Origin: Salegentibacter tibetensis
GTDB taxonomy: Bacteria; Bacteroidota; Bacteroidia; Flavobacteriales; Flavobacteriaceae
Direction: 5' to 3'
Length of the DNA: 64,000 nucleotides
NCBI RefSeq assembly: GCF_020164485.1
Contig: NZ_JAIQZA010000014.1
Coordinates: forward strand, 35,577 to 99,576
Under the pieces are notes generated by a model. It was given only the letters and a program-made list of their open reading frames with translations. It was not told the origin of the DNA and ran no database searches. Positions 1-64,000 of this stretch are shown in pieces. Both the position numbers and the translations under genes were made by a program. Position 1 is the stretch's first letter. Every line of letters starts with the position of its first letter.

Positions 1-890
1 GGCAAATTGAAGCTATCCAACCTGAAGTAATCATTATAGATTCTATACAAACCCTGCACAGCGATTATATTGAAAGCGCACCGGGTAGTATTTCCCAAAT
101 CAGGGAATGCACCGCTGAACTTATTAAATTCGCCAAAGAAACCAATACGCCTGTTATTTTAATTGGCCATATCACCAAAGAAGGCAGCATTGCCGGGCCA
201 AAAGTACTGGAACACATGGTAGACACCGTCTTGCAGTTTGAAGGCGACAGAAACCACGTGTACCGAATTCTACGCGCGCACAAAAATCGTTTCGGCTCTA
301 CCCACGAACTCGGTATTTACGAAATGCAGGGCAGCGGATTACGGGAAGTTTCCAATCCCTCGGAAATTCTAATCTCCAAAAACGACGAAGATCTAAGCGG
401 AACAGCAATTTCAGCCACTTTAGAAGGAATGCGGCCACTTATGATTGAAATTCAGGCCCTGGTTAGTACTGCGGTTTATGGAACTCCGCAACGTTCGGCA
501 ACGGGCTATAATGTAAAAAGACTGAATATGTTACTGGCGGTTTTAGAAAAACGTGCCGGTTTTAGATTGGGCGCGAAAGATGTTTTCCTGAATATTACCG
601 GCGGAATTAGCGTTGACGATCCCGCGATAGACCTTGCCGTGATCGCTGCGATTTTATCCTCAAATGAAGATATTTTTATTCAAAAGGATATCTGTTTTGC
701 CGCTGAAGTTGGACTAGCAGGAGAAATCAGGCCCGTTACCCGCATAGAACAACGAATTATGGAAGCCGAAAAACTCGGCTTTGCCGGAATTATGGTTTCT
801 AAGCAAAGTAAGATACCAAAATCAAACTTCAGTATCAATATTATAAAAGTGGCCAAAATTGAAGATGTGGTAAGCCATTTGTTTGAGTAG
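1..890 (+). CDS. radA: DNA repair protein RadA, C-terminal part (5' end outside window)
   Basis: RadA is a RecA-like ATPase that helps process recombination intermediates through branch migration. The frame is already open at base 3 and reads through the end of the ATPase core: a Walker B strand (VIIIDSIQT), the GHITKEGSIAGP segment, then the RadA signature KNRFGS. The last ~160 residues form the Lon/S16-like domain typical of RadA (LNITGGISVDDPAIDLAV). About 295 of the usual ~455 residues are inside the window; the N-terminal zinc finger and Walker A are missing only because the window starts here. An internal ATG at 216 is not the start, because conserved RadA sequence lies upstream of it. 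Family assignment is firm. Confidence 0.95.
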   Translation, partial: QIEAIQPEVIIIDSIQTLHSDYIESAPGSISQIRECTAELIKFAKETNTPVILIGHITKEGSIAGPKVLEHMVDTVLQFEGDRNHVYRILRAHKNRFGSTHELGIYEMQGSGLREVSNPSEILISKNDEDLSGTAISATLEGMRPLMIEIQALVSTAVYGTPQRSATGYNVKRLNMLLAVLEKRAGFRLGAKDVFLNITGGISVDDPAIDLAVIAAILSSNEDIFIQKDICFAAEVGLAGEIRPVTRIEQRIMEAEKLGFAGIMVSKQSKIPKSNFSINIIKVAKIEDVVSHLFE

Positions 891-913
891 ACTCTTTCTT
901 CCATTCTTTAATT

Positions 914-954
914 AACGAAAATATCGTAATTTAATTTGACTCAGAATTTTCGTT
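914..954 (+). promoter_or_regulatory. Inverted repeat upstream of the antitoxin-like gene (likely operator)
   Basis: Arms AACGAAAAT (914-922) and ATTTTCGTT (946-954) are perfect 9-bp inverted repeats. The right arm ends directly at the ATG of the next gene. Toxin-antitoxin operons are usually autorepressed through such palindromes, so an operator role is inferred from position only. Confidence 0.5.
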
Positions 955-1197
955 ATGAAAGCTGATGAATTGAAAAAGAAGATAATAGCCTATATTGATA
1001 ATGCCGAGCCGGAATTGTTGAATAAGCTTAGTGATGTGATAGAGAATTACCAGAAAACTAAGGCTGTTGCTTATACCATAGAAGGCAAACCTTTGACAAA
1101 AGGAGAGTATGAACAGGAATTGAAGATTGCCAAAAATGAAATTAAAAAGGGGAAATTTACAAGTCAGGAAGACTTAGAAAAAGAAGCTGAAACCTGA
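955..1197 (+). CDS. Small antitoxin-like protein (partner of RelE/ParE-type toxin remnant)
   Basis: An 80-residue, highly charged protein (MKADELKKKIIAYIDNAEPE...) lies 2 nt upstream of a RelE/ParE-like reading frame. Size, charge, the C-terminal acidic/lysine-rich segment (KGKFTSQEDLEKEAET) and the gene order antitoxin-toxin all fit a type II antitoxin, although I do not recognise a ParD, RelB or PHD motif by name. The similar segment LTKGEYEQELKIAKNEIKKG is common in Bacteroidota antitoxins. The downstream toxin is broken, so this gene may be an orphan antitoxin now. Function is inferred mainly from context. Confidence 0.7.
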   Translation: MKADELKKKIIAYIDNAEPELLNKLSDVIENYQKTKAVAYTIEGKPLTKGEYEQELKIAKNEIKKGKFTSQEDLEKEAET

Positions 1198-1199
1198 TA

Positions 1200-1496
1200 A
1201 TGGCTATGCTCAGGATAATTTGGTCTTCAACTGCAAAATTAAAACTTCAAAAAATACACGATTATTTCAAGTTTGAGAAAAAAAAGCCTCAGGGAGCAAA
1301 AGCTGTAATTCGGGACATTTTAAAAGCAAGTAGAGAAACCACCTTTCCGGAACAATATCAAATAGACGAAATAAACCCGAAATACCGCAGAATTATAATT
1401 CGGCATTATAAAATAATTTACGAAGAGGAAGATGCTAGTATTTAAATCTTAAGAATTTTTGATACCCGATAGAATCCGGAGAAGCTAAAAGATTGA
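1200..1496 (+). pseudogene. RelE/ParE-family toxin with two in-frame stop codons
   Basis: Reading from ATG 1200 gives MAMLRIIWSSTAKLKLQKIHDY..., a RelE/ParE fold start, and includes the family segment YRRIIIRHYKIIYEEED. The frame stops at TAA 1443-1445 after 81 residues. Continuing in the same frame gives ILRIFDTR, a TAG at 1470-1472, then NPEKLKD and a TGA at 1494-1496. The family normally ends in V/ILRIFDTRQNPEKL, so the conserved C-terminal strand lies beyond two nonsense codons; the second looks like CAG to TAG. The full read-through length (~98 codons) is the usual size. The 81-residue product would lack the last beta strand, and I infer it is inactive. Confidence 0.8.
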
Positions 1497-1556
1497 AAAA
1501 TCAACGCTTCTAATCTGGCACAATTACTGCTCCATATTGTCCGGAAACGAAAGACA

Positions 1557-2690
1557 ATGAAGCAGATAAAGATTTTAAGCCTATTTTTAATTTTAATTAT
1601 TTCCGGTTGCTCGCAAGTGAATAAAGCATCCGATTTTATTACCAATCCAACCTCAAAAGAACAGTATAAACGTGATTATAAAGTTTCAGATGAATTGTTC
1701 ACCATTTGGGAAAATTCCGCTGAAACCGCATTTCAGGATAGTGTAGTAATTAGTCTTCCCTATGCTGAAACCGGTAAATTTTTTCCTAAAAGTTTTTCGG
1801 TATATTCTTATGAAATTGAACTCCAACCCGGGGAAGTTTTCAATTTAAAAGTAGAAACCGATTCTACCAAACACCTCGTTTTTGTTGAACTTTTTGAAAA
1901 AACCGGAGATACCATTCCAAATTTCGAAAAGGTAAAATCCACCGAATTTCAGAAGAAAAATTTAAGTTTTGAAGCTGAAAAAGCTGCGACCTACAAAGTG
2001 GTAATCCAACCCGAAATTGAAGCAAATAGCCCGTTCACATTTAAAATGGAGAAAAATCCAGCTTATCTTTTTCCGGTAAGCGCAGGGGTTAATGCGAATG
2101 TACAAAGTTACTGGGGCGCAAATCGTGATGGTGGCGCGAGGAGCCACGAAGGGATTGATATTTTTGCAAAAAGGGGAACGCCCGTGGTAGCCGCAACAAA
2201 CGGAAGTATTGGTTATAAAGGCGAAAAGGGGCTTGGCGGCAAACAAGTTTGGCTGCGTGACCGCAAGCGTAAACAGTCGCTTTATTATGCGCATTTAGAT
2301 AGCATTGCGGATGTTTCCGGAAATGTAAAAAGGGGCGATACCATAGGTTTTGTAGGTAATACCGGAAATGCCAGGACCACGCCACCACACCTTCATTTTG
2401 GAATTTACAAAGGTTACCGCGGCGCGATAAATCCCTTGCATTTTGTGTATCAAACCAGTTTGATTGAAACCGATGCTGAAAGAATGGATAGTATTCCGCG
2501 CAACCTGATTGTTAATAGCATTACAGCCAATCTTAGAAATAAACCAACAACATCAAATTCCAGGATTTTAAGAACCTTAAAAGCCCTGGACACGATCCAA
2601 TTTCTAGGGAAAACAAACGAATGGTTTCATATTAGGACCTTTGCAAATAAAGCTTCTTATATCCACCAAAGTTTGGTGAGACCAATTTAA
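1557..2690 (+). CDS. M23-family peptidase lipoprotein with C-terminal SH3-like domain
   Basis: This is a probable cell-wall-acting (or inactive regulatory) metallopeptidase of the LytM/M23 family in the envelope. Residues 1-18 are a lipoprotein signal with lipobox ISGC. Residues ~40-170 form an N-terminal beta-rich region. The M23 core follows, with SHEGIDIFAKRGTPV near residue 196 and the metal-binding PPHLHFGIY near 277; both Zn-ligand motifs are intact. The final ~60 residues (LIVNSITANLRNKPTTSN...) look like a bacterial SH3 domain that could bind peptidoglycan. The gene stands alone between the toxin remnant and a convergent reductase gene. The family is clear; the exact substrate bond is not. 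Confidence 0.9.
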   Translation: MKQIKILSLFLILIISGCSQVNKASDFITNPTSKEQYKRDYKVSDELFTIWENSAETAFQDSVVISLPYAETGKFFPKSFSVYSYEIELQPGEVFNLKVETDSTKHLVFVELFEKTGDTIPNFEKVKSTEFQKKNLSFEAEKAATYKVVIQPEIEANSPFTFKMEKNPAYLFPVSAGVNANVQSYWGANRDGGARSHEGIDIFAKRGTPVVAATNGSIGYKGEKGLGGKQVWLRDRKRKQSLYYAHLDSIADVSGNVKRGDTIGFVGNTGNARTTPPHLHFGIYKGYRGAINPLHFVYQTSLIETDAERMDSIPRNLIVNSITANLRNKPTTSNSRILRTLKALDTIQFLGKTNEWFHIRTFANKASYIHQSLVRPI

Positions 2691-2696
2691 TTTTTG

Positions 2697-2724
2697 CGTC
2701 ATCCTGAATTTATTTCAGGATCTA
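2697..2724. repeat. Short palindromic intergenic repeat (half-unit of the ~100-bp repeat family)
   Basis: CGTCATCCTGAATTTATTTC followed by AGGATCTAA forms a small hairpin (ATCCTGAA/TTCAGGAT). It corresponds to the left half of the 101-bp elements at 21883 and 31002. It sits between convergent genes and may act as a terminator; that role is inferred. Confidence 0.6.
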
Positions 2725-2743
2725 ATTCTCTAGAATTATAATT

Positions 2744-3781
2744 TTATGGCGCAGGATTAGGATATGTTTCGTGAACTTCGTTTATAGCTTCCAAAACTTC
2801 TGCCGAAAGTTCTACATCTATACTTCCAATATTTTCTTCCAATTGTTTTATTGAAGTCGCGCCAATAATATTACTGGTTACAAAAGGACGAGTATTCACA
2901 AAAGCCAGGGACATTTGCGCGAAACTCAAATTATGCTTTTTAGCGATTTCGCTATAAGCACGGGTGGCTTTTACTGCCTGCTCTCCAGAGTATCTTTTAT
3001 ATTGCAGAAATAACCCCAACCTTGAATTTGGTTGAATTCCTTCTAAATGTTTCCCGCTTAAAGTCCCCATTCCCAATGGCGAATAAGGGAATAATCCAAC
3101 ATTCTCTCGATGAAGCACTTCAGTTAGCCCAATTTCGTCTTTTCGGTTAAGTAAATTATACGGATTTTGTACCGTGATCATTTTTGGCAGATCGTGCTTT
3201 CTGCTTTCTTCCAGGAAACGCATAACTCCGTATGGAGTTTCATTAGACAAACCGACCTGGCGGATTTTTCCTTCTTTTATAAAGCCATCCAAAGTTTCCA
3301 ATACTTCTTTGAAATTTTCTTCCCAGGCTTCATCTTTATCGTACTCATACCCCCTTTGTCCGAAAAAATTTGTGTTACGTTCGGGCCAATGTAACTGGTA
3401 AAGATCTATATAATCTGTTTGTAATCTTTTTAGACTCTTATGCAACGCATCGGTTATCGCTCCTTTAGAAAACCCTAGATTCTCTCGAATATGTTTCATA
3501 GGATCTCCCGGCCCAACCACTTTTGAAGCCAGTATTACATCTTCTCTTCTTCCCGATTTCTTAAACCAGGAACCAATGATTTCTTCGGTACTGCCCTGGG
3601 TTTCTGCTTTTCCCGGTATGGAATACATTTCAGCCGTATCAAGGAAATTCACTCCTTTTTCTAATGCAAATTCTATTTGATTGTGACCTTCAGCTTCAGT
3701 GTTTTGTTGACCCCAGGTCATCGTGCCCAGGCAAATTTTACTAACTTTTATATCCGTGTTTGGGAGCTTGGTATATCTCAT
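2744..3781 (-). CDS. Aldo/keto reductase (Tas-like)
   Basis: This is an NADP-dependent aldo-keto reductase of the Tas/YghZ-like group, a (beta/alpha)8 barrel of 345 residues that reduces aldehydes or ketones; the natural substrate is unknown. The family tetrad is visible: Asp and Tyr in FLDTAEMYS, Lys in LASKVVG, His in YQLHWPE. Cofactor-binding segments IGATSIKQLEENI and FPYSPLGMGTL are also present. The start is set at the ATG giving MRYTKLPNTDIKVSK; the only longer start is a TTG. It is transcribed away from the OmpA-like gene to its right with a 21-nt gap, so both may share a message. Confidence 0.9.
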   Translation of the reverse strand: MRYTKLPNTDIKVSKICLGTMTWGQQNTEAEGHNQIEFALEKGVNFLDTAEMYSIPGKAETQGSTEEIIGSWFKKSGRREDVILASKVVGPGDPMKHIRENLGFSKGAITDALHKSLKRLQTDYIDLYQLHWPERNTNFFGQRGYEYDKDEAWEENFKEVLETLDGFIKEGKIRQVGLSNETPYGVMRFLEESRKHDLPKMITVQNPYNLLNRKDEIGLTEVLHRENVGLFPYSPLGMGTLSGKHLEGIQPNSRLGLFLQYKRYSGEQAVKATRAYSEIAKKHNLSFAQMSLAFVNTRPFVTSNIIGATSIKQLEENIGSIDVELSAEVLEAINEVHETYPNPAP

Positions 3782-3802
3782 ATTTTTTTTCAAAAATTGT
3801 AT

Positions 3803-4750
3803 TTATTCTTCGCTAAGCAATTTAGTAACCTCATCTAATTTTGGTGTTAAAATCACTTCGATTCTTCGGTTTTTTGCTTTGCCTTCAGCAGTTTCATTAG
3901 TAGCTATGGGCGCATATTCCCCACGGCCGGCCGCGGTTAAATTCTGTGGATCAATATTATCATTTTCCTTTAAAATCTGTACAATAGAAGTTGCTCTCTT
4001 GGTAGAAAGATCCCAGTTATCATTTAATGGGCCGCTCCCGCCGTAAGGTACATTATCGGTATGGCCTTCAATTAAAACGGCGATATCCGGATTTTGAGCC
4101 AAAACCTGGCCTAATTGTTTCACGGCCAGTCTACCTTCATTATTTACAGCCCAACTTCCGGAGCTAAACAATAACTTATTTTCCATAGAGACATAAACTT
4201 TACCATCGCGTTGCTCTACGGTTAAACCTTTGCCTTCAAAATTGGTCAGGGCCTTTGAGATCGCATCTTTTAAAGCGTTCATTTTAGCATCTTTAGCGGC
4301 GATTAATTCTTCTAATTCATCCACCCTTCTGGAGCGTGCATCAAGGTCACGTTGCAATTTATTTAACCTCGCCTGCTCTGCTACAAGTGCCTGCTCCTTT
4401 TCTTCTAATTCGGCAAGTAGTTGACGGTTTTGTCGGGAATTTTCGGCAATAGCGGCAGAGCTATTATCTTCTAAAGCATCATAAGAATTTTTAAGCGTGG
4501 CGTAATTCTTTCGAGAGCTTTCCAACTCATCTTTTAAACGATCTCTTTCAGCCGTGGCTTCAGCGTAATCTTTTTTTAATGTTGAATATTCTTCATCTAA
4601 ATTTCGATATTTCTCTAGTTCAGATTGTGTAGTTCGGTTTTCACGTTTTAAATCGGCGTGCCTGCCTTCAAGTTCCTTGTATTTTTTCGAGGACACACAG
4701 GAAGTTAACATAAAAACTGCTGAAACAGCTAAAACAATTATTTTTTTCAT
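3803..4750 (-). CDS. OmpA-family lipoprotein with coiled coil
   Basis: This is a peptidoglycan-associated outer-membrane-linked protein of 315 residues. From the chosen ATG the protein begins MKKIIVLAVSAVFMLTSC, a lipoprotein signal with lipobox LTSC; a longer reading adds only 12 unlikely residues upstream. Residues ~30-170 are a long charged coiled coil (ELEEKEQALVAEQARLNKLQ). Residues ~195-310 are the OmpA/MotB peptidoglycan-binding domain, with IEGHTDNVPYGG, LSTKRATSIV and the closing NRRIEVIL. This architecture is common in Bacteroidota envelope proteins that tether the outer membrane to the wall. No beta-barrel domain is present. Confidence 0.92.
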   Translation of the reverse strand: MKKIIVLAVSAVFMLTSCVSSKKYKELEGRHADLKRENRTTQSELEKYRNLDEEYSTLKKDYAEATAERDRLKDELESSRKNYATLKNSYDALEDNSSAAIAENSRQNRQLLAELEEKEQALVAEQARLNKLQRDLDARSRRVDELEELIAAKDAKMNALKDAISKALTNFEGKGLTVEQRDGKVYVSMENKLLFSSGSWAVNNEGRLAVKQLGQVLAQNPDIAVLIEGHTDNVPYGGSGPLNDNWDLSTKRATSIVQILKENDNIDPQNLTAAGRGEYAPIATNETAEGKAKNRRIEVILTPKLDEVTKLLSEE

Positions 4751-4873
4751 AAGGGTAGTTTTTAATTCAATCGTATCTTTCAACAATGTTTTTTATTTCT
4801 AGTTTCCTGCGAGGTTTTTTATACCTCGTAGATATACCTACAAAACTTTAAAAGCCTTGCAGGATCGTATCTC

Positions 4874-5644
4874 TTAAAAATCTGATTCCAGTTCTACCAA
4901 AACAGGACAGTGATCGCTGTGTTTGGCTTCAGGTAATATAACGGCGCGTTTTAGTTTTTCTTGCAAAGGCTTGGCCACCAAATTATAATCTATACGCCAG
5001 CCTTTATTGTTGGCGCGCGCATTAGCCCGGTAACTCCACCACGAATAATTGTCGCCCTCCTCATTAAAATGCCTGAAAGAGTCTATAAATCCGCTTTTCA
5101 TAAAACTGTCTATCCACTCTCGTTCTACCGGCAAAAACCCGGAAACATTTCTAAGCCGGACAGGATCGTGAATATCTATGGCTTCATGACAAATATTATA
5201 ATCTCCGCAAATTATTAAATTGGGAAAATCCTTTTTTACTTCATCAACATATTGCTGAAAATCGTCCATAAACTGGAGTTTGTGCTCTAAACGAGCAATA
5301 TTAGTCCCTGAAGGCAAATACAAACTTATGATGGAAAAATCCTCAAAATCAGCACGAATCGTCCTGCCTTCAAAATCCATATAATCTATGCCGGTACCGT
5401 ATTCAATATGTAAAGGTTTGTGTTTACTTAAAATCGCAACACCGCTGTAGCCCTTCTTCTGCGCCGGGTACCAGTAATGATAAGGATAACCGGCCTCTTT
5501 AAAATCATCGAGGTTTAATTGCTCTGGATTCGCTTTTATCTCCTGAAGACAAACCACATCTGGATTTGCCTGTTGTACCCAATCTAAAAAGCCTTTTCTT
5601 ACGGCAGCTCTAATTCCGTTTACGTTATAGGAAATGATCTTCAT
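4874..5644 (-). CDS. xth: Exodeoxyribonuclease III (AP endonuclease)
   Basis: This 256-residue member of the ExoIII/APE1 family cuts DNA at abasic sites and removes 3' blocking groups in base excision repair. Family landmarks in order are MKIISYNVNGIRAA, VVCLQEIKA (metal-binding Glu), YSGVAILSK, LPSGTN, ICGDYNICHEAIDIHDP (catalytic Asp-Asn pair), WWSYRANARANNKGWRIDY and SDHCPVLVEL (catalytic Asp-His). The start used is the ATG giving MKIISYN; three extra N-terminal residues are possible. It is probably an independent transcription unit. Assignment is firm. Confidence 0.95.
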   Translation of the reverse strand: MKIISYNVNGIRAAVRKGFLDWVQQANPDVVCLQEIKANPEQLNLDDFKEAGYPYHYWYPAQKKGYSGVAILSKHKPLHIEYGTGIDYMDFEGRTIRADFEDFSIISLYLPSGTNIARLEHKLQFMDDFQQYVDEVKKDFPNLIICGDYNICHEAIDIHDPVRLRNVSGFLPVEREWIDSFMKSGFIDSFRHFNEEGDNYSWWSYRANARANNKGWRIDYNLVAKPLQEKLKRAVILPEAKHSDHCPVLVELESDF

Positions 5645-5684
5645 TAAAGTCAATTTTCCTCAAAAATAAGGCTAAATGCAAGAT

Positions 5685-6236
5685 TTACAAGTTGGATTGC
5701 TGAATTTCCAACAGCTTTTTAGCTTGCTGAAAGTGCCGCTGTTCGTGAGCCAGAATAATTTTAAAGGCGGCATCGAGCTTATATACAATTTTAGGATTTG
5801 CGGGCGAAGAAATAACCACGTTTTGCTTCAGCAAATCTTCAGACGCTAAAATCTTTTCTTTTAGTTTTTCCTGATGCTCCATAAACCTGCTCAAAATATC
5901 TTCTGAAAGCCTACTTTCGGAAGGTTTCCAGATAGAAAATGTTTTGGTTTTTTTGGTAGTATCAGGCTGCACCGATTTTAAAATTGCATTTCCAAAGAAA
6001 TTTACCAAAAAACCGAATTTCGCCGTGAATGGCTTTTTATAATCTTTATTCCGAAGCTTATCAATTATTGGAAAATACGACTCATTTATCAAAATAAGGT
6101 GCTCCAAATTTTGAGCAATACTCCAGGTATCGGCATCCGGTTTCCAGTGAATTTCACGTTCACTGAGTTTGCCAAATGTCTTGTTGAATTTTAGCGTAAG
6201 TTCATCTAATCTATTTATAAAACCTTGCGTTTTCAC
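5685..6236 (-). CDS. DinB-family protein
   Basis: A 183-residue four-helix-bundle protein of the DinB/YfiT superfamily, which often includes metal-dependent thiol transferases. The putative metal-ligand histidines are placed as in the family: WSIAQNLEHLILINESYF in helix 2 and ILAHEQRHFQQAKKLLE near the C-terminus (His in AHEQRH). The conserved W-K/P-DADTWS motif precedes helix 2. The substrate cannot be read from the sequence. It lies 28 nt downstream of the T9SS protein gene on the same strand, with no obvious functional link. Confidence 0.85.
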   Translation of the reverse strand: MKTQGFINRLDELTLKFNKTFGKLSEREIHWKPDADTWSIAQNLEHLILINESYFPIIDKLRNKDYKKPFTAKFGFLVNFFGNAILKSVQPDTTKKTKTFSIWKPSESRLSEDILSRFMEHQEKLKEKILASEDLLKQNVVISSPANPKIVYKLDAAFKIILAHEQRHFQQAKKLLEIQQSNL

Positions 6237-6263
6237 CTGGTAAAAGTTATAAGTTAAATATAA

Positions 6264-9230
6264 CTATTTTACAATAAACCGCTTAACTTTTCCTACTTCC
6301 CTCGTTCCCATTCTTACCAGGTAAACGCCCCGGGCTGCATAAGACATATCCAATTCATAAACGTAACCTGTGCCATTATTTTCTACCTGATTTTCTAACA
6401 TTTTCTGTCCTAAAACATTATGAATAGTAATTCTTAAGGTTTCTTCATAATCGGTTTCCATGATGATTCTAAACTGTTTATTTTCTTCGGAAACCACTAC
6501 CAGTTCAGCTTCGTTTAAGATAAAATCCTCAATATCTAAAGTAGAATCGGTGATATTTACCGAATAATCGTGGGTGGTACCATATTCCATTACTTCACAG
6601 GGGTTGTTGAGATCACCATCAAAACTGGTATCTCCAGCCCTAATACGCATAAGATGTTGCCCCAATGGTGCATCTACCGGAATACTAAAATCATAAGAAT
6701 GCCAGGAATTTTCAGTAGGGATAACTTCAGAAGTGATTACGCGTTCGTTATCATCAAAAACAGCATCGTCATTGAAATCTATCCACATTGAAAATTGTTC
6801 GTTATCCTCTTCAGCGAAATGAGATTGCACCGAAACCGTAAAATCGCTTTGTGAACGATCTAAAGTAGCTGCTAAACCTATAAAATCGGCATAACCATTT
6901 CCGCAGGGGATACGTTCATTAAGGACATCTTCCAATTCAAAAGATGAAATTCCATCGCCAAAACTACAATCAGATCCTTCAGGAATACAATCTAAATTAG
7001 CTACAGATTTTACGCTTGTATCGTTGCTGGGATCAAAATCGTTTTCCAACCTGGTGCCGCCGGTAATTCTATAACTTCCGGAAGGCGAAATATCTGCAGT
7101 TTCATTGAACGTATATACTTCAAGACCTCCTACTTCTAAAGTGCCATTAAAGACTTCTCTTACCGGAGTGTTATTTCCTATTTGATAAAAAACGGGTATA
7201 TCTTGTTGTGGTTCGCCCCCAAAATTTTCTATACTCACAGTTACTTCTTCTGAAGTTCCCAAACTCTCCCCTGTTTGCGGTGCATCAATTGAAGTTACCC
7301 CAACATCCTTAGGTGGTAAATTACGAACTGAAGTGAGCAATGTATCATTTTCAACATTTTCATCGCCTTCTAAATTGGTACTAAAGAGGAAGTCATAGGT
7401 TTGCCCAACCTCAGAAAGATCGGCGGTTTCAGAAAAAGTGAATTCAGCAGAACTTGTTGCACCAATGCTTTCTTCAAAAGTCTGGGTCACTTCAGGACCA
7501 CCATCAATACTATAGCTTACTTCAAAATTAGACTGCGCATTGCGGCCATAATTTCTAATTCTTATAGTAATTTCCTCATTTGCACCTAAACTTGAGTCTT
7601 GCGGACTAATTAATGAGACCACACCAAGATCATTATCAAAATCTGGGGCAATTTTAAACACCCCTACATGATTTTTTCTTTCCTGTCCTACAAAATACTC
7701 GCCATTGTGCCAGAAGGTGAGTCCATCAGCTGCATCTACGCTTAAATGTGCATAGTCACCATATCTTGAATTAGGATTAGGACTTTCTCCTTCAACAATA
7801 CTTTGCTCCTCTATAGTCATAATTCCCGGCTCATCATTATGATATCTACCGGTATAACGGATTGAAGGAAAAACCGGGTTTTGCGGATTATCATTTAAAA
7901 CTGTATAGCCCAGAGCTATATTCCCTGCCTCATCCATACCAATACTCCCACTAAATCGATCACTATTATCTGGCGCGTAAGTTCCTTCCTGGTAAACACT
8001 CCAGGGACCACCATCGTTTTGCTGGCGTAGCTCATACCAGCGTATACCTGCGTGCTCTGCTGCACTAGGATCTATATCTACTACAAAGTTCATCACCACG
8101 GCATTATAATTTGGAAATCGCCTGTAGGTGGTCATATACATCATTGTAGCCTGCAGTGCATCAACATCTGGAGTATCATTACCCGGCTGTGAAAGATTAG
8201 AAAAAGAGCCTCCATCAAAGGTGGCTATAAATGGCGAAACACCATCGCCGGCCCCTAATTCCTGGGATTCTGAAATCGTTGAGTTTGAAGGATTACTCCA
8301 ATCTACATTAATGAGCCAAAGCTTTAAATGATCTTCATTAACTCCTGCCCATGAATCGTCCTGAAGATAGATTATTGGCGAATTTCCTCGCGGCGGCAAT
8401 TCCTCTCCAATTGCTGAAAAGCCAGCCGGACTGTAAAATCCGTTGGTTCTGATTCCCGGCAATGGAAATGACATAATTTGTGCCGTTCCCCCGTTAAGCA
8501 TTTGGTCTCTTTCTAATGCATAAACTACCTGACTGGTAGCCGCTGATCTGGAATTTTTATTGGTTGTAATATAATACCCATCTCCCCAAACCGAAATCTT
8601 TGGATAATCTGGCAATACTCCGTTCGTGGTAAAGCGGTAAGTATACCAGCCATCGTTTATCGGGTCTGGACCCTGGGATACGGCAATTAAAAAACTTTGT
8701 GGAGTATCGCTAAACTGAGAAATTATAAATCGGTCGGCAAATTCATCATATAATACTATTGGATCTCCAAGGGTTTCATTGGTGAACTCTCCTCCAATAC
8801 TAGCCAGGGAAGCTGGCTCCATAATTTGATTCCCGGATTTATCAAAAACTGAAAAAGCAGAATTCCATCCATTTACGTAGTGGTTAGGACCTGCAGATCC
8901 AGTAGGATCTGTAGGTGTAGCTTGTGTAGAAGCGGCTTCAAAAGTAAAATATGGCGCTTTCACAGAAATTTCTCCCATTTTTTCTTGAAGCGCATCATCC
9001 TTGGTTTTTGGCAAACCTTTTCCCGGCACTATTTTATTAATTCCCCGGTTCCTGGGATTATAGATCTTAAATTCCGTAGCAGGAGGAATTAATTTTCTCT
9101 TAGCCATTGCAGAAGAAGGTACCGCTTTGGCAGAGTCTATATAAACCGGGCCGGAGGTTTCCCTCTCCTGCCCCACAAATATGGAGTGGAAACCAAAAAT
9201 TAGAACTAAAAGGAATATAATTTTTTTCAT
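6264..9230 (-). CDS. Large secreted protein with GEVED-like domain and type IX secretion sorting tail
   Basis: A 988-residue secreted protein. From the ATG at 9230 it begins with a signal peptide (MKKIIFLLVLIFGFHSIFVG); a longer reading adds 20 residues that spoil the signal. Residues ~80-540 form a beta-propeller-like region around sequences such as DRFIISQFSDTPQSFLIAVS. Two CARDB/Ig-like repeats follow, each with NYG(R/G)NAQ/GEPQ-type phrasing and paired D-V/L-GV-SL openings. A GEVED-type domain comes next (MWIDFNDDAVFDDNERVIT, LMRIRAGDTS). The last ~80 residues match the T9SS type A sorting signal (ENKQFRIIME..., LGQKMLENQV, GVYLVRMGT, KRFIVK). It is probably released to, or anchored on, the cell surface by the gliding-associated secretion system; the ligand or substrate is unknown. 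Confidence 0.88.
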   Translation of the reverse strand: MKKIIFLLVLIFGFHSIFVGQERETSGPVYIDSAKAVPSSAMAKRKLIPPATEFKIYNPRNRGINKIVPGKGLPKTKDDALQEKMGEISVKAPYFTFEAASTQATPTDPTGSAGPNHYVNGWNSAFSVFDKSGNQIMEPASLASIGGEFTNETLGDPIVLYDEFADRFIISQFSDTPQSFLIAVSQGPDPINDGWYTYRFTTNGVLPDYPKISVWGDGYYITTNKNSRSAATSQVVYALERDQMLNGGTAQIMSFPLPGIRTNGFYSPAGFSAIGEELPPRGNSPIIYLQDDSWAGVNEDHLKLWLINVDWSNPSNSTISESQELGAGDGVSPFIATFDGGSFSNLSQPGNDTPDVDALQATMMYMTTYRRFPNYNAVVMNFVVDIDPSAAEHAGIRWYELRQQNDGGPWSVYQEGTYAPDNSDRFSGSIGMDEAGNIALGYTVLNDNPQNPVFPSIRYTGRYHNDEPGIMTIEEQSIVEGESPNPNSRYGDYAHLSVDAADGLTFWHNGEYFVGQERKNHVGVFKIAPDFDNDLGVVSLISPQDSSLGANEEITIRIRNYGRNAQSNFEVSYSIDGGPEVTQTFEESIGATSSAEFTFSETADLSEVGQTYDFLFSTNLEGDENVENDTLLTSVRNLPPKDVGVTSIDAPQTGESLGTSEEVTVSIENFGGEPQQDIPVFYQIGNNTPVREVFNGTLEVGGLEVYTFNETADISPSGSYRITGGTRLENDFDPSNDTSVKSVANLDCIPEGSDCSFGDGISSFELEDVLNERIPCGNGYADFIGLAATLDRSQSDFTVSVQSHFAEEDNEQFSMWIDFNDDAVFDDNERVITSEVIPTENSWHSYDFSIPVDAPLGQHLMRIRAGDTSFDGDLNNPCEVMEYGTTHDYSVNITDSTLDIEDFILNEAELVVVSEENKQFRIIMETDYEETLRITIHNVLGQKMLENQVENNGTGYVYELDMSYAARGVYLVRMGTREVGKVKRFIVK

Positions 9231-9292
9231 TTTTACGTGACTTCTTCTTTTACTTTCTAAAAATAATGATTCTATGCTTATCAAAAACAAAA

Positions 9293-9322
9293 GGAGCGAT
9301 TAAGTTGATTAATCGCCCCTTT
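9293..9322. terminator. Bidirectional rho-independent terminator
   Basis: Stem GGAGCGATTAA (9293-9303) pairs with TTAATCGCCCC (9309-9319) with one mismatch and a 5-nt loop. It is followed by TTTTT on the plus strand and preceded by an A-rich run giving Ts on the minus strand. It lies just downstream of glyS and probably ends that transcript. Confidence 0.8.
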
Positions 9323-9345
9323 TTCAAATTAAAAAATCCTTCTAT

Positions 9346-10884
9346 TTATTTCTTCATCCAGGCTTTAAAATCTATTTCTTGCTGAACAAGTTCCTTAAGC
9401 TCTGTAATATCCACACGCTTTTGCTCCATAGTATCACGGTAACGTACGGTTACTTTTTTGTCGTCAAGCGAATCGTGATCTACGGTAATACAAAGCGGGG
9501 TCCCGGATGCATCCTGCCTTCGGTACCTGCGGCCTATCGCATCCTTCTCATCATATTGCACTCTGAAATCCCATTTTAATTCTTCTATAATTTCGTGGGC
9601 AAGCTCGGGTAAACCATCTTTCTTTACTAGCGGAAGTACTGCTGCTTTGGTTGGTGCTAAAATTGCCGGTAATTTCAATACCGTCCTGCTGGTGCCACCT
9701 TCCAGTTCCTCTTCTTTTAGGGAAGCTGAAAAAACCGCTAAAAACATACGGTCCAGACCAATTGAAGTTTCAATTACATAAGGCACGTAATTTTCTTTCA
9801 TTTCAGGATCGTAAAAACGCAATTTCTTACCTGAATGTTCTTCGTGTGCTTTAAGATCGAAATCTGTTCGAGAATGAATTCCTTCCAATTCTTTAAATCC
9901 GAAGGGGAAATTAAATTCTATATCAGTAGCCGCATTCGCATAATGCGCCATTTTTTCGTGATCGTGGAAACGATAATTTTCTTCGCCTAAACCTAAAGAA
10001 GCGTGCCATTTTTGACGGGTTTCTTTCCAGTGTTCAAACCATTTTAATTCTTCACCGGGACGAACAAAAAATTGCATTTCCATTTGCTCAAATTCCCGCT
10101 GACGAAAAATAAACTGTCTAGCTACAATTTCATTTCTAAAAGCTTTACCAATTTGGGCAATTCCAAAAGGAATTTTCATCCTCCCGGTTTTTTGCACATT
10201 TGAAAAGTTTACAAAAATTCCCTGTGCAGTTTCAGGTCGCAAATATAGATCTGTAGCAGATTCGGCTGAAGCTCCCAGTTTGGTGCCAAACATAAGGTTA
10301 AACTGTTTAACATTAGTCCAGTTTTTAGAGCCGGTTTCAGGGCAGGCGATTTCCAACTCTTCAATTAGCGCTTTTACATCGGCCAAATTTTCGTCAGTAA
10401 GAGATTTTGCAAGGCGTTCAAGAATTTCCTTTTCTTCCTTTTTATATCGAATTACCCTTGGGTTAGTCGTTACAAATTCTTCTTCATCAAACTTATCACC
10501 AAAACGTTTCCTTGCTTTTGCAATTTCCTTTTGTGCTTTTTGATTGATTTTTTCAGCATAATCTTCAACCAAAACATCGGCACGATAACGTTTTTTAGAA
10601 TCTTTATTATCAATTAAAGGATCGTTAAATGCATCTACGTGACCTGAAGCTTTCCAGGTGGTTGGGTGCATTAAAATTGCTGCATCCAAACCTACGATGT
10701 TTTGGTGCAGCTGCACCATACTTTTCCACCAGTATTCTTTGATGTTTTTCTTTAATTCGGCTCCATTTTGCCCGTAATCGTAAACAGCGCTAAGGCCGTC
10801 GTATATTTCACTTGATGCAAAAATATACCCATACTCTTTAGCATGGGATATTACATTTTTAAAAAAGTCTTCTTGTTTTGCCAT
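9346..10884 (-). CDS. glyS: Glycine--tRNA ligase (single-chain, class II)
   Basis: This enzyme charges tRNA-Gly. The 512-residue single-chain alpha2 form is the one used by Bacteroidota, not the bacterial alpha2beta2 type. Class II features in order are the GKDVFLN-free N-terminus with SSEIYDGLSAVYDYG, the motif 2 region (FRQREFEQMEMQFFVRPGEE), LYLRPETAQGIFVNF and motif 3 near TSIGLDRMFLAVFS. The C-terminal anticodon-binding domain follows (LPAILAPTKAAVLPLV..., ITVDHDSLDDKKVTVRYRDT). The start MAKQEDFFKNV lies only four bases after a -7-like box, so the mRNA may be leaderless. The gene has terminators on both sides and appears monocistronic. Confidence 0.96.
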   Translation of the reverse strand: MAKQEDFFKNVISHAKEYGYIFASSEIYDGLSAVYDYGQNGAELKKNIKEYWWKSMVQLHQNIVGLDAAILMHPTTWKASGHVDAFNDPLIDNKDSKKRYRADVLVEDYAEKINQKAQKEIAKARKRFGDKFDEEEFVTTNPRVIRYKKEEKEILERLAKSLTDENLADVKALIEELEIACPETGSKNWTNVKQFNLMFGTKLGASAESATDLYLRPETAQGIFVNFSNVQKTGRMKIPFGIAQIGKAFRNEIVARQFIFRQREFEQMEMQFFVRPGEELKWFEHWKETRQKWHASLGLGEENYRFHDHEKMAHYANAATDIEFNFPFGFKELEGIHSRTDFDLKAHEEHSGKKLRFYDPEMKENYVPYVIETSIGLDRMFLAVFSASLKEEELEGGTSRTVLKLPAILAPTKAAVLPLVKKDGLPELAHEIIEELKWDFRVQYDEKDAIGRRYRRQDASGTPLCITVDHDSLDDKKVTVRYRDTMEQKRVDITELKELVQQEIDFKAWMKK

Positions 10885-10888
10885 AGCG

Positions 10889-10896
10889 CAAAAATA
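10889..10896 (-). promoter_or_regulatory. -7 box of the glyS promoter
   Basis: On the minus strand the sequence reads TATTTTTG, matching the Bacteroidota TAnnTTTG -7 consensus, four bases before the glyS ATG. It overlaps the T-tract of the upstream gene's terminator. No convincing -33 box is seen. Confidence 0.5.
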
Positions 10897-10926
10897 AAAA
10901 AACCGCCCTGATAAACAGCAGGGCGG
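10895..10926 (-). terminator. Rho-independent terminator of the coiled-coil membrane protein gene
   Basis: CCGCCCTG (10903-10910) and CAGGGCGG (10919-10926) form a perfect 8-bp GC-rich stem. On the minus strand it is followed by TTTTTTTATTTTTG. It lies 22 nt after the stop of the gene at 10948. Confidence 0.9.
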
Positions 10927-10947
10927 CCTTTGAATTTTAGGTTTTAA

Positions 10948-11832
10948 TTATCTTAGGTTAAATGAGGCGGTTCCCAATAAAGTTGCATCAGCATAAACAT
11001 ACACTTTATAGGTGCCTTCCAGTAATTTATCTTCGTTGGTGTTGGCCAGCAAACACACATCTAATTCATTATTTTCATAGTACACTTTTGAAGCTGCACT
11101 ATAAACCATAGCACCACCTTCATGTTCCACCACAATTTCGTCACCTACCAATTCATTTTCAGGATTATAAACCTGCACATACATATCCCTTTCACCGGGA
11201 CCGGCAAGATCGTTGGCAGTAATTGTGAAGCATGTCCTTACCTGGTCTATTCTTCTGGTTCGGTCGTTTTCAACCAGCTTTCCACTATTTCTTACAATTA
11301 CGCCTTCCCCACGAAGGTTTGTGACCTTAAGTTGCGCAGCACGATCCACTTTATTAGAAAGATCCTGGTTTGTAGTTTTCAAAGAATCTGAAACTCTTGT
11401 TCTTTGTTCCAGAATTACATTAGTACTATCTAAAGTTTGAGACATCATTTGATTTTGGCGATTCAAACTATCTACCACTCTAAATAAACGATCCTTCTCA
11501 GATTTTAGATTGCTAATTTCCCGGCGATATCGAGAAATTAATACCAAATTGGCTTCATTGTCTTCAACTGAATCCAGCAAACGCTCAATTCTGTTTCTTG
11601 CATCCACCAGATTTTGATCCATCACCTGGTTTTCTTCAATAGCTTCATCATATTTGATGATCAAATCATTAAGTTCATCCTCTATCACCTCTTTTTCTTT
11701 GGTGAGGATGGCCTTATTTTCTTTCTCTTCGTTATAGAATTTAATTGTATAGATACCCAAGGCCAGGAGGGCCACAGCTAGAACACCCGTTAGGATTTTA
11801 AGCGCGTTGTTGTTTTTCTTTTCGGTCATCAT
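10948..11832 (-). CDS. Membrane-anchored coiled-coil protein of unknown function
   Basis: A 294-residue protein. A short cytoplasmic N-terminus (MMTEKKNNNALK) is followed by one membrane helix (ILTGVLAVALLALGIYTIKF, residues ~13-32), a coiled coil over residues ~35-160 (many heptads, e.g. IEDELNDLIIKYDEAIEENQ), and a C-terminal beta-rich domain of ~110 residues (TCFTITANDLAGPGERDMYV...). The C-terminal domain presumably lies in the periplasm. Similar proteins are common in Flavobacteriaceae without an assigned role, and I do not recognise a catalytic motif. It is divergent from comF. The start could be either of the two adjacent ATGs. Confidence 0.75.
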   Translation of the reverse strand: MMTEKKNNNALKILTGVLAVALLALGIYTIKFYNEEKENKAILTKEKEVIEDELNDLIIKYDEAIEENQVMDQNLVDARNRIERLLDSVEDNEANLVLISRYRREISNLKSEKDRLFRVVDSLNRQNQMMSQTLDSTNVILEQRTRVSDSLKTTNQDLSNKVDRAAQLKVTNLRGEGVIVRNSGKLVENDRTRRIDQVRTCFTITANDLAGPGERDMYVQVYNPENELVGDEIVVEHEGGAMVYSAASKVYYENNELDVCLLANTNEDKLLEGTYKVYVYADATLLGTASFNLR

Positions 11833-11892
11833 ATTATTAATTTGTTTTGTAAATTTAGAAGTTTCTTAAGATAAAGCGCAAGGACTTAACAT

Positions 11893-12573
11893 ATGTTTCA
11901 CGATTTAACAAATCTGTTCTATCCTAAAATATGCAATTGTTGCGACAGCTCGCTATTAAAGGCTGAAAAAGTGATTTGCACTTCCTGTTTACATAAACTT
12001 CCAACGACTAATTATCATCTTGATAACGAAAATGCGACTAAAAAAGTATTCGATGCCCGATTACGCCTAGAAAATGCTACTTCCTTACTCTACTTTAAAA
12101 AGAAAGGAATGGCTCAAAACCTTATCCATAACCTAAAATATAGGAAACAGCAAGAAATTGGGGTTTTTCTGGGAAAATGGCTAGGTGAAGAACTGGCTAC
12201 CCACCCCGCATTCAGAAAAATTGAATGCGTAATTCCAGTACCTCTTCATCGCAGAAAATTAAAACAAAGAGGTTTTAACCAGGTAACCGAATTTGGAAAA
12301 GAACTCGCAAAAAAATTAAACGCCCCATTTATTGAAGATGTACTGGTAAAAAAGTCGGCCTCACGCACTCAAACTTTTAAAAAACGTCTGGGGCGTTGGG
12401 GCAGTATAGACGAAAGTTTTATGGTAGAAAATCCCACAAAACTGGAAAACAAACATATCCTCCTGGTAGACGACCTTGTAACAACTGGTGCAACCCTGGA
12501 AGCTTGCGGCAATAAACTCCTGAAAATTAAAAACACCAAATTAAGTATTGCCACGATGGCAATTACAGATTGA
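11893..12573 (+). CDS. comF: ComF-family phosphoribosyltransferase-like protein
   Basis: A 226-residue protein of the ComF/GntX family, linked to DNA uptake in competent bacteria and found widely outside them. The N-terminus carries a four-cysteine zinc site (CNCC ... CTSC). The remainder is a type I phosphoribosyltransferase fold with IPVPLHRRKLKQRGFNQ and the PRPP-binding loop LLVDDLVTTGATLEAC near the end. It starts at an ATG 60 nt from the divergent membrane protein gene and is followed at 59 nt by the Ig-like lipoprotein gene. The biochemical activity of ComF remains uncertain. Confidence 0.9.
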   Translation: MFHDLTNLFYPKICNCCDSSLLKAEKVICTSCLHKLPTTNYHLDNENATKKVFDARLRLENATSLLYFKKKGMAQNLIHNLKYRKQQEIGVFLGKWLGEELATHPAFRKIECVIPVPLHRRKLKQRGFNQVTEFGKELAKKLNAPFIEDVLVKKSASRTQTFKKRLGRWGSIDESFMVENPTKLENKHILLVDDLVTTGATLEACGNKLLKIKNTKLSIATMAITD

Positions 12574-12631
12574 TACCCGCGTTAAAACCTAAAATAATTG
12601 TTTCTTTGTGTTTAGATTACATTATTTAATT

Positions 12632-14245
12632 ATGCTGAAACGAATTCCTGGAATTTTACTTGTCGCTGCCCTACTTCTACTTTGCGTGCAATGCGCGAAA
12701 AAAGGAATGCCACAAGGTGGCCCTGAAGATGAAGAGCCTCCAAAATTTATTAGGGCAAATCCTGAAAACTATAATACTAATTTCACTGCAGAAGAGATCA
12801 GGATATTTTTCGATGAATACGTAAAGTTAGAAGACGCCCGCCAGCAAATCGTGATTTCTCCACCCATAGATCCGCGACCTAATATTATCCCAATGGGTAC
12901 CGCCCGTAAAGATGTGCGTATACAAAACCTGGATTCCCTTCAGGAAAACACTACCTACACCATTAATTTCGGAAAAAGTATTGTAGACAACAACGAAGGT
13001 AACGCCCTACCTTATTTTAAATATGTATTTTCTACCGGCGATTACCTGGACTCCCTGAAAGTTCAAGGAACTATTAAGGATGCCAATCTAAAAGCTCCGG
13101 CCGAATTCATTTCTATATTTTTATATGAAGTAGATTCTACTTTTTCAGATTCCCTGGTTTATAAAGAAATTCCCAGATACATCACCTATACTTTAGACAG
13201 CAGCGTAAATTTTGAACTGGAAAACCTCAAAGAAGGCACCTACCAGATCCTTGCTATTGAAGACAAAAACGACAATTACCGTTTTGATCCTAAAAAAGAA
13301 AAAATAGGTTTTGTTGAAAATCATATCACCCTACCAACAGATTCTACTTACAACATCACTATTTTTAAGGAAGAGCTGGAGTTTGAAGCTAAAAGACCAA
13401 AATTGCTAAAAGGAAACCAGATCCTGTTTGGATATGAAGGCAAAAAAGGAGTGGATAGTGTGGAAATTGAATTATTGACCCCAAAACCGGAAGGCTTCCA
13501 ATCCAGAATAGTTAAAGACCGCAAAACCGACACCCTTTACTATTGGTATAACATTCGCCCCGAAAATGACAGTCTTTCTTTTGAAGTAATAAGCCCGAAA
13601 AGACGCGATACTTTATTCACTAAAATAGCCGAAGCTGCGCGGGATTCGCTTAAAATTACCTCAGATCCTTCAGGTTCTATAGAGTTTGCCCAAAATTACA
13701 GGCTGCAAGCCAATACCCCAATTGTAGATTTTGACCAGGATTTAATCAGTGTCCGGGATGGAGACTCTGTTTTGGTTCCGTTTAATTCAGAAGTAAGAAG
13801 ATTGGAAAACGAAATTGTGATCTCTTTTGATAAAGAGGAAAGTACAAAGTACCAGGTGATCACCTTACCCGGCGCGATAACAGACCTTTTTGGAAAGACC
13901 AACGATACGATTAGACACACCCTTAATACAAAATCTTACGCAGATTATGGGAGTATTATTTTAACGCTTCAAAATGTTAGTCGTTTTCCTGTTTTGGTAC
14001 AACTTACTAATGAAAAAGGCGAAGTTCAACACGAACAATATTCAACCAGTGATAATAATTTTCATTTTAGATTTCTAAAACCGGGAAAATTCCTAGTTAG
14101 GGTAATTTTTGATGATAATGAAAATCGAAAATGGGATACCGGGAATTATCTAAAAAGAATTCAGCCCGAAGAGATTCAGTATTATCGAGACACCATAGAC
14201 GTAAGATCCAACTGGGATATGCCAGAGACTTTTACTTTAGAGTAA
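12632..14245 (+). CDS. Lipoprotein with N-terminal Ig-like (Big_5) domain
   Basis: A 537-residue lipoprotein conserved in Flavobacteriaceae. The start at ATG 12632 gives MLKRIPGILLVAALLLLCVQC, a lipoprotein signal with the lipid-modified Cys at residue ~21. A Big_5/SbsA Ig-like domain follows (GGPEDEEPPKFIRANPENYN..., IRIFFDEYVKLEDARQQIVI, TTYTINFGKSIVDNNEGN). The rest is beta-rich, with carboxypeptidase-regulatory-like segments (LKEGTYQILAIEDKNDNYRF and, near the end, FLVRVIFDDNENRKWDTGNY). It probably has a structural envelope role. Its 3' end overlaps the convergent amidase gene by 14 bp. Confidence 0.82.
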   Translation: MLKRIPGILLVAALLLLCVQCAKKGMPQGGPEDEEPPKFIRANPENYNTNFTAEEIRIFFDEYVKLEDARQQIVISPPIDPRPNIIPMGTARKDVRIQNLDSLQENTTYTINFGKSIVDNNEGNALPYFKYVFSTGDYLDSLKVQGTIKDANLKAPAEFISIFLYEVDSTFSDSLVYKEIPRYITYTLDSSVNFELENLKEGTYQILAIEDKNDNYRFDPKKEKIGFVENHITLPTDSTYNITIFKEELEFEAKRPKLLKGNQILFGYEGKKGVDSVEIELLTPKPEGFQSRIVKDRKTDTLYYWYNIRPENDSLSFEVISPKRRDTLFTKIAEAARDSLKITSDPSGSIEFAQNYRLQANTPIVDFDQDLISVRDGDSVLVPFNSEVRRLENEIVISFDKEESTKYQVITLPGAITDLFGKTNDTIRHTLNTKSYADYGSIILTLQNVSRFPVLVQLTNEKGEVQHEQYSTSDNNFHFRFLKPGKFLVRVIFDDNENRKWDTGNYLKRIQPEEIQYYRDTIDVRSNWDMPETFTLE

Positions 14246-15011
14246 ATTGATCTCTATCCTGAAGAAATTTTAAATCACTTCGGGTTTCTTCCAAATGTTT
14301 TTTATCGAGCGCTATTTCTTCTGCAAAAGGTTCTTCGCGATCCAGTTCGGTTATATTTTCACCCAAACAATCATAGGCCGCGGTGTGGCCATTATATTTG
14401 TAGCCATCACCATCGTTTCCGGTTCGGTTTACGCCAATGCAGTAACTCATATTTTCTATGGCTCGGGCTTTTAAAAGCGCATCCCAGGCAGCAACCCTTT
14501 TGCTTGGCCAGTTGGCTACATAAATTAAAAGATCATATTCTACCGTATTCCTGGCAAAAACCGGAAAGCGAAGATCATAACAAATTAAGGGACATATCTT
14601 CCAGCCTTTGAATTCAACAATTAAGCGGTCTCTTCCGGCAGAATAAGTTTGATCTTCTTTAGCAAGAGTGAAAGTGTGTCGCTTATCATATGTTTTAAAA
14701 CTTCCGTCAGGAAAGACAAAGAAAAGCCTGTTATAAAATTTATCATTTTCAGTGATAATCACACTCCCGGTTACTGCGGCATCTTTCAATTTTGCCATTT
14801 CCCGCATCCATTGCAGCGTTAAACCATCGGTTTTTTCGGCTAATTTACTAGCGTTCATGCTAAAGCCGGTAGTGAACATTTCAGGGAGAATAATTAGATC
14901 TATATCTTCGGAAAGCGCCTTAATTTCTTTTGAAAAAAAACTGCGATTAGCCTGCGGATCTTCCCATTTTAAATTTGCCTGAAGCAATGCGGTGTTTAGT
15001 TTTTGTGCCAT
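14232..15011 (-). CDS. Carbon-nitrogen hydrolase (omega-amidase-like)
   Basis: A 259-residue nitrilase-superfamily hydrolase, closest in motif layout to omega-amidases of the YafV/Nit2 type, which hydrolyse alpha-keto-glutaramate or -succinamate. The Glu-Lys-Cys triad is visible: LIILPEMFTTGF (Glu), YDKRHTFTLA (Lys), CPLICYDLRFPVFAR (Cys). The chosen ATG gives MAQKLNTALLQANLKWED, which fits the family N-terminus; a further-upstream in-frame start adds five residues. It converges with and overlaps the Ig-like lipoprotein gene by 14 bp. The family is secure; the substrate is inferred. Confidence 0.88.
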   Translation of the reverse strand: MAQKLNTALLQANLKWEDPQANRSFFSKEIKALSEDIDLIILPEMFTTGFSMNASKLAEKTDGLTLQWMREMAKLKDAAVTGSVIITENDKFYNRLFFVFPDGSFKTYDKRHTFTLAKEDQTYSAGRDRLIVEFKGWKICPLICYDLRFPVFARNTVEYDLLIYVANWPSKRVAAWDALLKARAIENMSYCIGVNRTGNDGDGYKYNGHTAAYDCLGENITELDREEPFAEEIALDKKHLEETRSDLKFLQDRDQFTLK

Positions 15012-15112
15012 ACCCAAATTTACCAAATTTTAAATTCCTGCTGCTAAATCCTTGTTAAACAATTGTAGATAATTCTTATAATAGATAGTTTTAATCTGTA
15101 AACTAAACTATT

Positions 15113-15622
15113 ATGAACGTACAGACTTTGCTTAAAAGAGATTCTTATTCTAAAGCCACCGGGCGCGGTCTTTTAGCCGGAGTAATTGGTGGACTTGCCG
15201 GTACAGCGGTAAAAAGTCTTGTAGAACATTTTTTGACAGTGCGTAAAGTTGAGCAACGTTCTGCCCAAATTAAAATAGTAGACGATCTTTCAACTAAAAT
15301 CACCGGTTCGCCGATAAGTGTTGATAATGAAGAATTGGCCGAACAATTAGTGAATTTTCCTATTGGAGCCAGTGTGGGCGCCGCTTACGGGTTTGGGAAA
15401 AAGGATAATGACGAATTAAATATTAAAGACGGAATTATTCTGGGAGGTTCTACCTGGATCACCACTCACGAAACTTCCCTACCAATGATGGGCTTGGAGC
15501 CCAAACCCACAGATGTTCCCATAAGAATGCAAATGAATGAGCTTTTTGCTCACGTACTTTTCGGAATTACTACTGAAGTGGTTCGTAGTACGGTGCTCAA
15601 AAGACTGAACGAAAGAAATTAA
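15113..15622 (+). CDS. YagU/DUF1440-family membrane protein
   Basis: A 169-residue protein resembling the DUF1440 (YagU) inner-membrane family. Hydrophobic, glycine-rich segments at residues ~18-38 (GRGLLAGVIGGLAGTAVKSL) and ~85-100 (FPIGASVGAAYGFG) look membrane-associated, as does DGIILGGSTWITTHETSLPM. YagU has been linked to acid resistance in E. coli, but nothing here proves that role. Its stop codon overlaps the stop of the convergent helicase gene by 4 bp. Confidence 0.7.
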   Translation: MNVQTLLKRDSYSKATGRGLLAGVIGGLAGTAVKSLVEHFLTVRKVEQRSAQIKIVDDLSTKITGSPISVDNEELAEQLVNFPIGASVGAAYGFGKKDNDELNIKDGIILGGSTWITTHETSLPMMGLEPKPTDVPIRMQMNELFAHVLFGITTEVVRSTVLKRLNERN

Positions 15623-18093
15623 TTCTCCAGGCTTTTCAGCATTTTTCTAATCCTGTCTTCCAGTTTTTCTGAAGACAGTTTTTCCCGCAACCTGTCAGTA
15701 ATAATTGGGAATGAAAATGGAGTGGGTTTTTCGCAGTTTTTCCAAACGATTTTTTGATGGGAAATTCGCTCTAAGGCCAATCTTAAACGACCTTCTTCCA
15801 ATTGATGTTCAAAGGTTTCCCGAAAGGCCTGCAAGTACAATAAATTATCATCTTCATAATCTTTAAAAACGCTGAATAACAATTGTGAACTGCTTTGTAA
15901 ATGCTTGCTTTTAATCAGTTTATTTGGATAACCGGTAAAAACCAACCCTGCAATCACCGCGATATCTCTAAATTTTCTCCGGGCCATTTCGGTAGCATTT
16001 AAACTTTTATAAAGATCGTCCATCAAAAATTCTGCGGAAAATAAGTTGTTGTCCAACACCTGTTGCATATTGATCTTCTGGTCTGAAAGCAATTCGAACC
16101 CATAATCATTGAAGGCAATACTGAAAGAAATAGGCGAAAGCAAACTAATGCGATAGGCCAGCAAACTTCCTAAAGCTTCGTGTACAAAGCGCCCTTCAAA
16201 AGGATAGAAAATCGCGTGATAACCTTCGCGGGTTTTAAAAGTTTCAATCAAAAATTCATCTTTAGTCGGAATAATAGATTCTTTTTGCTGTCTTTGCAGA
16301 ATTGGCCGTAAAGCTTTTAATTCCGGCGACTTCTCGGCTGTGCCGAAAGAAACCGAAGCTGAAGCCGCATACATTTCTTCCCTAAGCAGCTCACTCATTT
16401 GCGCCGAAAAAGACATTCTGCCGCCCATCCAGCTGGGAACTTTCGAGGTTTTTTTCTTTGATTTTCGCACTAAAACCTGCATACTTTTAATCCTGACCAG
16501 TTCCAGGTTTCTTCCCGCAAAAGTAAAAACATCGCCCGGAGTAAGTTTAGAAATAAACCATTCTTCGATCGTGCCTATGTACCCGCCTTTTAAATATTTT
16601 ACGCCTAAAACAGCATCGCTCACAATAGTCCCAATTTGCAGTCGGTGGCGCATTGCAATCCCGCGATTATTCACTTTAAAACGCCCGTCTTCTTCAATTT
16701 CGATTTTCTTGTATTCGTCGTAAGCCTGCAAACTCTGGCTACCTTTCGTGACGAAATTCAAAATCCAAAGCCATTCATCTTCGGTCATTGCATTAAAACA
16801 AAATGTAGATTTAATTTCCGGCCAGATTTCCTTCGGAAAAAACCCGTTAGAAACCGCCAGGGTTGTGAGATATTGCACCAAAACATCAAAACTCAATAAA
16901 TACGGAATTCGGTCTTCAACCGCAGTTTTTTTAACTGCTTTTTGCAAAGCCGAAGCTTCAATAAGTTCTATGGCGTGGGTAGGTAAAAAATGGATTACAC
17001 TTTCCTTCCCAGGCTGGTGACCACTTCTTCCCGCCCGCTGTAAAAATCGCGCCACTCCTTTTGGCCCACCGATTTGAATAATAGTTTCCACAGGTGCAAA
17101 ATCTACTCCCAAATCAAGGCTGGAAGTACAAACCACGGCTTTTAAGGTTTCATTTCTAATAGCCTGCTCTACCCAAAGCCGGGTTTCTTTGTTGATGCTG
17201 CCGTGGTGCATCGCCACTTCCCCTGCGAATTCCGGATATTTATTCATCAGTTTTTGAAACCAAATTTCGCATTGCGAACGGGTATTTGTAAAAAGAAGTG
17301 TGGTCCTGGAATTGTTGATGATCGGCACCACCTCATCAATTAGATGTAAACCCAAATGCCCGCGCCAGGGAAACTTTTCCATTTTCTTCGGAATAATAGA
17401 TTTAACGCTGATCTTTTTCTTCAAATTTGCCCTTATCAAAACTGAATTCTGAAAGGCTTGAGATCCTGGACCGAGCAAAACCTCTCGTGCCTGCTCTAAA
17501 TTCCCAATCGTTGCGGAGATCCCCCAAATCCTTAAATCTTTTGAAACGGTTTTTAAACGTGACAAAGCCAGTTCCATTTGCACACCGCGCTTTGTCCCCA
17601 GCAATTCGTGCCATTCATCAACCACCACGGCACTTAGATTTTTAAAGGTTTGATCGTAATTCTTTGAAGAAAGCAACAATTGTAGACTCTCGGGCGTAGT
17701 GATCAGCAAATCGGGCATCGATTTTTTTTGAGCAGCACGTACTTTTTGTGGAGTATCCCCCGTGCGGATTCCCACAGTTAATCCGCTATCAATTTCATCG
17801 ACAAATCGTTGCGCGGCCTGTTCAATTTCTACAGAAAGTGCACGAAGTGGCGTAATCCAAATCGCTTTTAAGCCTTTTTTATGGGAAGTTTTATAATTGG
17901 GATTTTTCTTTAAATAATCCAAAACAATCGGGACCCAAAGCGCGTAGGTTTTCCCACTTCCCGTGGGCGCATTTAAAAGACCATTTTTCCCTTGCAAAAA
18001 AGCCGTCCAGGTTTGCTTCTGAAAAGCAAAAGGCTTCCAGCCCTGGTTGGAGAACCAGGTTTCGGCGATCTGGGTGAGTTGTTTTTTGTTCAT
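15619..18093 (-). CDS. Ligase-associated DNA damage response DExH helicase (Lhr-like)
   Basis: An 824-residue superfamily 2 DNA helicase of the Lhr-like group that travels with LigC-type ligases. Motifs in order are Walker A NAPTGSGKTYALW (~residue 38), VVVDEWHELLGTKRG (DExH), WGISATIGN, a TLLFTNTRSQCE helicase-C entry, STSLDLGVDF-like CTSSLDLGVDFAPV, and FLQRAGRSGHQPG (motif VI). The ~400-residue C-terminal half carries the Lhr WH/DUF4145-like extension. It is the last gene of the operon exonuclease-ligase-helicase. The frequent fourth partner, the PdeM nuclease, is not next to it here. Confidence 0.92.
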   Translation of the reverse strand: MNKKQLTQIAETWFSNQGWKPFAFQKQTWTAFLQGKNGLLNAPTGSGKTYALWVPIVLDYLKKNPNYKTSHKKGLKAIWITPLRALSVEIEQAAQRFVDEIDSGLTVGIRTGDTPQKVRAAQKKSMPDLLITTPESLQLLLSSKNYDQTFKNLSAVVVDEWHELLGTKRGVQMELALSRLKTVSKDLRIWGISATIGNLEQAREVLLGPGSQAFQNSVLIRANLKKKISVKSIIPKKMEKFPWRGHLGLHLIDEVVPIINNSRTTLLFTNTRSQCEIWFQKLMNKYPEFAGEVAMHHGSINKETRLWVEQAIRNETLKAVVCTSSLDLGVDFAPVETIIQIGGPKGVARFLQRAGRSGHQPGKESVIHFLPTHAIELIEASALQKAVKKTAVEDRIPYLLSFDVLVQYLTTLAVSNGFFPKEIWPEIKSTFCFNAMTEDEWLWILNFVTKGSQSLQAYDEYKKIEIEEDGRFKVNNRGIAMRHRLQIGTIVSDAVLGVKYLKGGYIGTIEEWFISKLTPGDVFTFAGRNLELVRIKSMQVLVRKSKKKTSKVPSWMGGRMSFSAQMSELLREEMYAASASVSFGTAEKSPELKALRPILQRQQKESIIPTKDEFLIETFKTREGYHAIFYPFEGRFVHEALGSLLAYRISLLSPISFSIAFNDYGFELLSDQKINMQQVLDNNLFSAEFLMDDLYKSLNATEMARRKFRDIAVIAGLVFTGYPNKLIKSKHLQSSSQLLFSVFKDYEDDNLLYLQAFRETFEHQLEEGRLRLALERISHQKIVWKNCEKPTPFSFPIITDRLREKLSSEKLEDRIRKMLKSLEN

Positions 18094-18103
18094 TCTTCAA
18101 AAG

Positions 18104-18132
18104 ATCTCACAGGTTTGCAAAACCTGTGAGAT
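18104..18132. repeat. Short perfect palindrome (CTCACAGGTTT type), copy 1
   Basis: ATCTCACAGGTTT (18104-18116) and AAACCTGTGAGAT (18120-18132) form a perfect 13-bp stem with a 3-nt loop. It lies between the ligase and helicase genes. A second copy with the same core is at 29780. It could attenuate transcription between the two genes, but no strong T-tract follows on the minus strand. Confidence 0.75.
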
Positions 18133-18147
18133 TTGTTTTTAATTAGT

Positions 18148-19785
18148 TCAATCCGGTATCAAATCCCTTAACTCACCAAGCGTATTTGCTTCGTGGATAT
18201 TCTTATCGGTTCGCCAGCGGACCATCCTGGGAAATCTTGTTGCTACCCCACTCTTATGACGTTTTGACTCTGCTATACCTTCAAAAGCGATTTCAAACAC
18301 GTGGTGTGGTGTAACACTTCGTACGGGACCAAAACGCTCTATAGTATTTTTCTTGATCCAGGCGTCCAGTTTTCTAAATTCGGCATCGGTTAGGCCAGAA
18401 TATGCTTTCGCGAAAGTGACCAATTCTTTCCTTTCATCGTCCCATAAGCCAAAAGTATAATCGGTGAATAAATTGCTTCGACGCCCGTGACCGCGCATGG
18501 CGTAGGTAAGTACTGCATCTACTGTAAGCGGATCTACTTTCCATTTCCACCAGTCGCCTTTTTTTCTTCCCACCAAATATGGGGAATCCAACCTTTTGAG
18601 CATCAGCCCTTCCGATTTCTCCTCGCGAGCCCGTTCGCGTTCTTCAGCAACTTCAGCCCAGTTTTTAAAGGAAATTCTCTCTGATAAATGCAAGGGAGTT
18701 TCTTCCGAAGAAACTTCTGCATAAAGTTTTTCAAGGATTTTTCTTCGTTCTTCAAAAGGTTTGGTTCGAATATCTTCACCTTCCCATTCTAAAACATCGT
18801 AAGCTTTTAGAATTACCGGGGTTTTTTCAAGCAATTTTTTACTTATACTTTTTCTTCCAATTCGGGTTTGCAGATCTTTAAAAGTGCCTATTTTTCCTTT
18901 TGGAAATGGTAAAATCTCTCCATCGATTACCGTTCCGTTTAGAATTTTCCCCACAAATTCTTCAAATTCGGGATATTTATCGGTTACCAATTCTTCCCCG
19001 CGGCTCCATACAAAAAGTTCGTCGTTTCTTACTATTACCTGCGAGCGAATACCATCCCATTTATGTTCCGCGCTCCACTCGGCCACATCACCAAGCTCTT
19101 CCACTTTGCCATCTATTGCGTAAGCCAGGTAAAACGGGTAAGGTTTAGACAAATAATCCTCCTCATTTTCTTCTAAAATCAGTTTATTGAAAGTGGTTTT
19201 TTCCGGTTTCCAGTTCCCCATCATTTTATAGGCGAGAATATCTTCATCGATATCGGTTGCTTTTGAAAGTGCGCGGGTCATTAATTTTTGACTCACCCCT
19301 ATACGAAAACTACCGGTAATGAGTTTGGTAAAAACAAAGCGTTCATAATAATTCAGCGAAAGCCAGTTTTGGTGTAAATATTCCTTTTTATCGGCTTCGC
19401 TCTTAGCTTTTAAATCGATAATTTCTTGAAGAAACTGGTTCAGGCTTTTTTCTGTAGGTTCTTCAGCGGGCGGAATCACCAAAGCAATGGTTTCGGCTAA
19501 ATCGCCAACGATATGATAAGATTCCTCAAACAACCACAAGGGAATATTTGCCAACTCTGAAGCCCATTCCCGCATCAAAGTCGTATTCACCGGTCGCGGG
19601 GGCCGGCGATGCGATAAAATAGCAATGGTCCAAACCTTGTCTTTATCTTCGGCATTTTTAAAATAATGGGTTAAGGCAGCTACTTTTAAAGTGGTTTTAT
19701 TGGTACTGTCTAAGGTTTTTATGAGCTCTGCGAAATCCCGCATACCCTGAAGGGAAAGTTCTCTATCCTGATTTTCTTCTCTCAT
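18148..19785 (-). CDS. ATP-dependent DNA ligase (LigC/LigB-type, ligase-associated DNA damage response)
   Basis: A 545-residue ATP-dependent ligase, additional to the NAD-dependent replicative ligase. Domain order is an alpha-helical DNA-binding region (residues ~1-200), then the nucleotidyltransferase domain with motif I EHKWDGIRSQ (adenylated Lys), IDGEILPF (motif III), SEGLMLKRLDSPY (motif IV) and WWKWKVDP (motif V). An OB-fold follows (DAVLTYAMRGHGRRSNLFTD). It sits between the MBL exonuclease and the Lhr-like helicase on the same strand, the known ligase-associated repair cluster. Confidence 0.93.
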   Translation of the reverse strand: MREENQDRELSLQGMRDFAELIKTLDSTNKTTLKVAALTHYFKNAEDKDKVWTIAILSHRRPPRPVNTTLMREWASELANIPLWLFEESYHIVGDLAETIALVIPPAEEPTEKSLNQFLQEIIDLKAKSEADKKEYLHQNWLSLNYYERFVFTKLITGSFRIGVSQKLMTRALSKATDIDEDILAYKMMGNWKPEKTTFNKLILEENEEDYLSKPYPFYLAYAIDGKVEELGDVAEWSAEHKWDGIRSQVIVRNDELFVWSRGEELVTDKYPEFEEFVGKILNGTVIDGEILPFPKGKIGTFKDLQTRIGRKSISKKLLEKTPVILKAYDVLEWEGEDIRTKPFEERRKILEKLYAEVSSEETPLHLSERISFKNWAEVAEERERAREEKSEGLMLKRLDSPYLVGRKKGDWWKWKVDPLTVDAVLTYAMRGHGRRSNLFTDYTFGLWDDERKELVTFAKAYSGLTDAEFRKLDAWIKKNTIERFGPVRSVTPHHVFEIAFEGIAESKRHKSGVATRFPRMVRWRTDKNIHEANTLGELRDLIPD

Positions 19786-19841
19786 AATTTCCTTTTCTAA
19801 AACTGCTTATTCCTCGAATGTGTCCTAAATGTCAAAGCCTT

Positions 19842-20867
19842 TTAATTTTCTTTCTCTACTTCACTTTTTGATTCTTCTTCTCCCATTTCCCCTTCATATT
19901 GGGTTTCTTCGGTTCGGGCGTCATAGCCAATTTCCCTTAAATACCGGGAGAAAATATCGGTGTAACCGTGAGTGCAAATCACCCTCTCGGCGCCGGTTGC
20001 TTTTATAGATTTTAGCAATCCCTGCCAGTCACAATGATCGGAAAGTACAAAACCACGGTCTATAGCCCTTCTTCGGCGTGCCCCTCTAAATGTCATCCAG
20101 CCGCTGGCTGAAGCAGTAACATACGGCACCATTTTTTTAATCCACGGGCTGCCGTGCGCACTTGGTGGTGCCACCACAATATTTCCTTTGAATTCATCTT
20201 TTTTGGTGTCGCGGGTAATCCTGGTGGTTTCAGGCATTTCGGATAAAGGTCGAACTACTTCAGTCATATTCTCTATGGCGCCGTGGGTGTAAATTTCGCC
20301 GATGGAGGTATCGAGATATTTCAGCAGGCGTTGCGCTTTTCCGAGGGAATAACCAAAGATCACCGAAGTCCTGCCATCTTCCTTATTTTGTTGCCACCAA
20401 TTATTGATTTCAGTAAAAACTTCCGCCTGCGGTTGCCATTTAAAAGCGGGCAGCCCAAAAGTACATTCGGTAATGAAGGTGTTGCATTTTACGGGTTCAT
20501 AAGGAACCGCCACACCATCATTTTCATCTTTATAATCGCCGGTAAACACCCATACCTCACCTTTATATTCCACCCGAATTTGAGAAGAACCAATGATATG
20601 CCCGGCCGGATGCAAGGAAAATTTAACCCCGTTAATCGTAAAGGTTTCGTTCCATTCTTTGCCTGAAACTTCAATTTCTCCAAGCCGGTGTTTTATAATA
20701 GGGACATTGCTGTGATGGGTGATGTATTTTTTATTACCCCAGCGGGAATGATCGGCGTGGCCGTGTGTAATAATAGCTTTATCTACCGGTTTCCAGGGAT
20801 CCAGATAAACATCTGCCGCCTCGCAGTAAATTCCTTTTTTATTAAAAGCGAGTAAAGGTGGTTTCAT
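19842..20867 (-). CDS. Ligase-associated DNA damage response exonuclease (metallo-beta-lactamase fold)
   Basis: A 341-residue metallo-beta-lactamase/beta-CASP-type nuclease, first gene of the repair operon. The metal site THGHADHSRWG (residues ~34-44) is intact, with further ligands in LHPAGHIIGSSQI and WVFTGDYKDEND. The C-terminal SDHCDWQGLLKSIKATGAER and ICTHGYTD match the family. It is proposed to process DNA ends before sealing by the neighbouring ligase. The last residues are acidic and low-complexity (EEESKSEVEKEN). The gap to the ligase gene is 56 nt. Confidence 0.92.
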   Translation of the reverse strand: MKPPLLAFNKKGIYCEAADVYLDPWKPVDKAIITHGHADHSRWGNKKYITHHSNVPIIKHRLGEIEVSGKEWNETFTINGVKFSLHPAGHIIGSSQIRVEYKGEVWVFTGDYKDENDGVAVPYEPVKCNTFITECTFGLPAFKWQPQAEVFTEINNWWQQNKEDGRTSVIFGYSLGKAQRLLKYLDTSIGEIYTHGAIENMTEVVRPLSEMPETTRITRDTKKDEFKGNIVVAPPSAHGSPWIKKMVPYVTASASGWMTFRGARRRRAIDRGFVLSDHCDWQGLLKSIKATGAERVICTHGYTDIFSRYLREIGYDARTEETQYEGEMGEEESKSEVEKEN

Positions 20868-20994
20868 TTTTTGGGTACTTAAAATGAAATTACCTAAAAT
20901 GAAACGCCTAAAAAAGGGATTAAGAAAAGATTAGCGATTGATGAAAGTCTTAATTTTTAGAAGGTTTTTGATGAATTTTATTTTCAGCTTTAAG

Positions 20995-21002
20995 TATATT
21001 TG
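20995..21002 (+). promoter_or_regulatory. -7 box of the TerB-like gene promoter
   Basis: TATATTTG matches TAnnTTTG, 19 nt before ATG 21022. A TTTTG stretch lies 24 nt upstream. The box supports the shorter gene start, because the longer in-frame reading would begin upstream of it. Confidence 0.6.
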
Positions 21003-21021
21003 TGGCATAAAATTCAATAAA

Positions 21022-21450
21022 ATGTCATTTTCAGATTTATTTGATTCGGGGGAACACCTTCGCAACATCAACCACTTTGCTTCTATTGTTAACCTTGCGA
21101 GTGTAGATGGTGAGATTAACGAAAGGGAGAGTGTTCTTTTAGAACGTTTTGCTCGTAAACTTGATATTAGCCAGCAGGAATATAAAATGGTTATTAAAAA
21201 CCCGTCAGAGTTTCCTATTAGCGCTTATAATAGTGTGGAAAAACGTTTAGAACGTCTGCACGACCTTTTTAAGATCATTTTTGCCGATAACGAAATTGAT
21301 CGTGAAGAGGAAATCCTAATTAAGCGATATGCTATAGGTCTAGGTTTTTCAAACGAACATGCCGACAAAATTATTAAAAGATCTATACAAATTTTTACCG
21401 GGCAACTAAATTTTGAAGATTACCACTATCTTTTGAATAAGGAAAATTAA
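21022..21450 (+). CDS. TerB-family protein
   Basis: A 142-residue all-helical protein of the TerB superfamily, first recognised in tellurite resistance clusters and thought to sense metals or act in stress at the membrane. Two repeated acidic motifs are visible: ASVDGEINERESVLLERFA and FADNEIDREEEILIKRYA, each with the D-G/N-E-I-x-x-x-E pattern. The start at MSFSDLFDSGEHLR is favoured by the -7 box at 20995. It is alone, with no other Ter genes nearby, so a general stress role is only a guess. Confidence 0.78.
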   Translation: MSFSDLFDSGEHLRNINHFASIVNLASVDGEINERESVLLERFARKLDISQQEYKMVIKNPSEFPISAYNSVEKRLERLHDLFKIIFADNEIDREEEILIKRYAIGLGFSNEHADKIIKRSIQIFTGQLNFEDYHYLLNKEN

Positions 21451-22021
21451 AAGGTTTGAAATAATAAAAAGCGTCACCCTGAGACCCGTGATAAAAAAAT
21501 TACCTAGCGTAGGAAAATGACGTTTTCAAGCATAGCGAGTTTTAAACTCCGTGTGTGAGTGTAGAAAATCAGCAGCGTTAATAATTTTTGAAAGCTTGTC
21601 CAGAGTGGAGTCGAGGGGCCCTGAAAAAAATTTAGCTGCTGATTTGCGATTTTTTCTGCCTCCGACGACCAGAAGGGAGAGGAAGGCAGTTGCCAAAAAA
21701 ACACCTCCACATAGGGCGCCCTTCCTGCCCGTCCGTTCAGGCGGGTTTTGTTTCGTTTTAATTGTATCCGACGAACGGAGTGAGAGGAATACACACAAAA
21801 AATGAAAAAAGAAACTTCCATACCAGTTAAGTTTCATTTTGAATTATAAAAACAAGCCTGAATAACAGGATTTTAAAAATACGTCAATGGCAACTAGTTT
21901 CAGAGCTTGCTCCGGAATTTATTCGGAGATCTAATTGCAGAGAACTAACCTCAAATTAGAAGCTGAAATGAATTCAGCTTAACGTTAATAAGATTTTCAT
22001 ATAAGAACTCTTTCTTTCCTT
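21451..22021. other. Gene-free region with repeat-like DNA
   Basis: No convincing gene is seen on either strand. Open frames of about 100 codons near 21504-21837 overlap each other in different frames and look like chance. The stretch 21600-21790 is more GC-rich than its surroundings and reads like imperfect repeat debris (GTCCGTTCAGGCGGG, GAACGGAGTGAGAGGAAT). A 101-bp palindromic repeat is at 21883. Confidence 0.6.
21883..21983. repeat. 101-bp palindromic intergenic repeat, copy 1 (degenerate ends)
   Basis: It shares AGAGCTTGCTCCG, ATTTATTCGGAGATCTAA and TTAGAAGCTGAAA with the element at 31002 and has the same length. The end arms have decayed compared with that copy. The internal CTCCGGAA/TTCGGAG hairpin is kept. 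Confidence 0.75.
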
Positions 22022-23029
22022 TTATCCATATTTTTGCATAAATTCTTCGGCCTTATCTACCATATTTTTACTTCCGCAGAAAAAAGGCGCGCGTTGGTGC
22101 AATTCTGTAGGTTGAATATCCATTATTCGGGTAAACCCGTCAGTGGCTTTTCCTCCTGCCTGTTCCACTATAAATGCCATTGGGTTACATTCGTATAATA
22201 ACCTAAGTTTCCCATTATTAGCTTTAGAACTTTTTGGATAGATAAAAATTCCGCCTTTAATCATATTTCGGTGAATATCTGAAACCATAGATCCAATATA
22301 CCTGGAGGTGTAAGGCCTATCCTCCTTTTCTTCCTGGCAATATTTAATATACTTTTTCACACCAAGGGGAAAATGCACATAATTACCCTCGTTCATAGAA
22401 TAAATACTTCCGTTTTCCGGGAATTTTATATCGGGATGCGACAAGTACCAGGAACCTAAAGCTGGATTCAAGGTAAAGCCATTAACCCCACAACCAGTAG
22501 TGTAAACCAACATAGTAGAAGTACCATAAATTATATAACCGGCCGCCACTTGCTTGTTGCCAGGTTGCAAAAAATCTTCTTTGGTAACCGGTGTACCAAT
22601 TGGGGTGACCCGTCGGTAAATGGAAAAAATAGTCCCTACGGAAACGTTCACATCAATATTTGAGCTTCCGTCCAGAGGATCCATAAGTACAACATACTTA
22701 TTTTGGTTATCCATATTTTTTCCAGAAATAGTAATAAAATCGTCGTTTTCTTCGGAAGCAATTCCACAAACAATCTCGCGATTAATCAGGGTTTGAATAA
22801 AAGTTTCATTGGCGTAAACATCCAGTTTTTGCTGATCTTCCCCCTGGATATTGGTGTCCCCCTGCAAGCCTAAAATATCTACAAGTCCGGCCTTATTAAC
22901 CTCATGGTTTACCACTTTAGCCGCCAAACGTAAAGACCTGATTAAACGGGAAAGTTCCCCTGAAGAATAGGGAAACGCGGCTTGATTATCTATAATAAAT
23001 TCGCCTAGAGTCTGATTTTTCTTAACCAT
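22022..23029 (-). CDS. fbp: Fructose-1,6-bisphosphatase, class 1
   Basis: This is the gluconeogenic enzyme hydrolysing fructose-1,6-bisphosphate to fructose-6-phosphate, 335 residues. The metal- and phosphate-binding motif [19 protein letters not shown] is intact, as are GIASEEND, the substrate segment [19 protein letters not shown] and [17 protein letters not shown]. The start [12 protein letters not shown] follows a plausible leader. It is divergent from the GNAT pair. Confidence 0.96.
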
Positions 23030-23199
23030 TACGTACCAATATCGTTATTTGTATCAAAATTATTCATTTTTCTGAGTTACTAAAACGTTTTCGTGAATTA
23101 TATATTGAAAAATCATCAAATAAAAGTTGCTTTTGGCTAGGCTTCGTGAATTTTTCGACTGCTATTTCTAGAAAATAGCTGTTTTGAAATTTCATTCTT

Positions 23200-23207
23200 T
23201 ATTTTTG
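23200..23207 (+). promoter_or_regulatory. -7 box of first GNAT gene
   Basis: TATTTTTG matches TAnnTTTG and ends 17 nt before ATG 23225. It overlaps an alternative GTG start at 23207, which argues against that longer start. Confidence 0.6.
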
Positions 23208-23224
23208 TGTCTAAAGCGATAAAA

Positions 23225-23707
23225 ATGGAATTTAAAATTAGAAAAGCAAAGCCGGAAGATATGCCAGCGGTTTTAGAGCTTATACAGGAACTTGCCGAAT
23301 TTGAAAAAGAACCCGATGCGGTAATTATTTCTGCAGAAGACCTTAAAAGAGATGGTTTTGGCCCCAACCCCTCCTTTACTTGTTTTGTAGCTGAAGCCGC
23401 CGGGAAAATTGAAGGTATGGCCCTATGTTATTTTAGGTATTCTACCTGGAAAGGAAAAACCGTTCACCTGGAAGATCTGGTAGTTAGGGAAAATATGCGT
23501 GGCAAAGGCTTGGGAAATGCACTTTACAAGCGGGTTATTGAATTTGCTAAAGAAGAAGGTGTAAAGCGTACCGAATGGGTGGTTTTAGATTGGAACACCC
23601 ACGCCAGAGACTTTTACAGCCGTAGTGGAGCTACCGTTTTCACCGATTGGTGCACCGTACAAATGGAAGAGGAAGCAATGGATGAATTCCTTGAGAAATC
23701 ACGTTAA
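23225..23707 (+). CDS. GNAT family N-acetyltransferase (first of a tandem pair)
   Basis: A 160-residue acetyl-CoA-dependent acetyltransferase. It resembles the diamine (spermidine/spermine) N-acetyltransferase-like group: MEFKIRKAKPEDMPAVLEL opening, FVAEAAGKIEGMALCYFRYS, HLEDLVVRENMRGKGLGNAL (acetyl-CoA binding loop R-G-K-G-L-G) and VLDWNTHARDFYSRSGA. The acceptor is not known. It is about half identical to the next gene, so the two look like an old tandem duplication. A rho-independent terminator separates them. Confidence 0.88.
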   Translation: MEFKIRKAKPEDMPAVLELIQELAEFEKEPDAVIISAEDLKRDGFGPNPSFTCFVAEAAGKIEGMALCYFRYSTWKGKTVHLEDLVVRENMRGKGLGNALYKRVIEFAKEEGVKRTEWVVLDWNTHARDFYSRSGATVFTDWCTVQMEEEAMDEFLEKSR

Positions 23708-23718
23708 TAATACGCTAA

Positions 23719-23741
23719 GCCGATATTAATCGGCCTTTTTA
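23719..23741 (+). terminator. Rho-independent terminator between the GNAT genes
   Basis: GCCGAT (23719-23724) and ATCGGC (23729-23734) form a perfect 6-bp stem with a 4-nt loop, followed by CTTTTTATT. Confidence 0.75.
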
Positions 23742-23755
23742 TTAAAATCAATTCC

Positions 23756-23763
23756 TACTTTTG
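23756..23763 (+). promoter_or_regulatory. -7 box of second GNAT gene
   Basis: TACTTTTG matches TAnnTTTG and lies 16 nt before ATG 23780. Together with the terminator just upstream it indicates separate transcription of the second GNAT gene. Confidence 0.6.
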
Positions 23764-23779
23764 TAGAAACACCAGACTT

Positions 23780-24250
23780 ATGGAATACGTGATACGCGAA
23801 GCTAAGCGGGAAGATATGCCCGCGGTTTTGGAGCTTATAAAAGAACTTGCCGCCTATGAAGAAGCTGCAGATCAGGTTGAAATTCGTGTGAGCGATCTTG
23901 AACACGAAGGTTTTGAAGAAAGCAATTTTAAATGTTTTGTAGCCGAAGTAAAAGGGAAAATTGAAGGAATGGCGCTGGTTTATTTTAGGTTCTCTACCTG
24001 GAAAGGCCGTACCGTTCACCTGGAAGACCTTATTGTTCGCAAAAAGATGCGTGGTACCGGACTTGGAGGCGCGCTATACAAAAGAGTTGTAAAATACGGT
24101 CACGATAATAATGTGAAACGTGTAGAATGGGTAGTTTCTGAAGGCAATAAAAATGCCCAGGAATTCTATGAAAATACCGGAGCAGATATTAAGAAAAACT
24201 GGTACACCGTGCATATGGATGAAACCGGAATCCAAAAAAATATCGATTAA
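23780..24250 (+). CDS. GNAT family N-acetyltransferase (second of a tandem pair)
   Basis: A 156-residue paralogue of the preceding gene. The same blocks occur in order: IREAKREDMPAVLELIKELA, FVAEVKGKIEGMALVYFRFS, STWKGRTVHLEDLIVRKKMR, GTGLGGALYKRV and EWVVSEGNKNAQEFYENTGA. The acetyl-CoA loop (R-G-T-G-L-G) is intact. The main differences are in the region between residues 30 and 50, which often shapes the acceptor site, so the two copies may use different substrates. It has its own -7 box and is followed at 6 nt by the aspartate kinase gene, so these two are probably co-transcribed. Confidence 0.88.
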   Translation: MEYVIREAKREDMPAVLELIKELAAYEEAADQVEIRVSDLEHEGFEESNFKCFVAEVKGKIEGMALVYFRFSTWKGRTVHLEDLIVRKKMRGTGLGGALYKRVVKYGHDNNVKRVEWVVSEGNKNAQEFYENTGADIKKNWYTVHMDETGIQKNID

Positions 24251-24256
24251 AATTTT

Positions 24257-25507
24257 ATGAAAGTTTTTAAGTTTGGAGGCGCATCAGTGAAAGATGCGGC
24301 AGGGGTAAGAAATGTTAAGAATGTACTGGACAAGACCGGAAATGGGCCGAAGGTAATCGTGATTTCGGCAATGGGAAAAACCACCAATGCCCTGGAAATT
24401 GTAATTAAAGATTATCTATTTGAAAAGCAAATCCCTCAAAGCCTCCAGGCTGTGGAAGATGCCCATTTTGAAGTTATCAATGAGCTTTTTTTAGATCCAC
24501 AGGCTTCAATTTTTAATAAAGTAACCGCAGCTTTTACCGAACTTAAGAATTTTCTTCTGCATAATAAATCAGAACAATACGACTTTGTTTACGACCAGGT
24601 AATTTGTTACGGGGAGTTAATTTCTACCTTAATTGTTAGCGAATATCTAAATTCCCAAAACATAAAAAACAACTGGCTGGACGCCCGGGAATTTGTAAAA
24701 ACCGATAGCGTTTACCGGGATGCCGGTGTAAACTGGGAAGAAACCCAGGAAGCTATTCAGCAAAATTTAAATATAAATCAGGTAAATATCACCCAGGGTT
24801 TTATCGGTTCAGACCCTAATAATTTTACCACCACACTTGGTAGGGAAGGAAGTGATTACACGGCTGCAATTTTTGCTTATTGTTTAAATGCAGAAAATGT
24901 AACCATTTGGAAAGATGTTCCCGGTGTTCTAAATGCCGATCCGCGGGAATTTGAAAATCCTGAATTGCTTCAGCAAATCTCGTACGAGGAAGCCATAGAA
25001 CTGGCATTTTATGGTGCTTCTGTAATTCACCCAAAAACATTGCAGCCACTTCAGCAAAAAGAGATTCCGTTGTTTGTAAAACCCTTTTTAAAGCCGGAAA
25101 GCGAAGGCACCAAAGTTGGGAAAGGCCAGCTAATTTTTCCGGAAATACCATGTTTTATCGTTAAAAAAGATCTGGTTTTAATTTCTCTTTCTACCCTGGA
25201 TTTCTCTTTTATGGTAGAGGAGAATATAAGCGAGGTTTTTCGGCTTTTTCATCAGTATCAAATGAAAGTTGATTTAATACAGAATTCTGCCATTAGTTTT
25301 TCGGTTTGTGTAGATAATAAATTCAACCAACTGGAGAAATTACTTCAACATTTAAAGGCCAGGTTTAAGGTAAGTTTTGTGCCCGGGGTTTCTTTGTATA
25401 CCATTCGGCATTTTAATGATGAAGCGAGAAAAAGCCTTGAAAAAGACAAGGAAATCTTACTAAAACAACTTACGCACAATACCCTTCAAATTGTTACCCG
25501 CAAATAA
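24257..25507 (+). CDS. Aspartate kinase
   Basis: A 416-residue monofunctional aspartokinase that phosphorylates aspartate for lysine, threonine and methionine synthesis. Visible motifs are MKVFKFGGASVKDA (kinase N-terminus), VIVISAMGKTTNAL, TTLGREGSDYTAAIFAYCLN and WKDVPGVLNADPREF. A C-terminal ACT-like regulatory part spans residues ~300-410 (LVLISLSTLDFSFMVEENIS). It is not fused to homoserine dehydrogenase. It follows the second GNAT gene by 6 nt and precedes the OlsF-like gene by 40 nt. Confidence 0.92.
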   Translation: MKVFKFGGASVKDAAGVRNVKNVLDKTGNGPKVIVISAMGKTTNALEIVIKDYLFEKQIPQSLQAVEDAHFEVINELFLDPQASIFNKVTAAFTELKNFLLHNKSEQYDFVYDQVICYGELISTLIVSEYLNSQNIKNNWLDAREFVKTDSVYRDAGVNWEETQEAIQQNLNINQVNITQGFIGSDPNNFTTTLGREGSDYTAAIFAYCLNAENVTIWKDVPGVLNADPREFENPELLQQISYEEAIELAFYGASVIHPKTLQPLQQKEIPLFVKPFLKPESEGTKVGKGQLIFPEIPCFIVKKDLVLISLSTLDFSFMVEENISEVFRLFHQYQMKVDLIQNSAISFSVCVDNKFNQLEKLLQHLKARFKVSFVPGVSLYTIRHFNDEARKSLEKDKEILLKQLTHNTLQIVTRK

Positions 25508-25547
25508 AAATTTCTATCTTTATTCTTACTAACTAATTTAATTTTAA

Positions 25548-27350
25548 ATGGGAATTGTAAGCTCCCGGGAAGTCGCCAGGGTGATGAACCTCGAAAAACT
25601 AGGCCCTTTAGGGACATCTATGGGCTGGCTAATCCTAAGAACCACAAAACTTTCCCGGCTTAATAGGGAATACCAGAAACGAAAAAGTCTTAACGGAATT
25701 GAATTTATAGACTCGATTTTAGAAGGCTTTGAGATCGATTTTGAAATTCCCGAAAAAGACCTGAAACGAATTCCAAAAACAGGTGCGTTTATAACAATTT
25801 CGAATCATCCTCTCGGCGGAATAGACGGAATGATCCTGATGAAATTGTTGCTAAATCAACGCCCGGATTATAAGATTATCGCCAACTTTTTACTTCATCG
25901 TTTAGATCCGCTGAAGCCTTACATTCTGCCTGTGAATCCGTTTGAGGATCATAAAGAAGCAAAATCCAGTTTAGGAGGAATTAAAGAAGCGATTTCCCAT
26001 TTAAAAGATGGCCACGCGCTGGGAATGTTTCCGGCGGGTGAAGTTTCTACTTATAAAGATGAAAAAGTAATTGTAGATAAACCCTGGGAACCAGCGGCGA
26101 TGAAACTTATCCAAAAAGCGCAAGTTCCCGTGGTGCCAATTTATTTTCACGCCAAGAATTCCACCTTTTTCTACCGGCTGGCCTCTATGAGCGATATTCT
26201 GCGTACTGCAAAACTACCTGGTGAAATACTTACGCAAAAGAGACGAAAAATAAAAGTGCGCATTGGTAATCCAATTTCTGTAGAAGATCAATTAGAACAT
26301 ACTAATTTGGAAGCTTTCACGGCTTTGTTGCGCCGAAAAACCTATATGCTGGCTAATGTTTTTGAACGAAAAAAGCTTTTTGAAAAAATTCCAAAGCACC
26401 TGAAACTTCCAAAATCTCCAAAAAAGATCGCGGTAGAAACGGCTGAAGCTTTAATGGAAATCGAAGTTGAAAATTGTCGCGAAATGGACAAGCGTTTACT
26501 GTCCAGTAAAAATTACGAAGTTTTTCTCGCCAAAAAAGAAGTGATCCCACATATCGTAGCCGAGCTGGGTAGATTGCGCGAAATAACCTTTAGGGAAATT
26601 GGCGAAGGCACTAATAATGCTACCGATCTTGATAAATTTGACGATTATTATTACCACCTCTTTTTATGGGATAATGAAGCCAAAAAAGTAGCCGGAGCTT
26701 ACCGTATGGGAATGGGAAATGAAATCTATGCCAGGTACGGAATTGACGGATTTTATCTTCAGGAGCTTTTTAGGTTTGAGCCGGAATTGCACAAAATGAT
26801 GAGCCAGTCTATAGAAATGGGTCGGGCTTTTATCATTAAAGAATATCAGCAAAAACCAATGCCGCTTTTCTTACTCTGGAAAGGAATTGTGCATTGTACA
26901 CTACGTTTTCCGGAGCATAAATACCTGATTGGTGGGGTAAGCATCAGTAATAAGTTTTCAAATTTCTCTAAATCGCTGATGATCGAGTTTATGAAATCGC
27001 ATTACTACGACCCCTATGTCGCTCAATACATTAAGCCGAAAAAAGAGTTTAAAGTAAAATTAAAAGATGCCGATAAAGATTTTGTTTTTGACGCCAGCGA
27101 AGCCGATTTGAATAAATTCGACAAGATTATTGATGAAATTGAGCCCGAAAATATACGCTTACCGGTCTTGATTAAAAAATACATCAAACAAAATGCGAAA
27201 GTGGTTGCCTTTAATGTAGACCCGCTTTTCAATAACGCGATAGACGGGTTAATGTACATTAGAATTGCAGATTTACCCGAAAGCACGGTAAAACCGGTGA
27301 TGGAAGAATTTCAGAAAGAACTGGAAGCTAAATTCAATTCAGAGCAATAG
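25548..27350 (+). CDS. Bifunctional acyltransferase, OlsF-like (ornithine-lipid type)
   Basis: A 600-residue fusion. Residues ~60-290 form a PlsC/lysophospholipid acyltransferase domain (FITISNHPLGGIDG, MFPAGEVSTYKD, VPVVPIYFHAKNSTFFYRLA). Residues ~310-560 form an OlsB/hemolysin-type GNAT acyltransferase domain (LGRLREITFREIGEGTNN, GAYRMGMGNEI, LFRFEPELHKMMSQSIEMGR). From recalled literature, this order is that of OlsF, described in Serratia and Flavobacterium, where the C-terminal half N-acylates ornithine and the N-terminal half O-acylates the product to make ornithine lipids. The ornithine specificity is inferred from family only; related Bacteroidota enzymes make glycine lipids. Confidence 0.82.
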   Translation: MGIVSSREVARVMNLEKLGPLGTSMGWLILRTTKLSRLNREYQKRKSLNGIEFIDSILEGFEIDFEIPEKDLKRIPKTGAFITISNHPLGGIDGMILMKLLLNQRPDYKIIANFLLHRLDPLKPYILPVNPFEDHKEAKSSLGGIKEAISHLKDGHALGMFPAGEVSTYKDEKVIVDKPWEPAAMKLIQKAQVPVVPIYFHAKNSTFFYRLASMSDILRTAKLPGEILTQKRRKIKVRIGNPISVEDQLEHTNLEAFTALLRRKTYMLANVFERKKLFEKIPKHLKLPKSPKKIAVETAEALMEIEVENCREMDKRLLSSKNYEVFLAKKEVIPHIVAELGRLREITFREIGEGTNNATDLDKFDDYYYHLFLWDNEAKKVAGAYRMGMGNEIYARYGIDGFYLQELFRFEPELHKMMSQSIEMGRAFIIKEYQQKPMPLFLLWKGIVHCTLRFPEHKYLIGGVSISNKFSNFSKSLMIEFMKSHYYDPYVAQYIKPKKEFKVKLKDADKDFVFDASEADLNKFDKIIDEIEPENIRLPVLIKKYIKQNAKVVAFNVDPLFNNAIDGLMYIRIADLPESTVKPVMEEFQKELEAKFNSEQ

Positions 27351-27437
27351 GCTGTTAATTTCATGTTATTCTGATGCATTCCCTATGAAGGTTTTCAATT
27401 CATCCTTATCTTCAAACTGATTAAAATTTAAAGAAAA

Positions 27438-28088
27438 ATGGAAAAGATATTAATAGCCGGATCTACCGGACAAACAGGAAAAAGGGTAATTGAAATTTTA
27501 AACAACACCGAACATTTTAAACCCATTGCCATGATTCGTAAAGAGGAGCAGAAGCAAATCTTTGATGATATGGAGGTAGAAAGCGTGATGGCAGACCTTG
27601 AAGGCGATGTAGACCACGCTTTTAAAGGAATAGACCGTGTAATTTTTGCCGCTGGTTCCGGCGGTAACACCGGCCCTGATAAAACTACAGCGGTAGACCA
27701 GCAAGGCGCCAAGAAAATGGTTGATGCCGCTAAGAAATTTAATGTAAAGAAATTCATTATGCTTAGTGCAATGGGAACCGATAAACCTGAAGAAGGCGGA
27801 GACCTGGAACATTACCTAAGAGCGAAAAAAGAAGCTGACGATTATTTAGTAGACAGCGGAATTGTTTATACAATTGTTCAACCCGGCAGGCTTACCGACG
27901 ATATGGGACTTGCTAAGGTGAAATTAGCGCCCAAACTAAATGAGCGTGGGGAAATTTCCCGGGACGATGTAGCCTTTTTACTGGTAATGTGCCTTGCTGA
28001 TCCATTAGGGAAAAATATGGCTTTCCAGGCTCTGGAAGGAGAAGAGTCAATTAAATCTGCACTTATAGAATTGAGTCAGAATAATTAA
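27438..28088 (+). CDS. NAD(P)-binding SDR-like oxidoreductase (YwnB-like)
   Basis: A 216-residue atypical short-chain dehydrogenase/reductase with the NAD(P)-binding motif LIAGSTGQTGKRVIE at the N-terminus. Family phrases VIFAAGSGGNTGPDKTTAVD, FIMLSAMGTDKPEEGG and YTIVQPGRLTDDMG place it in the NmrA/YwnB-like group of small nucleotide-binding proteins. The catalytic Tyr-x-x-x-Lys of classical SDRs appears as HYLRAKKEAD. The substrate is unknown. It is downstream of the OlsF-like gene (87 nt). Confidence 0.82.
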   Translation: MEKILIAGSTGQTGKRVIEILNNTEHFKPIAMIRKEEQKQIFDDMEVESVMADLEGDVDHAFKGIDRVIFAAGSGGNTGPDKTTAVDQQGAKKMVDAAKKFNVKKFIMLSAMGTDKPEEGGDLEHYLRAKKEADDYLVDSGIVYTIVQPGRLTDDMGLAKVKLAPKLNERGEISRDDVAFLLVMCLADPLGKNMAFQALEGEESIKSALIELSQNN

Positions 28089-28143
28089 GAGAAAGTTACT
28101 GGAATAACTTTTATATAAATGCTGTTTGATAATATCAAGATGT

Positions 28144-28172
28144 TAGATCCTGAAACAAGTTCAGGATGACGT
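28144..28172. repeat. Short palindromic intergenic repeat (half-unit)
   Basis: GTTAGATCCTGAAACAAGTT runs on to CAGGATGACG. It aligns with the right half of the 31002 element (GTTAGAAGCTGAAACAAG...), with both hairpin arms changed in a compensating way. It lies between convergent genes. Confidence 0.65.
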
Positions 28173-28199
28173 TGGGATTATTAAACAGCATTTTTTAAT

Positions 28200-28616
28200 T
28201 TATAGATTATCATTTACAAACTTTTCGCACCAGGCTTTAATATCATTTCTGGTAGTTTTAAACGCTTCCTGAATTTCTTCTTCTGAACCTTCTATTTTTG
28301 AGGGATCTTTAAAATTATGGTGTAACCGCACCGCATTCTTTGACGGAATAAACGGACAATTCTCATTCGCGTGATCACAAACCGTGATGATAAAATCAAA
28401 TTCTACATCTTTATATTCATCTACATTATTGCTGGTATGATAAGAAATATCCAGGCCATCATCTTTCATTATGGCAACCGCTTTTTTATTTAAACCGTGG
28501 GTTTCAATTCCTGCGCTGTAAATTTTAGCTCTCTCTTTAGCGAAATGCTTTAAATATCCATGTGCCATCTGGCTTCTGCAGGAATTCCCGGTACAAAGTA
28601 CGAGTACGTTTTTCAT
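28200..28616 (-). CDS. arsC: Arsenate reductase (low-molecular-weight phosphatase type)
   Basis: A 138-residue ArsC of the thioredoxin-coupled, tyrosine-phosphatase-like family, which reduces arsenate to arsenite. The P-loop LCTGNSCRSQMAHGYL (C-x5-R) is at residues ~6-21. The two further redox cysteines of this group appear in TVCDHANENCPF. The start is the ATG giving MKNVLVLCTGNS; a longer reading would overlap the upstream gene. It lies 11 nt downstream of the DUF6428 gene and shares its likely ArsR-type operator. No arsenite efflux gene is adjacent. Confidence 0.9.
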   Translation of the reverse strand: MKNVLVLCTGNSCRSQMAHGYLKHFAKERAKIYSAGIETHGLNKKAVAIMKDDGLDISYHTSNNVDEYKDVEFDFIITVCDHANENCPFIPSKNAVRLHHNFKDPSKIEGSEEEIQEAFKTTRNDIKAWCEKFVNDNL

Positions 28617-28627
28617 AAAGATTTGTT

Positions 28628-29113
28628 TTAGCAACAACCACCGCCTGGTGCACACTCGTTTACGGCGACTTCTTCCGGTTGAGCCACGCCACAGGTTTCT
28701 TTCGCTTTACAGTCGGTTGGGTTTACGTCTAATTTCATCAATAAATTGCCATTTTTAATCGTAAATCCAGTTACGAATAATTGAGCGGTGTGAAAGTTTG
28801 CATTGCTATACTCAAACTTTACCTCCGCTTCCAAATCGTAAGCTTTCATCTGGCCGACTTTATCTAAAATGGACAAAGCTTTGGCAGTTTTCATAAATTC
28901 AGTTTTTCCAATTTCTTCCGGACTTTCCCAAAGCTGGATAATCGTTTCGTTCCAGGCATCAGTTCCAGCTCCACAGTCTACCGAGTCGATTTTTTGATGT
29001 TTTACTTCCGTAATATGATAATTTGCACCAACCAGTAAGTTGGGTGCGTATTCAAACAGCAGGGGTTTTTCCTGATGTTGTTTCAGCAAATCGAATAATT
29101 CTGATGTTTTCAT
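28628..29113 (-). CDS. DUF6428-family protein of an arsenic-linked unit
   Basis: A 161-residue protein matching the DUF6428 type often found between arsR and arsC in Bacteroidota. Visible features are the opening MKTSELFDLLKQHQEKPLLF, cysteines at VDCGAGTDAWNETIIQLWE, and a cysteine-rich tail (DCKAKETCGVAQ, then CAPGGGCC at the very end) that could bind metal or metalloid. It starts about 18 nt from the palindromic site at 29131. The biochemical role is unknown; context points to arsenic or metal handling. Confidence 0.8.
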   Translation of the reverse strand: MKTSELFDLLKQHQEKPLLFEYAPNLLVGANYHITEVKHQKIDSVDCGAGTDAWNETIIQLWESPEEIGKTEFMKTAKALSILDKVGQMKAYDLEAEVKFEYSNANFHTAQLFVTGFTIKNGNLLMKLDVNPTDCKAKETCGVAQPEEVAVNECAPGGGCC

Positions 29114-29130
29114 AATCTAAATATTTATAT

Positions 29131-29146
29131 ATCGCAATATTACGAT
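29131..29146 (-). promoter_or_regulatory. ArsR-type operator upstream of DUF6428-arsC
   Basis: ATCGCAATATTACGAT is a near-perfect palindrome (ATCG-x-AATATT-x-CGAT). ArsR-family repressors in many bacteria bind such ATCG...CGAT sites overlapping ars promoters. It is 18 nt before the DUF6428 start. No arsR gene is adjacent, so the regulator would act in trans. Confidence 0.6.
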
Positions 29147-29213
29147 TAATAAAAATTAGAACAAAGAAGATTTAATTATTTTTCTGTTTATCTCTATAAA
29201 AGAATGCCTTAGC

Positions 29214-29600
29214 TTAAAGAAAAGCCCTGTCGTTAGGTTCCCAGAGCTCTATTTTATTTCCTTCTAAATCAATTATCCAATCGAATTTACCTTCCTCCAC
29301 TTTTTGAACTTCTTCCATCACTTCTACACCTTCGGCCTTTAAGGTTTCCAGTAATTCTTCTAGATTTTCAACGCGGTAATTCATCATAAAATCTTTTTCT
29401 GAAGGTTTAAAATGATTGGTATCTTCCTTAAAAGGACTCCATTGTGTAGAGCATTTATTTCCGTTTTCGTCCATCCACCAAAAAGTACAACCCCATTGAT
29501 CGGTATTTAAACCCAGGTGTTTGCTATACCATTCCTTTATCGCTTTTGGATCTTTGGTTTTAAAAAAAACCCCACCGATTCCAGTGACTCTTTTATCCAT
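29214..29600 (-). CDS. VOC (glyoxalase/bleomycin-resistance fold) family protein
   Basis: A 128-residue vicinal-oxygen-chelate fold protein. The paired beta-alpha-beta-beta-beta modules are visible: TGIGGVFFKTKDPKAIKEWY, SKHLGLNTDQWGCTFWW, then NYRVENLEELLETLKAEGVE and IIDLEGNKIELWEPND. The C-terminal ELWEP carries the usual metal-ligand Glu. Such proteins can be lyases, dioxygenases or drug-binding proteins, and the sequence does not decide between them. It is a single gene. Confidence 0.85.
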   Translation of the reverse strand: MDKRVTGIGGVFFKTKDPKAIKEWYSKHLGLNTDQWGCTFWWMDENGNKCSTQWSPFKEDTNHFKPSEKDFMMNYRVENLEELLETLKAEGVEVMEEVQKVEEGKFDWIIDLEGNKIELWEPNDRAFL

Positions 29601-29655
29601 ATTTTCTGAATTAATTTTTCTGAAAATACGATAATTCAGTTAAAGTTTTAAACTA

Positions 29656-29762
29656 TGAACGTCATCACAATCCCAATAATTATCGGGACTGTAATGACGA
29701 AAACTTGCTGTTTCAAGGTAGAATTTTAAGATATTAGATTCTGAAATAAATTAGAATGACGG
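29656..29762. repeat. Degenerate member of the palindromic intergenic repeat family
   Basis: GATATTAGATTCTGAAATAA continues to ATTAGAATGACGG and matches the right-half pattern of the repeat family with decayed arms. The left part contains CGTCAT...AATGACG ends around a CCCAATAATTATCGGGA hairpin. Confidence 0.5.
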
Positions 29763-29779
29763 AAATCTGTGAATAAAAA

Positions 29780-29810
29780 AACCTCACAGGTTTTGGAAAC
29801 CTGTGAGGTT
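29780..29810. repeat. Short perfect palindrome (CTCACAGGTTT type), copy 2
   Basis: AACCTCACAGGTTT (29780-29793) and AAACCTGTGAGGTT (29797-29810) form a perfect 14-bp stem with a 3-nt loop. It shares the core with the copy at 18104. It lies just downstream of the hydroxyacid dehydrogenase gene and may serve as its terminator (a T-rich run follows on the minus strand). Confidence 0.75.
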
Positions 29811-29831
29811 TAACTACTTCAATTAAGTAAA

Positions 29832-30812
29832 TTACTTCTCCTTCCCTTTTCCAAACTTATCTATGATTTTACCGGCGATTACGCTGGCGAGGCGTTCGTG
29901 AGATTCTTTGGTCCATCCCGCCACGTGCGGACTTAAAATCACGTTTTGTAAAAACATAAGTTCCCGCATAGCATCTGGAATCTGGTTCTCTATACTCAAG
30001 GAAACGTTTTTTTTATTAGAAAAAAGACTTTCAAAAGAAGCTTTTTCGTATTCCAAAACATCAAGACCGGCGCCAAGTACGCGGCCATCCTTCAATGCGT
30101 CTACAAGATCTGCCGTAACCACGTTTTTTCCGCGGGCGGTATTTATAAACCAGAAGGGCTTTTTATAGGCATCAATAAATTCTTTGTTGATCATTTGATC
30201 GGTCTCCGGCGTCCAGGGTGTATGCAAGCTCACTACATCACATTTCTCCCGGAATTCTTTCAAAGAGACCTGCCGAGCATTTTCGTCGCCTACACCGTCT
30301 TTAATATCATAACAGATTACTTCAACATCAAAGCCGCGTAACTTTTTAGCGAAAGCTTTTCCCATATTTCCGTAGCCAATTATTCCTACAGTTTTTCCGT
30401 CTAATTCCAAACCGCGGTTTTCTTCGCGCTGCCAAAGGCCATTCCGCACTTCCCTATCGGCTTTATTCAGCCTATTAAAAAGCGAAAGAAGCATAGCTAA
30501 AGTGTGTTCTCCAACGGCATTTCGGTTTCCTTCAGGGGCAGAAAATAAGGTGATTCCGTGTTCTTCTGCGTATTCAACATCAATATTTTCAAGGCCTGCT
30601 CCTACCCTGGCAATAAATTTCAAATTAGGCGCGCCATCTATAAATTCTTTATCTATGGTATAACGGCTCCTAATTATAATCCCATCGTAGAGATGCTGAT
30701 TTTCCAGGGTTTCCTCCCGTGTTTGAGAAAATCCCTCAATATTATGATGCCCGGCATCGTCCAGTTGTTTGATTAAAGTTGGGTGATTGGTATCTGAATG
30801 TAAAATAATCAT
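29832..30812 (-). CDS. D-isomer-specific 2-hydroxyacid dehydrogenase (SerA-like)
   Basis: A 326-residue NAD-dependent dehydrogenase of the phosphoglycerate/hydroxypyruvate dehydrogenase family. The substrate domain comes first (IIRSRYTIDKEFIDGAPNLK, RVGAGLENIDVEYAEEHGI). The NAD domain has GKTVGIIGYGNMGKAFAKKL, the catalytic Arg in FINTARGKNVVTADLV, the Glu in LGAGLDVLEYE and the His in LSPHVAGWTKESH. It lacks the C-terminal ACT domain of long SerA forms. It could be the serine-pathway enzyme or a related reductase. Confidence 0.88.
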   Translation of the reverse strand: MIILHSDTNHPTLIKQLDDAGHHNIEGFSQTREETLENQHLYDGIIIRSRYTIDKEFIDGAPNLKFIARVGAGLENIDVEYAEEHGITLFSAPEGNRNAVGEHTLAMLLSLFNRLNKADREVRNGLWQREENRGLELDGKTVGIIGYGNMGKAFAKKLRGFDVEVICYDIKDGVGDENARQVSLKEFREKCDVVSLHTPWTPETDQMINKEFIDAYKKPFWFINTARGKNVVTADLVDALKDGRVLGAGLDVLEYEKASFESLFSNKKNVSLSIENQIPDAMRELMFLQNVILSPHVAGWTKESHERLASVIAGKIIDKFGKGKEK

Positions 30813-31235
30813 TGCTCTAAAATTGAGTTTTTAAATTTTATAAAATAACGACCGCCGGAAGAAAGCTCAAAAACGGGCTTTTTCCTCATTACAATAAAAT
30901 TAAGTTTGAGAATAGATGATGTATGTTGAAATGAAGGCGGTTTCATTTGTCTACTCACTAAGTGAGGTTTATATGAGGCTGTCTGCAAAGTTTATTGAAT
31001 CGTCAAGCTGAACTTGTTTTAGAGCTTGCTCCGAAATTTATTCGGAGATCTAAGTTTATAATAATTCAAACATGTTAGAAGCTGAAACAAGTTCAGCTTG
31101 ACGCCAATAGACCCAATTGAACAGCCTAATTTTGGTTTTCAAAAGTTCCTCGAGAGCTATTATTCGAGGTATTTCAATTACGAAAACCCAAAGTTAAAGA
31201 ATGATTTTTAAAACTTAAAGCCTGAAGCCTTTTAG
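30813..31235. other. Gene-free region holding one palindromic repeat
   Basis: No gene is seen. It contains the best-preserved 101-bp repeat of the window (31002-31102). The rest is unremarkable AT-rich sequence. Confidence 0.6.
31002..31102. repeat. 101-bp palindromic intergenic repeat, copy 2 (intact ends)
   Basis: GTCAAGCTGAACTTGTTT (31002-31019) and AAACAAGTTCAGCTTGAC (31085-31102) are perfect 18-bp inverted ends. Between them is a CTCCGAA/TTCGGAG hairpin. Each end is itself a small hairpin. There is no coding capacity; it looks like a MITE or REP-type element. Confidence 0.85.
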
Positions 31236-32585
31236 TTAGAAACCAAGCACTAATTTAGAAATGTAGAAGAAGAGGAAAATCCCGAAAATATCGTTACTGG
31301 TAGTAATAAATGGCCCCGTTGCAATCGCAGGATCAATCCCCTGTTTATTTAAGATGATAGGCACAAAGGTCCCCACCAAAGCGGCTACTATAATTACCGC
31401 AAGTAAGGATGAGGCTATGGTAATGCTAACCAATTGATCCTGGCCAACGATATATCCAAACAGCATAACCAGAATTCCTAGAGCGACTCCATTTATTAAA
31501 CTGAGGCTTACTTCTTTTATTAAACGTTGTATTAAACTGCCGCGTAAATTATCGTTTGCAAGTCCCTGTACAATAATCGCACTGGATTGTACTCCAACAT
31601 TTCCCGCCATTGCCGCAATTAAGGGCGTAAAGAAAAATAAAATAGGAAATTGTTCCAGGGCTTCTTCAAATCCTTTCATTATGTAAACACTTCCCAAACC
31701 ACCAAAAAGGCCCAGTACCAACCAGGGCAAACGCGCCCTTGTTAATCTTAAAAGGCTATCATCTGCTTCTACAGATTCAGAAATACCGGAAGCCATCTGG
31801 TAATCTTTTTCGGCTTCTTCTTTTATAAAATCCACGATATCATCAATGGTAATCCTTCCAACAAGGCGGCCCATTTCATCTACAACCGGAATTGCCTCCA
31901 GGTCATATTTTTGCATTATTCGGGCTACTTCCTCTCCTTCGGTATGCACAGTTACATAATCTACCTGCGGAATGTACACATCCTGGATATTCGCGTGGCT
32001 GGGCGCGGTAAGCAAATCTTTAAGCGAAAGCCTTCCTTTAAGCTTATTTTTATCGTCTACAACATAGATGGAATGCACGCGGGTCACATTTTCGGCTTGT
32101 TCCCGCATTTCTGTCATACAGCCGGTCACACTCCAGTTCTCGTTAACTTTTACGAGCTCTTTCGCCATAAGTCCACCGGCAGAGTCTTCGTCGTAACGAA
32201 GCAGCTCCACAATATTATCGGCATGTTCCTCGTCTACGAGTTCTGCAATAACATTTTGTTGGCGTTCGGGAGAAAGTTCAGAAATGATATCGGCGGCATC
32301 ATCGGTATCCATTTCTTCCAGCTCTTCAGCAATCTCCTTGGCCGAAAGTGTGTCCAGAATACGTTCCCGAACTCCTTCTTCCAGCTCCATTAAAGCTTCA
32401 GCCGTTTTCTGGCTGTCCAGAAGCTTAACGATGTAAGTGGCCTCTTCTAAAGAAAGTTCAGTTAAAATTTCAGCAATATCAGCGTGGTGCACGTCTTCAA
32501 GGTGCAATAGTAATTCCTCGTTATTCTCTTGCTCTATGAGGAATTTTAATTTTTCTATTAACTCACTACTGATTTGAAATTGCAT
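31236..32585 (-). CDS. mgtE: Magnesium transporter MgtE
   Basis: A 449-residue inner-membrane Mg2+ channel. The N-domain (residues ~1-130, repeats such as [20 protein letters not shown]) is followed by paired CBS domains (~130-255: [20 protein letters not shown] and [20 protein letters not shown]) that sense Mg2+. Five membrane helices follow from ~280 with the signature [16 protein letters not shown] and the filter-proximal [18 protein letters not shown]. Its start overlaps the end of rsmA by 20 nt, so translation is probably coupled. Confidence 0.95.
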
Positions 32586-33396
32586 ACGGCTGAATTTTAA
32601 GGGTCAAATCTATAAATTCCTGATAACCGAGTTGCTCAGGACGTTTGTCAAATATAGTATCTTCCCTTAAATTATCGGGTAAATCGAAAGTTTTTAAACT
32701 GTTGCGCATTGTCTTTCTACGCTGCTGAAATGCTGTTTTTACTACCCTGAAAAACAGTTTTTCGTCACAAGGCAGGCTGAAATCTTCTTTTCTTATTAAT
32801 CGCAGTACCCCGCTTTCTACTTTTGGCGGCGGATTAAATACTGAAGGCGGCACGGTAAACAAGTATTCGGCTTCGTAAAAGGCCTGCACCAGCACCGAAA
32901 GAATTCCGTAGGTTTTATTGCCTTCTTTCCCACAAATTCTCTGGGCAACTTCTTTTTGAAACATTCCAGAAAACTCAGGGATCTGGTGTTTTAATTCTAA
33001 AACTTTAAAAACGATTTGTGTTGAAATATTGTACGGGAAATTTCCAATAACCGCAAAAGCCTCATCGCGAAAAATAGTTCCCACATCGTATTTTAAAAAA
33101 TCGTATTGATGAATCCTATTTTCCAGCTGCGGATAATGTTCCTGAAGATAAGCAACGCTTTCAGTATCAATTTCTATTACGTGAATTTCGGCGTCCTGTT
33201 TCAGCAAGTATTTCGTTAAAACGCCCATCCCGGGACCAATTTCCAGAACTTTGTTATATCCTTTATAACTAAGTGTTTCAGCTATTTTCTCAGCCACACT
33301 TTCATCGGTTAAAAAATGTTGCCCAAGATGCTTTTTTGCCCTTACCTCACCATCCTCCGACTGTGGAGGCCTGCCTTTTTTCTTATACTTTCCCAT
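32566..33396 (-). CDS. rsmA: 16S rRNA dimethyladenosine transferase RsmA (KsgA)
   Basis: A 276-residue SAM-dependent methyltransferase that dimethylates A1518 and A1519 near the 3' end of 16S rRNA. Motifs: [35 protein letters not shown] (SAM motif I), [12 protein letters not shown], the catalytic [19 protein letters not shown] (N-F-P-Y), [11 protein letters not shown] and [16 protein letters not shown]. The lysine-rich N-terminus ([18 protein letters not shown]) precedes the fold. It is in an operon with DUF4286 upstream (3-nt gap) and mgtE downstream. Confidence 0.96.
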
Positions 33397-33399
33397 AAA

Positions 33400-33708
33400 T
33401 TACTGCTCGCTAACTACCTGCATTTCGGTTCTAAAAGCCACGAATTTTCCTTCAAAAGCTTTGCTTTTCCCTTTCAATCTTTCGGCATCTTCTTCGTAAT
33501 ATTTTTCCAGTTCAGCTTTATTTTCAGCAGTGTATTGAACAGAATAAGTAATCCCACCCATAGCTTCGGTTACCATTACGCGGGTCATTAAAGCTTTTTT
33601 GAATTTTCCGGTATCCAGCATTTCAGGGATATGCTCTTCTTTCATCCATTTCACCCAATCGTCGTGAATAGCTTCTTCAATATTTATGGTTACGTTATAT
33701 ATGTACAT
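33400..33708 (-). CDS. DUF4286-family protein
   Basis: A 102-residue ferredoxin-like-fold protein of the DUF4286 family, common in Bacteroidota at this position. It opens MYIYNVTINIEEAIHDDWVK with HIPEMLDTGKFKKALMTRV and ends FVAFRTEMQVV. No catalytic motif is seen and the function is unknown. The gene is packed between the TPR gene (9-nt gap) and rsmA (3-nt gap). Confidence 0.85.
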   Translation of the reverse strand: MYIYNVTINIEEAIHDDWVKWMKEEHIPEMLDTGKFKKALMTRVMVTEAMGGITYSVQYTAENKAELEKYYEEDAERLKGKSKAFEGKFVAFRTEMQVVSEQ

Positions 33709-33717
33709 GTTGATTTT

Positions 33718-35508
33718 TTATGGGGTTTCCTGGTAATCTCCTCTTAGTTCCCGGTACTTTTTGCGGGCGTCCACAAAATAAATACTGTCGGCAAAGTTAA
33801 AAATTATTTGCTCGTAATATTCTTTGGCCTTTTCCAGATCCTGCAACTCATTTGCATATAATTCGGCTAAATAATAATGAGCATTATCGGCCAGGATATC
33901 GGTATTAAAATTCGCAATTATCGCGAGGTAATTATTTTCCGCCTTCTTAGGCTGGTCGGTTTCTTCAAATAACCTGGCTTGTTTCAGCAAGGCTTCATCT
34001 TCTATTTTTTCGCCCTTATGAAGGTTTAAAATCTCTCCTAAAAGTTCAATTGCTTCTAAATTTTTCTCCTGAAAATCCAGCAAATCGGCACGGGCATATT
34101 TTTTAAGCGCAGTTTGAGTTGAATCTTCAATAGAATTATCCTCAATTAGCAAACTCAATTCCATCGCATCGTTGGCGATAAGCTGTGAGGTAGAAGATTT
34201 TAAGACATCCAATTGCTGTTTTGCCCATTTAAAATCGCCTTTAAAATAACTGGTTTTAGCAACTTTAAACCGGGCATTTTGCGAGATCTGATCGTTTTTT
34301 ACCAAATTTTGAACCTGGGAATAATAAATAAGCGCTTCATTAAATTTCTCCTGAAGTACTAAAATATCTGCCAGTGCCAGTTTAATAATCGCTTTGTCAA
34401 AATCACGATTTGCCTGCTCTGAAAGTCGTTTCAATAAAGCGATGCCTTCTTCTTTCTTATCTTGTTTAAAGGCAAGAAAATTCGCAAAATCAATCTGTAA
34501 ATTCAGCGTATTTAGTCCGGTTCCAAACTGTTCCAATAATTCAGAATATCTTTTTTCTACTTCGGAATAAGTTTTTTCATCTTCTTTTTCCAGTCGCATT
34601 TTTAGTAAAAACTGGTTTCCCTGCAACACGATATTTTCTGAAGGTGCTTCTTCTATCACATAGTCTACAATCTCAATAGCCGCGTCAAAATCCTCAGCTT
34701 CCCGGGCCATGACTGCCAGGTTTAAAATGCTTTGCAAACTATTATCGCTTCGTCTGTAAATAGCCTTTTCCTGGGAAAATGCCTTTAAAAATTCCTGCTC
34801 CTGGATAAAAAGCCAGCTTAGCATTTCGTTATAAAGCAAGCTAGGATTTTGCTGGAGTCTTGTGAGCAGCAACCTTCTAAAAGCAGTATTGGCTTCCGTT
34901 GAAGGATCTGCTGAAATATACTTACCGAATTCACGATTTGCGATCGAGAAAAAATCTGGGTTCGCTTCAATCAACTCCAGGTAATTCTTAAACATTTCTT
35001 CGGTTTTACCCTGTTCCCCGTAAATTCTCGCGAGTTGTAAATTGTAGTTCAGTTCATTATTCAGCTCCATCGCCTTTTCATAGGTTTCAGCGGCATTTTT
35101 AAGCAGGCTATATTTTTGAAAAGTTCGGGCTATGGAATAGGCGTAATTTGGGCGTGCGTCTACCGCGCTTAAGGCTTCCGCGTAGAACTGCTCTGCTCTC
35201 TCGGTATTTTGCTGAAGTTCATAATTATGCCCAAGTTCAATTAAAAGCGTAGGATTGTTGGCCGAATTATTCAATTTCTCCCTCAGCAATTCTTCGGCTT
35301 TTGTGAAATTTTCCAGTTGCTGATGACTTTCCACCAACCCGAAAAAATAGGAAGTATTTTGCGGATTTTCTTTCAGTAATTGTTCGTAGGTTTTTAGCGC
35401 TTTTTCAAATTCTCCCTGATCGAAAAAATTACGAGCCAAAATCTCAGACTGCGCCCAGGCCCCTGAAATGGAACAAAATAAAATTAAGAATATTAAAGCA
35501 ATGCGCAT
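33718..35508 (-). CDS. Exported tetratricopeptide-repeat protein
   Basis: A 596-residue periplasmic or outer-membrane-associated TPR protein. The ATG at 35508 gives a clean signal peptide (MRIALIFLILFCSISGAWAQ); the longer reading adds 11 polar residues. TPR-like helix pairs run through the whole chain, for example NFFDQGEFEKALKTYEQLLK, LGHNYELQQNTERAEQFYAE, LADILVLQEKFNEALIYYSQ and, at the end, YLAELYANELQDLEKAKEYY. It probably acts as a scaffold. It lies directly between serS and DUF4286 in a conserved operon. Confidence 0.85.
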   Translation of the reverse strand: MRIALIFLILFCSISGAWAQSEILARNFFDQGEFEKALKTYEQLLKENPQNTSYFFGLVESHQQLENFTKAEELLREKLNNSANNPTLLIELGHNYELQQNTERAEQFYAEALSAVDARPNYAYSIARTFQKYSLLKNAAETYEKAMELNNELNYNLQLARIYGEQGKTEEMFKNYLELIEANPDFFSIANREFGKYISADPSTEANTAFRRLLLTRLQQNPSLLYNEMLSWLFIQEQEFLKAFSQEKAIYRRSDNSLQSILNLAVMAREAEDFDAAIEIVDYVIEEAPSENIVLQGNQFLLKMRLEKEDEKTYSEVEKRYSELLEQFGTGLNTLNLQIDFANFLAFKQDKKEEGIALLKRLSEQANRDFDKAIIKLALADILVLQEKFNEALIYYSQVQNLVKNDQISQNARFKVAKTSYFKGDFKWAKQQLDVLKSSTSQLIANDAMELSLLIEDNSIEDSTQTALKKYARADLLDFQEKNLEAIELLGEILNLHKGEKIEDEALLKQARLFEETDQPKKAENNYLAIIANFNTDILADNAHYYLAELYANELQDLEKAKEYYEQIIFNFADSIYFVDARKKYRELRGDYQETP

Positions 35509-35554
35509 CCCGTAAAGATAAGGATTTGCCCTGTGAATCAATATTTTTAGCCGT

Positions 35555-36826
35555 TTAATCTATGAGGTTGAAACCTGTATAAGGCACCAAAACATCTGGA
35601 ACTTTAATTCCATCTTCGGTTTGATAATTCTCCAGAATACCTGCAAGTACACGCGGCAAGGCTAAAGCACTTCCGTTTAGTGTGTGTGCCAGTTCTTTTT
35701 TACCTTCTTTATTTTTATAACGAAGTTTAAGCCTGTTAGCCTGGAAAGTCTCAAAATTTGAAACAGAGCTAATCTCCAGCCAACGATCCTGCGCAGTAGA
35801 AAATACTTCAAAGTCGTAAGTAAGTGCTGCAGTAAAACCGAGGTCACCACCGCATAGTCTTAAGATTCGGTAAGGTAATTTAAGATCGGCTAAAATATCT
35901 TTAATATGTTCCACCATATTATTTAAAGCCGCATAAGAATCTCCGGGTTTTTCAATCCTTACCAGCTCCACTTTATCAAACTGGTGCAAACGGTTAAGTC
36001 CGCGTACGTGGGCGCCATAAGAACCCGCTTCCCGTCTAAAGCACGGAGTATAACCGGTACAGGCAATTGGAAAATCCTTATCGGTTAGCAAGCGATCACG
36101 GTACATATTTGTAATTGGCACCTCGGCCGTTGGGATCATATAAAGATCATCGGCTGTGATATGATACATTTGGCCTTCTTTATCGGGCAACTGTCCTGTT
36201 CCCAAACCGGAAGCTTCATTGATCATCAATGGCAATTGATATTCGGTATAACCGGCATCAATCGCTTTATCCAAAAAGTAAGTGATTAATGCACGTTGCA
36301 GCCTGGCTCCTTTTCCTTTATACACAGGAAAACCGGCCCCGGTTACTTTATTTCCTAGCTCAAAATCTATAATATCATACTTTTTGGCCAGTTCCCAATG
36401 CGGAAGCGAACCTTCGGCTAATACCGGTACATCGCCCTCTTTAAAGATCTCTACGTTATCTTCTTCTGAAGTTCCCGCTGGCACTGATTCGTGCGGAACG
36501 TTAGGAATGGTATAAAGCAGGGTTTCCAGTTTTGCGACAGTTTCAGAAAGTTCTTCAGATAGCGCTTTGGAATCTTCTTTTAATTTCCCGGTTTTTTCTT
36601 TGATCAGGTTGGCTTTTTGATGCTCGCCGTTTTTGAACATCATTCCAATTTCTTTGGAAAGCCTGTTAGATTCAGCTAAAATGTCATCGAGTTTTACCTG
36701 GGTTGCACGACGCTTTTCGTCTAATTGCAACACCTCTTCAAGTATACTTTCGGCCTCGAAATTTCGTTTTTTGAGCCCTTTAATGAATTCCTCTTTATTT
36801 TCCCTGATATGGTTAACCTGTAACAT
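35555..36826 (-). CDS. serS: Serine--tRNA ligase
   Basis: A 423-residue class II synthetase that charges tRNA-Ser (and tRNA-Sec where present). The N-terminal coiled-coil tRNA-binding arm spans residues ~25-110 (ILAESNRLSKEIGMMFKNGE). The catalytic core has TAEVPITNMYRDRLL, motif 2 TPCFRREAGSYGAHVRGLNR, LHQFDKVELVRIEKP, and motif 3 near NGSALALPRVLAGILENYQT. It is the first gene of the operon serS-TPR-DUF4286-rsmA-mgtE. A GC-rich imperfect hairpin (GCCTGC.../GCAGGC) lies upstream near 36890-36915. Confidence 0.96.
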   Translation of the reverse strand: MLQVNHIRENKEEFIKGLKKRNFEAESILEEVLQLDEKRRATQVKLDDILAESNRLSKEIGMMFKNGEHQKANLIKEKTGKLKEDSKALSEELSETVAKLETLLYTIPNVPHESVPAGTSEEDNVEIFKEGDVPVLAEGSLPHWELAKKYDIIDFELGNKVTGAGFPVYKGKGARLQRALITYFLDKAIDAGYTEYQLPLMINEASGLGTGQLPDKEGQMYHITADDLYMIPTAEVPITNMYRDRLLTDKDFPIACTGYTPCFRREAGSYGAHVRGLNRLHQFDKVELVRIEKPGDSYAALNNMVEHIKDILADLKLPYRILRLCGGDLGFTAALTYDFEVFSTAQDRWLEISSVSNFETFQANRLKLRYKNKEGKKELAHTLNGSALALPRVLAGILENYQTEDGIKVPDVLVPYTGFNLID

Positions 36827-37017
36827 AGTTTTATTTTACTCGATAATCGAGATTTAAATACTCCGAGGCCTACCCGAATCATTCAGGCGGCCTTGCCTGC
36901 CCTATCCGCAGGCGGGCCTCGAAATTATAAATTATTTTCTCTTAATGCTTCGTGGACTTGCCCCGAAGTAATTTAACTGATTTGAAGCAGCAAATGTAAC
37001 AAAAGCCCTCTAAAAAT

Positions 37018-38337
37018 CTAGTCTAATTTTGAAGGTAAAATCCAATTGTGATGTTTAAAATGTTGCCATTTTTCAGCAGCAAGGTCAACTTTTGGGTCTA
37101 TGAATTTTTCATAAGGCCGGCCGTTTATGCTTATTTCAGATTTCACAAAAACCTTTACATCTTTACCTTTTTCGGCATAATCTTCCTTTAAACGTTGCGC
37201 AAACTGCCACATCATATCGGGTTTGGAACTTACCGACCGCATTTGTTTGGGACTTAAATACCTGGCTTTATTCACGTAAATAGTGTCTCTTTTTCCTTTT
37301 TCAACTACTTTAAAAGTGGTTTTTCCAGAACGGGAACGCAGCATCATTCGCCAACTGAGGCGATGGGCTTCTTCGGTCCACAACACATTATCCTGGAAAA
37401 ACCAATGTCTAAGAGGTAAAGCGATCTGGATCACAAACCAGATTGAAAGCACTGTTATTAATGGTTTTCTATAAGAAGGGATTATTATTTCGCCCTTGTC
37501 ATAGTACGGTTTTTTATTCCGAAGGATGTATTTATTGATCTTTTCTGAAGGAAAAAAGAACAGGCAAAAAGCCAGTGATAAATACGGGAAGATCCCAATG
37601 TGGAAAATAAAACTATTAAACAGGTGAAAGAAAATAGCGAGAATAAAAGCCGGTACTCGGGTTCGTTTCCACAAAAGAGCGGGGATTATTAATAAATCGA
37701 ATAAAATTCCGAAATACGCGATAGCATATCTAACCCAGTCCTGCTGAAGAAATTCGCCTACCAGCCAGTAATCGGCTTTTCCGCGCATTAGCATTGCCGG
37801 CAAAGTACCATCTAACCAATCTGGATATAATTTTGCTACTGAAGCGTAGGTGTACACAATCCATAATTGAAGGACGATTAATACCCAAACCCATTGCGGC
37901 ATGGAAATTTTCTTAAGATCTGGTTTTTTCCAGGCGTCTATAGAAAAATAACGATGTGCAGGTAGAAAAAACATAATGCCGCACAGCAGCATCAGTAAAT
38001 AATAATGATTATTATAAGAAGATTTTTGCATCAGGTAGACTCCCGCCCACATTATAGTATAACAAAAAATACTAAGGCGGTATTTAAAGCCCAGCATTAC
38101 AAAAAGACCAAACAGTCCTAAAATTCCGTAGTAATACAACATTCCATCACCCGGTAACGGTTGCAGGAATTCAAAACCAATAAAATTAAAGGTGAAGTCG
38201 GGCTCAATAAGTGTTCTGCGAATCCACCCGGTAAATATAGCCCCAACGGCTTCAAGCGTAATAAGCAAGCCAAAAATAATTCGGAAAGCAATAAGCGCCG
38301 AATTATCTACTTGCTTAAAGAGCCATTTATTCAGCAT
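37018..38337 (-). CDS. HTTM-domain membrane protein (vitamin K-dependent gamma-carboxylase-like)
   Basis: A 439-residue protein with an HTTM (horizontally transferred transmembrane) domain: several membrane helices (IAFRIIFGLLITLEAVGAIF, YYGILGLFGLFVMLGF, YYLLMLLCGIMFFLPAHRYF) and a polar C-terminal part of ~150 residues. The HTTM family includes gamma-glutamyl carboxylase-like proteins, and many Flavobacteriaceae carry one of this size. Whether it carboxylates glutamate here is unknown. Its start overlaps the end of ribF by 11 nt. Confidence 0.82.
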   Translation of the reverse strand: MLNKWLFKQVDNSALIAFRIIFGLLITLEAVGAIFTGWIRRTLIEPDFTFNFIGFEFLQPLPGDGMLYYYGILGLFGLFVMLGFKYRLSIFCYTIMWAGVYLMQKSSYNNHYYLLMLLCGIMFFLPAHRYFSIDAWKKPDLKKISMPQWVWVLIVLQLWIVYTYASVAKLYPDWLDGTLPAMLMRGKADYWLVGEFLQQDWVRYAIAYFGILFDLLIIPALLWKRTRVPAFILAIFFHLFNSFIFHIGIFPYLSLAFCLFFFPSEKINKYILRNKKPYYDKGEIIIPSYRKPLITVLSIWFVIQIALPLRHWFFQDNVLWTEEAHRLSWRMMLRSRSGKTTFKVVEKGKRDTIYVNKARYLSPKQMRSVSSKPDMMWQFAQRLKEDYAEKGKDVKVFVKSEISINGRPYEKFIDPKVDLAAEKWQHFKHHNWILPSKLD

Positions 38338-39265
38338 GGTTATCTTTAATATATTGCCTGGAGAAAGCTTCGTCCTGTCGCATTGCTATTTTTAAAGCTT
38401 CAATAGAATTGAATTTCTTTTCATCGCGAATTCTTACCAGCATTTCTATACGCAGCTCTTGTCCGTAGAGGTCTTCATCAAGATTAAAAAAATAAGTTTC
38501 AATGCTTTGCTCTTCTCCACCAACCGTGGGATTGGTTCCAATATTCATCATCCCGAAGTAGCGTTTACCATTAATTATAGATCTCGCCACATAAACCCCG
38601 TTTTTAGGAATCAATTTATAGTCTTCTTCAATGCTTAAATTCGCAGTGGGATAATTGAATTCTTTTCCCAAACCGCGACCTTTTACCACTTTTCCCTTTA
38701 AACTAAAAGGCGTTTGCAGGTAACTATTGGCCTGCTCCACCCTACCGTCTAAAAGCGCGTTCCTGATCTTGGTAGAACTTACCGCTACCTGGTCTACTTC
38801 CTGCTTGGTGATTTCTTCTACATCAAAACCATATTCTTCACCAAACTTCTTTAGCGTGTTAATATCTGCGGTGCGATTTCGACCAAAACGATGGTCGTAA
38901 CCAATGATCACTTTCTTCGCCTTTAAGCGATTAACTAAAATATCACGCACAAATTCCTGCGCGGTAAGCCTTGAAAATTGCTGGGTAAATGGATGCACCA
39001 CTAAATGATCTATCCCGGTGTTTTCCAGAATTTCGATGCGTTCTTCTATGGTATTTATAAGTTTTAATCCGCTTTCTTTTTGCAGAACCATTCTTGGATG
39101 CGGAAAAAAAGTGAAGATCACCGACTCAAGATTCTCGATCATCGCGGCATCTACGAGACGCTTTATAATTTTTTGGTGACCGGCGTGAACCCCATCAAAA
39201 GTACCAATGGTAACTACTGTTTGTTTTTCACTCCTAAAAGCATTTGCTCCTTTATGTATTTTCAA
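38327..39265 (-). CDS. ribF: Bifunctional riboflavin kinase / FAD synthetase
   Basis: A 312-residue enzyme making FMN and then FAD from riboflavin. The N-terminal FAD synthetase (nucleotidyltransferase) domain has VTIGTFDGVHAGHQKIIKRL and IIGYDHRFGRNRTADI. A C-terminal riboflavin kinase domain starts at ~residue 185 (GKVVKGRGLGKEFNYPTANL, NGVYVARSIINGKRYFGMMN, IETYFFNLDEDLYGQ). It lies 7 nt downstream of pth and overlaps the HTTM gene. Confidence 0.95.
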   Translation of the reverse strand: MKIHKGANAFRSEKQTVVTIGTFDGVHAGHQKIIKRLVDAAMIENLESVIFTFFPHPRMVLQKESGLKLINTIEERIEILENTGIDHLVVHPFTQQFSRLTAQEFVRDILVNRLKAKKVIIGYDHRFGRNRTADINTLKKFGEEYGFDVEEITKQEVDQVAVSSTKIRNALLDGRVEQANSYLQTPFSLKGKVVKGRGLGKEFNYPTANLSIEEDYKLIPKNGVYVARSIINGKRYFGMMNIGTNPTVGGEEQSIETYFFNLDEDLYGQELRIEMLVRIRDEKKFNSIEALKIAMRQDEAFSRQYIKDNHAE

Positions 39266-39272
39266 GGCCTAC

Positions 39273-39902
39273 TTATTTTCCGTTAAATGAATTCATTGTA
39301 TTTGAAACGCCTGCCGTTCCAAAAGATTTTACCAACTCGGCCGATTTCTGAAAGCGTTCCGGCAATACTTTTTTCTCTTCTTCTCCCCATTCACCAAGCA
39401 CATAATCTACTTGCTGGCCTTTGGAAAATTCGTCGCTAATTCCAAATCTAAACCTATTGTATTTCGTGGTATTCAACGTACTCTGGATATCTTTTAGTCC
39501 GTTATGCCCACCGTCACTACCTTTGGTTTTTAATCGAATAGTGCCAAAAGCCAGATTAAGATCATCGGTGATCACCAGAAGATTTTCTATGGCTATTTTT
39601 TCTTTCTGAAGCCAGTAATTAATGGCTTTCCCGCTTAAATTCATATAAGTTGAAGGCTTCAGCAGCACAAAGGTTCGGCCCTTGAATTTGAATTGAGCTA
39701 CATCTCCTAATTTCCCTGTAGAAAAACTTACTTCTTCTTTTTCGGCTATATAATCAAGAATTTTAAAACCTATATTATGGCGGGTATTTTGGTATTTAGG
39801 ACCGGGATTTCCCAACCCGGCGATCAAAAATTTCTTCATGGGATCTTGTTCTTCTTCCTGGGGCTTTTTCTTACTTAGTATTTTTCCGAAGAAAGACAGC
39901 AT
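39273..39902 (-). CDS. pth: Peptidyl-tRNA hydrolase
   Basis: This enzyme releases tRNA from stalled peptidyl-tRNA. It has 209 residues, with the core starting at residue 22 (MKKFLIAGLGNPGPKYQNTR, catalytic His in NTRHNIGF). LLKPSTYMNLSGKAI, VITDDLNLAFGTIRLKTKGS, DGGHNGLKDI and RFRFGIS follow. An N-terminal extension with lysines and acidic residues (FFGKILSKKKPQEEEQD) precedes the core; similar extensions occur in other Flavobacteriaceae, so I keep the longer start, but the ATG at 39839 is a real alternative. Confidence 0.94.
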   Translation of the reverse strand: MLSFFGKILSKKKPQEEEQDPMKKFLIAGLGNPGPKYQNTRHNIGFKILDYIAEKEEVSFSTGKLGDVAQFKFKGRTFVLLKPSTYMNLSGKAINYWLQKEKIAIENLLVITDDLNLAFGTIRLKTKGSDGGHNGLKDIQSTLNTTKYNRFRFGISDEFSKGQQVDYVLGEWGEEEKKVLPERFQKSAELVKSFGTAGVSNTMNSFNGK

Positions 39903-40057
39903 AGCGTTTGTTTTGGTAAAGATAAAATTATTAGAATATCTAACTAAAAGTTTTTAATAAGGATTGAAAGACAAATTAGTTAACTAACCCGGAGCAAACC
40001 CAAAATAAATTTTGAAAAAAAACAACAGATTATTTTAAATCTCATTTAGTGAGGAAA

Positions 40058-40084
40058 CAAAAAAAGCACCCCGTTTGGGATGCT
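40058..40084 (-). terminator. Rho-independent terminator of rplY
   Basis: AGCACCCC and GGGATGCT (40065-40084) pair around GTTT (one mismatch). On the minus strand the stem is followed by TTTTTTTGTTT. It lies 28 nt after the rplY stop. Confidence 0.85.
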
Positions 40085-40112
40085 TTTAGATTTTTGCTGA
40101 AAAAAGAAAAGA

Positions 40113-40769
40113 TTAATTATCTTCTCCTTCTTTAACTGCAGCCTCATCACTTGTTTCAGTAGATGGTACTTCGTCTGCTGGTACTTCATCTTCATCTTCG
40201 TCGTCCTCAAGGGCAACAATATTACGTGAAGTTCTAACCTGGCAAATTACTGTGTTATCTGGGTGCTGAATCTCGTAAGACTCATCTGCAACAGCAGTGA
40301 CGTAAAGTTTTTGACCAATTTTAAGTTTGGTAACGTTTGCAGTAATATAATCTGGCAATTCGTTGGCCAAACCTCTTACTTTTAAACGACGTAGGTTGTA
40401 ACGTAAAACACCCCCATTTTTAACACCTCTCGCGATACCTTCGGTATGGATAGGAATTTCCATAGTGATTGGTTTATCATCACTAATCTGGTAGAAATCT
40501 ACGTGCAAAATAGCATCGGTAACCGGGTGGAATTGAATGTCCTGAAGAATGGCGTTAAATTTCTCGCTATCTCCAAATTTAATTTCCACTGTATGCACAT
40601 CTGGGGTGTACACAAGGTCGTTAAACGAAATTTCTTCTGTTGCAAAATGCAACGGCTTGGCATCTCCCCCGTATAATACGCAAGGAACCTGTCCAGCATT
40701 ACGCAGGGCCTTCGTGGCTTTCTTTCCTACGCTTTCTCTTTTAGATCCGTTGATCGTAATTGATTTCAT
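40113..40769 (-). CDS. rplY: 50S ribosomal protein L25 (general stress protein Ctc type)
   Basis: A 218-residue L25/TL5/Ctc-family protein that binds 5S rRNA. The N-terminal L25 domain is [20 protein letters not shown] with [16 protein letters not shown] and HVDFYQIS. The C-terminal TL5 beta domain is residues ~95-180 ([37 protein letters not shown]). An acidic low-complexity tail follows ([20 protein letters not shown]). It has its own -7 box and a strong terminator. Confidence 0.95.
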
Positions 40770-40789
40770 TATTCAAAAATTTTAGGCTG

Positions 40790-40820
40790 CAAAAGTAGCG
40801 CTTTTTTCCTTTCTATAAAA
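40790..40820 (-). promoter_or_regulatory. rplY promoter
   Basis: On the minus strand TACTTTTG (40797-40790) matches TAnnTTTG. A TTTT stretch lies 19 nt upstream, the spacing expected for the Bacteroidota -33/-7 promoter. The box lies 20 nt before the rplY ATG. Confidence 0.65.
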
Positions 40821-40908
40821 CCCTGACTTAAAATTCTTTAAAAAGAAGATTTTAATTAAGAAATATAACCAAAAACCTGACAATAAATTATCTGCAGTCA
40901 AATTTCGA

Positions 40909-41850
40909 TTACATAATGAATTTAGAACTGATGGATTTATTGTTGTGTACCCTATTCATAACATCGGCAAAAAGATTGGCACAGCTCACCACTTTAATTT
41001 TTCGACTTTCCTGCCTTAGTGGAATAGAATCGGTTACAATTAGCTCCTGAAGTTTGGATTTCTCAATCCGGTCGTAGGCTTCTCCGGAAAGTACCGGGTG
41101 AGTACAAATTGCACGTACGCTTTTTGCTCCGCGCTCCATCATTAAATCTGCAGCTTTGGTCAAAGTTCCGGCAGTATCTACCATATCGTCTACCAAAACC
41201 ACATTTTTACCTTCAACATTACCAATAAGTTCCATATGCGAGATCACATTGGCTTTTGCCCGTTGCTTATAGCAAATTACCACGTCGCTTTCCAATGCTT
41301 TAGAATAAGCATAAGCTCGTTTAGAACCTCCCATATCTGGTGATGCAACCGTTAAATTATCTAACTTTAAATTCTTCAAATGCGGAAGAAATACCGTGGA
41401 AGCATAAAGATGATCTACAGGTTTTTCGAAGAATCCCTGAATTTGATCAGCATGCAGATCCATGGTTATAATTCTGGTAGCACCGGCGGTTTCCAGAATA
41501 CTGGCTATCATTTTTGCTGCAATTGGCACTCTTGGTTTATCTTTTCTATCCTGGCGTGCCCAACCGAAATACGGAAGTACAGCCGTGATATGTCTTGCCG
41601 AAGCCCTTTTAGCAGCATCAAGCATTAAAAGCATCTCCATTAAATGGTCTGAGCCCGGGTGGGTAGAACCAATAATAAAAACTCTTGAACCTCTCACCGA
41701 CTCTTCAAATGAAGGCTGAAATTCACCATCGCTATAAGTGGAAGTAATTACATTTCCTAGTTTGGTACCGTAAGCAGCCGCTATTTTTTCAGCTAAAGCT
41801 TTACTCTGGGTGCAGGAAAAAATTTTGGCCTCGGGAATTACGTTGGGCAT
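40909..41850 (-). CDS. prs: Ribose-phosphate pyrophosphokinase
   Basis: A 313-residue PRPP synthetase that makes PRPP from ribose-5-phosphate and ATP for nucleotide, histidine and tryptophan synthesis. Motifs: FSCTQSKALAEKIAAAYG, SFEESVRGSRVFIIGSTHPG, LPYFGWARQDRKDKPRVPIA, TMDLHADQIQGFFEKPVDHL, VASPDMGGSKRAYAYSKAL and the PRPP loop VLVDDMVDTAGTLTKAADL. It lies upstream of rplY on the same strand. A -7 box is at 41889. Confidence 0.96.
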   Translation of the reverse strand: MPNVIPEAKIFSCTQSKALAEKIAAAYGTKLGNVITSTYSDGEFQPSFEESVRGSRVFIIGSTHPGSDHLMEMLLMLDAAKRASARHITAVLPYFGWARQDRKDKPRVPIAAKMIASILETAGATRIITMDLHADQIQGFFEKPVDHLYASTVFLPHLKNLKLDNLTVASPDMGGSKRAYAYSKALESDVVICYKQRAKANVISHMELIGNVEGKNVVLVDDMVDTAGTLTKAADLMMERGAKSVRAICTHPVLSGEAYDRIEKSKLQELIVTDSIPLRQESRKIKVVSCANLFADVMNRVHNNKSISSKFIM

Positions 41851-41888
41851 GTTGTGTTGTTTTTGTGTGAATGTTGTTTGTTGTGCTG

Positions 41889-41896
41889 CAAATTTA
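41889..41896 (-). promoter_or_regulatory. -7 box of the prs promoter
   Basis: On the minus strand TAAATTTG matches TAnnTTTG, 38 nt before the prs ATG. A TTTG -33 box is not obvious. Confidence 0.55.
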
Positions 41897-41961
41897 GAAA
41901 TTAATTCCTTTCACACCTCACGAATAAGTTTAGAGTGAAATTTTAAAATTAGAAAAAAACA

Positions 41962-41991
41962 TTTGGGGGTGGGAAAAATTTTTTACTTTTG
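41962..41991 (+). promoter_or_regulatory. tRNA-Leu promoter
   Basis: TTTG (41962-41965), an 18-nt spacer, then TACTTTTG (41984-41991) give a near-perfect Bacteroidota -33/-7 promoter ending 10 nt before the tRNA. Confidence 0.8.
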
Positions 41992-42001
41992 CCCTCCACT
42001 T

Positions 42002-42083
42002 GCTCGAGTGGCGGAACTGGTAGACGCGCTGGATTCAAAATCCAGTAACTTCGGTTGTGCGGGTTCGATTCCCGCCTCGAGTA
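42002..42083 (+). tRNA. tRNA-Leu (anticodon CAA)
   Basis: A complete cloverleaf with a class II variable arm: acceptor GCTCGAG/CTCGAGT (first pair G-U), anticodon stem CTGGA/TCCAG around TTCAAAA (anticodon CAA, reading UUG), variable arm TAACTTCGGTTGT, and T arm GCGGGTTCGATTCCCGC. CCA is not encoded. A promoter precedes it and a terminator follows. A tyrosine integrase gene starts 238 nt downstream, the usual arrangement when an element has inserted at a tRNA. Confidence 0.96.
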
Positions 42084-42108
42084 CTTTTAAGCCTACAAAC
42101 AACACCAA

Positions 42109-42141
42109 AACCCCGTAAACTTCACTGTTTACGGGGTTTTT
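42109..42141 (+). terminator. Terminator of tRNA-Leu
   Basis: CCCCGTAAAC (42111-42120) and GTTTACGGGG (42127-42136) form a perfect 10-bp stem with a 6-nt loop, followed by TTTTTC. Confidence 0.93.
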
Positions 42142-42190
42142 CATTTTTTACAATATCAAATAATATCATTTAAATAGGTATTAAAAGTGT

Positions 42191-42244
42191 CCTATTCGGT
42201 GCCCTTTCTGAATTTTAAAAATAGGTCACCGAATTCACCTTAAC
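42191..42244. repeat. Inverted repeat between tRNA-Leu and integrase
   Basis: ATTCGGTG (42194-42201) and CACCGAAT (42237-42244) are perfect inverted repeats, with CCTAT (42191-42195) and ATAGG (42231-42235) nested. They could be integrase or excisionase binding sites by position; this is inference. Confidence 0.4.
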
Positions 42245-42320
42245 ATATTGATTTAATGGTTTTTACATTCATATTATTTGGTTTTTTTTCTTTAGATTTA
42301 GCATTCAAAAATATATCATT

Positions 42321-43541
42321 ATGCAGAACTTATTATCAATTCTCTTTTATATCAAGAGAGGTAAAACCGACAAACAAGGGAAAGTTCCTATTTATATGAG
42401 AATCACCTATAATGGGAAAAGAGCCGAAGTTAGCACAATGAGAAAAGTAGAATTAAACAAATGGAATTCAAAAGCCAATTGTTTTAAAGGCAATTCCATT
42501 GAAGCTAAATCAATAAATAGGAACCTGGATATTATGAAGAACCGTCTATACAGCATATATCAAAAACTTCAGGATACGGACGAAAATATTACCGCAACTA
42601 TATTGAAGGATATTTATATAGGTAAAGACGATTCAAAAAAAGGAATTTTACAAATATTTGAGGATCACAATTTAAGAATGGAAAAACTGGTTGGAAAAGA
42701 TTATTCCTTTAGAACCCTTCAGCGCTATAATACTACCAAAAAACATTTAACAAATTTTATTTCATCGAATTATAAATCAGATGATTTTCGGGTTAAAGAT
42801 ATTGATACCAAATTCATTAATAGTTTTATTTACTATCTCAAAACAGAACTCAACCTCTCTCACAATTCAGCTTTAAAATATTTAGCCTACTTAAAAAAAA
42901 TTGTTAGGATTGCTGTTGCCAATGGTTGGTTGGAGAAGGATCCATTTTATAATTTAAAACTAAAACGCCAGTCTATTGACCGGGAATTTTTGACTAAAGA
43001 AGAAATTATTAGAATAATGGAAAAAAGCTTCATTATCCCCAGAATGGAACAAGTAAGAGATGCATTTCTGTTTTCATGCTACACCGGGTGCTCTTATTCA
43101 GATATTGAAAAACTAACCACCCAAAATATTATTAAAGGAATTGATGGTTCACAATGGTTAAAGTTTAAGAGAACAAAAACCAAATCGCTTAGTAGCATTC
43201 CTCTTTTGACAGTTCCGGAAGAGCTTATTAAAAAATATAAAAACTTTGAAAATCCTAAAGGCACCTTGTTACCGGTGCTATCAAATCAAAAAACCAATAG
43301 TTACTTAAAAGAAATTGCCGATGTATGCGAAATTCAAAAAAAACTAACCTTCCATGTTGCCAGACATACATTTGCCACCACTGTCACCCTTTCAAATGGT
43401 GTCCCGATTGAAAGCGTAAGCAAAATGCTTGGGCATAAATCATTAAAAATCACCCAACATTACGCAAAGATTTTAGACGAAAAGTTAAGTGAGGATATGA
43501 ATAACCTTAGAGCACGAATAGCTAGCAATGAGAACAAATAA
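42321..43541 (+). CDS. Tyrosine-type site-specific integrase
   Basis: A 406-residue phage-type integrase of the Bacteroidota group. An N-terminal arm-binding domain (YIKRGKTDKQGKVPIYMRIT) and a SAM-like core-binding domain (~110-210) precede the catalytic domain. Catalytic residues: Lys in KFKRTKTKS, His-x-x-Arg in HVARHTFATT, His in MLGHKS, nucleophile Tyr in ITQHYAKI. The first catalytic Arg is missing: the usual TGLR position reads TGCSYSD, giving Ser, as I recall for IntDOT-type integrases of Bacteroides conjugative transposons. It lies just downstream of tRNA-Leu, so it probably belongs to an island inserted there. Confidence 0.92.
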   Translation: MQNLLSILFYIKRGKTDKQGKVPIYMRITYNGKRAEVSTMRKVELNKWNSKANCFKGNSIEAKSINRNLDIMKNRLYSIYQKLQDTDENITATILKDIYIGKDDSKKGILQIFEDHNLRMEKLVGKDYSFRTLQRYNTTKKHLTNFISSNYKSDDFRVKDIDTKFINSFIYYLKTELNLSHNSALKYLAYLKKIVRIAVANGWLEKDPFYNLKLKRQSIDREFLTKEEIIRIMEKSFIIPRMEQVRDAFLFSCYTGCSYSDIEKLTTQNIIKGIDGSQWLKFKRTKTKSLSSIPLLTVPEELIKKYKNFENPKGTLLPVLSNQKTNSYLKEIADVCEIQKKLTFHVARHTFATTVTLSNGVPIESVSKMLGHKSLKITQHYAKILDEKLSEDMNNLRARIASNENK

Positions 43542-43673
43542 AAATAACTGGCTGGAATCGCTGATATAAAAGCGAATACACTCTACAAAATTTAAAGCGG
43601 CCATTTTTTTCCTTTTCTTTTTTGTTACTTAGTTTCTCGAAAGTCCAGTAATCTCATCCAAAAGCAACGAAAC

Positions 43674-44105
43674 ATGAAAAAATCTATATTTTTAAAATTC
43701 TCATTATTCCTGGCACTTATCTCCTGTGAACAATCTAAGAATAATCAGGAATCTACAGATAGATTAGTTAACCATCCCAATGCCACGGAACAAACTGAAC
43801 AGGTATTGAGACATGTAGTATTATTTAAATTTAAAGACAGCGCTACAGAAACTGATATCCAAGAGATAATAGACGCATTTAGGTCGCTTCCAAATAAAAT
43901 TGATGGGATTCTAAATTTTGAATGGGGAACAGATGTTAGCCCAGAAGGATTATCAGATGGTTTTACCCATTGTTTTTTTCTCACCTTTAAGGATGAAAAA
44001 TCCAGGGACGAATACCTTCCTCACCCTGCGCATGAAGCTTTTGGAGATATAGTGGGGCCTCATCTTGATAAAGTACTCGTGATAGACTATTGGCCAAAGC
44101 CATAG
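43674..44105 (+). CDS. Dabb (stress-responsive alpha-beta barrel) domain lipoprotein
   Basis: A 143-residue protein with a lipoprotein signal (MKKSIFLKFSLFLALISC, Cys18) and a Dabb domain over residues ~43-142 (RHVVLFKFKDSATETDIQEI, LNFEWGTDVSPEGLSDGFTH, HPAHEAFGDIVGPHLDKVLV). Dabb proteins are small dimeric barrels with diverse or unknown functions. It is cargo-like, next to the integrase but with no evident link. Confidence is good for the domain and none for the role. Confidence 0.85.
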   Translation: MKKSIFLKFSLFLALISCEQSKNNQESTDRLVNHPNATEQTEQVLRHVVLFKFKDSATETDIQEIIDAFRSLPNKIDGILNFEWGTDVSPEGLSDGFTHCFFLTFKDEKSRDEYLPHPAHEAFGDIVGPHLDKVLVIDYWPKP

Positions 44106-44432
44106 AAATATAAACTTTAGTAATATGATTATCATTTATTTATTTCGATAACAAACCATAAACTGCCGGGAAATCTTGGCGAACACCTAAAGGCGATTTT
44201 TATACGATATTTTCCTTATAAGCGAAGAGAGCTCAAAGCCCAAAATTTTAGAGTGCAAGAATTCTTCAATATTCAGTCTAAAGCCTTAATTAGTAAGGGC
44301 TTTTTGTTAATTCAATTCTATAGGTTCAAGTTATTTGAGTAAATATGAGTACTAAATATCCTCTAATAGCTATCACGCTCTCTTCACTGGATTCTCCTTG
44401 TTTATGCACCATCTAACCAGTAAAGAGGAACA
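44106..44432. other. Gene-free region with possible coding remnant and terminator
   Basis: No intact gene. A 72-codon open frame without a start (44124-44342, plus strand, containing GEHLKAIFIRYFPYKRREL) may be a decayed gene end or chance. AAAGCCTTA...TAAGGGCTTTTTG at 44279-44304 looks like a terminator hairpin with a bulge. Confidence 0.4.
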
Positions 44433-45503
44433 TTAGTTGACAGCATTGAGTTTTACCTTCTTAAGCCCCCCTTCCAGGTTGTACATCTTCTTCCCGCTAA
44501 ATATTTTTTTGAGTTCAGAAATGGCTTTTGAACTTCTTATGCCGGATGCACAATAAACCAGCAAATTATCATCGGAAGCTAATTCGTCACACCTGTTTCT
44601 TAATTCCGAAAGGGGGATATGTAGCCCGCCAAGGTTGAATGAGATTCGTTCTTCATGATTTCTTACGTCAAGTAAGGTAAATGATGACCGGGATTCTAAA
44701 TACTCCTGATAAGAGATTGAATCGCCAGGTTTGGTTTCACAGGAAAAATTAATTTCCTTTAATTCTGTTATCTCCACATCAGTATTTTTAGAAAATGGCA
44801 GGATTCGGGTTTGCATTTCGAGCGCATCAAAAAGGAGCAATTTTCCCCACAATACATTTCCTATTCCCAGGATCATTTTTAACACTTCATTTGCCTGAAG
44901 ATTTCCGATGATTCCCGGCAAGATCCCCAAAACACCGACTTCACTACAGGACGGCATCTCTTCGGGCGAACCTGGCTCCGGAAACAGGCAGCGGTAAGTG
45001 GGTCCATTTTGATAATTGAAGACCGAAACCTGTCCCTCAAACTTAAAAATTGAGCCGAATACCAAGGGCTTTCCTGCCAGAACTGAGGCATCATTTGCAA
45101 GGTATTTGGTGATAAAATTATCACTTCCTTCCACTATGATGTCATAATCCGAAAATAAATTAACTGCATTTTTTGCCGTCAACCGCTCATTATAAGACAC
45201 TATTTCTATCGAAGAATTCATCTCCTGAAGCTTGTTTTTTGCAGCTATTACTTTCGGCTCCCCAATATTTTTTTCCGCAAAAAGAATCTGCCGTTGTAAA
45301 TTTGAACTGTCAACCAGGTCGGCATCTATAACCCCTATTTTTCCAACTCCGGCTGCGGTAAGGTATTGCAAGACAGGACATCCAAGTCCGCCGGCACCTA
45401 TAACCAATACCTTCGCCTGCTTGAGTTTTAGTTGCCCCGCTTCACCGATTTCCTTCAGTAGGATATGCCGTAGATAGCGCTGTTTTTCTTTTTCTGTCAA
45501 CAT
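44433..45503 (-). CDS. thiF: ThiF/MoeB-family sulfur-carrier adenylyltransferase with rhodanese domain
   Basis: A 356-residue E1-like enzyme. Residues ~15-235 are the adenylylation domain (VLVIGAGGLGCPVLQYLTAA, GVIDADLVDSSNLQRQILF, FKFEGQVSVFNYQNGPTYRC). Residues ~265-350 are a rhodanese domain with the active Cys in LLVYCASGIRSSKAI. It is expected to adenylate the C-terminal Gly-Gly of ThiS and support sulfur transfer. The start at MLTEKEKQRYLRHILLKE avoids overlap with thiH and fits the family. It is last in the thiamin operon. A MoeB role in molybdopterin synthesis is possible, but context favours ThiF. Confidence 0.9.
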   Translation of the reverse strand: MLTEKEKQRYLRHILLKEIGEAGQLKLKQAKVLVIGAGGLGCPVLQYLTAAGVGKIGVIDADLVDSSNLQRQILFAEKNIGEPKVIAAKNKLQEMNSSIEIVSYNERLTAKNAVNLFSDYDIIVEGSDNFITKYLANDASVLAGKPLVFGSIFKFEGQVSVFNYQNGPTYRCLFPEPGSPEEMPSCSEVGVLGILPGIIGNLQANEVLKMILGIGNVLWGKLLLFDALEMQTRILPFSKNTDVEITELKEINFSCETKPGDSISYQEYLESRSSFTLLDVRNHEERISFNLGGLHIPLSELRNRCDELASDDNLLVYCASGIRSSKAISELKKIFSGKKMYNLEGGLKKVKLNAVN

Positions 45504-45505
45504 CT

Positions 45506-46615
45506 TTACCAGCTTTTTTCCCAATCTTTCCAAACAGGTTCAATTCCGCTTTCCGAAAGCATTTTTGCAATAATTTCGGTACTTCTTTCGTCGGAAATTT
45601 CAAACTGCTCCAAAGATTGTGGTTCCACTACATAACCTCCGGGATTCGTTTTAGATTCAGCACTCATGGAATTGATGCCCAGGTGAATGATATTATTTCT
45701 AAAGATTTCACTTTCCCGGGTAGAAATAGACAATTCCACTTCTTCATCCAACAATCTGTAGGCACAAATAACCTGAAGCAAATCGGGATCTGTCATTTCT
45801 ATTTTAGGTTCAAGTCCGCCGCTAAACGGCCGCAAACGCGGAAATGAAATGGAATACCTGGTTTTCCAATAGGTCTTTTGCAAATATTTTAGATGCAAAG
45901 CAGTGAAAAAGCTATCTGCCCTCCAATCTTCTAGTCCGAAAAGCGCACCAATCCCAATCTTATGGATTCCCGCTCTTCCAAGCCGGTCTGCGGTTTCCAA
46001 TCGATAATCAAAATTCGATTTTTTCCCTTTTGGGTGATGGATCTTATAGGTCTCGCGGTGATAGGTTTCCTGATAAACCAGCGTTGCGTAAAGTCCGTTT
46101 TCAATCAACTTCTCGTATTCATCCTGGTCCAATGGTTGAATTTCAATAGAGATATTGGAAAAATATGGCCTCAGTAGTTTAACCGCATTGCACATATAAT
46201 CAATGCCTACAGTCTTATTCGCTTCCCCGGTTACCAGTAGGATGTGGTCGTAGCCTTTTGACTTTAAAAATTCGGCTTCCTTGATTATTTCGGCATCGCT
46301 CAAGGTTTTCCTCGGAATTTTATTCGTCATACTAAACCCACAATAAGTACAAATATTCTGGCATTCATTGCTCAGGTACATGGGAGCGTACATTTGCATC
46401 GTATTTCCAAAGCGTTTTTTGGTAATCTTCTTGCTTTGTTGCGCCATCTGTTCCAGAAAAGGCTTTGCGGCAGGAGAAATAAGGGCTTTAAAATCCTCAA
46501 GATCCCTCTTGCTGCTCTGCAATGCAGAATGTACATCGGCTTCTGTTTTGGAGAAAATGCTTTCCAGCACCTCCTCCCAGGAATATTTACTCAAAGTTTC
46601 TTTGAAACTACTCAT
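45506..46615 (-). CDS. thiH: 2-iminoacetate synthase ThiH
   Basis: A 369-residue radical-SAM enzyme cleaving tyrosine to 2-iminoacetate (dehydroglycine) and p-cresol for thiazole formation. The CX3CX2C cluster motif is in [20 protein letters not shown]. Further family sequences are [59 protein letters not shown] and [10 protein letters not shown]. No thiO is present, so the oxygen-independent ThiH route is used. It overlaps thiG by 8 nt. Confidence 0.96.
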
Positions 46616-47387
46616 AAAGAAATTGTGTTAACGGGCTACTTGCTTCGGCTTGTTGTCTCTGTGGCGCCAGTTTCGCGGTGTAGGCAATCCTTCCCGCTTC
46701 AACAGCGAGTTTAAAAGCTTTTGCTATTTCCACCGGATTTTGAGAAACCGCGATTGCAGTATTTACCAACACCGCATCAGCACCTATTTCCATCGCGTGG
46801 GCGGCGTGAGACGGGCTCCCGATTCCCGCATCTACGATAACCGGCACATTGCTTTGTTCAATTATAATCTCCAGGAAATCCTGTGTTTTTAAACCTTTAT
46901 TGCTCCCAATTGGGGCACCTAAAGGCATTACACACTGAGCCCCTACTTCTTCCAGGCGTTTGCACAAAACAGGGTCGGCGTGGATGTAGGGCATTACTAC
47001 GAATCCCAGACTCACTAATTCCTCACAGGCTTTTAAAGTCTCTATAGGGTCGGGCAATAAATATTTAGGATCGGGATGTATTTCTACTTTTACCCAATTT
47101 GTTTCCAGTGCTTCCCTGGCCATTTGAGCAGCAAATACAGCTTCTTTGGCATTCCGAACTCCCGAAGTATTTGGGAGAAGGCTGATGTAAGGATCTTTTA
47201 AGGCAGCGATCATCTGATCATCGTCATTGCCCGGTTCCACCCTTTTCAAAGCCACGGTAACCAGTTCACTTTCTGAGGCTAAAACCGCCTGTTGCATTAC
47301 TTCTGAAGAGCTGAATTTTCCTGTTCCCGTAAACAAACGGGAAGAAAAGGTCTTATCTGCTATTTTTAATTGATCTGTTTTGCTCAT
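46608..47387 (-). CDS. thiG: Thiazole synthase ThiG
   Basis: A 259-residue TIM-barrel enzyme that joins deoxyxylulose phosphate, 2-iminoacetate and the ThiS thiocarboxylate into the thiazole. Landmarks: [60 protein letters not shown] (Schiff-base Lys region), [14 protein letters not shown] and [20 protein letters not shown]. It overlaps thiE by 4 nt and thiH by 8 nt. Confidence 0.96.
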
Positions 47388-48019
47388 AATTGTTTTTCTG
47401 AAAATTGTTGTTGAATTCTCCTAAAGATCATTTCAGGCTTTGGATGCGTAGTAAGCCATCCAGAAATTGCCACACCGTTAACCCCACTTTCTGCTAAAAC
47501 CGGAAGGTCCTCCGGAATAATCCCGCCAATGGCGATTACGGGAATTGATTTTCCTTTAGCACGAAGATTGCTTAACAGCTTACGATAACCAGCTGGCCCT
47601 AATATGGGACTAAGGTTCTTTTTGGTGGTTGTAAAGCGGAAGGGACCGAGGCCAATATAATCTACCTGCTTTTCACAAAGTCTTTCACAATCCTCCAGTG
47701 TGTTTGCCGTTCCTCCAATGATCTTATTTGGCCCCAGGAGCTTTCTGGCTTCCAATGGGCAGTTGTCTTCTTTGCCTAAATGAACGCCACTGGCATTAAC
47801 TTCTTTTACAACCTCCGGAAAGTCATTGATGATCAATTTCACCTGAAATTGATCACAAATTTCCTTAGCTGCTTTTGCTGTTTCGAGAACTGTCTCATAA
47901 GCTTCGTTCTTGAGGCGCAACTGAATCCAGTCTGCCCCGGCGGCACACATCCTGCGAATGTTTTCCAGGTGTTCTTTGGGCGTTTCTCCCTGTGATATGT
48001 AGTGTAAGTTGGAGATCAT
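47384..48019 (-). CDS. thiE: Thiamine-phosphate synthase ThiE
   Basis: A 211-residue TIM-barrel enzyme coupling HMP-pyrophosphate with thiazole phosphate. Motifs: [88 protein letters not shown] and [20 protein letters not shown]. The phosphate-binding loops are complete. Start and end overlap the neighbours by 4 nt, so it is translationally coupled within the operon. A second, shorter ThiE/TenI-like gene is also in the operon. Confidence 0.93.
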
Positions 48020-48789
48020 ATGTTATGGTTTGCTAACAATGTTTTGTTTGATGCTAATATTTTTTCGATGTAATCTTTTGCTTTTCGGGCAGCTTCGGGA
48101 AGTGAATCCCCCAACGCCAAATGTGCTGCAAGTGCCGAGGATACAACGCATCCGCTGCCGTGCTTTTCTGAACAACCGGTTCGGTTTGGCTTAAAGCTCA
48201 GGCATTCCCCTTCAGTGGTAAAAAGTTCATCCAGGCCGATAAATTCTGGCCGATGTCCTCCTTTGAGGTATAAATTGGTTTGGCTGCTTATTTTCCGAAT
48301 CGTTTCTTCCATATTTAATTCCGGATAAAATACTTGCAATTCCTCAAAATTGGGAGTGACAAGGAAAACCCTCTCCATAACCGATTCCAAATTCTTCTGA
48401 AATTCATGTGGTTCCTGAAATGAGAATCCGCTACTAGACTTTAAAACCGGGTCCCAAATAATTTTAATATTTTGATTTATAACCAGTAGTTTGTCAATCA
48501 CTTTTGTCAAAACCTGAAGATTCTCTACAATTCCGATTTTCGCTATTCCCACAGGAAAACTTTCCAATAAAAGTTCCAGTTGCTGAAAGATAATAACTTC
48601 AGAAGTCCAGTGACAGGCTTCAAATTTTTTATCATTCTGAATAGTATTTGCAGTGTTTACCGCCAAACCGTAACAGCCCAGCATTTCAAAGGTCTTGACA
48701 TCTGCCAACAATCCGGCTCCACCTGATGGGTCGAATCCGGCGATACTTAAAACAAATGGCCTGTTAGTGGTAGACATTTCTGTATTCAT
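48016..48789 (-). CDS. thiD: Hydroxymethylpyrimidine / phosphomethylpyrimidine kinase ThiD
   Basis: A 257-residue ribokinase-fold kinase that phosphorylates HMP and HMP-P. Motifs: VLSIAGFDPSGGAGLLADVK, VNTANTIQNDKKFEACHWTS, IIWDPVLKSSSGFSFQEP, FLVTPNFEELQVFYPE and the C-terminal anion hole EKHGSGCVVSSALAAHLALG (catalytic Cys/Gly-rich loop). It is fused to nothing. It overlaps the TenI-like gene by 26 nt and thiE by 4 nt. Confidence 0.94.
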   Translation of the reverse strand: MNTEMSTTNRPFVLSIAGFDPSGGAGLLADVKTFEMLGCYGLAVNTANTIQNDKKFEACHWTSEVIIFQQLELLLESFPVGIAKIGIVENLQVLTKVIDKLLVINQNIKIIWDPVLKSSSGFSFQEPHEFQKNLESVMERVFLVTPNFEELQVFYPELNMEETIRKISSQTNLYLKGGHRPEFIGLDELFTTEGECLSFKPNRTGCSEKHGSGCVVSSALAAHLALGDSLPEAARKAKDYIEKILASNKTLLANHNI

Positions 48790-49360
48790 TATAGATTTCA
48801 GTAAAAGCCTTGTTCCTGTATTCAGTGAGCCATACAGCTCCCAATACTGCTACTCCTGCATATCCCATTTCTTTTGTTTTGGATATTTTATCTGCTTCAA
48901 TTCCGCCTAAAGCGATGACTTTTTGTTGCAATTTTTCCACATTAAAAGTTTGCCCTTCATATCCTTGTTTTGAAACCGAATTGAATACCGGACTCAAAAA
49001 AACATAATCAAATGATGAAGTATTATTTTTCAACTGTACTGAATCGTGAAATGAGGAACTGATCGTAAAGCCGTTTGATTTATACCTCTCAACAAATTCA
49101 GCTAAATTTTTTTGATTGTTTCGGAAGCTTTCCTTTAAATGAATTCCTTTTACCGGAAAAATTTCAGCTAAACAATGATGTTCATGAATTACCATTTTTT
49201 GAATATATTTTTCTTCAAATTGTGATAACCAACCCTTTAATATTTCTACGGTCATTCCCGGTTTACGAACATGTAAAAAGGGCAGCCCATTTTCAAAAAA
49301 ATGAATGAGCTGTTCCTTTTCATCACTGTAATTTTCTTCCGAAGTAATAAGAACAAGCAT
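48764..49360 (-). CDS. ThiE/TenI-like protein (second thiamine-phosphate synthase homologue)
   Basis: A 198-residue TIM-barrel protein of the ThiE/TenI family: MLVLITSEENYSDEKEQLIH, LPFLHVRKPGMTVEILKGWL, KGIHLKESFRNNQKNLAEFV, DYVFLSPVFNSVSKQGYEG and IALGGIEADKISKTKEMGYA. Compared with the ThiE in the same operon, the GGT and Lys-rich phosphate loops are altered. A thiazole tautomerase (TenI-type) role is therefore as likely as a synthase role. Thiazole tautomerase converts the ThiG product to its aromatic isomer. Confidence 0.85.
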   Translation of the reverse strand: MLVLITSEENYSDEKEQLIHFFENGLPFLHVRKPGMTVEILKGWLSQFEEKYIQKMVIHEHHCLAEIFPVKGIHLKESFRNNQKNLAEFVERYKSNGFTISSSFHDSVQLKNNTSSFDYVFLSPVFNSVSKQGYEGQTFNVEKLQQKVIALGGIEADKISKTKEMGYAGVAVLGAVWLTEYRNKAFTEIYNEYRNVYH

Positions 49361-49372
49361 CTAAATTTCGGT

Positions 49373-51241
<1,869 letters not shown>

Positions 51242-51287
51242 TTAGTGTTGGTATTTTCTGGCTTACGGAAATGCTTCCGAAGCACAT

Positions 51288-51491
51288 TTATCCTCCCTGA
51301 GTAGCCCTGATAATGAGTATGTTTTCACCTTCGGCCAATTCTCGCCGGTTCCAATCGTTTTTAGAAATAATCTGATTATTGATAGCTACAGCAATTCCTT
51401 TTTCAGAAATATCAAGCTGCGTCAAAAGGTCCTGAAGATTGGATGGTGAATTAAAAGTGTGGGCGGTGTTGTTTACGTTTACAGTTATCAT
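51288..51491 (-). CDS. thiS: Sulfur carrier protein ThiS
   Basis: A 67-residue ubiquitin-like sulfur carrier. It ends in the obligatory Gly-Gly (IIRATQGG), the site of thiocarboxylation by ThiF. The start MITVNVNNTAHTF and the pattern SNLQDLLTQLDISEKGIAVA fit the family. It is the first gene of the thiamin operon, about 110 nt downstream of the TPP riboswitch on the minus strand. Confidence 0.95.
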   Translation of the reverse strand: MITVNVNNTAHTFNSPSNLQDLLTQLDISEKGIAVAINNQIISKNDWNRRELAEGENILIIRATQGG

Positions 51492-51599
51492 TTGTTGATA
51501 TTTAATAGCTGTAAACTGCAGGGGGATCCCCTAAAGAAAAAAGTAAATACAAACCAGAATTCCTTCAAAAACGGAATTATGGTAGAAAATATGTAGATA

Positions 51600-51690
51600 A
51601 CACTTTTCCCTTCGCGGGTATTAACCGGATCAGGTTCAAAGGGTTTTATCTCAGCCAATTTTAAAAATCAGCACCCCTAAAGTTTACGTT
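51600..51690 (-). promoter_or_regulatory. TPP riboswitch (THI element)
   Basis: On the minus strand the THI box features appear in order: TAGGGGTGCT, GGCTGAGAT, ACCCTTTGAACCTGATCCGG, TTAATACCCGCG and AAGGGAAAAG. These are the aptamer cores that bind thiamin pyrophosphate. The element precedes thiS and should switch off the whole thi operon when TPP is abundant. Confidence 0.95.
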
Positions 51691-51692
51691 TT

Positions 51693-51700
51693 CAAATGTA
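51693..51700 (-). promoter_or_regulatory. -7 box upstream of the TPP riboswitch
   Basis: On the minus strand TACATTTG matches TAnnTTTG, just upstream of the aptamer, as expected for the operon promoter. No clear -33 box is seen. Confidence 0.55.
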
Positions 51701-52251
51701 AAGGATTTTTTTTGGGAAATAAAAATTTTTGCCGGCCTCAATTTTTTTCATCGCCAAAAAAGGTTTCTCTATAGTCCTGTACCATCTACTAAACCTAAAT
51801 AAATAATATTTAATTTTTTTTCAAAATGAATTAGAATAACCTGGTAAAACGTACCTAATTAACTTTACTTTCTGTATTCAGGAAAGTTGAAGGCTACAAT
51901 GGTAGATATGGAGAAGTATTAAAAGTTTTTGGTAATTATAGGAATATGATTCATCAGGTAAAACCCTTTCAGCCTATGGCTATATTATTTTGCAGTAGCC
52001 GCTTTAATGGTTCATTTTGCACACGGTGATTACAAATACTTTTACACGGCATTCTATGGCTGTATGTCATGTATAATAGCGCTAGCAACAAATGAAAATT
52101 TTAAACTGATATTGTGATAATAAAACGTAGAGTTTAAAATAATTTTCTCAGGACTGAATTAGTCTATAAGAGCAAAAATGACAACCCCCTTAAAAGGAGT
52201 TTTTGAAGATTTAACTTATAGATTTTACAGACCTCATTTAAGCTTCTGGAC
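51701..52251. other. Gene-free region with a possible membrane-protein remnant
   Basis: No intact gene. A 51-codon stretch open from 51962 to 52117 on the plus strand, without a start codon, reads as a hydrophobic segment (SLWLYYFAVAALMVHFAHGD) and may be the tail of a decayed membrane protein gene. The rest is AT-rich. Confidence 0.35.
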
Positions 52252-52638
52252 TTATTTCCTTATCGGAATCGGTTTCTTATTTTCATCAATTGCCACAAAC
52301 GCAAACTCTCCCTGAATGGCTTTTTCCCTATGTTCAGAATACATCTGTTCAGTAAAAACTTCTACATTTACCTTGAGGCTTTTGTTTCCCAGGTGTACAA
52401 CTTTTCCGATAAGTTCAACGATTGTTCCTGAAGGAATTGGTTTTCTAAAGTCAATTTTGTCGCTACTCACGGTAACCACAGTTTGTCTTGTAAAACGTGT
52501 AGCCGTTATAAAGGCTACTTCATCCATCATCTGCATTGCAGTTCCCCCAAAAAGGGTATCATAATGATTAGTAGTATTCGGGAAAACGGCTTTAAAAATT
52601 CGTGTTTCCGATTTTCTAATATTTTCTTCGACTGTCAT
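52252..52638 (-). CDS. Acyl-CoA thioesterase (hotdog fold, YciA-like)
   Basis: A 128-residue hotdog-fold thioesterase that hydrolyses acyl-CoA. Family motifs: FPNTTNHYDTLFGGTAMQMM (the N/D-H-x-G-x-x-FGG core), DEVAFITATRFTRQTVVTVS, DKIDFRKPIPSGTIVELIGK and the closing GEFAFVAIDENKKPIPI. Its start overlaps the upstream CWC gene by 4 nt, and metE lies before that; the three may form one transcript. Confidence 0.9.
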   Translation of the reverse strand: MTVEENIRKSETRIFKAVFPNTTNHYDTLFGGTAMQMMDEVAFITATRFTRQTVVTVSSDKIDFRKPIPSGTIVELIGKVVHLGNKSLKVNVEVFTEQMYSEHREKAIQGEFAFVAIDENKKPIPIRK

Positions 52639-52892
52639 TTCTCAATTTTTGGTGATCTATAAAATACACCCAAGATATCTTTCAGTTTACTTTGGTAATT
52701 TTGGTTGTGGAACTCTGTTTTTAGTTCTTTCATACATCTTGCACAGAGGCAGTTTTCATATAAACCTCGGATGTACTCAAGTTCCTTATTCTCTAACTTT
52801 ATATCAGAGCACTGACAGAGTTGTATGGAACCAACCTTACATTCAAATTCTGTCTTACACCTTGGGCAGTATTTTTCTTCGTGCTTAATCAA
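52635..52892 (-). CDS. Cysteine-rich CWC-family protein
   Basis: An 85-residue protein with the CWC pattern: EKYCPRCKTEFECKVGSIQL, CQCSDIKL and ENCLCARCMKELK. Eight or more cysteines in C-x2-C-like pairs suggest zinc binding. The family is small and of unknown function. It lies 18 nt downstream of metE and overlaps the thioesterase gene by 4 nt. Confidence 0.85.
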   Translation of the reverse strand: MIKHEEKYCPRCKTEFECKVGSIQLCQCSDIKLENKELEYIRGLYENCLCARCMKELKTEFHNQNYQSKLKDILGVFYRSPKIEK

Positions 52893-52910
52893 TTTTAATC
52901 AGAGATGATA

Positions 52911-55217
52911 TTAGGTTACCACAATAGTTTCCCTGGCTTTTTCTGCCGCTTTAACCATCGCCTTTAATGCTTTTTGAGTTTCTTCCCATTTCCTGGTTTT
53001 TAAGCCACAATCTGGATTTACCCAAAGTTGCTCTGCAGGAATTACTTTTTGAGCTTTTTCAAGCAAGGCAAGCATTTCTTCTACTGAGGGCACTCTGGGC
53101 GAATGTATATCATAAACACCCGGTCCAATTTCATTAGGGTAGTTAAAATTGGAGAAAGCCTTTAGTAATTCCATTTGGGAACGGGAACATTCAATAGTAA
53201 TCACATCGGCATCCATATTGGCTATACTTTCAATAATATCATTGAATTCAGAATAACACATATGTGTATGGATTTGAGTGGAATCAGCCACCCCGCTAGA
53301 TGCAATTTTAAAGCAATCTATGGCCCATTTTAAATAATTCTGCCAGTCTTCTTTACGCAAGGGTAGTCCTTCTCTAATAGCCGGTTCATCAATTTGAATT
53401 ATTCGTATCCCTGCATTTTCCAAATCTTTAACCTCCTTTCTAATAGCCAAAGCTATTTGTTTACAGGTTAGGGATCGGGGCTGGTCATCCCGTATAAAAG
53501 ACCACTGAAGAATAGTGACAGGACCTGTCAACATTCCTTTGATCCATTTTTTTGTTAAGGATTGTGCATATTTTGACCAATAAACCGTCATAGATTTTGG
53601 CCTGGAAACATCGCCATAAACAATTGGAGGTTTCACACATCTACTTCCATAACTCTGCACCCAGGCCTTCTTTGTAAATAGAAATCCGTCCAACTGCTCT
53701 CCAAAATACTCCACCATATCGTTTCGTTCATATTCCCCGTGAACCAGAACGTCAAGTCCAATTTCTTCCTGCCACCGAATGGTCTTTTCGGTTTCTTGCT
53801 TTAGTAAGCTATCGTATTGCTCGGGGGACAATTTTCCTTTTTTGAATTGAGCCCTCCAACTTCTTACCTCTTTGGTTTGGGGAAATGACCCAATGGTTGT
53901 AGTAGGAAATTGAGCTAAGTTCAATACTTTCTGCTGTTCTTTTTTTCGTAAACTAAAAGGATTCTTCCTTTGAGTGTCTTTTTTTGAAATTTGATTAAGC
54001 CTATCTTTAACTACCTTGTTATGAATTAGAAAAGAGGTTTTCCTGTCTTTAAAGGCGTTTTTATTTTCATTAAATTCTTGCAGGGTTTGTTCTTCGGCTG
54101 TACCATTTGCCAGGGCCTGAAGTGTTTTTAATTCCTTCACTTTTTGTTTAGCAAAAGCCAGCCAGTTTTTGATTTCAGGATTTAATTCTGTCTCCAGTTC
54201 AAGATCGTAGGGGATATGTAATAAAGAGCAGGAAGGAGCAATTAAAAGTCTGTTAGACCCTAACTTTTCCTGTGCTTTTTGAATGATTTCCAGTGAACCT
54301 TCAAAATCATTTTTCCAGATATTGCGACCATCCACGATGCCAAGGGATAAGTTCAGGCCTTCGGGAATTTCATTTAGAACATCGTCCAGTTGGGATGGGC
54401 ATCGTACAAGATCAATATGCAATACATCTACCGGAAGCGAAAGGCTTAATGAAAGATTGTCCTTTAAACCTTCAAAATACGTAGCGAGCATAAATTTCAG
54501 GTCAGGGAATTGTTTTTTAATTTCCCCGTATACAAAAGTGAAAACTGCCCTGCTTTTTTCATTTAGATCTAAAGCTAAGAAAGGTTCGTCGAACTGAATA
54601 TATTCTGCTCCTTCTTTTTGTAGAGCAGCTAAAAGATCAATGTAAACCGGTAGTAGCCTATCCACCAAATCTAATTTATCGAAGCCCTCTTCTTTTTCTT
54701 TACCCAACAAAAGATAAGAAACCAAACCAATAATCACAGGTTTTGGTTTAATTCCGGCTTTTTTTGCTTCTATAAATTCATCAAGAATTTTGTCGTAACT
54801 AAGCAGGAATTGTTGATTTTTAGTAAACTCAGGAACGATATAGTGGTAATTAGTGTCAAACCATTTAGTCATTTCCATCGCAGTAATATCCAAACCATCC
54901 TTCTGATAACCCCTGGCCATAGCGAAATATAAATCCAGCTGGGTTGTGGAGGGTTTTTCTGCTATTACCTTATAGCGTTCAGGAATAGCTCCCAGGCTAA
55001 GGGTCATATCCAATACCTGATCGTAATACGAAAAATCATTGCATGGAATCAGGTCAATTCCTGCTTCTTGTTGAAGTTTCCAGTTTTTACTGCGACTTTC
55101 TTTTCCTGCCTGGAGAAGATCCTGTAGTTCATTTTTGCCTGACCAATACTGCTCGCAGGCTTTTTTGAGTTCTCTGTTGCTACCAATTCGCGGATAGCCA
55201 AGAATGTGCGTTTGCAT
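52911..55217 (-). CDS. metE: Cobalamin-independent methionine synthase MetE
   Basis: A 768-residue enzyme transferring a methyl group from 5-methyltetrahydropteroyltriglutamate to homocysteine. The N-terminal domain (MQTHILGYPRIGSNRELKKA) and C-terminal catalytic domain are both present: TTTIGSFPQTKEVRSWRAQF, LVHGEYERNDMVEYFGE, MLTGPVTILQWSFIRDDQPR, the Zn ligands His and Cys in QIHTHMCYSEF, and Cys in NPDCGLKTRKW. A cobalamin riboswitch precedes it, so B12 should repress it. A B12-dependent MetH elsewhere in the genome is implied. Confidence 0.97.
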   Translation of the reverse strand: MQTHILGYPRIGSNRELKKACEQYWSGKNELQDLLQAGKESRSKNWKLQQEAGIDLIPCNDFSYYDQVLDMTLSLGAIPERYKVIAEKPSTTQLDLYFAMARGYQKDGLDITAMEMTKWFDTNYHYIVPEFTKNQQFLLSYDKILDEFIEAKKAGIKPKPVIIGLVSYLLLGKEKEEGFDKLDLVDRLLPVYIDLLAALQKEGAEYIQFDEPFLALDLNEKSRAVFTFVYGEIKKQFPDLKFMLATYFEGLKDNLSLSLSLPVDVLHIDLVRCPSQLDDVLNEIPEGLNLSLGIVDGRNIWKNDFEGSLEIIQKAQEKLGSNRLLIAPSCSLLHIPYDLELETELNPEIKNWLAFAKQKVKELKTLQALANGTAEEQTLQEFNENKNAFKDRKTSFLIHNKVVKDRLNQISKKDTQRKNPFSLRKKEQQKVLNLAQFPTTTIGSFPQTKEVRSWRAQFKKGKLSPEQYDSLLKQETEKTIRWQEEIGLDVLVHGEYERNDMVEYFGEQLDGFLFTKKAWVQSYGSRCVKPPIVYGDVSRPKSMTVYWSKYAQSLTKKWIKGMLTGPVTILQWSFIRDDQPRSLTCKQIALAIRKEVKDLENAGIRIIQIDEPAIREGLPLRKEDWQNYLKWAIDCFKIASSGVADSTQIHTHMCYSEFNDIIESIANMDADVITIECSRSQMELLKAFSNFNYPNEIGPGVYDIHSPRVPSVEEMLALLEKAQKVIPAEQLWVNPDCGLKTRKWEETQKALKAMVKAAEKARETIVVT

Positions 55218-55404
55218 TTCTAACTTTTAATAATTAAACAATTAGTTTTTAAAAGCCTTTAAAATGCTTCGTAATGCTGAGCGATAAGAAAAATGAGGGA
55301 AATAAGAGGATGTACCGAAAGGATATACCTTTCCTGTAAAATGAAAAGTATTTTTGGAGGCACATCTCTAAGACCTAAGCTTCAGACCGCGAAAGCATTG
55401 TCCA

Positions 55405-55560
55405 ATCAGAATAGGCAGGTCTCCTGACTTGTAACGGTATCTGTCATCCTTCCCGCATTAGGCAGTGGATATTCCAGGACAGTACCTTTAAATTGTTACT
55501 TACAGTTGCGCGACAGTTCGTGATTTGCACACGATTCCCTATTAATCTACCTTAAGTAAA
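55405..55560 (-). promoter_or_regulatory. Cobalamin riboswitch upstream of metE
   Basis: The minus strand carries the B12 box AAGTCAGGAGACCTGCC (55430-55414), preceded by GATGACAGATACCGTTAC, ACTGCCTAATGCGGGAAG and GGGAATCGTGTGCAAATC, the usual order of the cobalamin aptamer. It is about 190 nt before the metE start. Confidence 0.93.
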
Positions 55561-55602
55561 ACCTTTTCTGTTTGATGAAGTATGGTAAAGAACTTATGAA
55601 GG

Positions 55603-55650
55603 ATAAACTTAGGAATTATTTTTTAATTTCTAAGCCTTGCCTAAGTTTAT
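55603..55650. repeat. Inverted repeat near the cobalamin riboswitch
   Basis: ATAAACTTAGG (55603-55613) and CCTAAGTTTAT (55640-55650) are perfect 11-bp inverted repeats with a T-rich middle. It may be a terminator or a mobile-element end; there is no direct support for either. Confidence 0.5.
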
Positions 55651-55743
55651 GTCTAATAATTCAAATCGTCTTACATTTGGTAGTAACTCATTATAAGTAT
55701 TGAAAATCTTAATTAAAAGAAATAGAACTATATCAAAAAATGA

Positions 55744-56080
55744 AAAATGACAGCAAGAGGGTAACACGCTACGCGATGTTGGGTAGTCATTTTCCATTTG
55801 TATTACATCATTTGAATGCAGGTTGCATCAAATCTTGTGTGTCCTGAAAACAGCTATGAACTTTTTTATGAAAAAACGCTCTCAGCCCAATAACGACGGT
55901 GAATTTTTTATGAAAAAATGAATTTTCAACACCACTCACCACTTTTACTTCCACTCCGCAAAAGCTCCATTTCAGAAAAAGAGGTTCGTTAAAAAATGTC
56001 TTAACACAGGCCAAAAAGCTTTGGAAATAAAGTGGTAAATGAAGTGATATGAAAAAGCTTTTAGGCTCAAGTCCGCTGGG
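55744..56080. repeat. Diverged duplicated noncoding element, unit 1
   Basis: The head has arms AAAATGAC (55744-55751) and GTCATTTT (55786-55793) enclosing AGCAAGAGGGTAAC. The tail shares CACTCACCACTTTTACTTC, CGCAAAAGCTCCATTTCAG and GGCTCAAGTCCGC with unit 2. No gene is convincing on either strand. Confidence 0.7.
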
Positions 56081-56395
56081 TAGAAGTTTAATCCAAGAAA
56101 CTACTATAATAATCAACTTAATAATAAAAACCTTTTGAGGTGATTAGAAATCTTAATCGACTCAATTTTCCAAAAATCAATTCCCGAATTATTAACTATT
56201 ACCAGGTCTCTAACAGGGATATAATTTCCAGAATCCCATATTTAATTTTAAAACTTCTCAAGTATTCTTCCAATTTTCTACAGTTAACTTTAAAGAATTT
56301 ATTTTTAAATCTTAAAAACCTGGATTCATTTTCTAACCATCTAAAGAGCTATTAAATTCTATTTAATAGTTGAAATTTTGCCCTTGGGGGCAAAA

Positions 56396-56787
56396 GTTGA
56401 ATAGCAAGAGGGTAACGGGCAAAGCCACGTTATAATGTTTCAACTTATTGATTATCATTTATATAATATTTTTAAACAACCTGATTTTAAAACGATTTGC
56501 GACAAATGGCCTGGAAAGCCGCATAACCAGGTTAGAATTTGCGACAATTCGAAAAATGAAAAGTAAAAAACAGCCCACTTCTAGTAAGTTGAAAATTAAA
56601 AATACTTCCGGTTTGAATGAATACTTTTACTTACTAACCCACTCACCACTTTTACTTCTACTACGCAAAAGCTCCATTTCAGCAAAAGAGGTTCATTACA
56701 ATTGTCTTGGACACGAGCCAAAAAACTTTGAAGATGAATTGGTAAATGAGATAATTCGTTGAAACTTTTTGCCTCAAGTCCGCCTGG
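56396..56787. repeat. Diverged duplicated noncoding element, unit 2
   Basis: The head has arms GTTGAA (56396-56401) and TTCAAC (56439-56444) around the same AGCAAGAGGGTAAC word plus a TAACG/CGTTA stem. A perfect TTTTGCCC/GGGCAAAA hairpin lies just upstream (56376-56395). The tail matches unit 1. The outer stem differs in sequence but keeps pairing, which suggests a structured element. Confidence 0.7.
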
Positions 56788-57312
56788 TCCGAACTGAAAT
56801 TCAACAATCAGAATTTCAAGTTTTCTCTTTTTTTGGAAGCTTCCGACACCACCTTCCCTTTTGCTGCCAAAGCAACAAGCTTTGAAATTAATCGGAGTGC
56901 ATAAACCGGTATCCTATTTATAACTCCTATATAATTTCAAAGCCTGAAGATACAGTGGGCATCAAAAGGTAATGCGAAGGCGCTGGAAGAAGTAAATAAA
57001 AAACAACGGAACTATCTTTTCATTCTGATCTACATCCGGTTCCAGTACACCCTCAAAAGGAAAATGCTCCAGATGAAAAAAGTAAATGGCTGAAAAGAGT
57101 TTTCAACATCGGCAACATTTTTAAAATAGTCCTTTAATTCCATTTGAACTTTTGAATTTTACTTCCTAATTTTTATTAATGCATTTTAGTGTCCATTGAG
57201 GCTTTACCCCTTATCATCACTGGAGTTATCAACAATACCACTTTTTATATTATGGAAGTTATGCTCTACATTTAGCCCTGGTTTGACTTTCTTTTAACTT
57301 AAAATTTCTCTT

Positions 57313-57600
57313 ATGGAAAAAGGATTTTCTCAGCCGCTGCGGCAAAGTCTTCATTCCCTCGAAGTGAAGATCGATGAGCTCATAAGAGCTACAAAGGTAC
57401 AGCCACTGGCACATACCGAATACCTCCTGCTCGATAATGCTGATTTCATTCAGTTATTTAAAATTACGGCAAGGACCGCACAACACTGGCGAGAGGATGG
57501 GGTGATTGAATTCCTACAGGTGAAAGGAAAGATCTATTATAAAATTGGTGATGTCAAAGCTTTTATTGATCGGAATCGCCAGGCAAGAAAACAGCGATGA
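57313..57600 (+). CDS. Excisionase-like helix-turn-helix protein
   Basis: A 95-residue protein. The N-terminal ~35 residues are helical (QPLRQSLHSLEVKIDELIRA). A MerR/excisionase-type HTH follows (EYLLLDNADFIQLFKITART, AQHWREDGVIEFLQVKGKIY, YKIGDVKAFIDRNR). Small proteins of this kind are frequent next to integrases and in Bacteroidota mobile elements as directionality factors or regulators. It overlaps the next gene by 4 nt (ATGA), so the two are co-expressed. Confidence 0.75.
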   Translation: MEKGFSQPLRQSLHSLEVKIDELIRATKVQPLAHTEYLLLDNADFIQLFKITARTAQHWREDGVIEFLQVKGKIYYKIGDVKAFIDRNRQARKQR

Positions 57601-58349
57601 AGGAGGTTAACTTATCGGTTCCCATCCAAATGCTGATCGATGCCCAGGTAAATGGGTATGTCAATAAGCTGCGTTTCTTTTTGCTTTTAAAATTTTGCTA
57701 TCCCAGTGGAAAGCTAAAGTTCGATAGAGAAGATCTACTGGATATGGAATGGATGGGAATGATCAAGTCCCGAAAAACTACCAAAAAATATATTGAATTT
57801 TTATGTGAGAAAGGCTGGTTACAGCTTAATGCTAAAACCGGCTATTATATCGTAAAGTCTTTTGACCGCATAAGGGAGGAAGAAGGCTGGAGCGTAAGAA
57901 AGGCTTTTTCAATAGGATTTGATTCATACCTAAACCTGAAGGCCATTATAGGAGGCATTTTATATGCCTATTTGCATACCGATTTCTGGAGAAAAACCAG
58001 GAGGAAGAAAAGCGTACACTTAAAAGGCAGTACCTATCATTTTCTATCCCCTAGGTTTAACTTTAAAGAACAACCTGCACCGGTGGCCGTTTCAGGATTA
58101 GCTTCTATTTTTTCAATCTCTGCTGCTACAGCATCACGATTGAAGAAACTGGCCGATCAGTATAAACTGATCGAAGTGGAAAAGCATTATAGTCCGCTTA
58201 TTTTTAATAAAAAGGCTATGAACTTGTGTCTGAAGTACAATGATAAACCTCATAACCTGGTTTACCGGGATGGTGGTTACCGATTACAGCTAATTGACAC
58301 TATTTTACCTCTTTTTCCGTTCAAAAACAGGCAAAAACTGAAAGCATAA
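57597..58349 (+). CDS. Protein of unknown function in an accessory operon
   Basis: A 250-residue basic protein. Visible features are an N-terminal winged-helix-like region (LRFFLLLKFCYPSGKLKFDR, MIKSRKTTKKYIEFLCEKGW), a central hydrophobic segment (FDSYLNLKAIIGGILYAYLH) and a second possible HTH (GLASIFSISAATASRLKKLA). I do not recognise a family. Two DNA-binding-like segments and coupling to the excisionase-like gene suggest a replication or regulatory role in a mobile element; this is inference. Confidence 0.7.
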   Translation: MKEVNLSVPIQMLIDAQVNGYVNKLRFFLLLKFCYPSGKLKFDREDLLDMEWMGMIKSRKTTKKYIEFLCEKGWLQLNAKTGYYIVKSFDRIREEEGWSVRKAFSIGFDSYLNLKAIIGGILYAYLHTDFWRKTRRKKSVHLKGSTYHFLSPRFNFKEQPAPVAVSGLASIFSISAATASRLKKLADQYKLIEVEKHYSPLIFNKKAMNLCLKYNDKPHNLVYRDGGYRLQLIDTILPLFPFKNRQKLKA

Positions 58350-58873
58350 AGAAAAGGCTATAGATAATTATTCAAAAAATACTTTTCTTTTAGCCTTGCG
58401 TTTTTTGTTTGTTTATTTGGTTTGGTTTGTTTTCGGGTATTTTGGTGATTTTTGTTTGCCGATGATGGCTTTTAATAGGTTTTAGTGCCCGCTAAGCAGC
58501 CATTTTTAATATCCTCGATACCACCTCAATTACTGGTTAATTGTTGTCTACATGAAGTCCAGGAATACTACGGGTTTCGAGCTTGCACACCACTTGTTCA
58601 CTACTCTTCCATTACTAGTACACTAATGGGACACTACCCTACTAACACTAGTCTATTTCTGGAATTGCTTTTATACCAGGGGTTTTGCTGGCCAGATTAA
58701 GTCAAAGTAATCGTCAAATAGTTTTTCCCTACCAATTGTATGATTTTCCTCCGACCCTTTATATGCGTCAATCATATTGGGATATCGATAGTGCTAAATG
58801 GATATTGATGTATACTTTTATTTTGACAAGCTTAGCATTAAACATCATTCTAAAATAGGATATTACGCCATTT
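58350..58873. other. Gene-free region after the unknown gene
   Basis: A terminator-like inverted repeat AAGGCTA...TAGCCTT with a following TTTTTTG lies at 58356-58412. ACTAGT words bound 58613-58652. No convincing gene is present; an ATG-started frame of 71 codons at 58485 has no recognisable features. Confidence 0.5.
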
Positions 58874-58897
58874 GTCATTATTTTTGTGATAAATGAC
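58874..58897 (+). promoter_or_regulatory. Promoter and operator of the Xre-RES module
   Basis: The -7 box TATTTTTG (58879-58886) matches TAnnTTTG. It lies inside an inverted repeat GTCATT (58874-58879) / AATGAC (58892-58897). An antitoxin bound there would cover the promoter. The layout makes the second ATG (58905) a more likely translation start than 58893. Confidence 0.6.
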
Positions 58898-59360
58898 GTC
58901 TGTTATGGGAGAGACAATTAATCATAAAAAGGAAAGAGAGACAGTAGCAAAATGGCTGGACCTCAAATCACTCTCCTTAAATAAAGGGAATGCTTCGTTT
59001 GCATACCTAAAAGTTTTAAAGGAAGGTTTGAACAGGAATTCAATAAATTCTTTCATCAAACATTCAAACTTGACGCTAAAACAGGTGGCAAAATTGATTC
59101 ACGTTTCCGAGAGAACCTTACAGCGGTATTCCCCCGATAGGTCTATAGATATTAATTCTTCGGAACGACTGATAGAACTTACTCGACTTTTTCACAAGGG
59201 AATTAATGTTTTTAATGAAAAAGAAAAGTTTATCATCTGGTTGGATCGGCCAAATAAATCCCTGGCAAATTCGAAACCAATCGATTTAATTGAAACCAGC
59301 ATTGGTATTGATTTAGTTATGGATGAATTACTTAGAATAGAACATGGTGTTTTTTCATGA
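58893..59360 (+). CDS. Xre/MbcA/ParS-type antitoxin (DUF2384 toxin-binding domain)
   Basis: A 155-residue antitoxin (151 if translation starts at ATG 58905, MGETINHKKE). Residues ~50-85 form an Xre-like HTH (KHSNLTLKQVAKLIHVSERT, LQRYSPDRSIDINSSERLIE). The C-terminal ~60 residues match the MbcA/ParS/Xre toxin-binding domain (LFHKGINVFNEKEKFIIWLD, RPNKSLANSKPIDLIETSIG). It binds the RES toxin encoded next and represses the operon. It overlaps the toxin gene by 4 nt. Confidence 0.92.
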   Translation: MTSVMGETINHKKERETVAKWLDLKSLSLNKGNASFAYLKVLKEGLNRNSINSFIKHSNLTLKQVAKLIHVSERTLQRYSPDRSIDINSSERLIELTRLFHKGINVFNEKEKFIIWLDRPNKSLANSKPIDLIETSIGIDLVMDELLRIEHGVFS

Positions 59361-59812
59361 TTGTCTATAGAATTGCCAAGAAAAAATGGATTAAAGATTT
59401 AAGCGGAACCGGTGCTAAAATAACCGGAGGTCGCTGGAACCCTAAGGGCTTTCCTGTTTTATATTGCGCATCAACTTCCTCTTTGGCGATTCTGGAAAAA
59501 TTAGTTCACGTAGATTTTGATCTTTTGCCAAATGACCTGTACATCGCAGAAATAGAAATTCCTGAAAACAGTATTCATGAATTGAGACTAAAAGATTTAC
59601 CTAAGAACTGGAATAAATATCCAGGCCCGGATAAGCTTAAGTTGCTTGGGGAGAATTGGATTCTTGAAAATAAATACTTGGTCCTTCGAGTACCAAGTGC
59701 TGTAAATCCTAATGAAACGAACTATTTAATTAATGTGGATCATCCGGATGACAGTAAAATTAAAATTAGGAAAACCTATCCTTTTGAAGTCGATGAGCGT
59801 TTGATAAAATAA
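59357..59812 (+). CDS. RES-domain toxin (NAD+-degrading)
   Basis: A 151-residue toxin of the RES family, which depletes cellular NAD+ (NAD+ phosphorylase or hydrolase activity). Signature residues are in place: Arg in GGRWNPKG, Tyr in VLYCASTSSLAILEKLVHVD, Glu in the same helix, and Ser in RVPSAVNPNETNYLINVDHP. It is the second gene of the module with the Xre antitoxin. Its stop lies 57 nt from the downstream end of the guide-RNA-like copy B, which is encoded on the opposite strand. Confidence 0.93.
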   Translation: MIVYRIAKKKWIKDLSGTGAKITGGRWNPKGFPVLYCASTSSLAILEKLVHVDFDLLPNDLYIAEIEIPENSIHELRLKDLPKNWNKYPGPDKLKLLGENWILENKYLVLRVPSAVNPNETNYLINVDHPDDSKIKIRKTYPFEVDERLIK

Positions 59813-59848
59813 GTCTTCAACCTCACGATCATAATCAAAATAATATCG

Positions 59849-59947
59849 ATTATCCAAAAAATAAGAGTGCCCACGCCGTTGTATATGCTAATCACATTTA
59901 GTGAGCGAAATTCAACTCACCTTACGGGTTTACAAGAACCCTCGTAA
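59849..59947 (-). ncRNA. Putative guide RNA, copy B (scaffold plus 3' variable sequence)
   Basis: Scaffold 59947 down to 59869 (minus strand, 79 nt) is about 87% identical to copy A. It folds into hairpins GGGTT-CTTGTA-AACCC, GTGAG...CTCAC and ATGT-GATTA-GCAT. The first stem has T-A where copy A has G-C, a compensating change. After the shared end GCGTGGGC it continues ACTCTTATTTTTTGGATAAT, which differs from copy A and would be the guide. It may not be expressed, and the scaffold/guide border is uncertain by about 10 nt. Confidence 0.75.
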
Positions 59948-60008
59948 TTTATAATAATCTTTTGTTTAGAATTGACCTTTTTTAGTTCCAATCTATGGGC
60001 TTTCCGTT

Positions 60009-60109
60009 TAATACTTTATTAAATGAGAGCCCACGCGTTGTATATGCTAAGCGCATTTAGTGAGTGAAGTTTTCAACCTCACCTTTCGGGTGTACAAGCA
60101 CCCTCGTAA
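60009..60109 (-). ncRNA. Putative guide RNA, copy A (scaffold plus 3' variable sequence)
   Basis: Scaffold 60109 down to 60029 (minus strand, 81 nt) starts 5 nt after the stop codon of the Cas12f-like gene, the position where TnpB/Cas12f-type guide RNAs are often encoded. Hairpins are GGGTG-CTTGTA-CACCC, a GTGAG...CTCAC stem with inner TGAA/TTCA, and ATGC-GCTTA-GCAT. The scaffold ends CATATACAACGCGTGGGC, and the following sequence is TCTCATTTAATAAAGTATTA, the candidate guide. Same-strand placement with the operon supports co-transcription and processing. Confidence 0.8.
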
Positions 60110-60113
60110 TAAT

Positions 60114-61211
60114 TTAACCTATGATAAGTTCAATACCGGCTTTCTCTGCCTTGTATTTTATTTTGGTCATCAGATCATAATAATTCCAATTCCTTAAGAC
60201 AAATGTTTCTTCTTTAGCTATTTCAATTTTCTTCTCTTGATCTACTAAAATGAGCGTTCCCGCCTGGTGTTTTACGCAGAAGTTGATAAGCTCCCTGCTA
60301 TACACGTGCAGTCGCTGGTTCACATAATTATGCTCTTTATCCTTAAATCTTGACAGGGCTTTTGTTTTCCGTGTACGCCCATTTCCCGACCTGGCATATT
60401 TGACGCCTTCCCGGGTTCTTTGACAGGCAGCTTGAATGGCCAACCTTCGGTATAGAAATTCTTCCCTGCTACCAATACTAAGTTTAGCCTTTCCGATCTT
60501 CACTATAATGGGATATTCCAGGGACAGGCTAGCCTCCGCGACCACTTCCGGCCGTAATTTGTGCTTTTCTTTCTCAATTTCAAAGGCGGCCAGCATAAAA
60601 ATCTTTCCATCTTTTAACTTTAGATAGGAAGTGCGCATCTTAATCTCTCCCTTTGTTAGCTGGTGCATCAATTTCCACTTGTCATTAAATGCCCTGCCTA
60701 AATAGGTCTTTACCGGAATTGAAAAGAATCGAAAGCAAAAGGCACTTTTATCAGGGTTAAATTCCAAACCACAAACTCCTTCCATAGTAAAGGGAAAAGC
60801 CATTTCCCTTTTAAAATTATGTAAGGAACGCTCGCCTTTCCAGTATTCTTCCCTGTTTTTCTTAAAGGTACTTTGAATGCTGTTATTGAGTTGGGATAAT
60901 ATGTTGGTAGGCATTTTTCCTTTGTAGCGGTCAGAAACTAGCCGGTAGGTGGTATTCATCCGGGAGCGGTTAAAAATACCAAGTTCATCCTTTTTTTCAT
61001 CCACCAGTTTATACTTGACCCCTTCCGATAGATAGAAGAACTCCTGTATCATTTCTTGGACATAGAGGTGGGAAACAATAAGGTTTGCAGCCTTGTAGCT
61101 AAGGTAACGCCATTGGTACAGCTTACTTTTGGCCTCCTCACGTTCTTCTTTGGTAGACAGATCGATCTTTAACTGGATTCGCCTGGTTAGTGTTATCGTT
61201 TCCTTTTCCAT
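60114..61211 (-). CDS. Nuclease-dead Cas12f/TnpB-like RNA-guided DNA-binding protein
   Basis: A 365-residue Cas12f-like protein. The first ~200 residues form the WED/REC-type part (WRYLSYKAANLIVSHLYVQE, MPTNILSQLNNSIQSTFKKN). The RuvC core follows: YPIIVKIGKAKLSIGSREEF, LYRRLAIQAACQRTREGVKY, GRTRKTKALSRFKDKEHNYV, ELINFCVKHQAGTLILVDQE and LRNWNYYDLMTKIKYKAEKA. All three catalytic positions are lost: the RuvC-I Asp is Ser228 (EASLSLEYP), the RuvC-II Glu is Val323 (LILVDQE), and the chain ends before the zinc finger and RuvC-III Asp. It should bind DNA with an RNA guide but not cut. The start overlaps the sigma stop region (TAGTGATGG), so translation is coupled. Confidence 0.9.
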   Translation of the reverse strand: MEKETITLTRRIQLKIDLSTKEEREEAKSKLYQWRYLSYKAANLIVSHLYVQEMIQEFFYLSEGVKYKLVDEKKDELGIFNRSRMNTTYRLVSDRYKGKMPTNILSQLNNSIQSTFKKNREEYWKGERSLHNFKREMAFPFTMEGVCGLEFNPDKSAFCFRFFSIPVKTYLGRAFNDKWKLMHQLTKGEIKMRTSYLKLKDGKIFMLAAFEIEKEKHKLRPEVVAEASLSLEYPIIVKIGKAKLSIGSREEFLYRRLAIQAACQRTREGVKYARSGNGRTRKTKALSRFKDKEHNYVNQRLHVYSRELINFCVKHQAGTLILVDQEKKIEIAKEETFVLRNWNYYDLMTKIKYKAEKAGIELIIG

Positions 61212-61213
61212 CA

Positions 61214-61996
61214 CTAAGCAGATTGTTGTTGTTCGTGTTTTAACTGCATCAGCTTATAGGCGGTCATAAATTCCTGGTGGACCTCCTTTTGAGAAAGATT
61301 CAGCTCATTGGCTATTGCAGCAAATGAATATTCTTTTTCCGTACGCAGTTGTAAGACCTTTTCCTGTTCCTGGGTCATCTTCCTCTGAATCTTTACCGCT
61401 ACCAGCGGCTTTGGTTTTGTTTCCAAATTGCTCCCCTGGTGGATAATGTTTTTAATATCCTCAATAGCCCTTTTTACCTCGTTACTAGTGTAGGTAACAC
61501 TGCTGCCCATTATCTGGCCAATAGTTTTATAGCGGAAGTCATATTTTAAACAAAGTTCAACCAGGCGACGTCTTTCGCTGCTAAGCAATGGAAAAACACT
61601 TCGTATCCGGTCGAAGGCTTTTTGTTGCGCCTCGTGGTTTAGTAGGTGCTCATCCTCTTTTTCTGGATCATAACCGTGCAAATATTCCTGGTAGTTCTCA
61701 TAACTTTCCAGGGAATTGACGGTCTTAAAAAACTTATTTTTAGGACGGACACAGTAGGTGCAGCATTCCCTTTTCATCACCATTCGCAGGAAATAATAAA
61801 TATGTTCCGGTCGTTCTATCCGGTCTCTTTTTTCCCATAATATGAGGAAAGTATCCTGCACCAGGGTTTCTACGGCAAAATCATCATCTAATATTTGTCG
61901 GCCCACCCAGAAGATATTGCGGTGGTACTTTGTGTAAATAAACTCCAAAGCATCGGGATGTCCTTGTTGCAATAATTCAAAAATACGCTGTAACAT
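61214..61996 (-). CDS. ECF-type sigma factor with extra C-terminal helix-turn-helix, linked to dCas12f
   Basis: A 260-residue sigma-70-family protein, longer than typical ECF factors (160-200). Residues ~10-85 are region 2 (ALEFIYTKYHRNIFWVGRQI, VETLVQDTFLILWEKRDRI). Residues ~125-187 are region 4 (LLSSERRRLVELCLKYDFRY, IGQIMGSSVTYTSNEVKRAI). Residues ~207-252 form an additional HTH-like unit (MTQEQEKVLQLRTEKEYSFA, AIANELNLSQKEVHQEF). No anti-sigma or SusC/D genes are adjacent, unlike usual Bacteroidota ECF loci. Coupling to a dead Cas12f-like gene suggests RNA-guided recruitment of RNA polymerase. A GGAGG/CCTCC hairpin (62015-62030) precedes the start. Confidence 0.88.
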   Translation of the reverse strand: MLQRIFELLQQGHPDALEFIYTKYHRNIFWVGRQILDDDFAVETLVQDTFLILWEKRDRIERPEHIYYFLRMVMKRECCTYCVRPKNKFFKTVNSLESYENYQEYLHGYDPEKEDEHLLNHEAQQKAFDRIRSVFPLLSSERRRLVELCLKYDFRYKTIGQIMGSSVTYTSNEVKRAIEDIKNIIHQGSNLETKPKPLVAVKIQRKMTQEQEKVLQLRTEKEYSFAAIANELNLSQKEVHQEFMTAYKLMQLKHEQQQSA

Positions 61997-62126
61997 AAGC
62001 AGTCGCTTTTAAGTGGAGGCAAATACCTCCAGAATTAAAATGGATTTAGCTAAAGCGAATTCTTATAATGTATAAAGAGAAGGTAGCTTTGAAAACAATT
62101 GAGAAGAGTGCCTGTTTTCTACAAAC

Positions 62127-62276
62127 AAAAAAGGCGTGGAAACTCAACTTACCGATTCGAGGTACTGGTATACCCTGCAACAATAAGCAAGCCCACGCCC
62201 GGGTCGTGAGCATTGTGCTTATCATCTCGTTGCATAAAAATTACCAGTTTTCGAACCGAGACTCAAAGCGAAATGC
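62127..62276. other. Long structured noncoding element upstream of the sigma-dCas12f operon
   Basis: Nested inverted repeats: CGATTCGAGGTACTGGTA (62152-62169) with TACCAGTTTTCGAACCG (62242-62258, imperfect), TGCAAC/GTTGCA, ATAAGCA/TGCTTAT and CACG/CGTG. Together they make one extended hairpin of ~110 nt. On the minus strand GGCGTGG (62200-62194) can also pair with CCACGCC (62139-62133), followed by TTTTTT like a terminator. It may be an independent small RNA or a 5' leader; strand is undetermined. Confidence 0.65.
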
Positions 62277-62345
62277 TTCTAATATTTTACTTAAAGAAGT
62301 TTCGCAAATATATTAATATGAGATAAATATATAAATAATTTTCTA

Positions 62346-62367
62346 ATGTTGTAATATATTCCAACAT
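62346..62367 (+). promoter_or_regulatory. Inverted repeat upstream of the Xre-type gene (possible operator)
   Basis: ATGTTG (62346-62351) and CAACAT (62362-62367) are perfect inverted repeats. A second one, TTGTAG/CTACAA, spans 62395-62412 up to the ATG. Such sites fit autoregulation by an Xre protein. Confidence 0.4.
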
Positions 62368-62411
62368 AATTTGTGAATTTTTTGCCCACCTTAGTTGTAG
62401 ATAGGGCTACA

Positions 62412-62666
62412 ATGCAGAATAAAAATTATAAAGAAGATTATCTACTTAAATTTGGAGCTAATTTTGGCAAGATTCGACAGAGTAAAAATTTAAGCTTTAG
62501 ATCTTTATCGCAAAAATGTGATTTAGATTATGCAGATCTAAACAAAATTGAAAAGGGAAAGAGAAATATTACACTTACCACAATTATTGAGTTAGCAAAA
62601 GGTCTCGATATTCAACCTCGAGAATTATTTAACTTTAATTTCTCCTTTAAGAATTTAGAAAAGTAA
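62412..62666 (+). CDS. Xre-family HTH transcriptional regulator
   Basis: An 84-residue single-domain HTH protein: LLKFGANFGKIRQSKNLSFR, SLSQKCDLDYADLNKIEKGK and RNITLTTIIELAKGLDIQPR. This is the classic Cro/C1 fold. The start at ATG 62412 (MQNKNYKED) is preferred; the longer reading has an unnatural N-terminus and would cover the operator-like repeats. It is divergent from the sigma-dCas12f operon with the hairpin element between, so it could regulate that operon; this is positional inference only. Confidence 0.85.
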   Translation: MQNKNYKEDYLLKFGANFGKIRQSKNLSFRSLSQKCDLDYADLNKIEKGKRNITLTTIIELAKGLDIQPRELFNFNFSFKNLEK

Positions 62667-62854
62667 TTTTTCGATTAGCAAATTATAACCCTACTTCCTC
62701 TCTTTACGTTTTTCCGTATACTCTATTTATTTTAATGGTTTATATTTAGCAAAACTGCGATTATCCCGGGGGGATTTATTCTTAAAATACTATATTAAGC
62801 GGTATAAAACGTGTTGTAAGCAATTTTAACAAAGAATAAGCGAAAGAAATACAA

Positions 62855-62878
62855 ATATAATTGATATATCAATTATAT
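62855..62878 (+). promoter_or_regulatory. 24-bp perfect palindrome, likely MarR operator
   Basis: ATATAATTGATA (62855-62866) followed by its exact reverse complement TATCAATTATAT (62867-62878). The core TTGATATATCAA resembles MarR-family sites. It lies 20 nt before the MarR start. Confidence 0.75.
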
Positions 62879-62897
62879 TTACAACAATAATAAACCT

Positions 62898-63335
62898 ATG
62901 GAATACAAAGCATCTTCTGAAACTATTTTCTACCAAATAGAAAAAGCTATAAAGCAATACCGAGTAATGGCACAAGGAAACTTGAACAAACTCGAATATA
63001 AAGTAACAATAAACCAAATTCTACTAATGTTGCAAATCGATAGAAACCCTGAGATTAGTCAGGTAGAATTAGCAGAACTTTTATTTAAAGATGTTGCTTC
63101 TGTAACTCGAATGATTGAACTTTTGGTGAAAAGAAACTTCTTACTGCGAGAAGAGGATAAAAAAGACCGAAGAAAAAAAGCTTTAAAAACTACCGATAAA
63201 GGAAAACGAGTTTTGGAATTAGCAATTCCTATTATCAAAAAAAACAGAGAAATTGCTCAAAATGATATAACCGAAGAAGAAAAGGAAATCCTTTTTAAGC
63301 TATTGGGGAAAATAATATTAAACACTTCAAAATGA
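62898..63335 (+). CDS. MarR-family transcriptional regulator
   Basis: A 145-residue winged-helix regulator. MarR pattern: LEYKVTINQILLMLQIDRNP, ISQVELAELLFKDVASVTRM (recognition helix region), IELLVKRNFLLREEDKKDRR (wing with D-x-R) and ALKTTDKGKRVLELAIPIIK. It probably represses itself and the overlapping serine hydrolase gene (ATGA overlap) through the palindrome just upstream, with a small-molecule ligand as signal. Confidence 0.92.
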   Translation: MEYKASSETIFYQIEKAIKQYRVMAQGNLNKLEYKVTINQILLMLQIDRNPEISQVELAELLFKDVASVTRMIELLVKRNFLLREEDKKDRRKKALKTTDKGKRVLELAIPIIKKNREIAQNDITEEEKEILFKLLGKIILNTSK

Positions 63336-63904
63336 AGAAACTAATCACAACACTAATCCTTTTTTCTTGTCTCACTTCTTGTAAAACCACTACCAAATAT
63401 GGCAAAGAAGTTGAGACAAAAAAAGCAATTGAATTAGACAGCTTATTTAAAGAATATCACAAAGTTGGAAAATTTAATGGAAATGTTTTAGTCGCTGAAA
63501 ATGGTAAAATTATATATGAAAACAGTTTTGGCTACTCCAACGAAGAAAACAAAATCCCTCTAAACTTGGAATCGATTTTTGATTTAGCATCGCTTTCAAA
63601 ACAATTTACAGCTACTGGAATTGTACTTTTAAACGAGAAGGAAAAGTTATCATACAATGATGATATAAGTAAATATATACCCGAACTAAATCATTATAAA
63701 GGAATCACAATTAAAAACCTTTTAAATCATACAAGTGGACTTCCGGATTATGAAGAAGTATTTAAAGAATATTGGGATAAAAGCAAAATCGCTACCAATG
63801 CTGATTTAATTAGCTTGTTTGAAAAAGTTAAACCAAAAACCTATTTTACAGCAAGGAAAAAATTTGAATATAGTACAATACTCCCCATCTGTAAGACAGT
63901 TTAA
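63332..63904 (+). pseudogene. Serine hydrolase (class C beta-lactamase-like) lipoprotein, interrupted by an IS element
   Basis: The first ~183 codons encode a lipoprotein (MKKLITTLILFSCLTSC) with a beta-lactamase/DD-peptidase fold. The nucleophile motif is in FDLASLSKQFTATGIVLL (S-x-x-K) and LLNHTSGLPDYEEVFK matches the family. At ARKKFEYS the family normally continues with the Y-S-N-x-x-Y motif, but here the sequence changes to TILPICKTV and stops. The break coincides with IS3-family sequence, so the gene is truncated by insertion and the product would lack the second catalytic motif. Confidence 0.88.
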
Positions 63905-64000
63905 AGATATTTATAATTATTTATGATGCTATTTTTTTGAGGTTATAAATTTGATCAGGTGGTACTTTTCCTATTTCTGTATGTCTTCTCTTGGTATTGT
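63876..64000. mobile_element. IS3-family insertion sequence, partial (runs off the window)
   Basis: The junction lies between ~63876 and 63890 where the hydrolase reading ends. The word TGTAAGACAG at 63890 may be the terminal inverted repeat (IS3 ends begin with TG). The transposase C-terminus is encoded on the minus strand. Only ~120 nt of the element are inside the window. Confidence 0.75.
63921..64000 (-). CDS. IS3-family transposase OrfB, C-terminal fragment
   Basis: The minus strand reads NTKRRHTEIGKVPPDQIYNL then KKIAS and a stop. This matches the C-terminal end of IS3-family OrfB (YNxxRxH-x-x-IGy-x-P-x-x). The rest, including the DDE residues, lies beyond the right end of the window. 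Only 25 residues are visible. Confidence 0.8.
   Translation of the reverse strand, partial: NTKRRHTEIGKVPPDQIYNLKKIAS

Follow-up and report, generated by a model that had tools for sequence, protein, structure and literature searches.

A predicted RNA-guided sigma factor-dCas12f pair of Salegentibacter tibetensis with tandem guides and a structured leader as likely target

We describe a sigma-dCas12f gene pair that, together with tandem guide RNAs, probably starts transcription at sites chosen by the guides, likely the structured leader upstream of the pair itself and the leader of a distant susC-susD-M16 operon. The pair is located in a 64,000-nucleotide stretch of DNA from Salegentibacter tibetensis (referred to as the window), and the host genome, 4.2 Mb in 187 contigs, was searched as well. 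To us, the new elements are the guides in tandem, their likely targets in the pair's own leader and in trans, and a leader with two folds that would serve as their address. In a literature search, we recognized no paper on this system or on the leader.

The two genes lie on the minus strand in the order given by the preliminary description, sigma gene first. The upstream gene encodes an ECF-type sigma factor of 260 aa (61214..61996) with the Pfam domains Sigma70_r2 and Sigma70_r4 above the cut-off, and the downstream gene encodes a Cas12f-like protein of 365 aa (60114..61211). They are joined as TAG-TG-ATG, with two bases between the genes; an alternative GTG at 61214-61212 would overlap the stop codon of the sigma gene. 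The best PDB match of the Cas12f-like protein was 9n9c (chain A, "Nuclease-deactivated Cas12f"; E 2.4e-160), to which 238 of 365 positions (65%, counted on the alignment) were identical. The sole PDB match of the sigma protein at E≤0.001 was chain C of 9n9q ("RpoE"; E 4.1e-92), with 140 of 257 positions identical (54%, also counted on the alignment). Because both proteins are kin of the solved dCas12f-σE chains, the earlier assignment of the genes to the sigma and Cas12f/TnpB-like families holds, and the homology to the solved complex supports the prediction that the pair activates transcription. When the Cas12f-like protein was aligned to the Cas12f effector 9nzo and compared by eye, S228 was found in place of the RuvC-I Asp and about V323 in place of the RuvC-II Glu, and the protein stops before the zinc ribbon and RuvC-III. 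Its score against Pfam TNB was 12.4 bits, below the cut-off of 26.3, and its match to NCBIfam guided_TnpB (E 2.6e-12) was under the family cut-off. AlphaFold2 modeled the protein poorly (pLDDT 59).

We found 904 homologues of the Cas12f-like protein, several of which are annotated as IS605 OrfB transposase. A sigma gene lies directly upstream at 77 of 79 related loci, and one of the two exceptions begins at a contig end. The length of 365 aa and a mean column identity of 80% are maintained across 24 relatives. No cas1, cas2, tnpA, or SusC/D gene was detected among the open reading frames at 56-64 kb and the Pfam-tested neighbors, and a repeat search of 57-63 kb revealed no CRISPR-like array, the two scaffold copies described below being the sole long close repeat; on both points, what had been noted from the sequence alone was borne out. 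A type V-F CRISPR-Cas system was rejected on the basis of the missing array in the repeat search (57-63 kb) and of the missing cas1 and cas2 in the tested neighbors. An IS200/IS605 (tnpB) transposon was also rejected, as the catalytic residues are gone and no tnpA was found in the tested open reading frames near the pair. The locus does fit the arrangement of a nuclease-dead Cas12f with a sigma factor to which it had been likened, with respect to homology, gene order, and the presence of the expected guide-RNA scaffold. A RES/Xre toxin-antitoxin pair (58893-59812, plus strand; NCBIfam above cut-off) adjoins the guide units.

Directly 3′ of the Cas12f-like gene, two tandem copies of a guide-RNA-like scaffold of ~70 nt were identified with their guides at 59862-60105; they are absent from the preliminary description. 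Scaffold 1 (60037..60105, minus strand; repeat D2/D3, scaffold HMM, and fold) is followed by predicted guide 1, GCGTGGGCTCTCATTT (60021..60036, minus strand), placed by the scaffold 3′ end of relatives. Scaffold 2 (59878..59943, minus strand; repeat search, scaffold HMM, and fold) is followed by predicted guide 2, GGCGTGGGCACTCTTA (59862..59877, minus strand), placed by comparison of relatives. A guide length of 16 nt was inferred in both cases. The scaffold HMM, built from the four host copies and run on 83 sequences, gave 127 matches in 80 of them; of the 79 named relatives, 78 had the scaffold. We dropped a minus-strand match (L042) and kept 126 guides. Since the sequence is variable after ...CATATACAAC, the guide was taken to begin at that point. 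The median guide start was 84 nt past dcas12f, and the distance was at most 90 nt in 68 of 78 cases. More than one guide was present in 26 of the 80 sequences, with a maximum of six. At one locus (L064, 11165-12041), a single dcas12f gene is followed by six tandem guide units with differing guides. Guides of the GCGTG class accounted for 82 of 126, spread over 61 of the 80 sequences. In the commonest guide class, GCGTGGGCTCTCTTATT, ~16 nt resemble one segment of the leader, beside a 5′-G.

The host genome carries a second sigma-dCas12f copy, missed in the earlier description, on contig C120 with 94% protein identity. The unit at 59858-62342 and the C120 copy share 90% DNA identity and have sharp ends. 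As judged by sequence, the reading frames are open and the scaffold is present in both host copies. A transposon reading of these two sharp-ended copies of 2.48 kb was rejected, as the unit has no transposase and the Cas12f-like protein has no TnpB C-terminus. A further stretch of ~3 kb (55744-58706) is 94% identical to one on C120 beside the second dCas12f copy, and different genes separate it from the dCas12f unit. Farther away in the window, at 42002-43541, a phage-type integrase gene (Pfam) lies just past a tRNA-Leu gene and may belong to an integrated element.

A leader of ~180 nt (62127..62308, minus strand), unseen before, sits upstream of the sigma gene. Sequence comparison, folding, and covariation point to two competing folds formed by segments 1 to 4, of which segment 3 begins at 62198. 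The RNAalifold consensus fold pairs 1:2 and 3:4 and ends in CCACGCC plus a T-run (62127..62139, minus strand), the 3′ arm of the terminator-like 3:4 pairing according to sequence, fold, and covariation. The single-sequence minimum fold pairs 2:3 (z -2.45; 1 of 200 shuffles as low). We aligned 38 of 40 leader sequences (alignment A2; L092 and L038 were left out). The fold 1:2+3:4 showed 12 pairs with double changes versus 3.6 in 500 shuffles, and the fold 2:3 gave a covariation score of 0.252 versus 0.126 in 500 shuffles; a further measure of the 2:3 fold, pair types, was not significant (129 of 500 shuffles). The fold of lower energy was 2:3 in 20 of the 38 leaders and 1:2+3:4 in 18, and in the window leader, 2:3 was lower by 8 kcal/mol. 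Segment 4 pairs with segment 3 only if gapped, and a terminator scan limited to loops of 3-8 did not list the 3:4 hairpin. Against Rfam, the leader gave no match at gathering cut-offs in five loci and the window, and at E up to 1 only one chance match outside the leader was obtained. Elsewhere in the window, a TPP riboswitch (51590-51688, minus strand) and a cobalamin riboswitch that precedes a gene for cobalamin-independent methionine synthase (52911-55581, minus strand) were observed.

Next to the leader, TATATTTA (62324..62331, minus strand) was read from the sequence; it is conserved in leaders and resembles the Bacteroidota -7 motif. An imperfect palindrome, ATGTTGGAATATATTACAACAT (62346..62367, minus strand; also read from the sequence), may be an operator. 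Beyond it, a small divergent HTH gene of the Cro/C1 type (97 aa; 62373..62666, plus strand; Pfam HTH_3, E 1.2e-8) was identified. A divergent open reading frame of at least 65 aa was present within 120 bp upstream in 35 of 35 strong fetched leader copies (L162-L196), and when ten such frames were tested, eight matched an HTH family at E≤0.01, six of them above the curated cut-off. In the host, the divergent frame of the window matches an HTH family and that of contig C118 matches nothing.

At E<1e-15, 36 of 79 relatives have the leader in front of the pair; some loci end short of that place. Further host copies are located on C120, before the sigma gene, and on C109 and C118, where they lie 445 nt and 430 nt, respectively, before susC. 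The C109 operon consists of susC, susD, and an M16 peptidase gene, all by Pfam; on C118, M16 was assigned by Pfam, and susC and susD by resemblance. With a covariance model, the leader was found in 27 of 120 genomes of the family (51 matches at E≤0.001). Of the 46 matches in genomes other than the host, 40 were fetched. susC comes after 21 of them and sigma-dcas12f after 6; the 13 with neither comprise six in genome G017, one where the contig ends, a single further case (L174), and five weak matches in other settings. The six leaders of G017 (L170, L175, L181, L186, L190, and L193), a genome without dCas12f at E≤1e-40, precede related unknown proteins of ~110 aa, one of the six frames being shorter (79 aa). 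At L195, a sigma-like gene of distant kinship (21.5% identity) stands between the leader and susC. All 7 of the 120 genomes with dCas12f (E≤1e-40) contain the leader, for which the hypergeometric chance is ~1.5e-5 (calculated by hand, without kinship correction). The leader is also present in 20 of the 113 genomes without dCas12f, in 13 of these with a match of >100 bits. Since it occurs without dCas12f, the leader can do without the latter, and the guides probably copy and exploit an older element.

We compared the guides with the leaders. In the window, the guide-like site in segment 3, GCGTGGGCTTGCTTAT (62183..62198, minus strand), is located beside a G at 62199. At least 12 of 16 positions agree between a guide and its own leader in 23 of 38 leader-bearing sequences. 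When sites were searched freely along the leader and two off-site rows (L090 and L044) were set aside from 25, the site was preceded by G in 23 of 23. The other 15 sequences, L058 included, have no guide reaching 12/16 on their own leader, and this counts against targeting of the leader. We also examined an anchored set of 38 guide-leader pairs on GCGTG from 24 loci, not chosen by match. Identity was 0.61-0.76 at nt 12-16, 0.47 at nt 17, and mostly 0.1-0.4 beyond; it dipped to 0.47 and 0.42 at nt 10-11, which again counts against. With leaders of other loci, the anchored identity was lower only at nt 13-15 (0.47-0.56 versus 0.61-0.74), and own pairs had a modest advantage over permuted pairs (553/20000; 634/20000 with 15 distinct sites). 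Because genomes without dCas12f have a similar segment 3, the match alone is no proof of targeting.

Leaders away from the sigma locus were also compared with guides. Guide 2 of the window fits its own leader at 13/16 and the C109 leader at 15/17 (the latter by eye), and guide 2 of the C120 copy, minus its first G, fits the C109 susC leader at 17/18 (by eye). If guide 2 keeps its first G, the C109 site is preceded by C, not G. Guide 1 of the window fits its own leader at 12/16 and another site at 12/16 and has no target above background, and guide 1 of C120 shows three adjacent mismatches on C118. Pattern searches of the host genome gave 7 matches versus 3 in the control and 9 versus 5; those outside the guide-RNA genes and leaders look like chance. 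In other genomes too, guides fit leaders of their own genome that lie outside the sigma locus: the fit is 16/17 by eye for three leaders of G080 and for one each of G056 and G109, and more such fits were found in G121 (16), G123 (15), and G124 (four at 14-16), of 17 positions. As susC lies inside the fetched flanks at just 8 of 79 loci, susC targets would mostly be in trans.

Two genomes, G085 and that of L058 (Allomuricauda taeanensis, G120), contain leaders and have no guide of the GCGTG class. Searches of both with 20-nt guide patterns matched only the guide genes themselves. The L058 guide does not fit the leader; a site that has a 5′-G and agrees with the guide over its first ten bases is located 189 bp beyond a leader and ~350 bp before susC. 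By eye, this site, on C14, likewise forms the 5′ arm of an inverted repeat. A 16-nt pattern gave 38 matches in G120 versus 38 in the control, so only its position near the leader and susC speaks for the C14 site. In G085, a guide of the CCTTCCC class fits a hairpin 5′ of susC over ~15 nt without a 5′-G, an observation from one genome only. L208 and L177 belong to a genome with three tandem CCTTCCC-class guides, the third of which matches, over ~15 nt, the 5′ arm of a hairpin located before susC.

Judging from the solved homologue, dCas12f with its guide would bind DNA and bring the sigma factor and RNA polymerase. An RNA-guided start, set by its distance from the R-loop, would lie some tens of bases downstream of the guide site. 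A start downstream of the R-loop would then fall inside the leader, past segment 3. Such a transcript would be without the 5′ arm of the 3:4 pairing, so that the terminator-like pairing could not form and read-through would follow. Transcription from the promoter farther upstream, next to the HTH gene, would by contrast run into the attenuator. In this way, the pair would act as an RNA-addressed switch that activates itself and also governs importer operons in trans. The bold form of this proposal, that an RNA-guided sigma factor bypasses an attenuator, the guide copying the 5′ arm of the terminator, and thereby switches on its own and distant susCD operons, is tentative and less likely than not to hold. 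Within it, the structural constraint on the segment 3 arm would keep the address constant across genera. The start within the leader followed by read-through is the boldest and most speculative step.

Other explanations were weighed against guided initiation at the leaders. The likeness of guide and leader might reflect nothing but a conserved RNA element, the working guide targets lying elsewhere. Indeed, 20 genomes in which dCas12f is absent at E≤1e-40 also have a conserved leader and segment 3, no guide fits in 15 of the 38 sequences with a leader, and the best-placed site in the L058 genome is outside the leader, 189 bp past it. However, conservation of the element leaves two facts calling for explanation, namely that an independent guide RNA repeats segment 3 with a G in front in 23 of 38 loci and that the match falls after nt 16, and we consider this explanation unlikely. 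It is less probable still that the complex binds the leader but chiefly blocks the upstream promoter in the manner of TldR-type repressors. Such a role would suit a guide-like site downstream of a promoter-like box, and RNA-guided repressors of related origin exist (PMC13418256); by contrast, the sigma gene coupled at 77 of 79 loci and the homologous dCas12f and sigma chains solved in one entry (9n9q) speak against repression.

The guide RNA might instead act on the nascent leader RNA, freeing segment 3 from 2 or 4 and so switching termination, which would agree with a guide that carries the segment 3 sequence and with the competition between the 2:3 and 3:4 pairings. Yet the ungapped identity to segment 3 DNA, up to 16/16 beside G, suits R-loop formation, and gaps are needed for segment 4 to pair with segment 3, which makes action on the RNA very unlikely in our judgment. 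Finally, we give almost no credence to an ordinary ECF sigma factor beside a decayed, functionless transposon-type TnpB: the low Pfam and NCBIfam scores and the IS605 OrfB transposase name of several homologues point that way, but the 365-aa length and 80% mean column identity in 24 relatives, the open frames in both host copies, and the conserved scaffolds do not. Guided initiation by the sigma-dCas12f pair remains the explanation that we prefer. If true, the natural wiring of RNA-guided transcription would be positive self-control plus control of importer operons in trans, and the guide address, being built into a structured RNA, would stay the same across many genera; moreover, many susC genes are preceded by this leader, which matches no Rfam model.

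The dCas12f-σE papers reportedly concern an RNA-guided transcription system of Flagellimonas taeanensis. Allomuricauda taeanensis, the source of L058, is presumably the species of the solved dCas12f-σE complex. In the dCas12f-σE system, a 5′-G adjoins the target; in our data, G was found in 23 of 23 on-site self-leader pairs and at C109 only if the first G of guide 2 is omitted. The window locus is like that system (PDB 9n9c, 9n9m, 9n9o, and 9n9q) in its homologous dCas12f and sigma factor, gene order, and scaffold directly downstream. It differs in having two tandem guides and two copies of the unit in the one genome, and its guide resembles its own structured leader, whereas the L058 guide does not. 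In trp-type attenuators, segments pair 1:2, 2:3, and 3:4, with a T-run after 4. The window leader is predicted to form the same pairings and has the T-run, but it has no Rfam match, and its segment 3 doubles as the likely guide address. TldR proteins are not known to have a partner sigma factor. They are nuclease-dead TnpB-type RNA-guided repressors and are alike in combining a nuclease-dead TnpB/Cas12f relative with a guide RNA that controls host genes (PMC13418256). Unlike in TldR, a sigma factor is coupled to the dCas12f of the window, and activation is therefore predicted.
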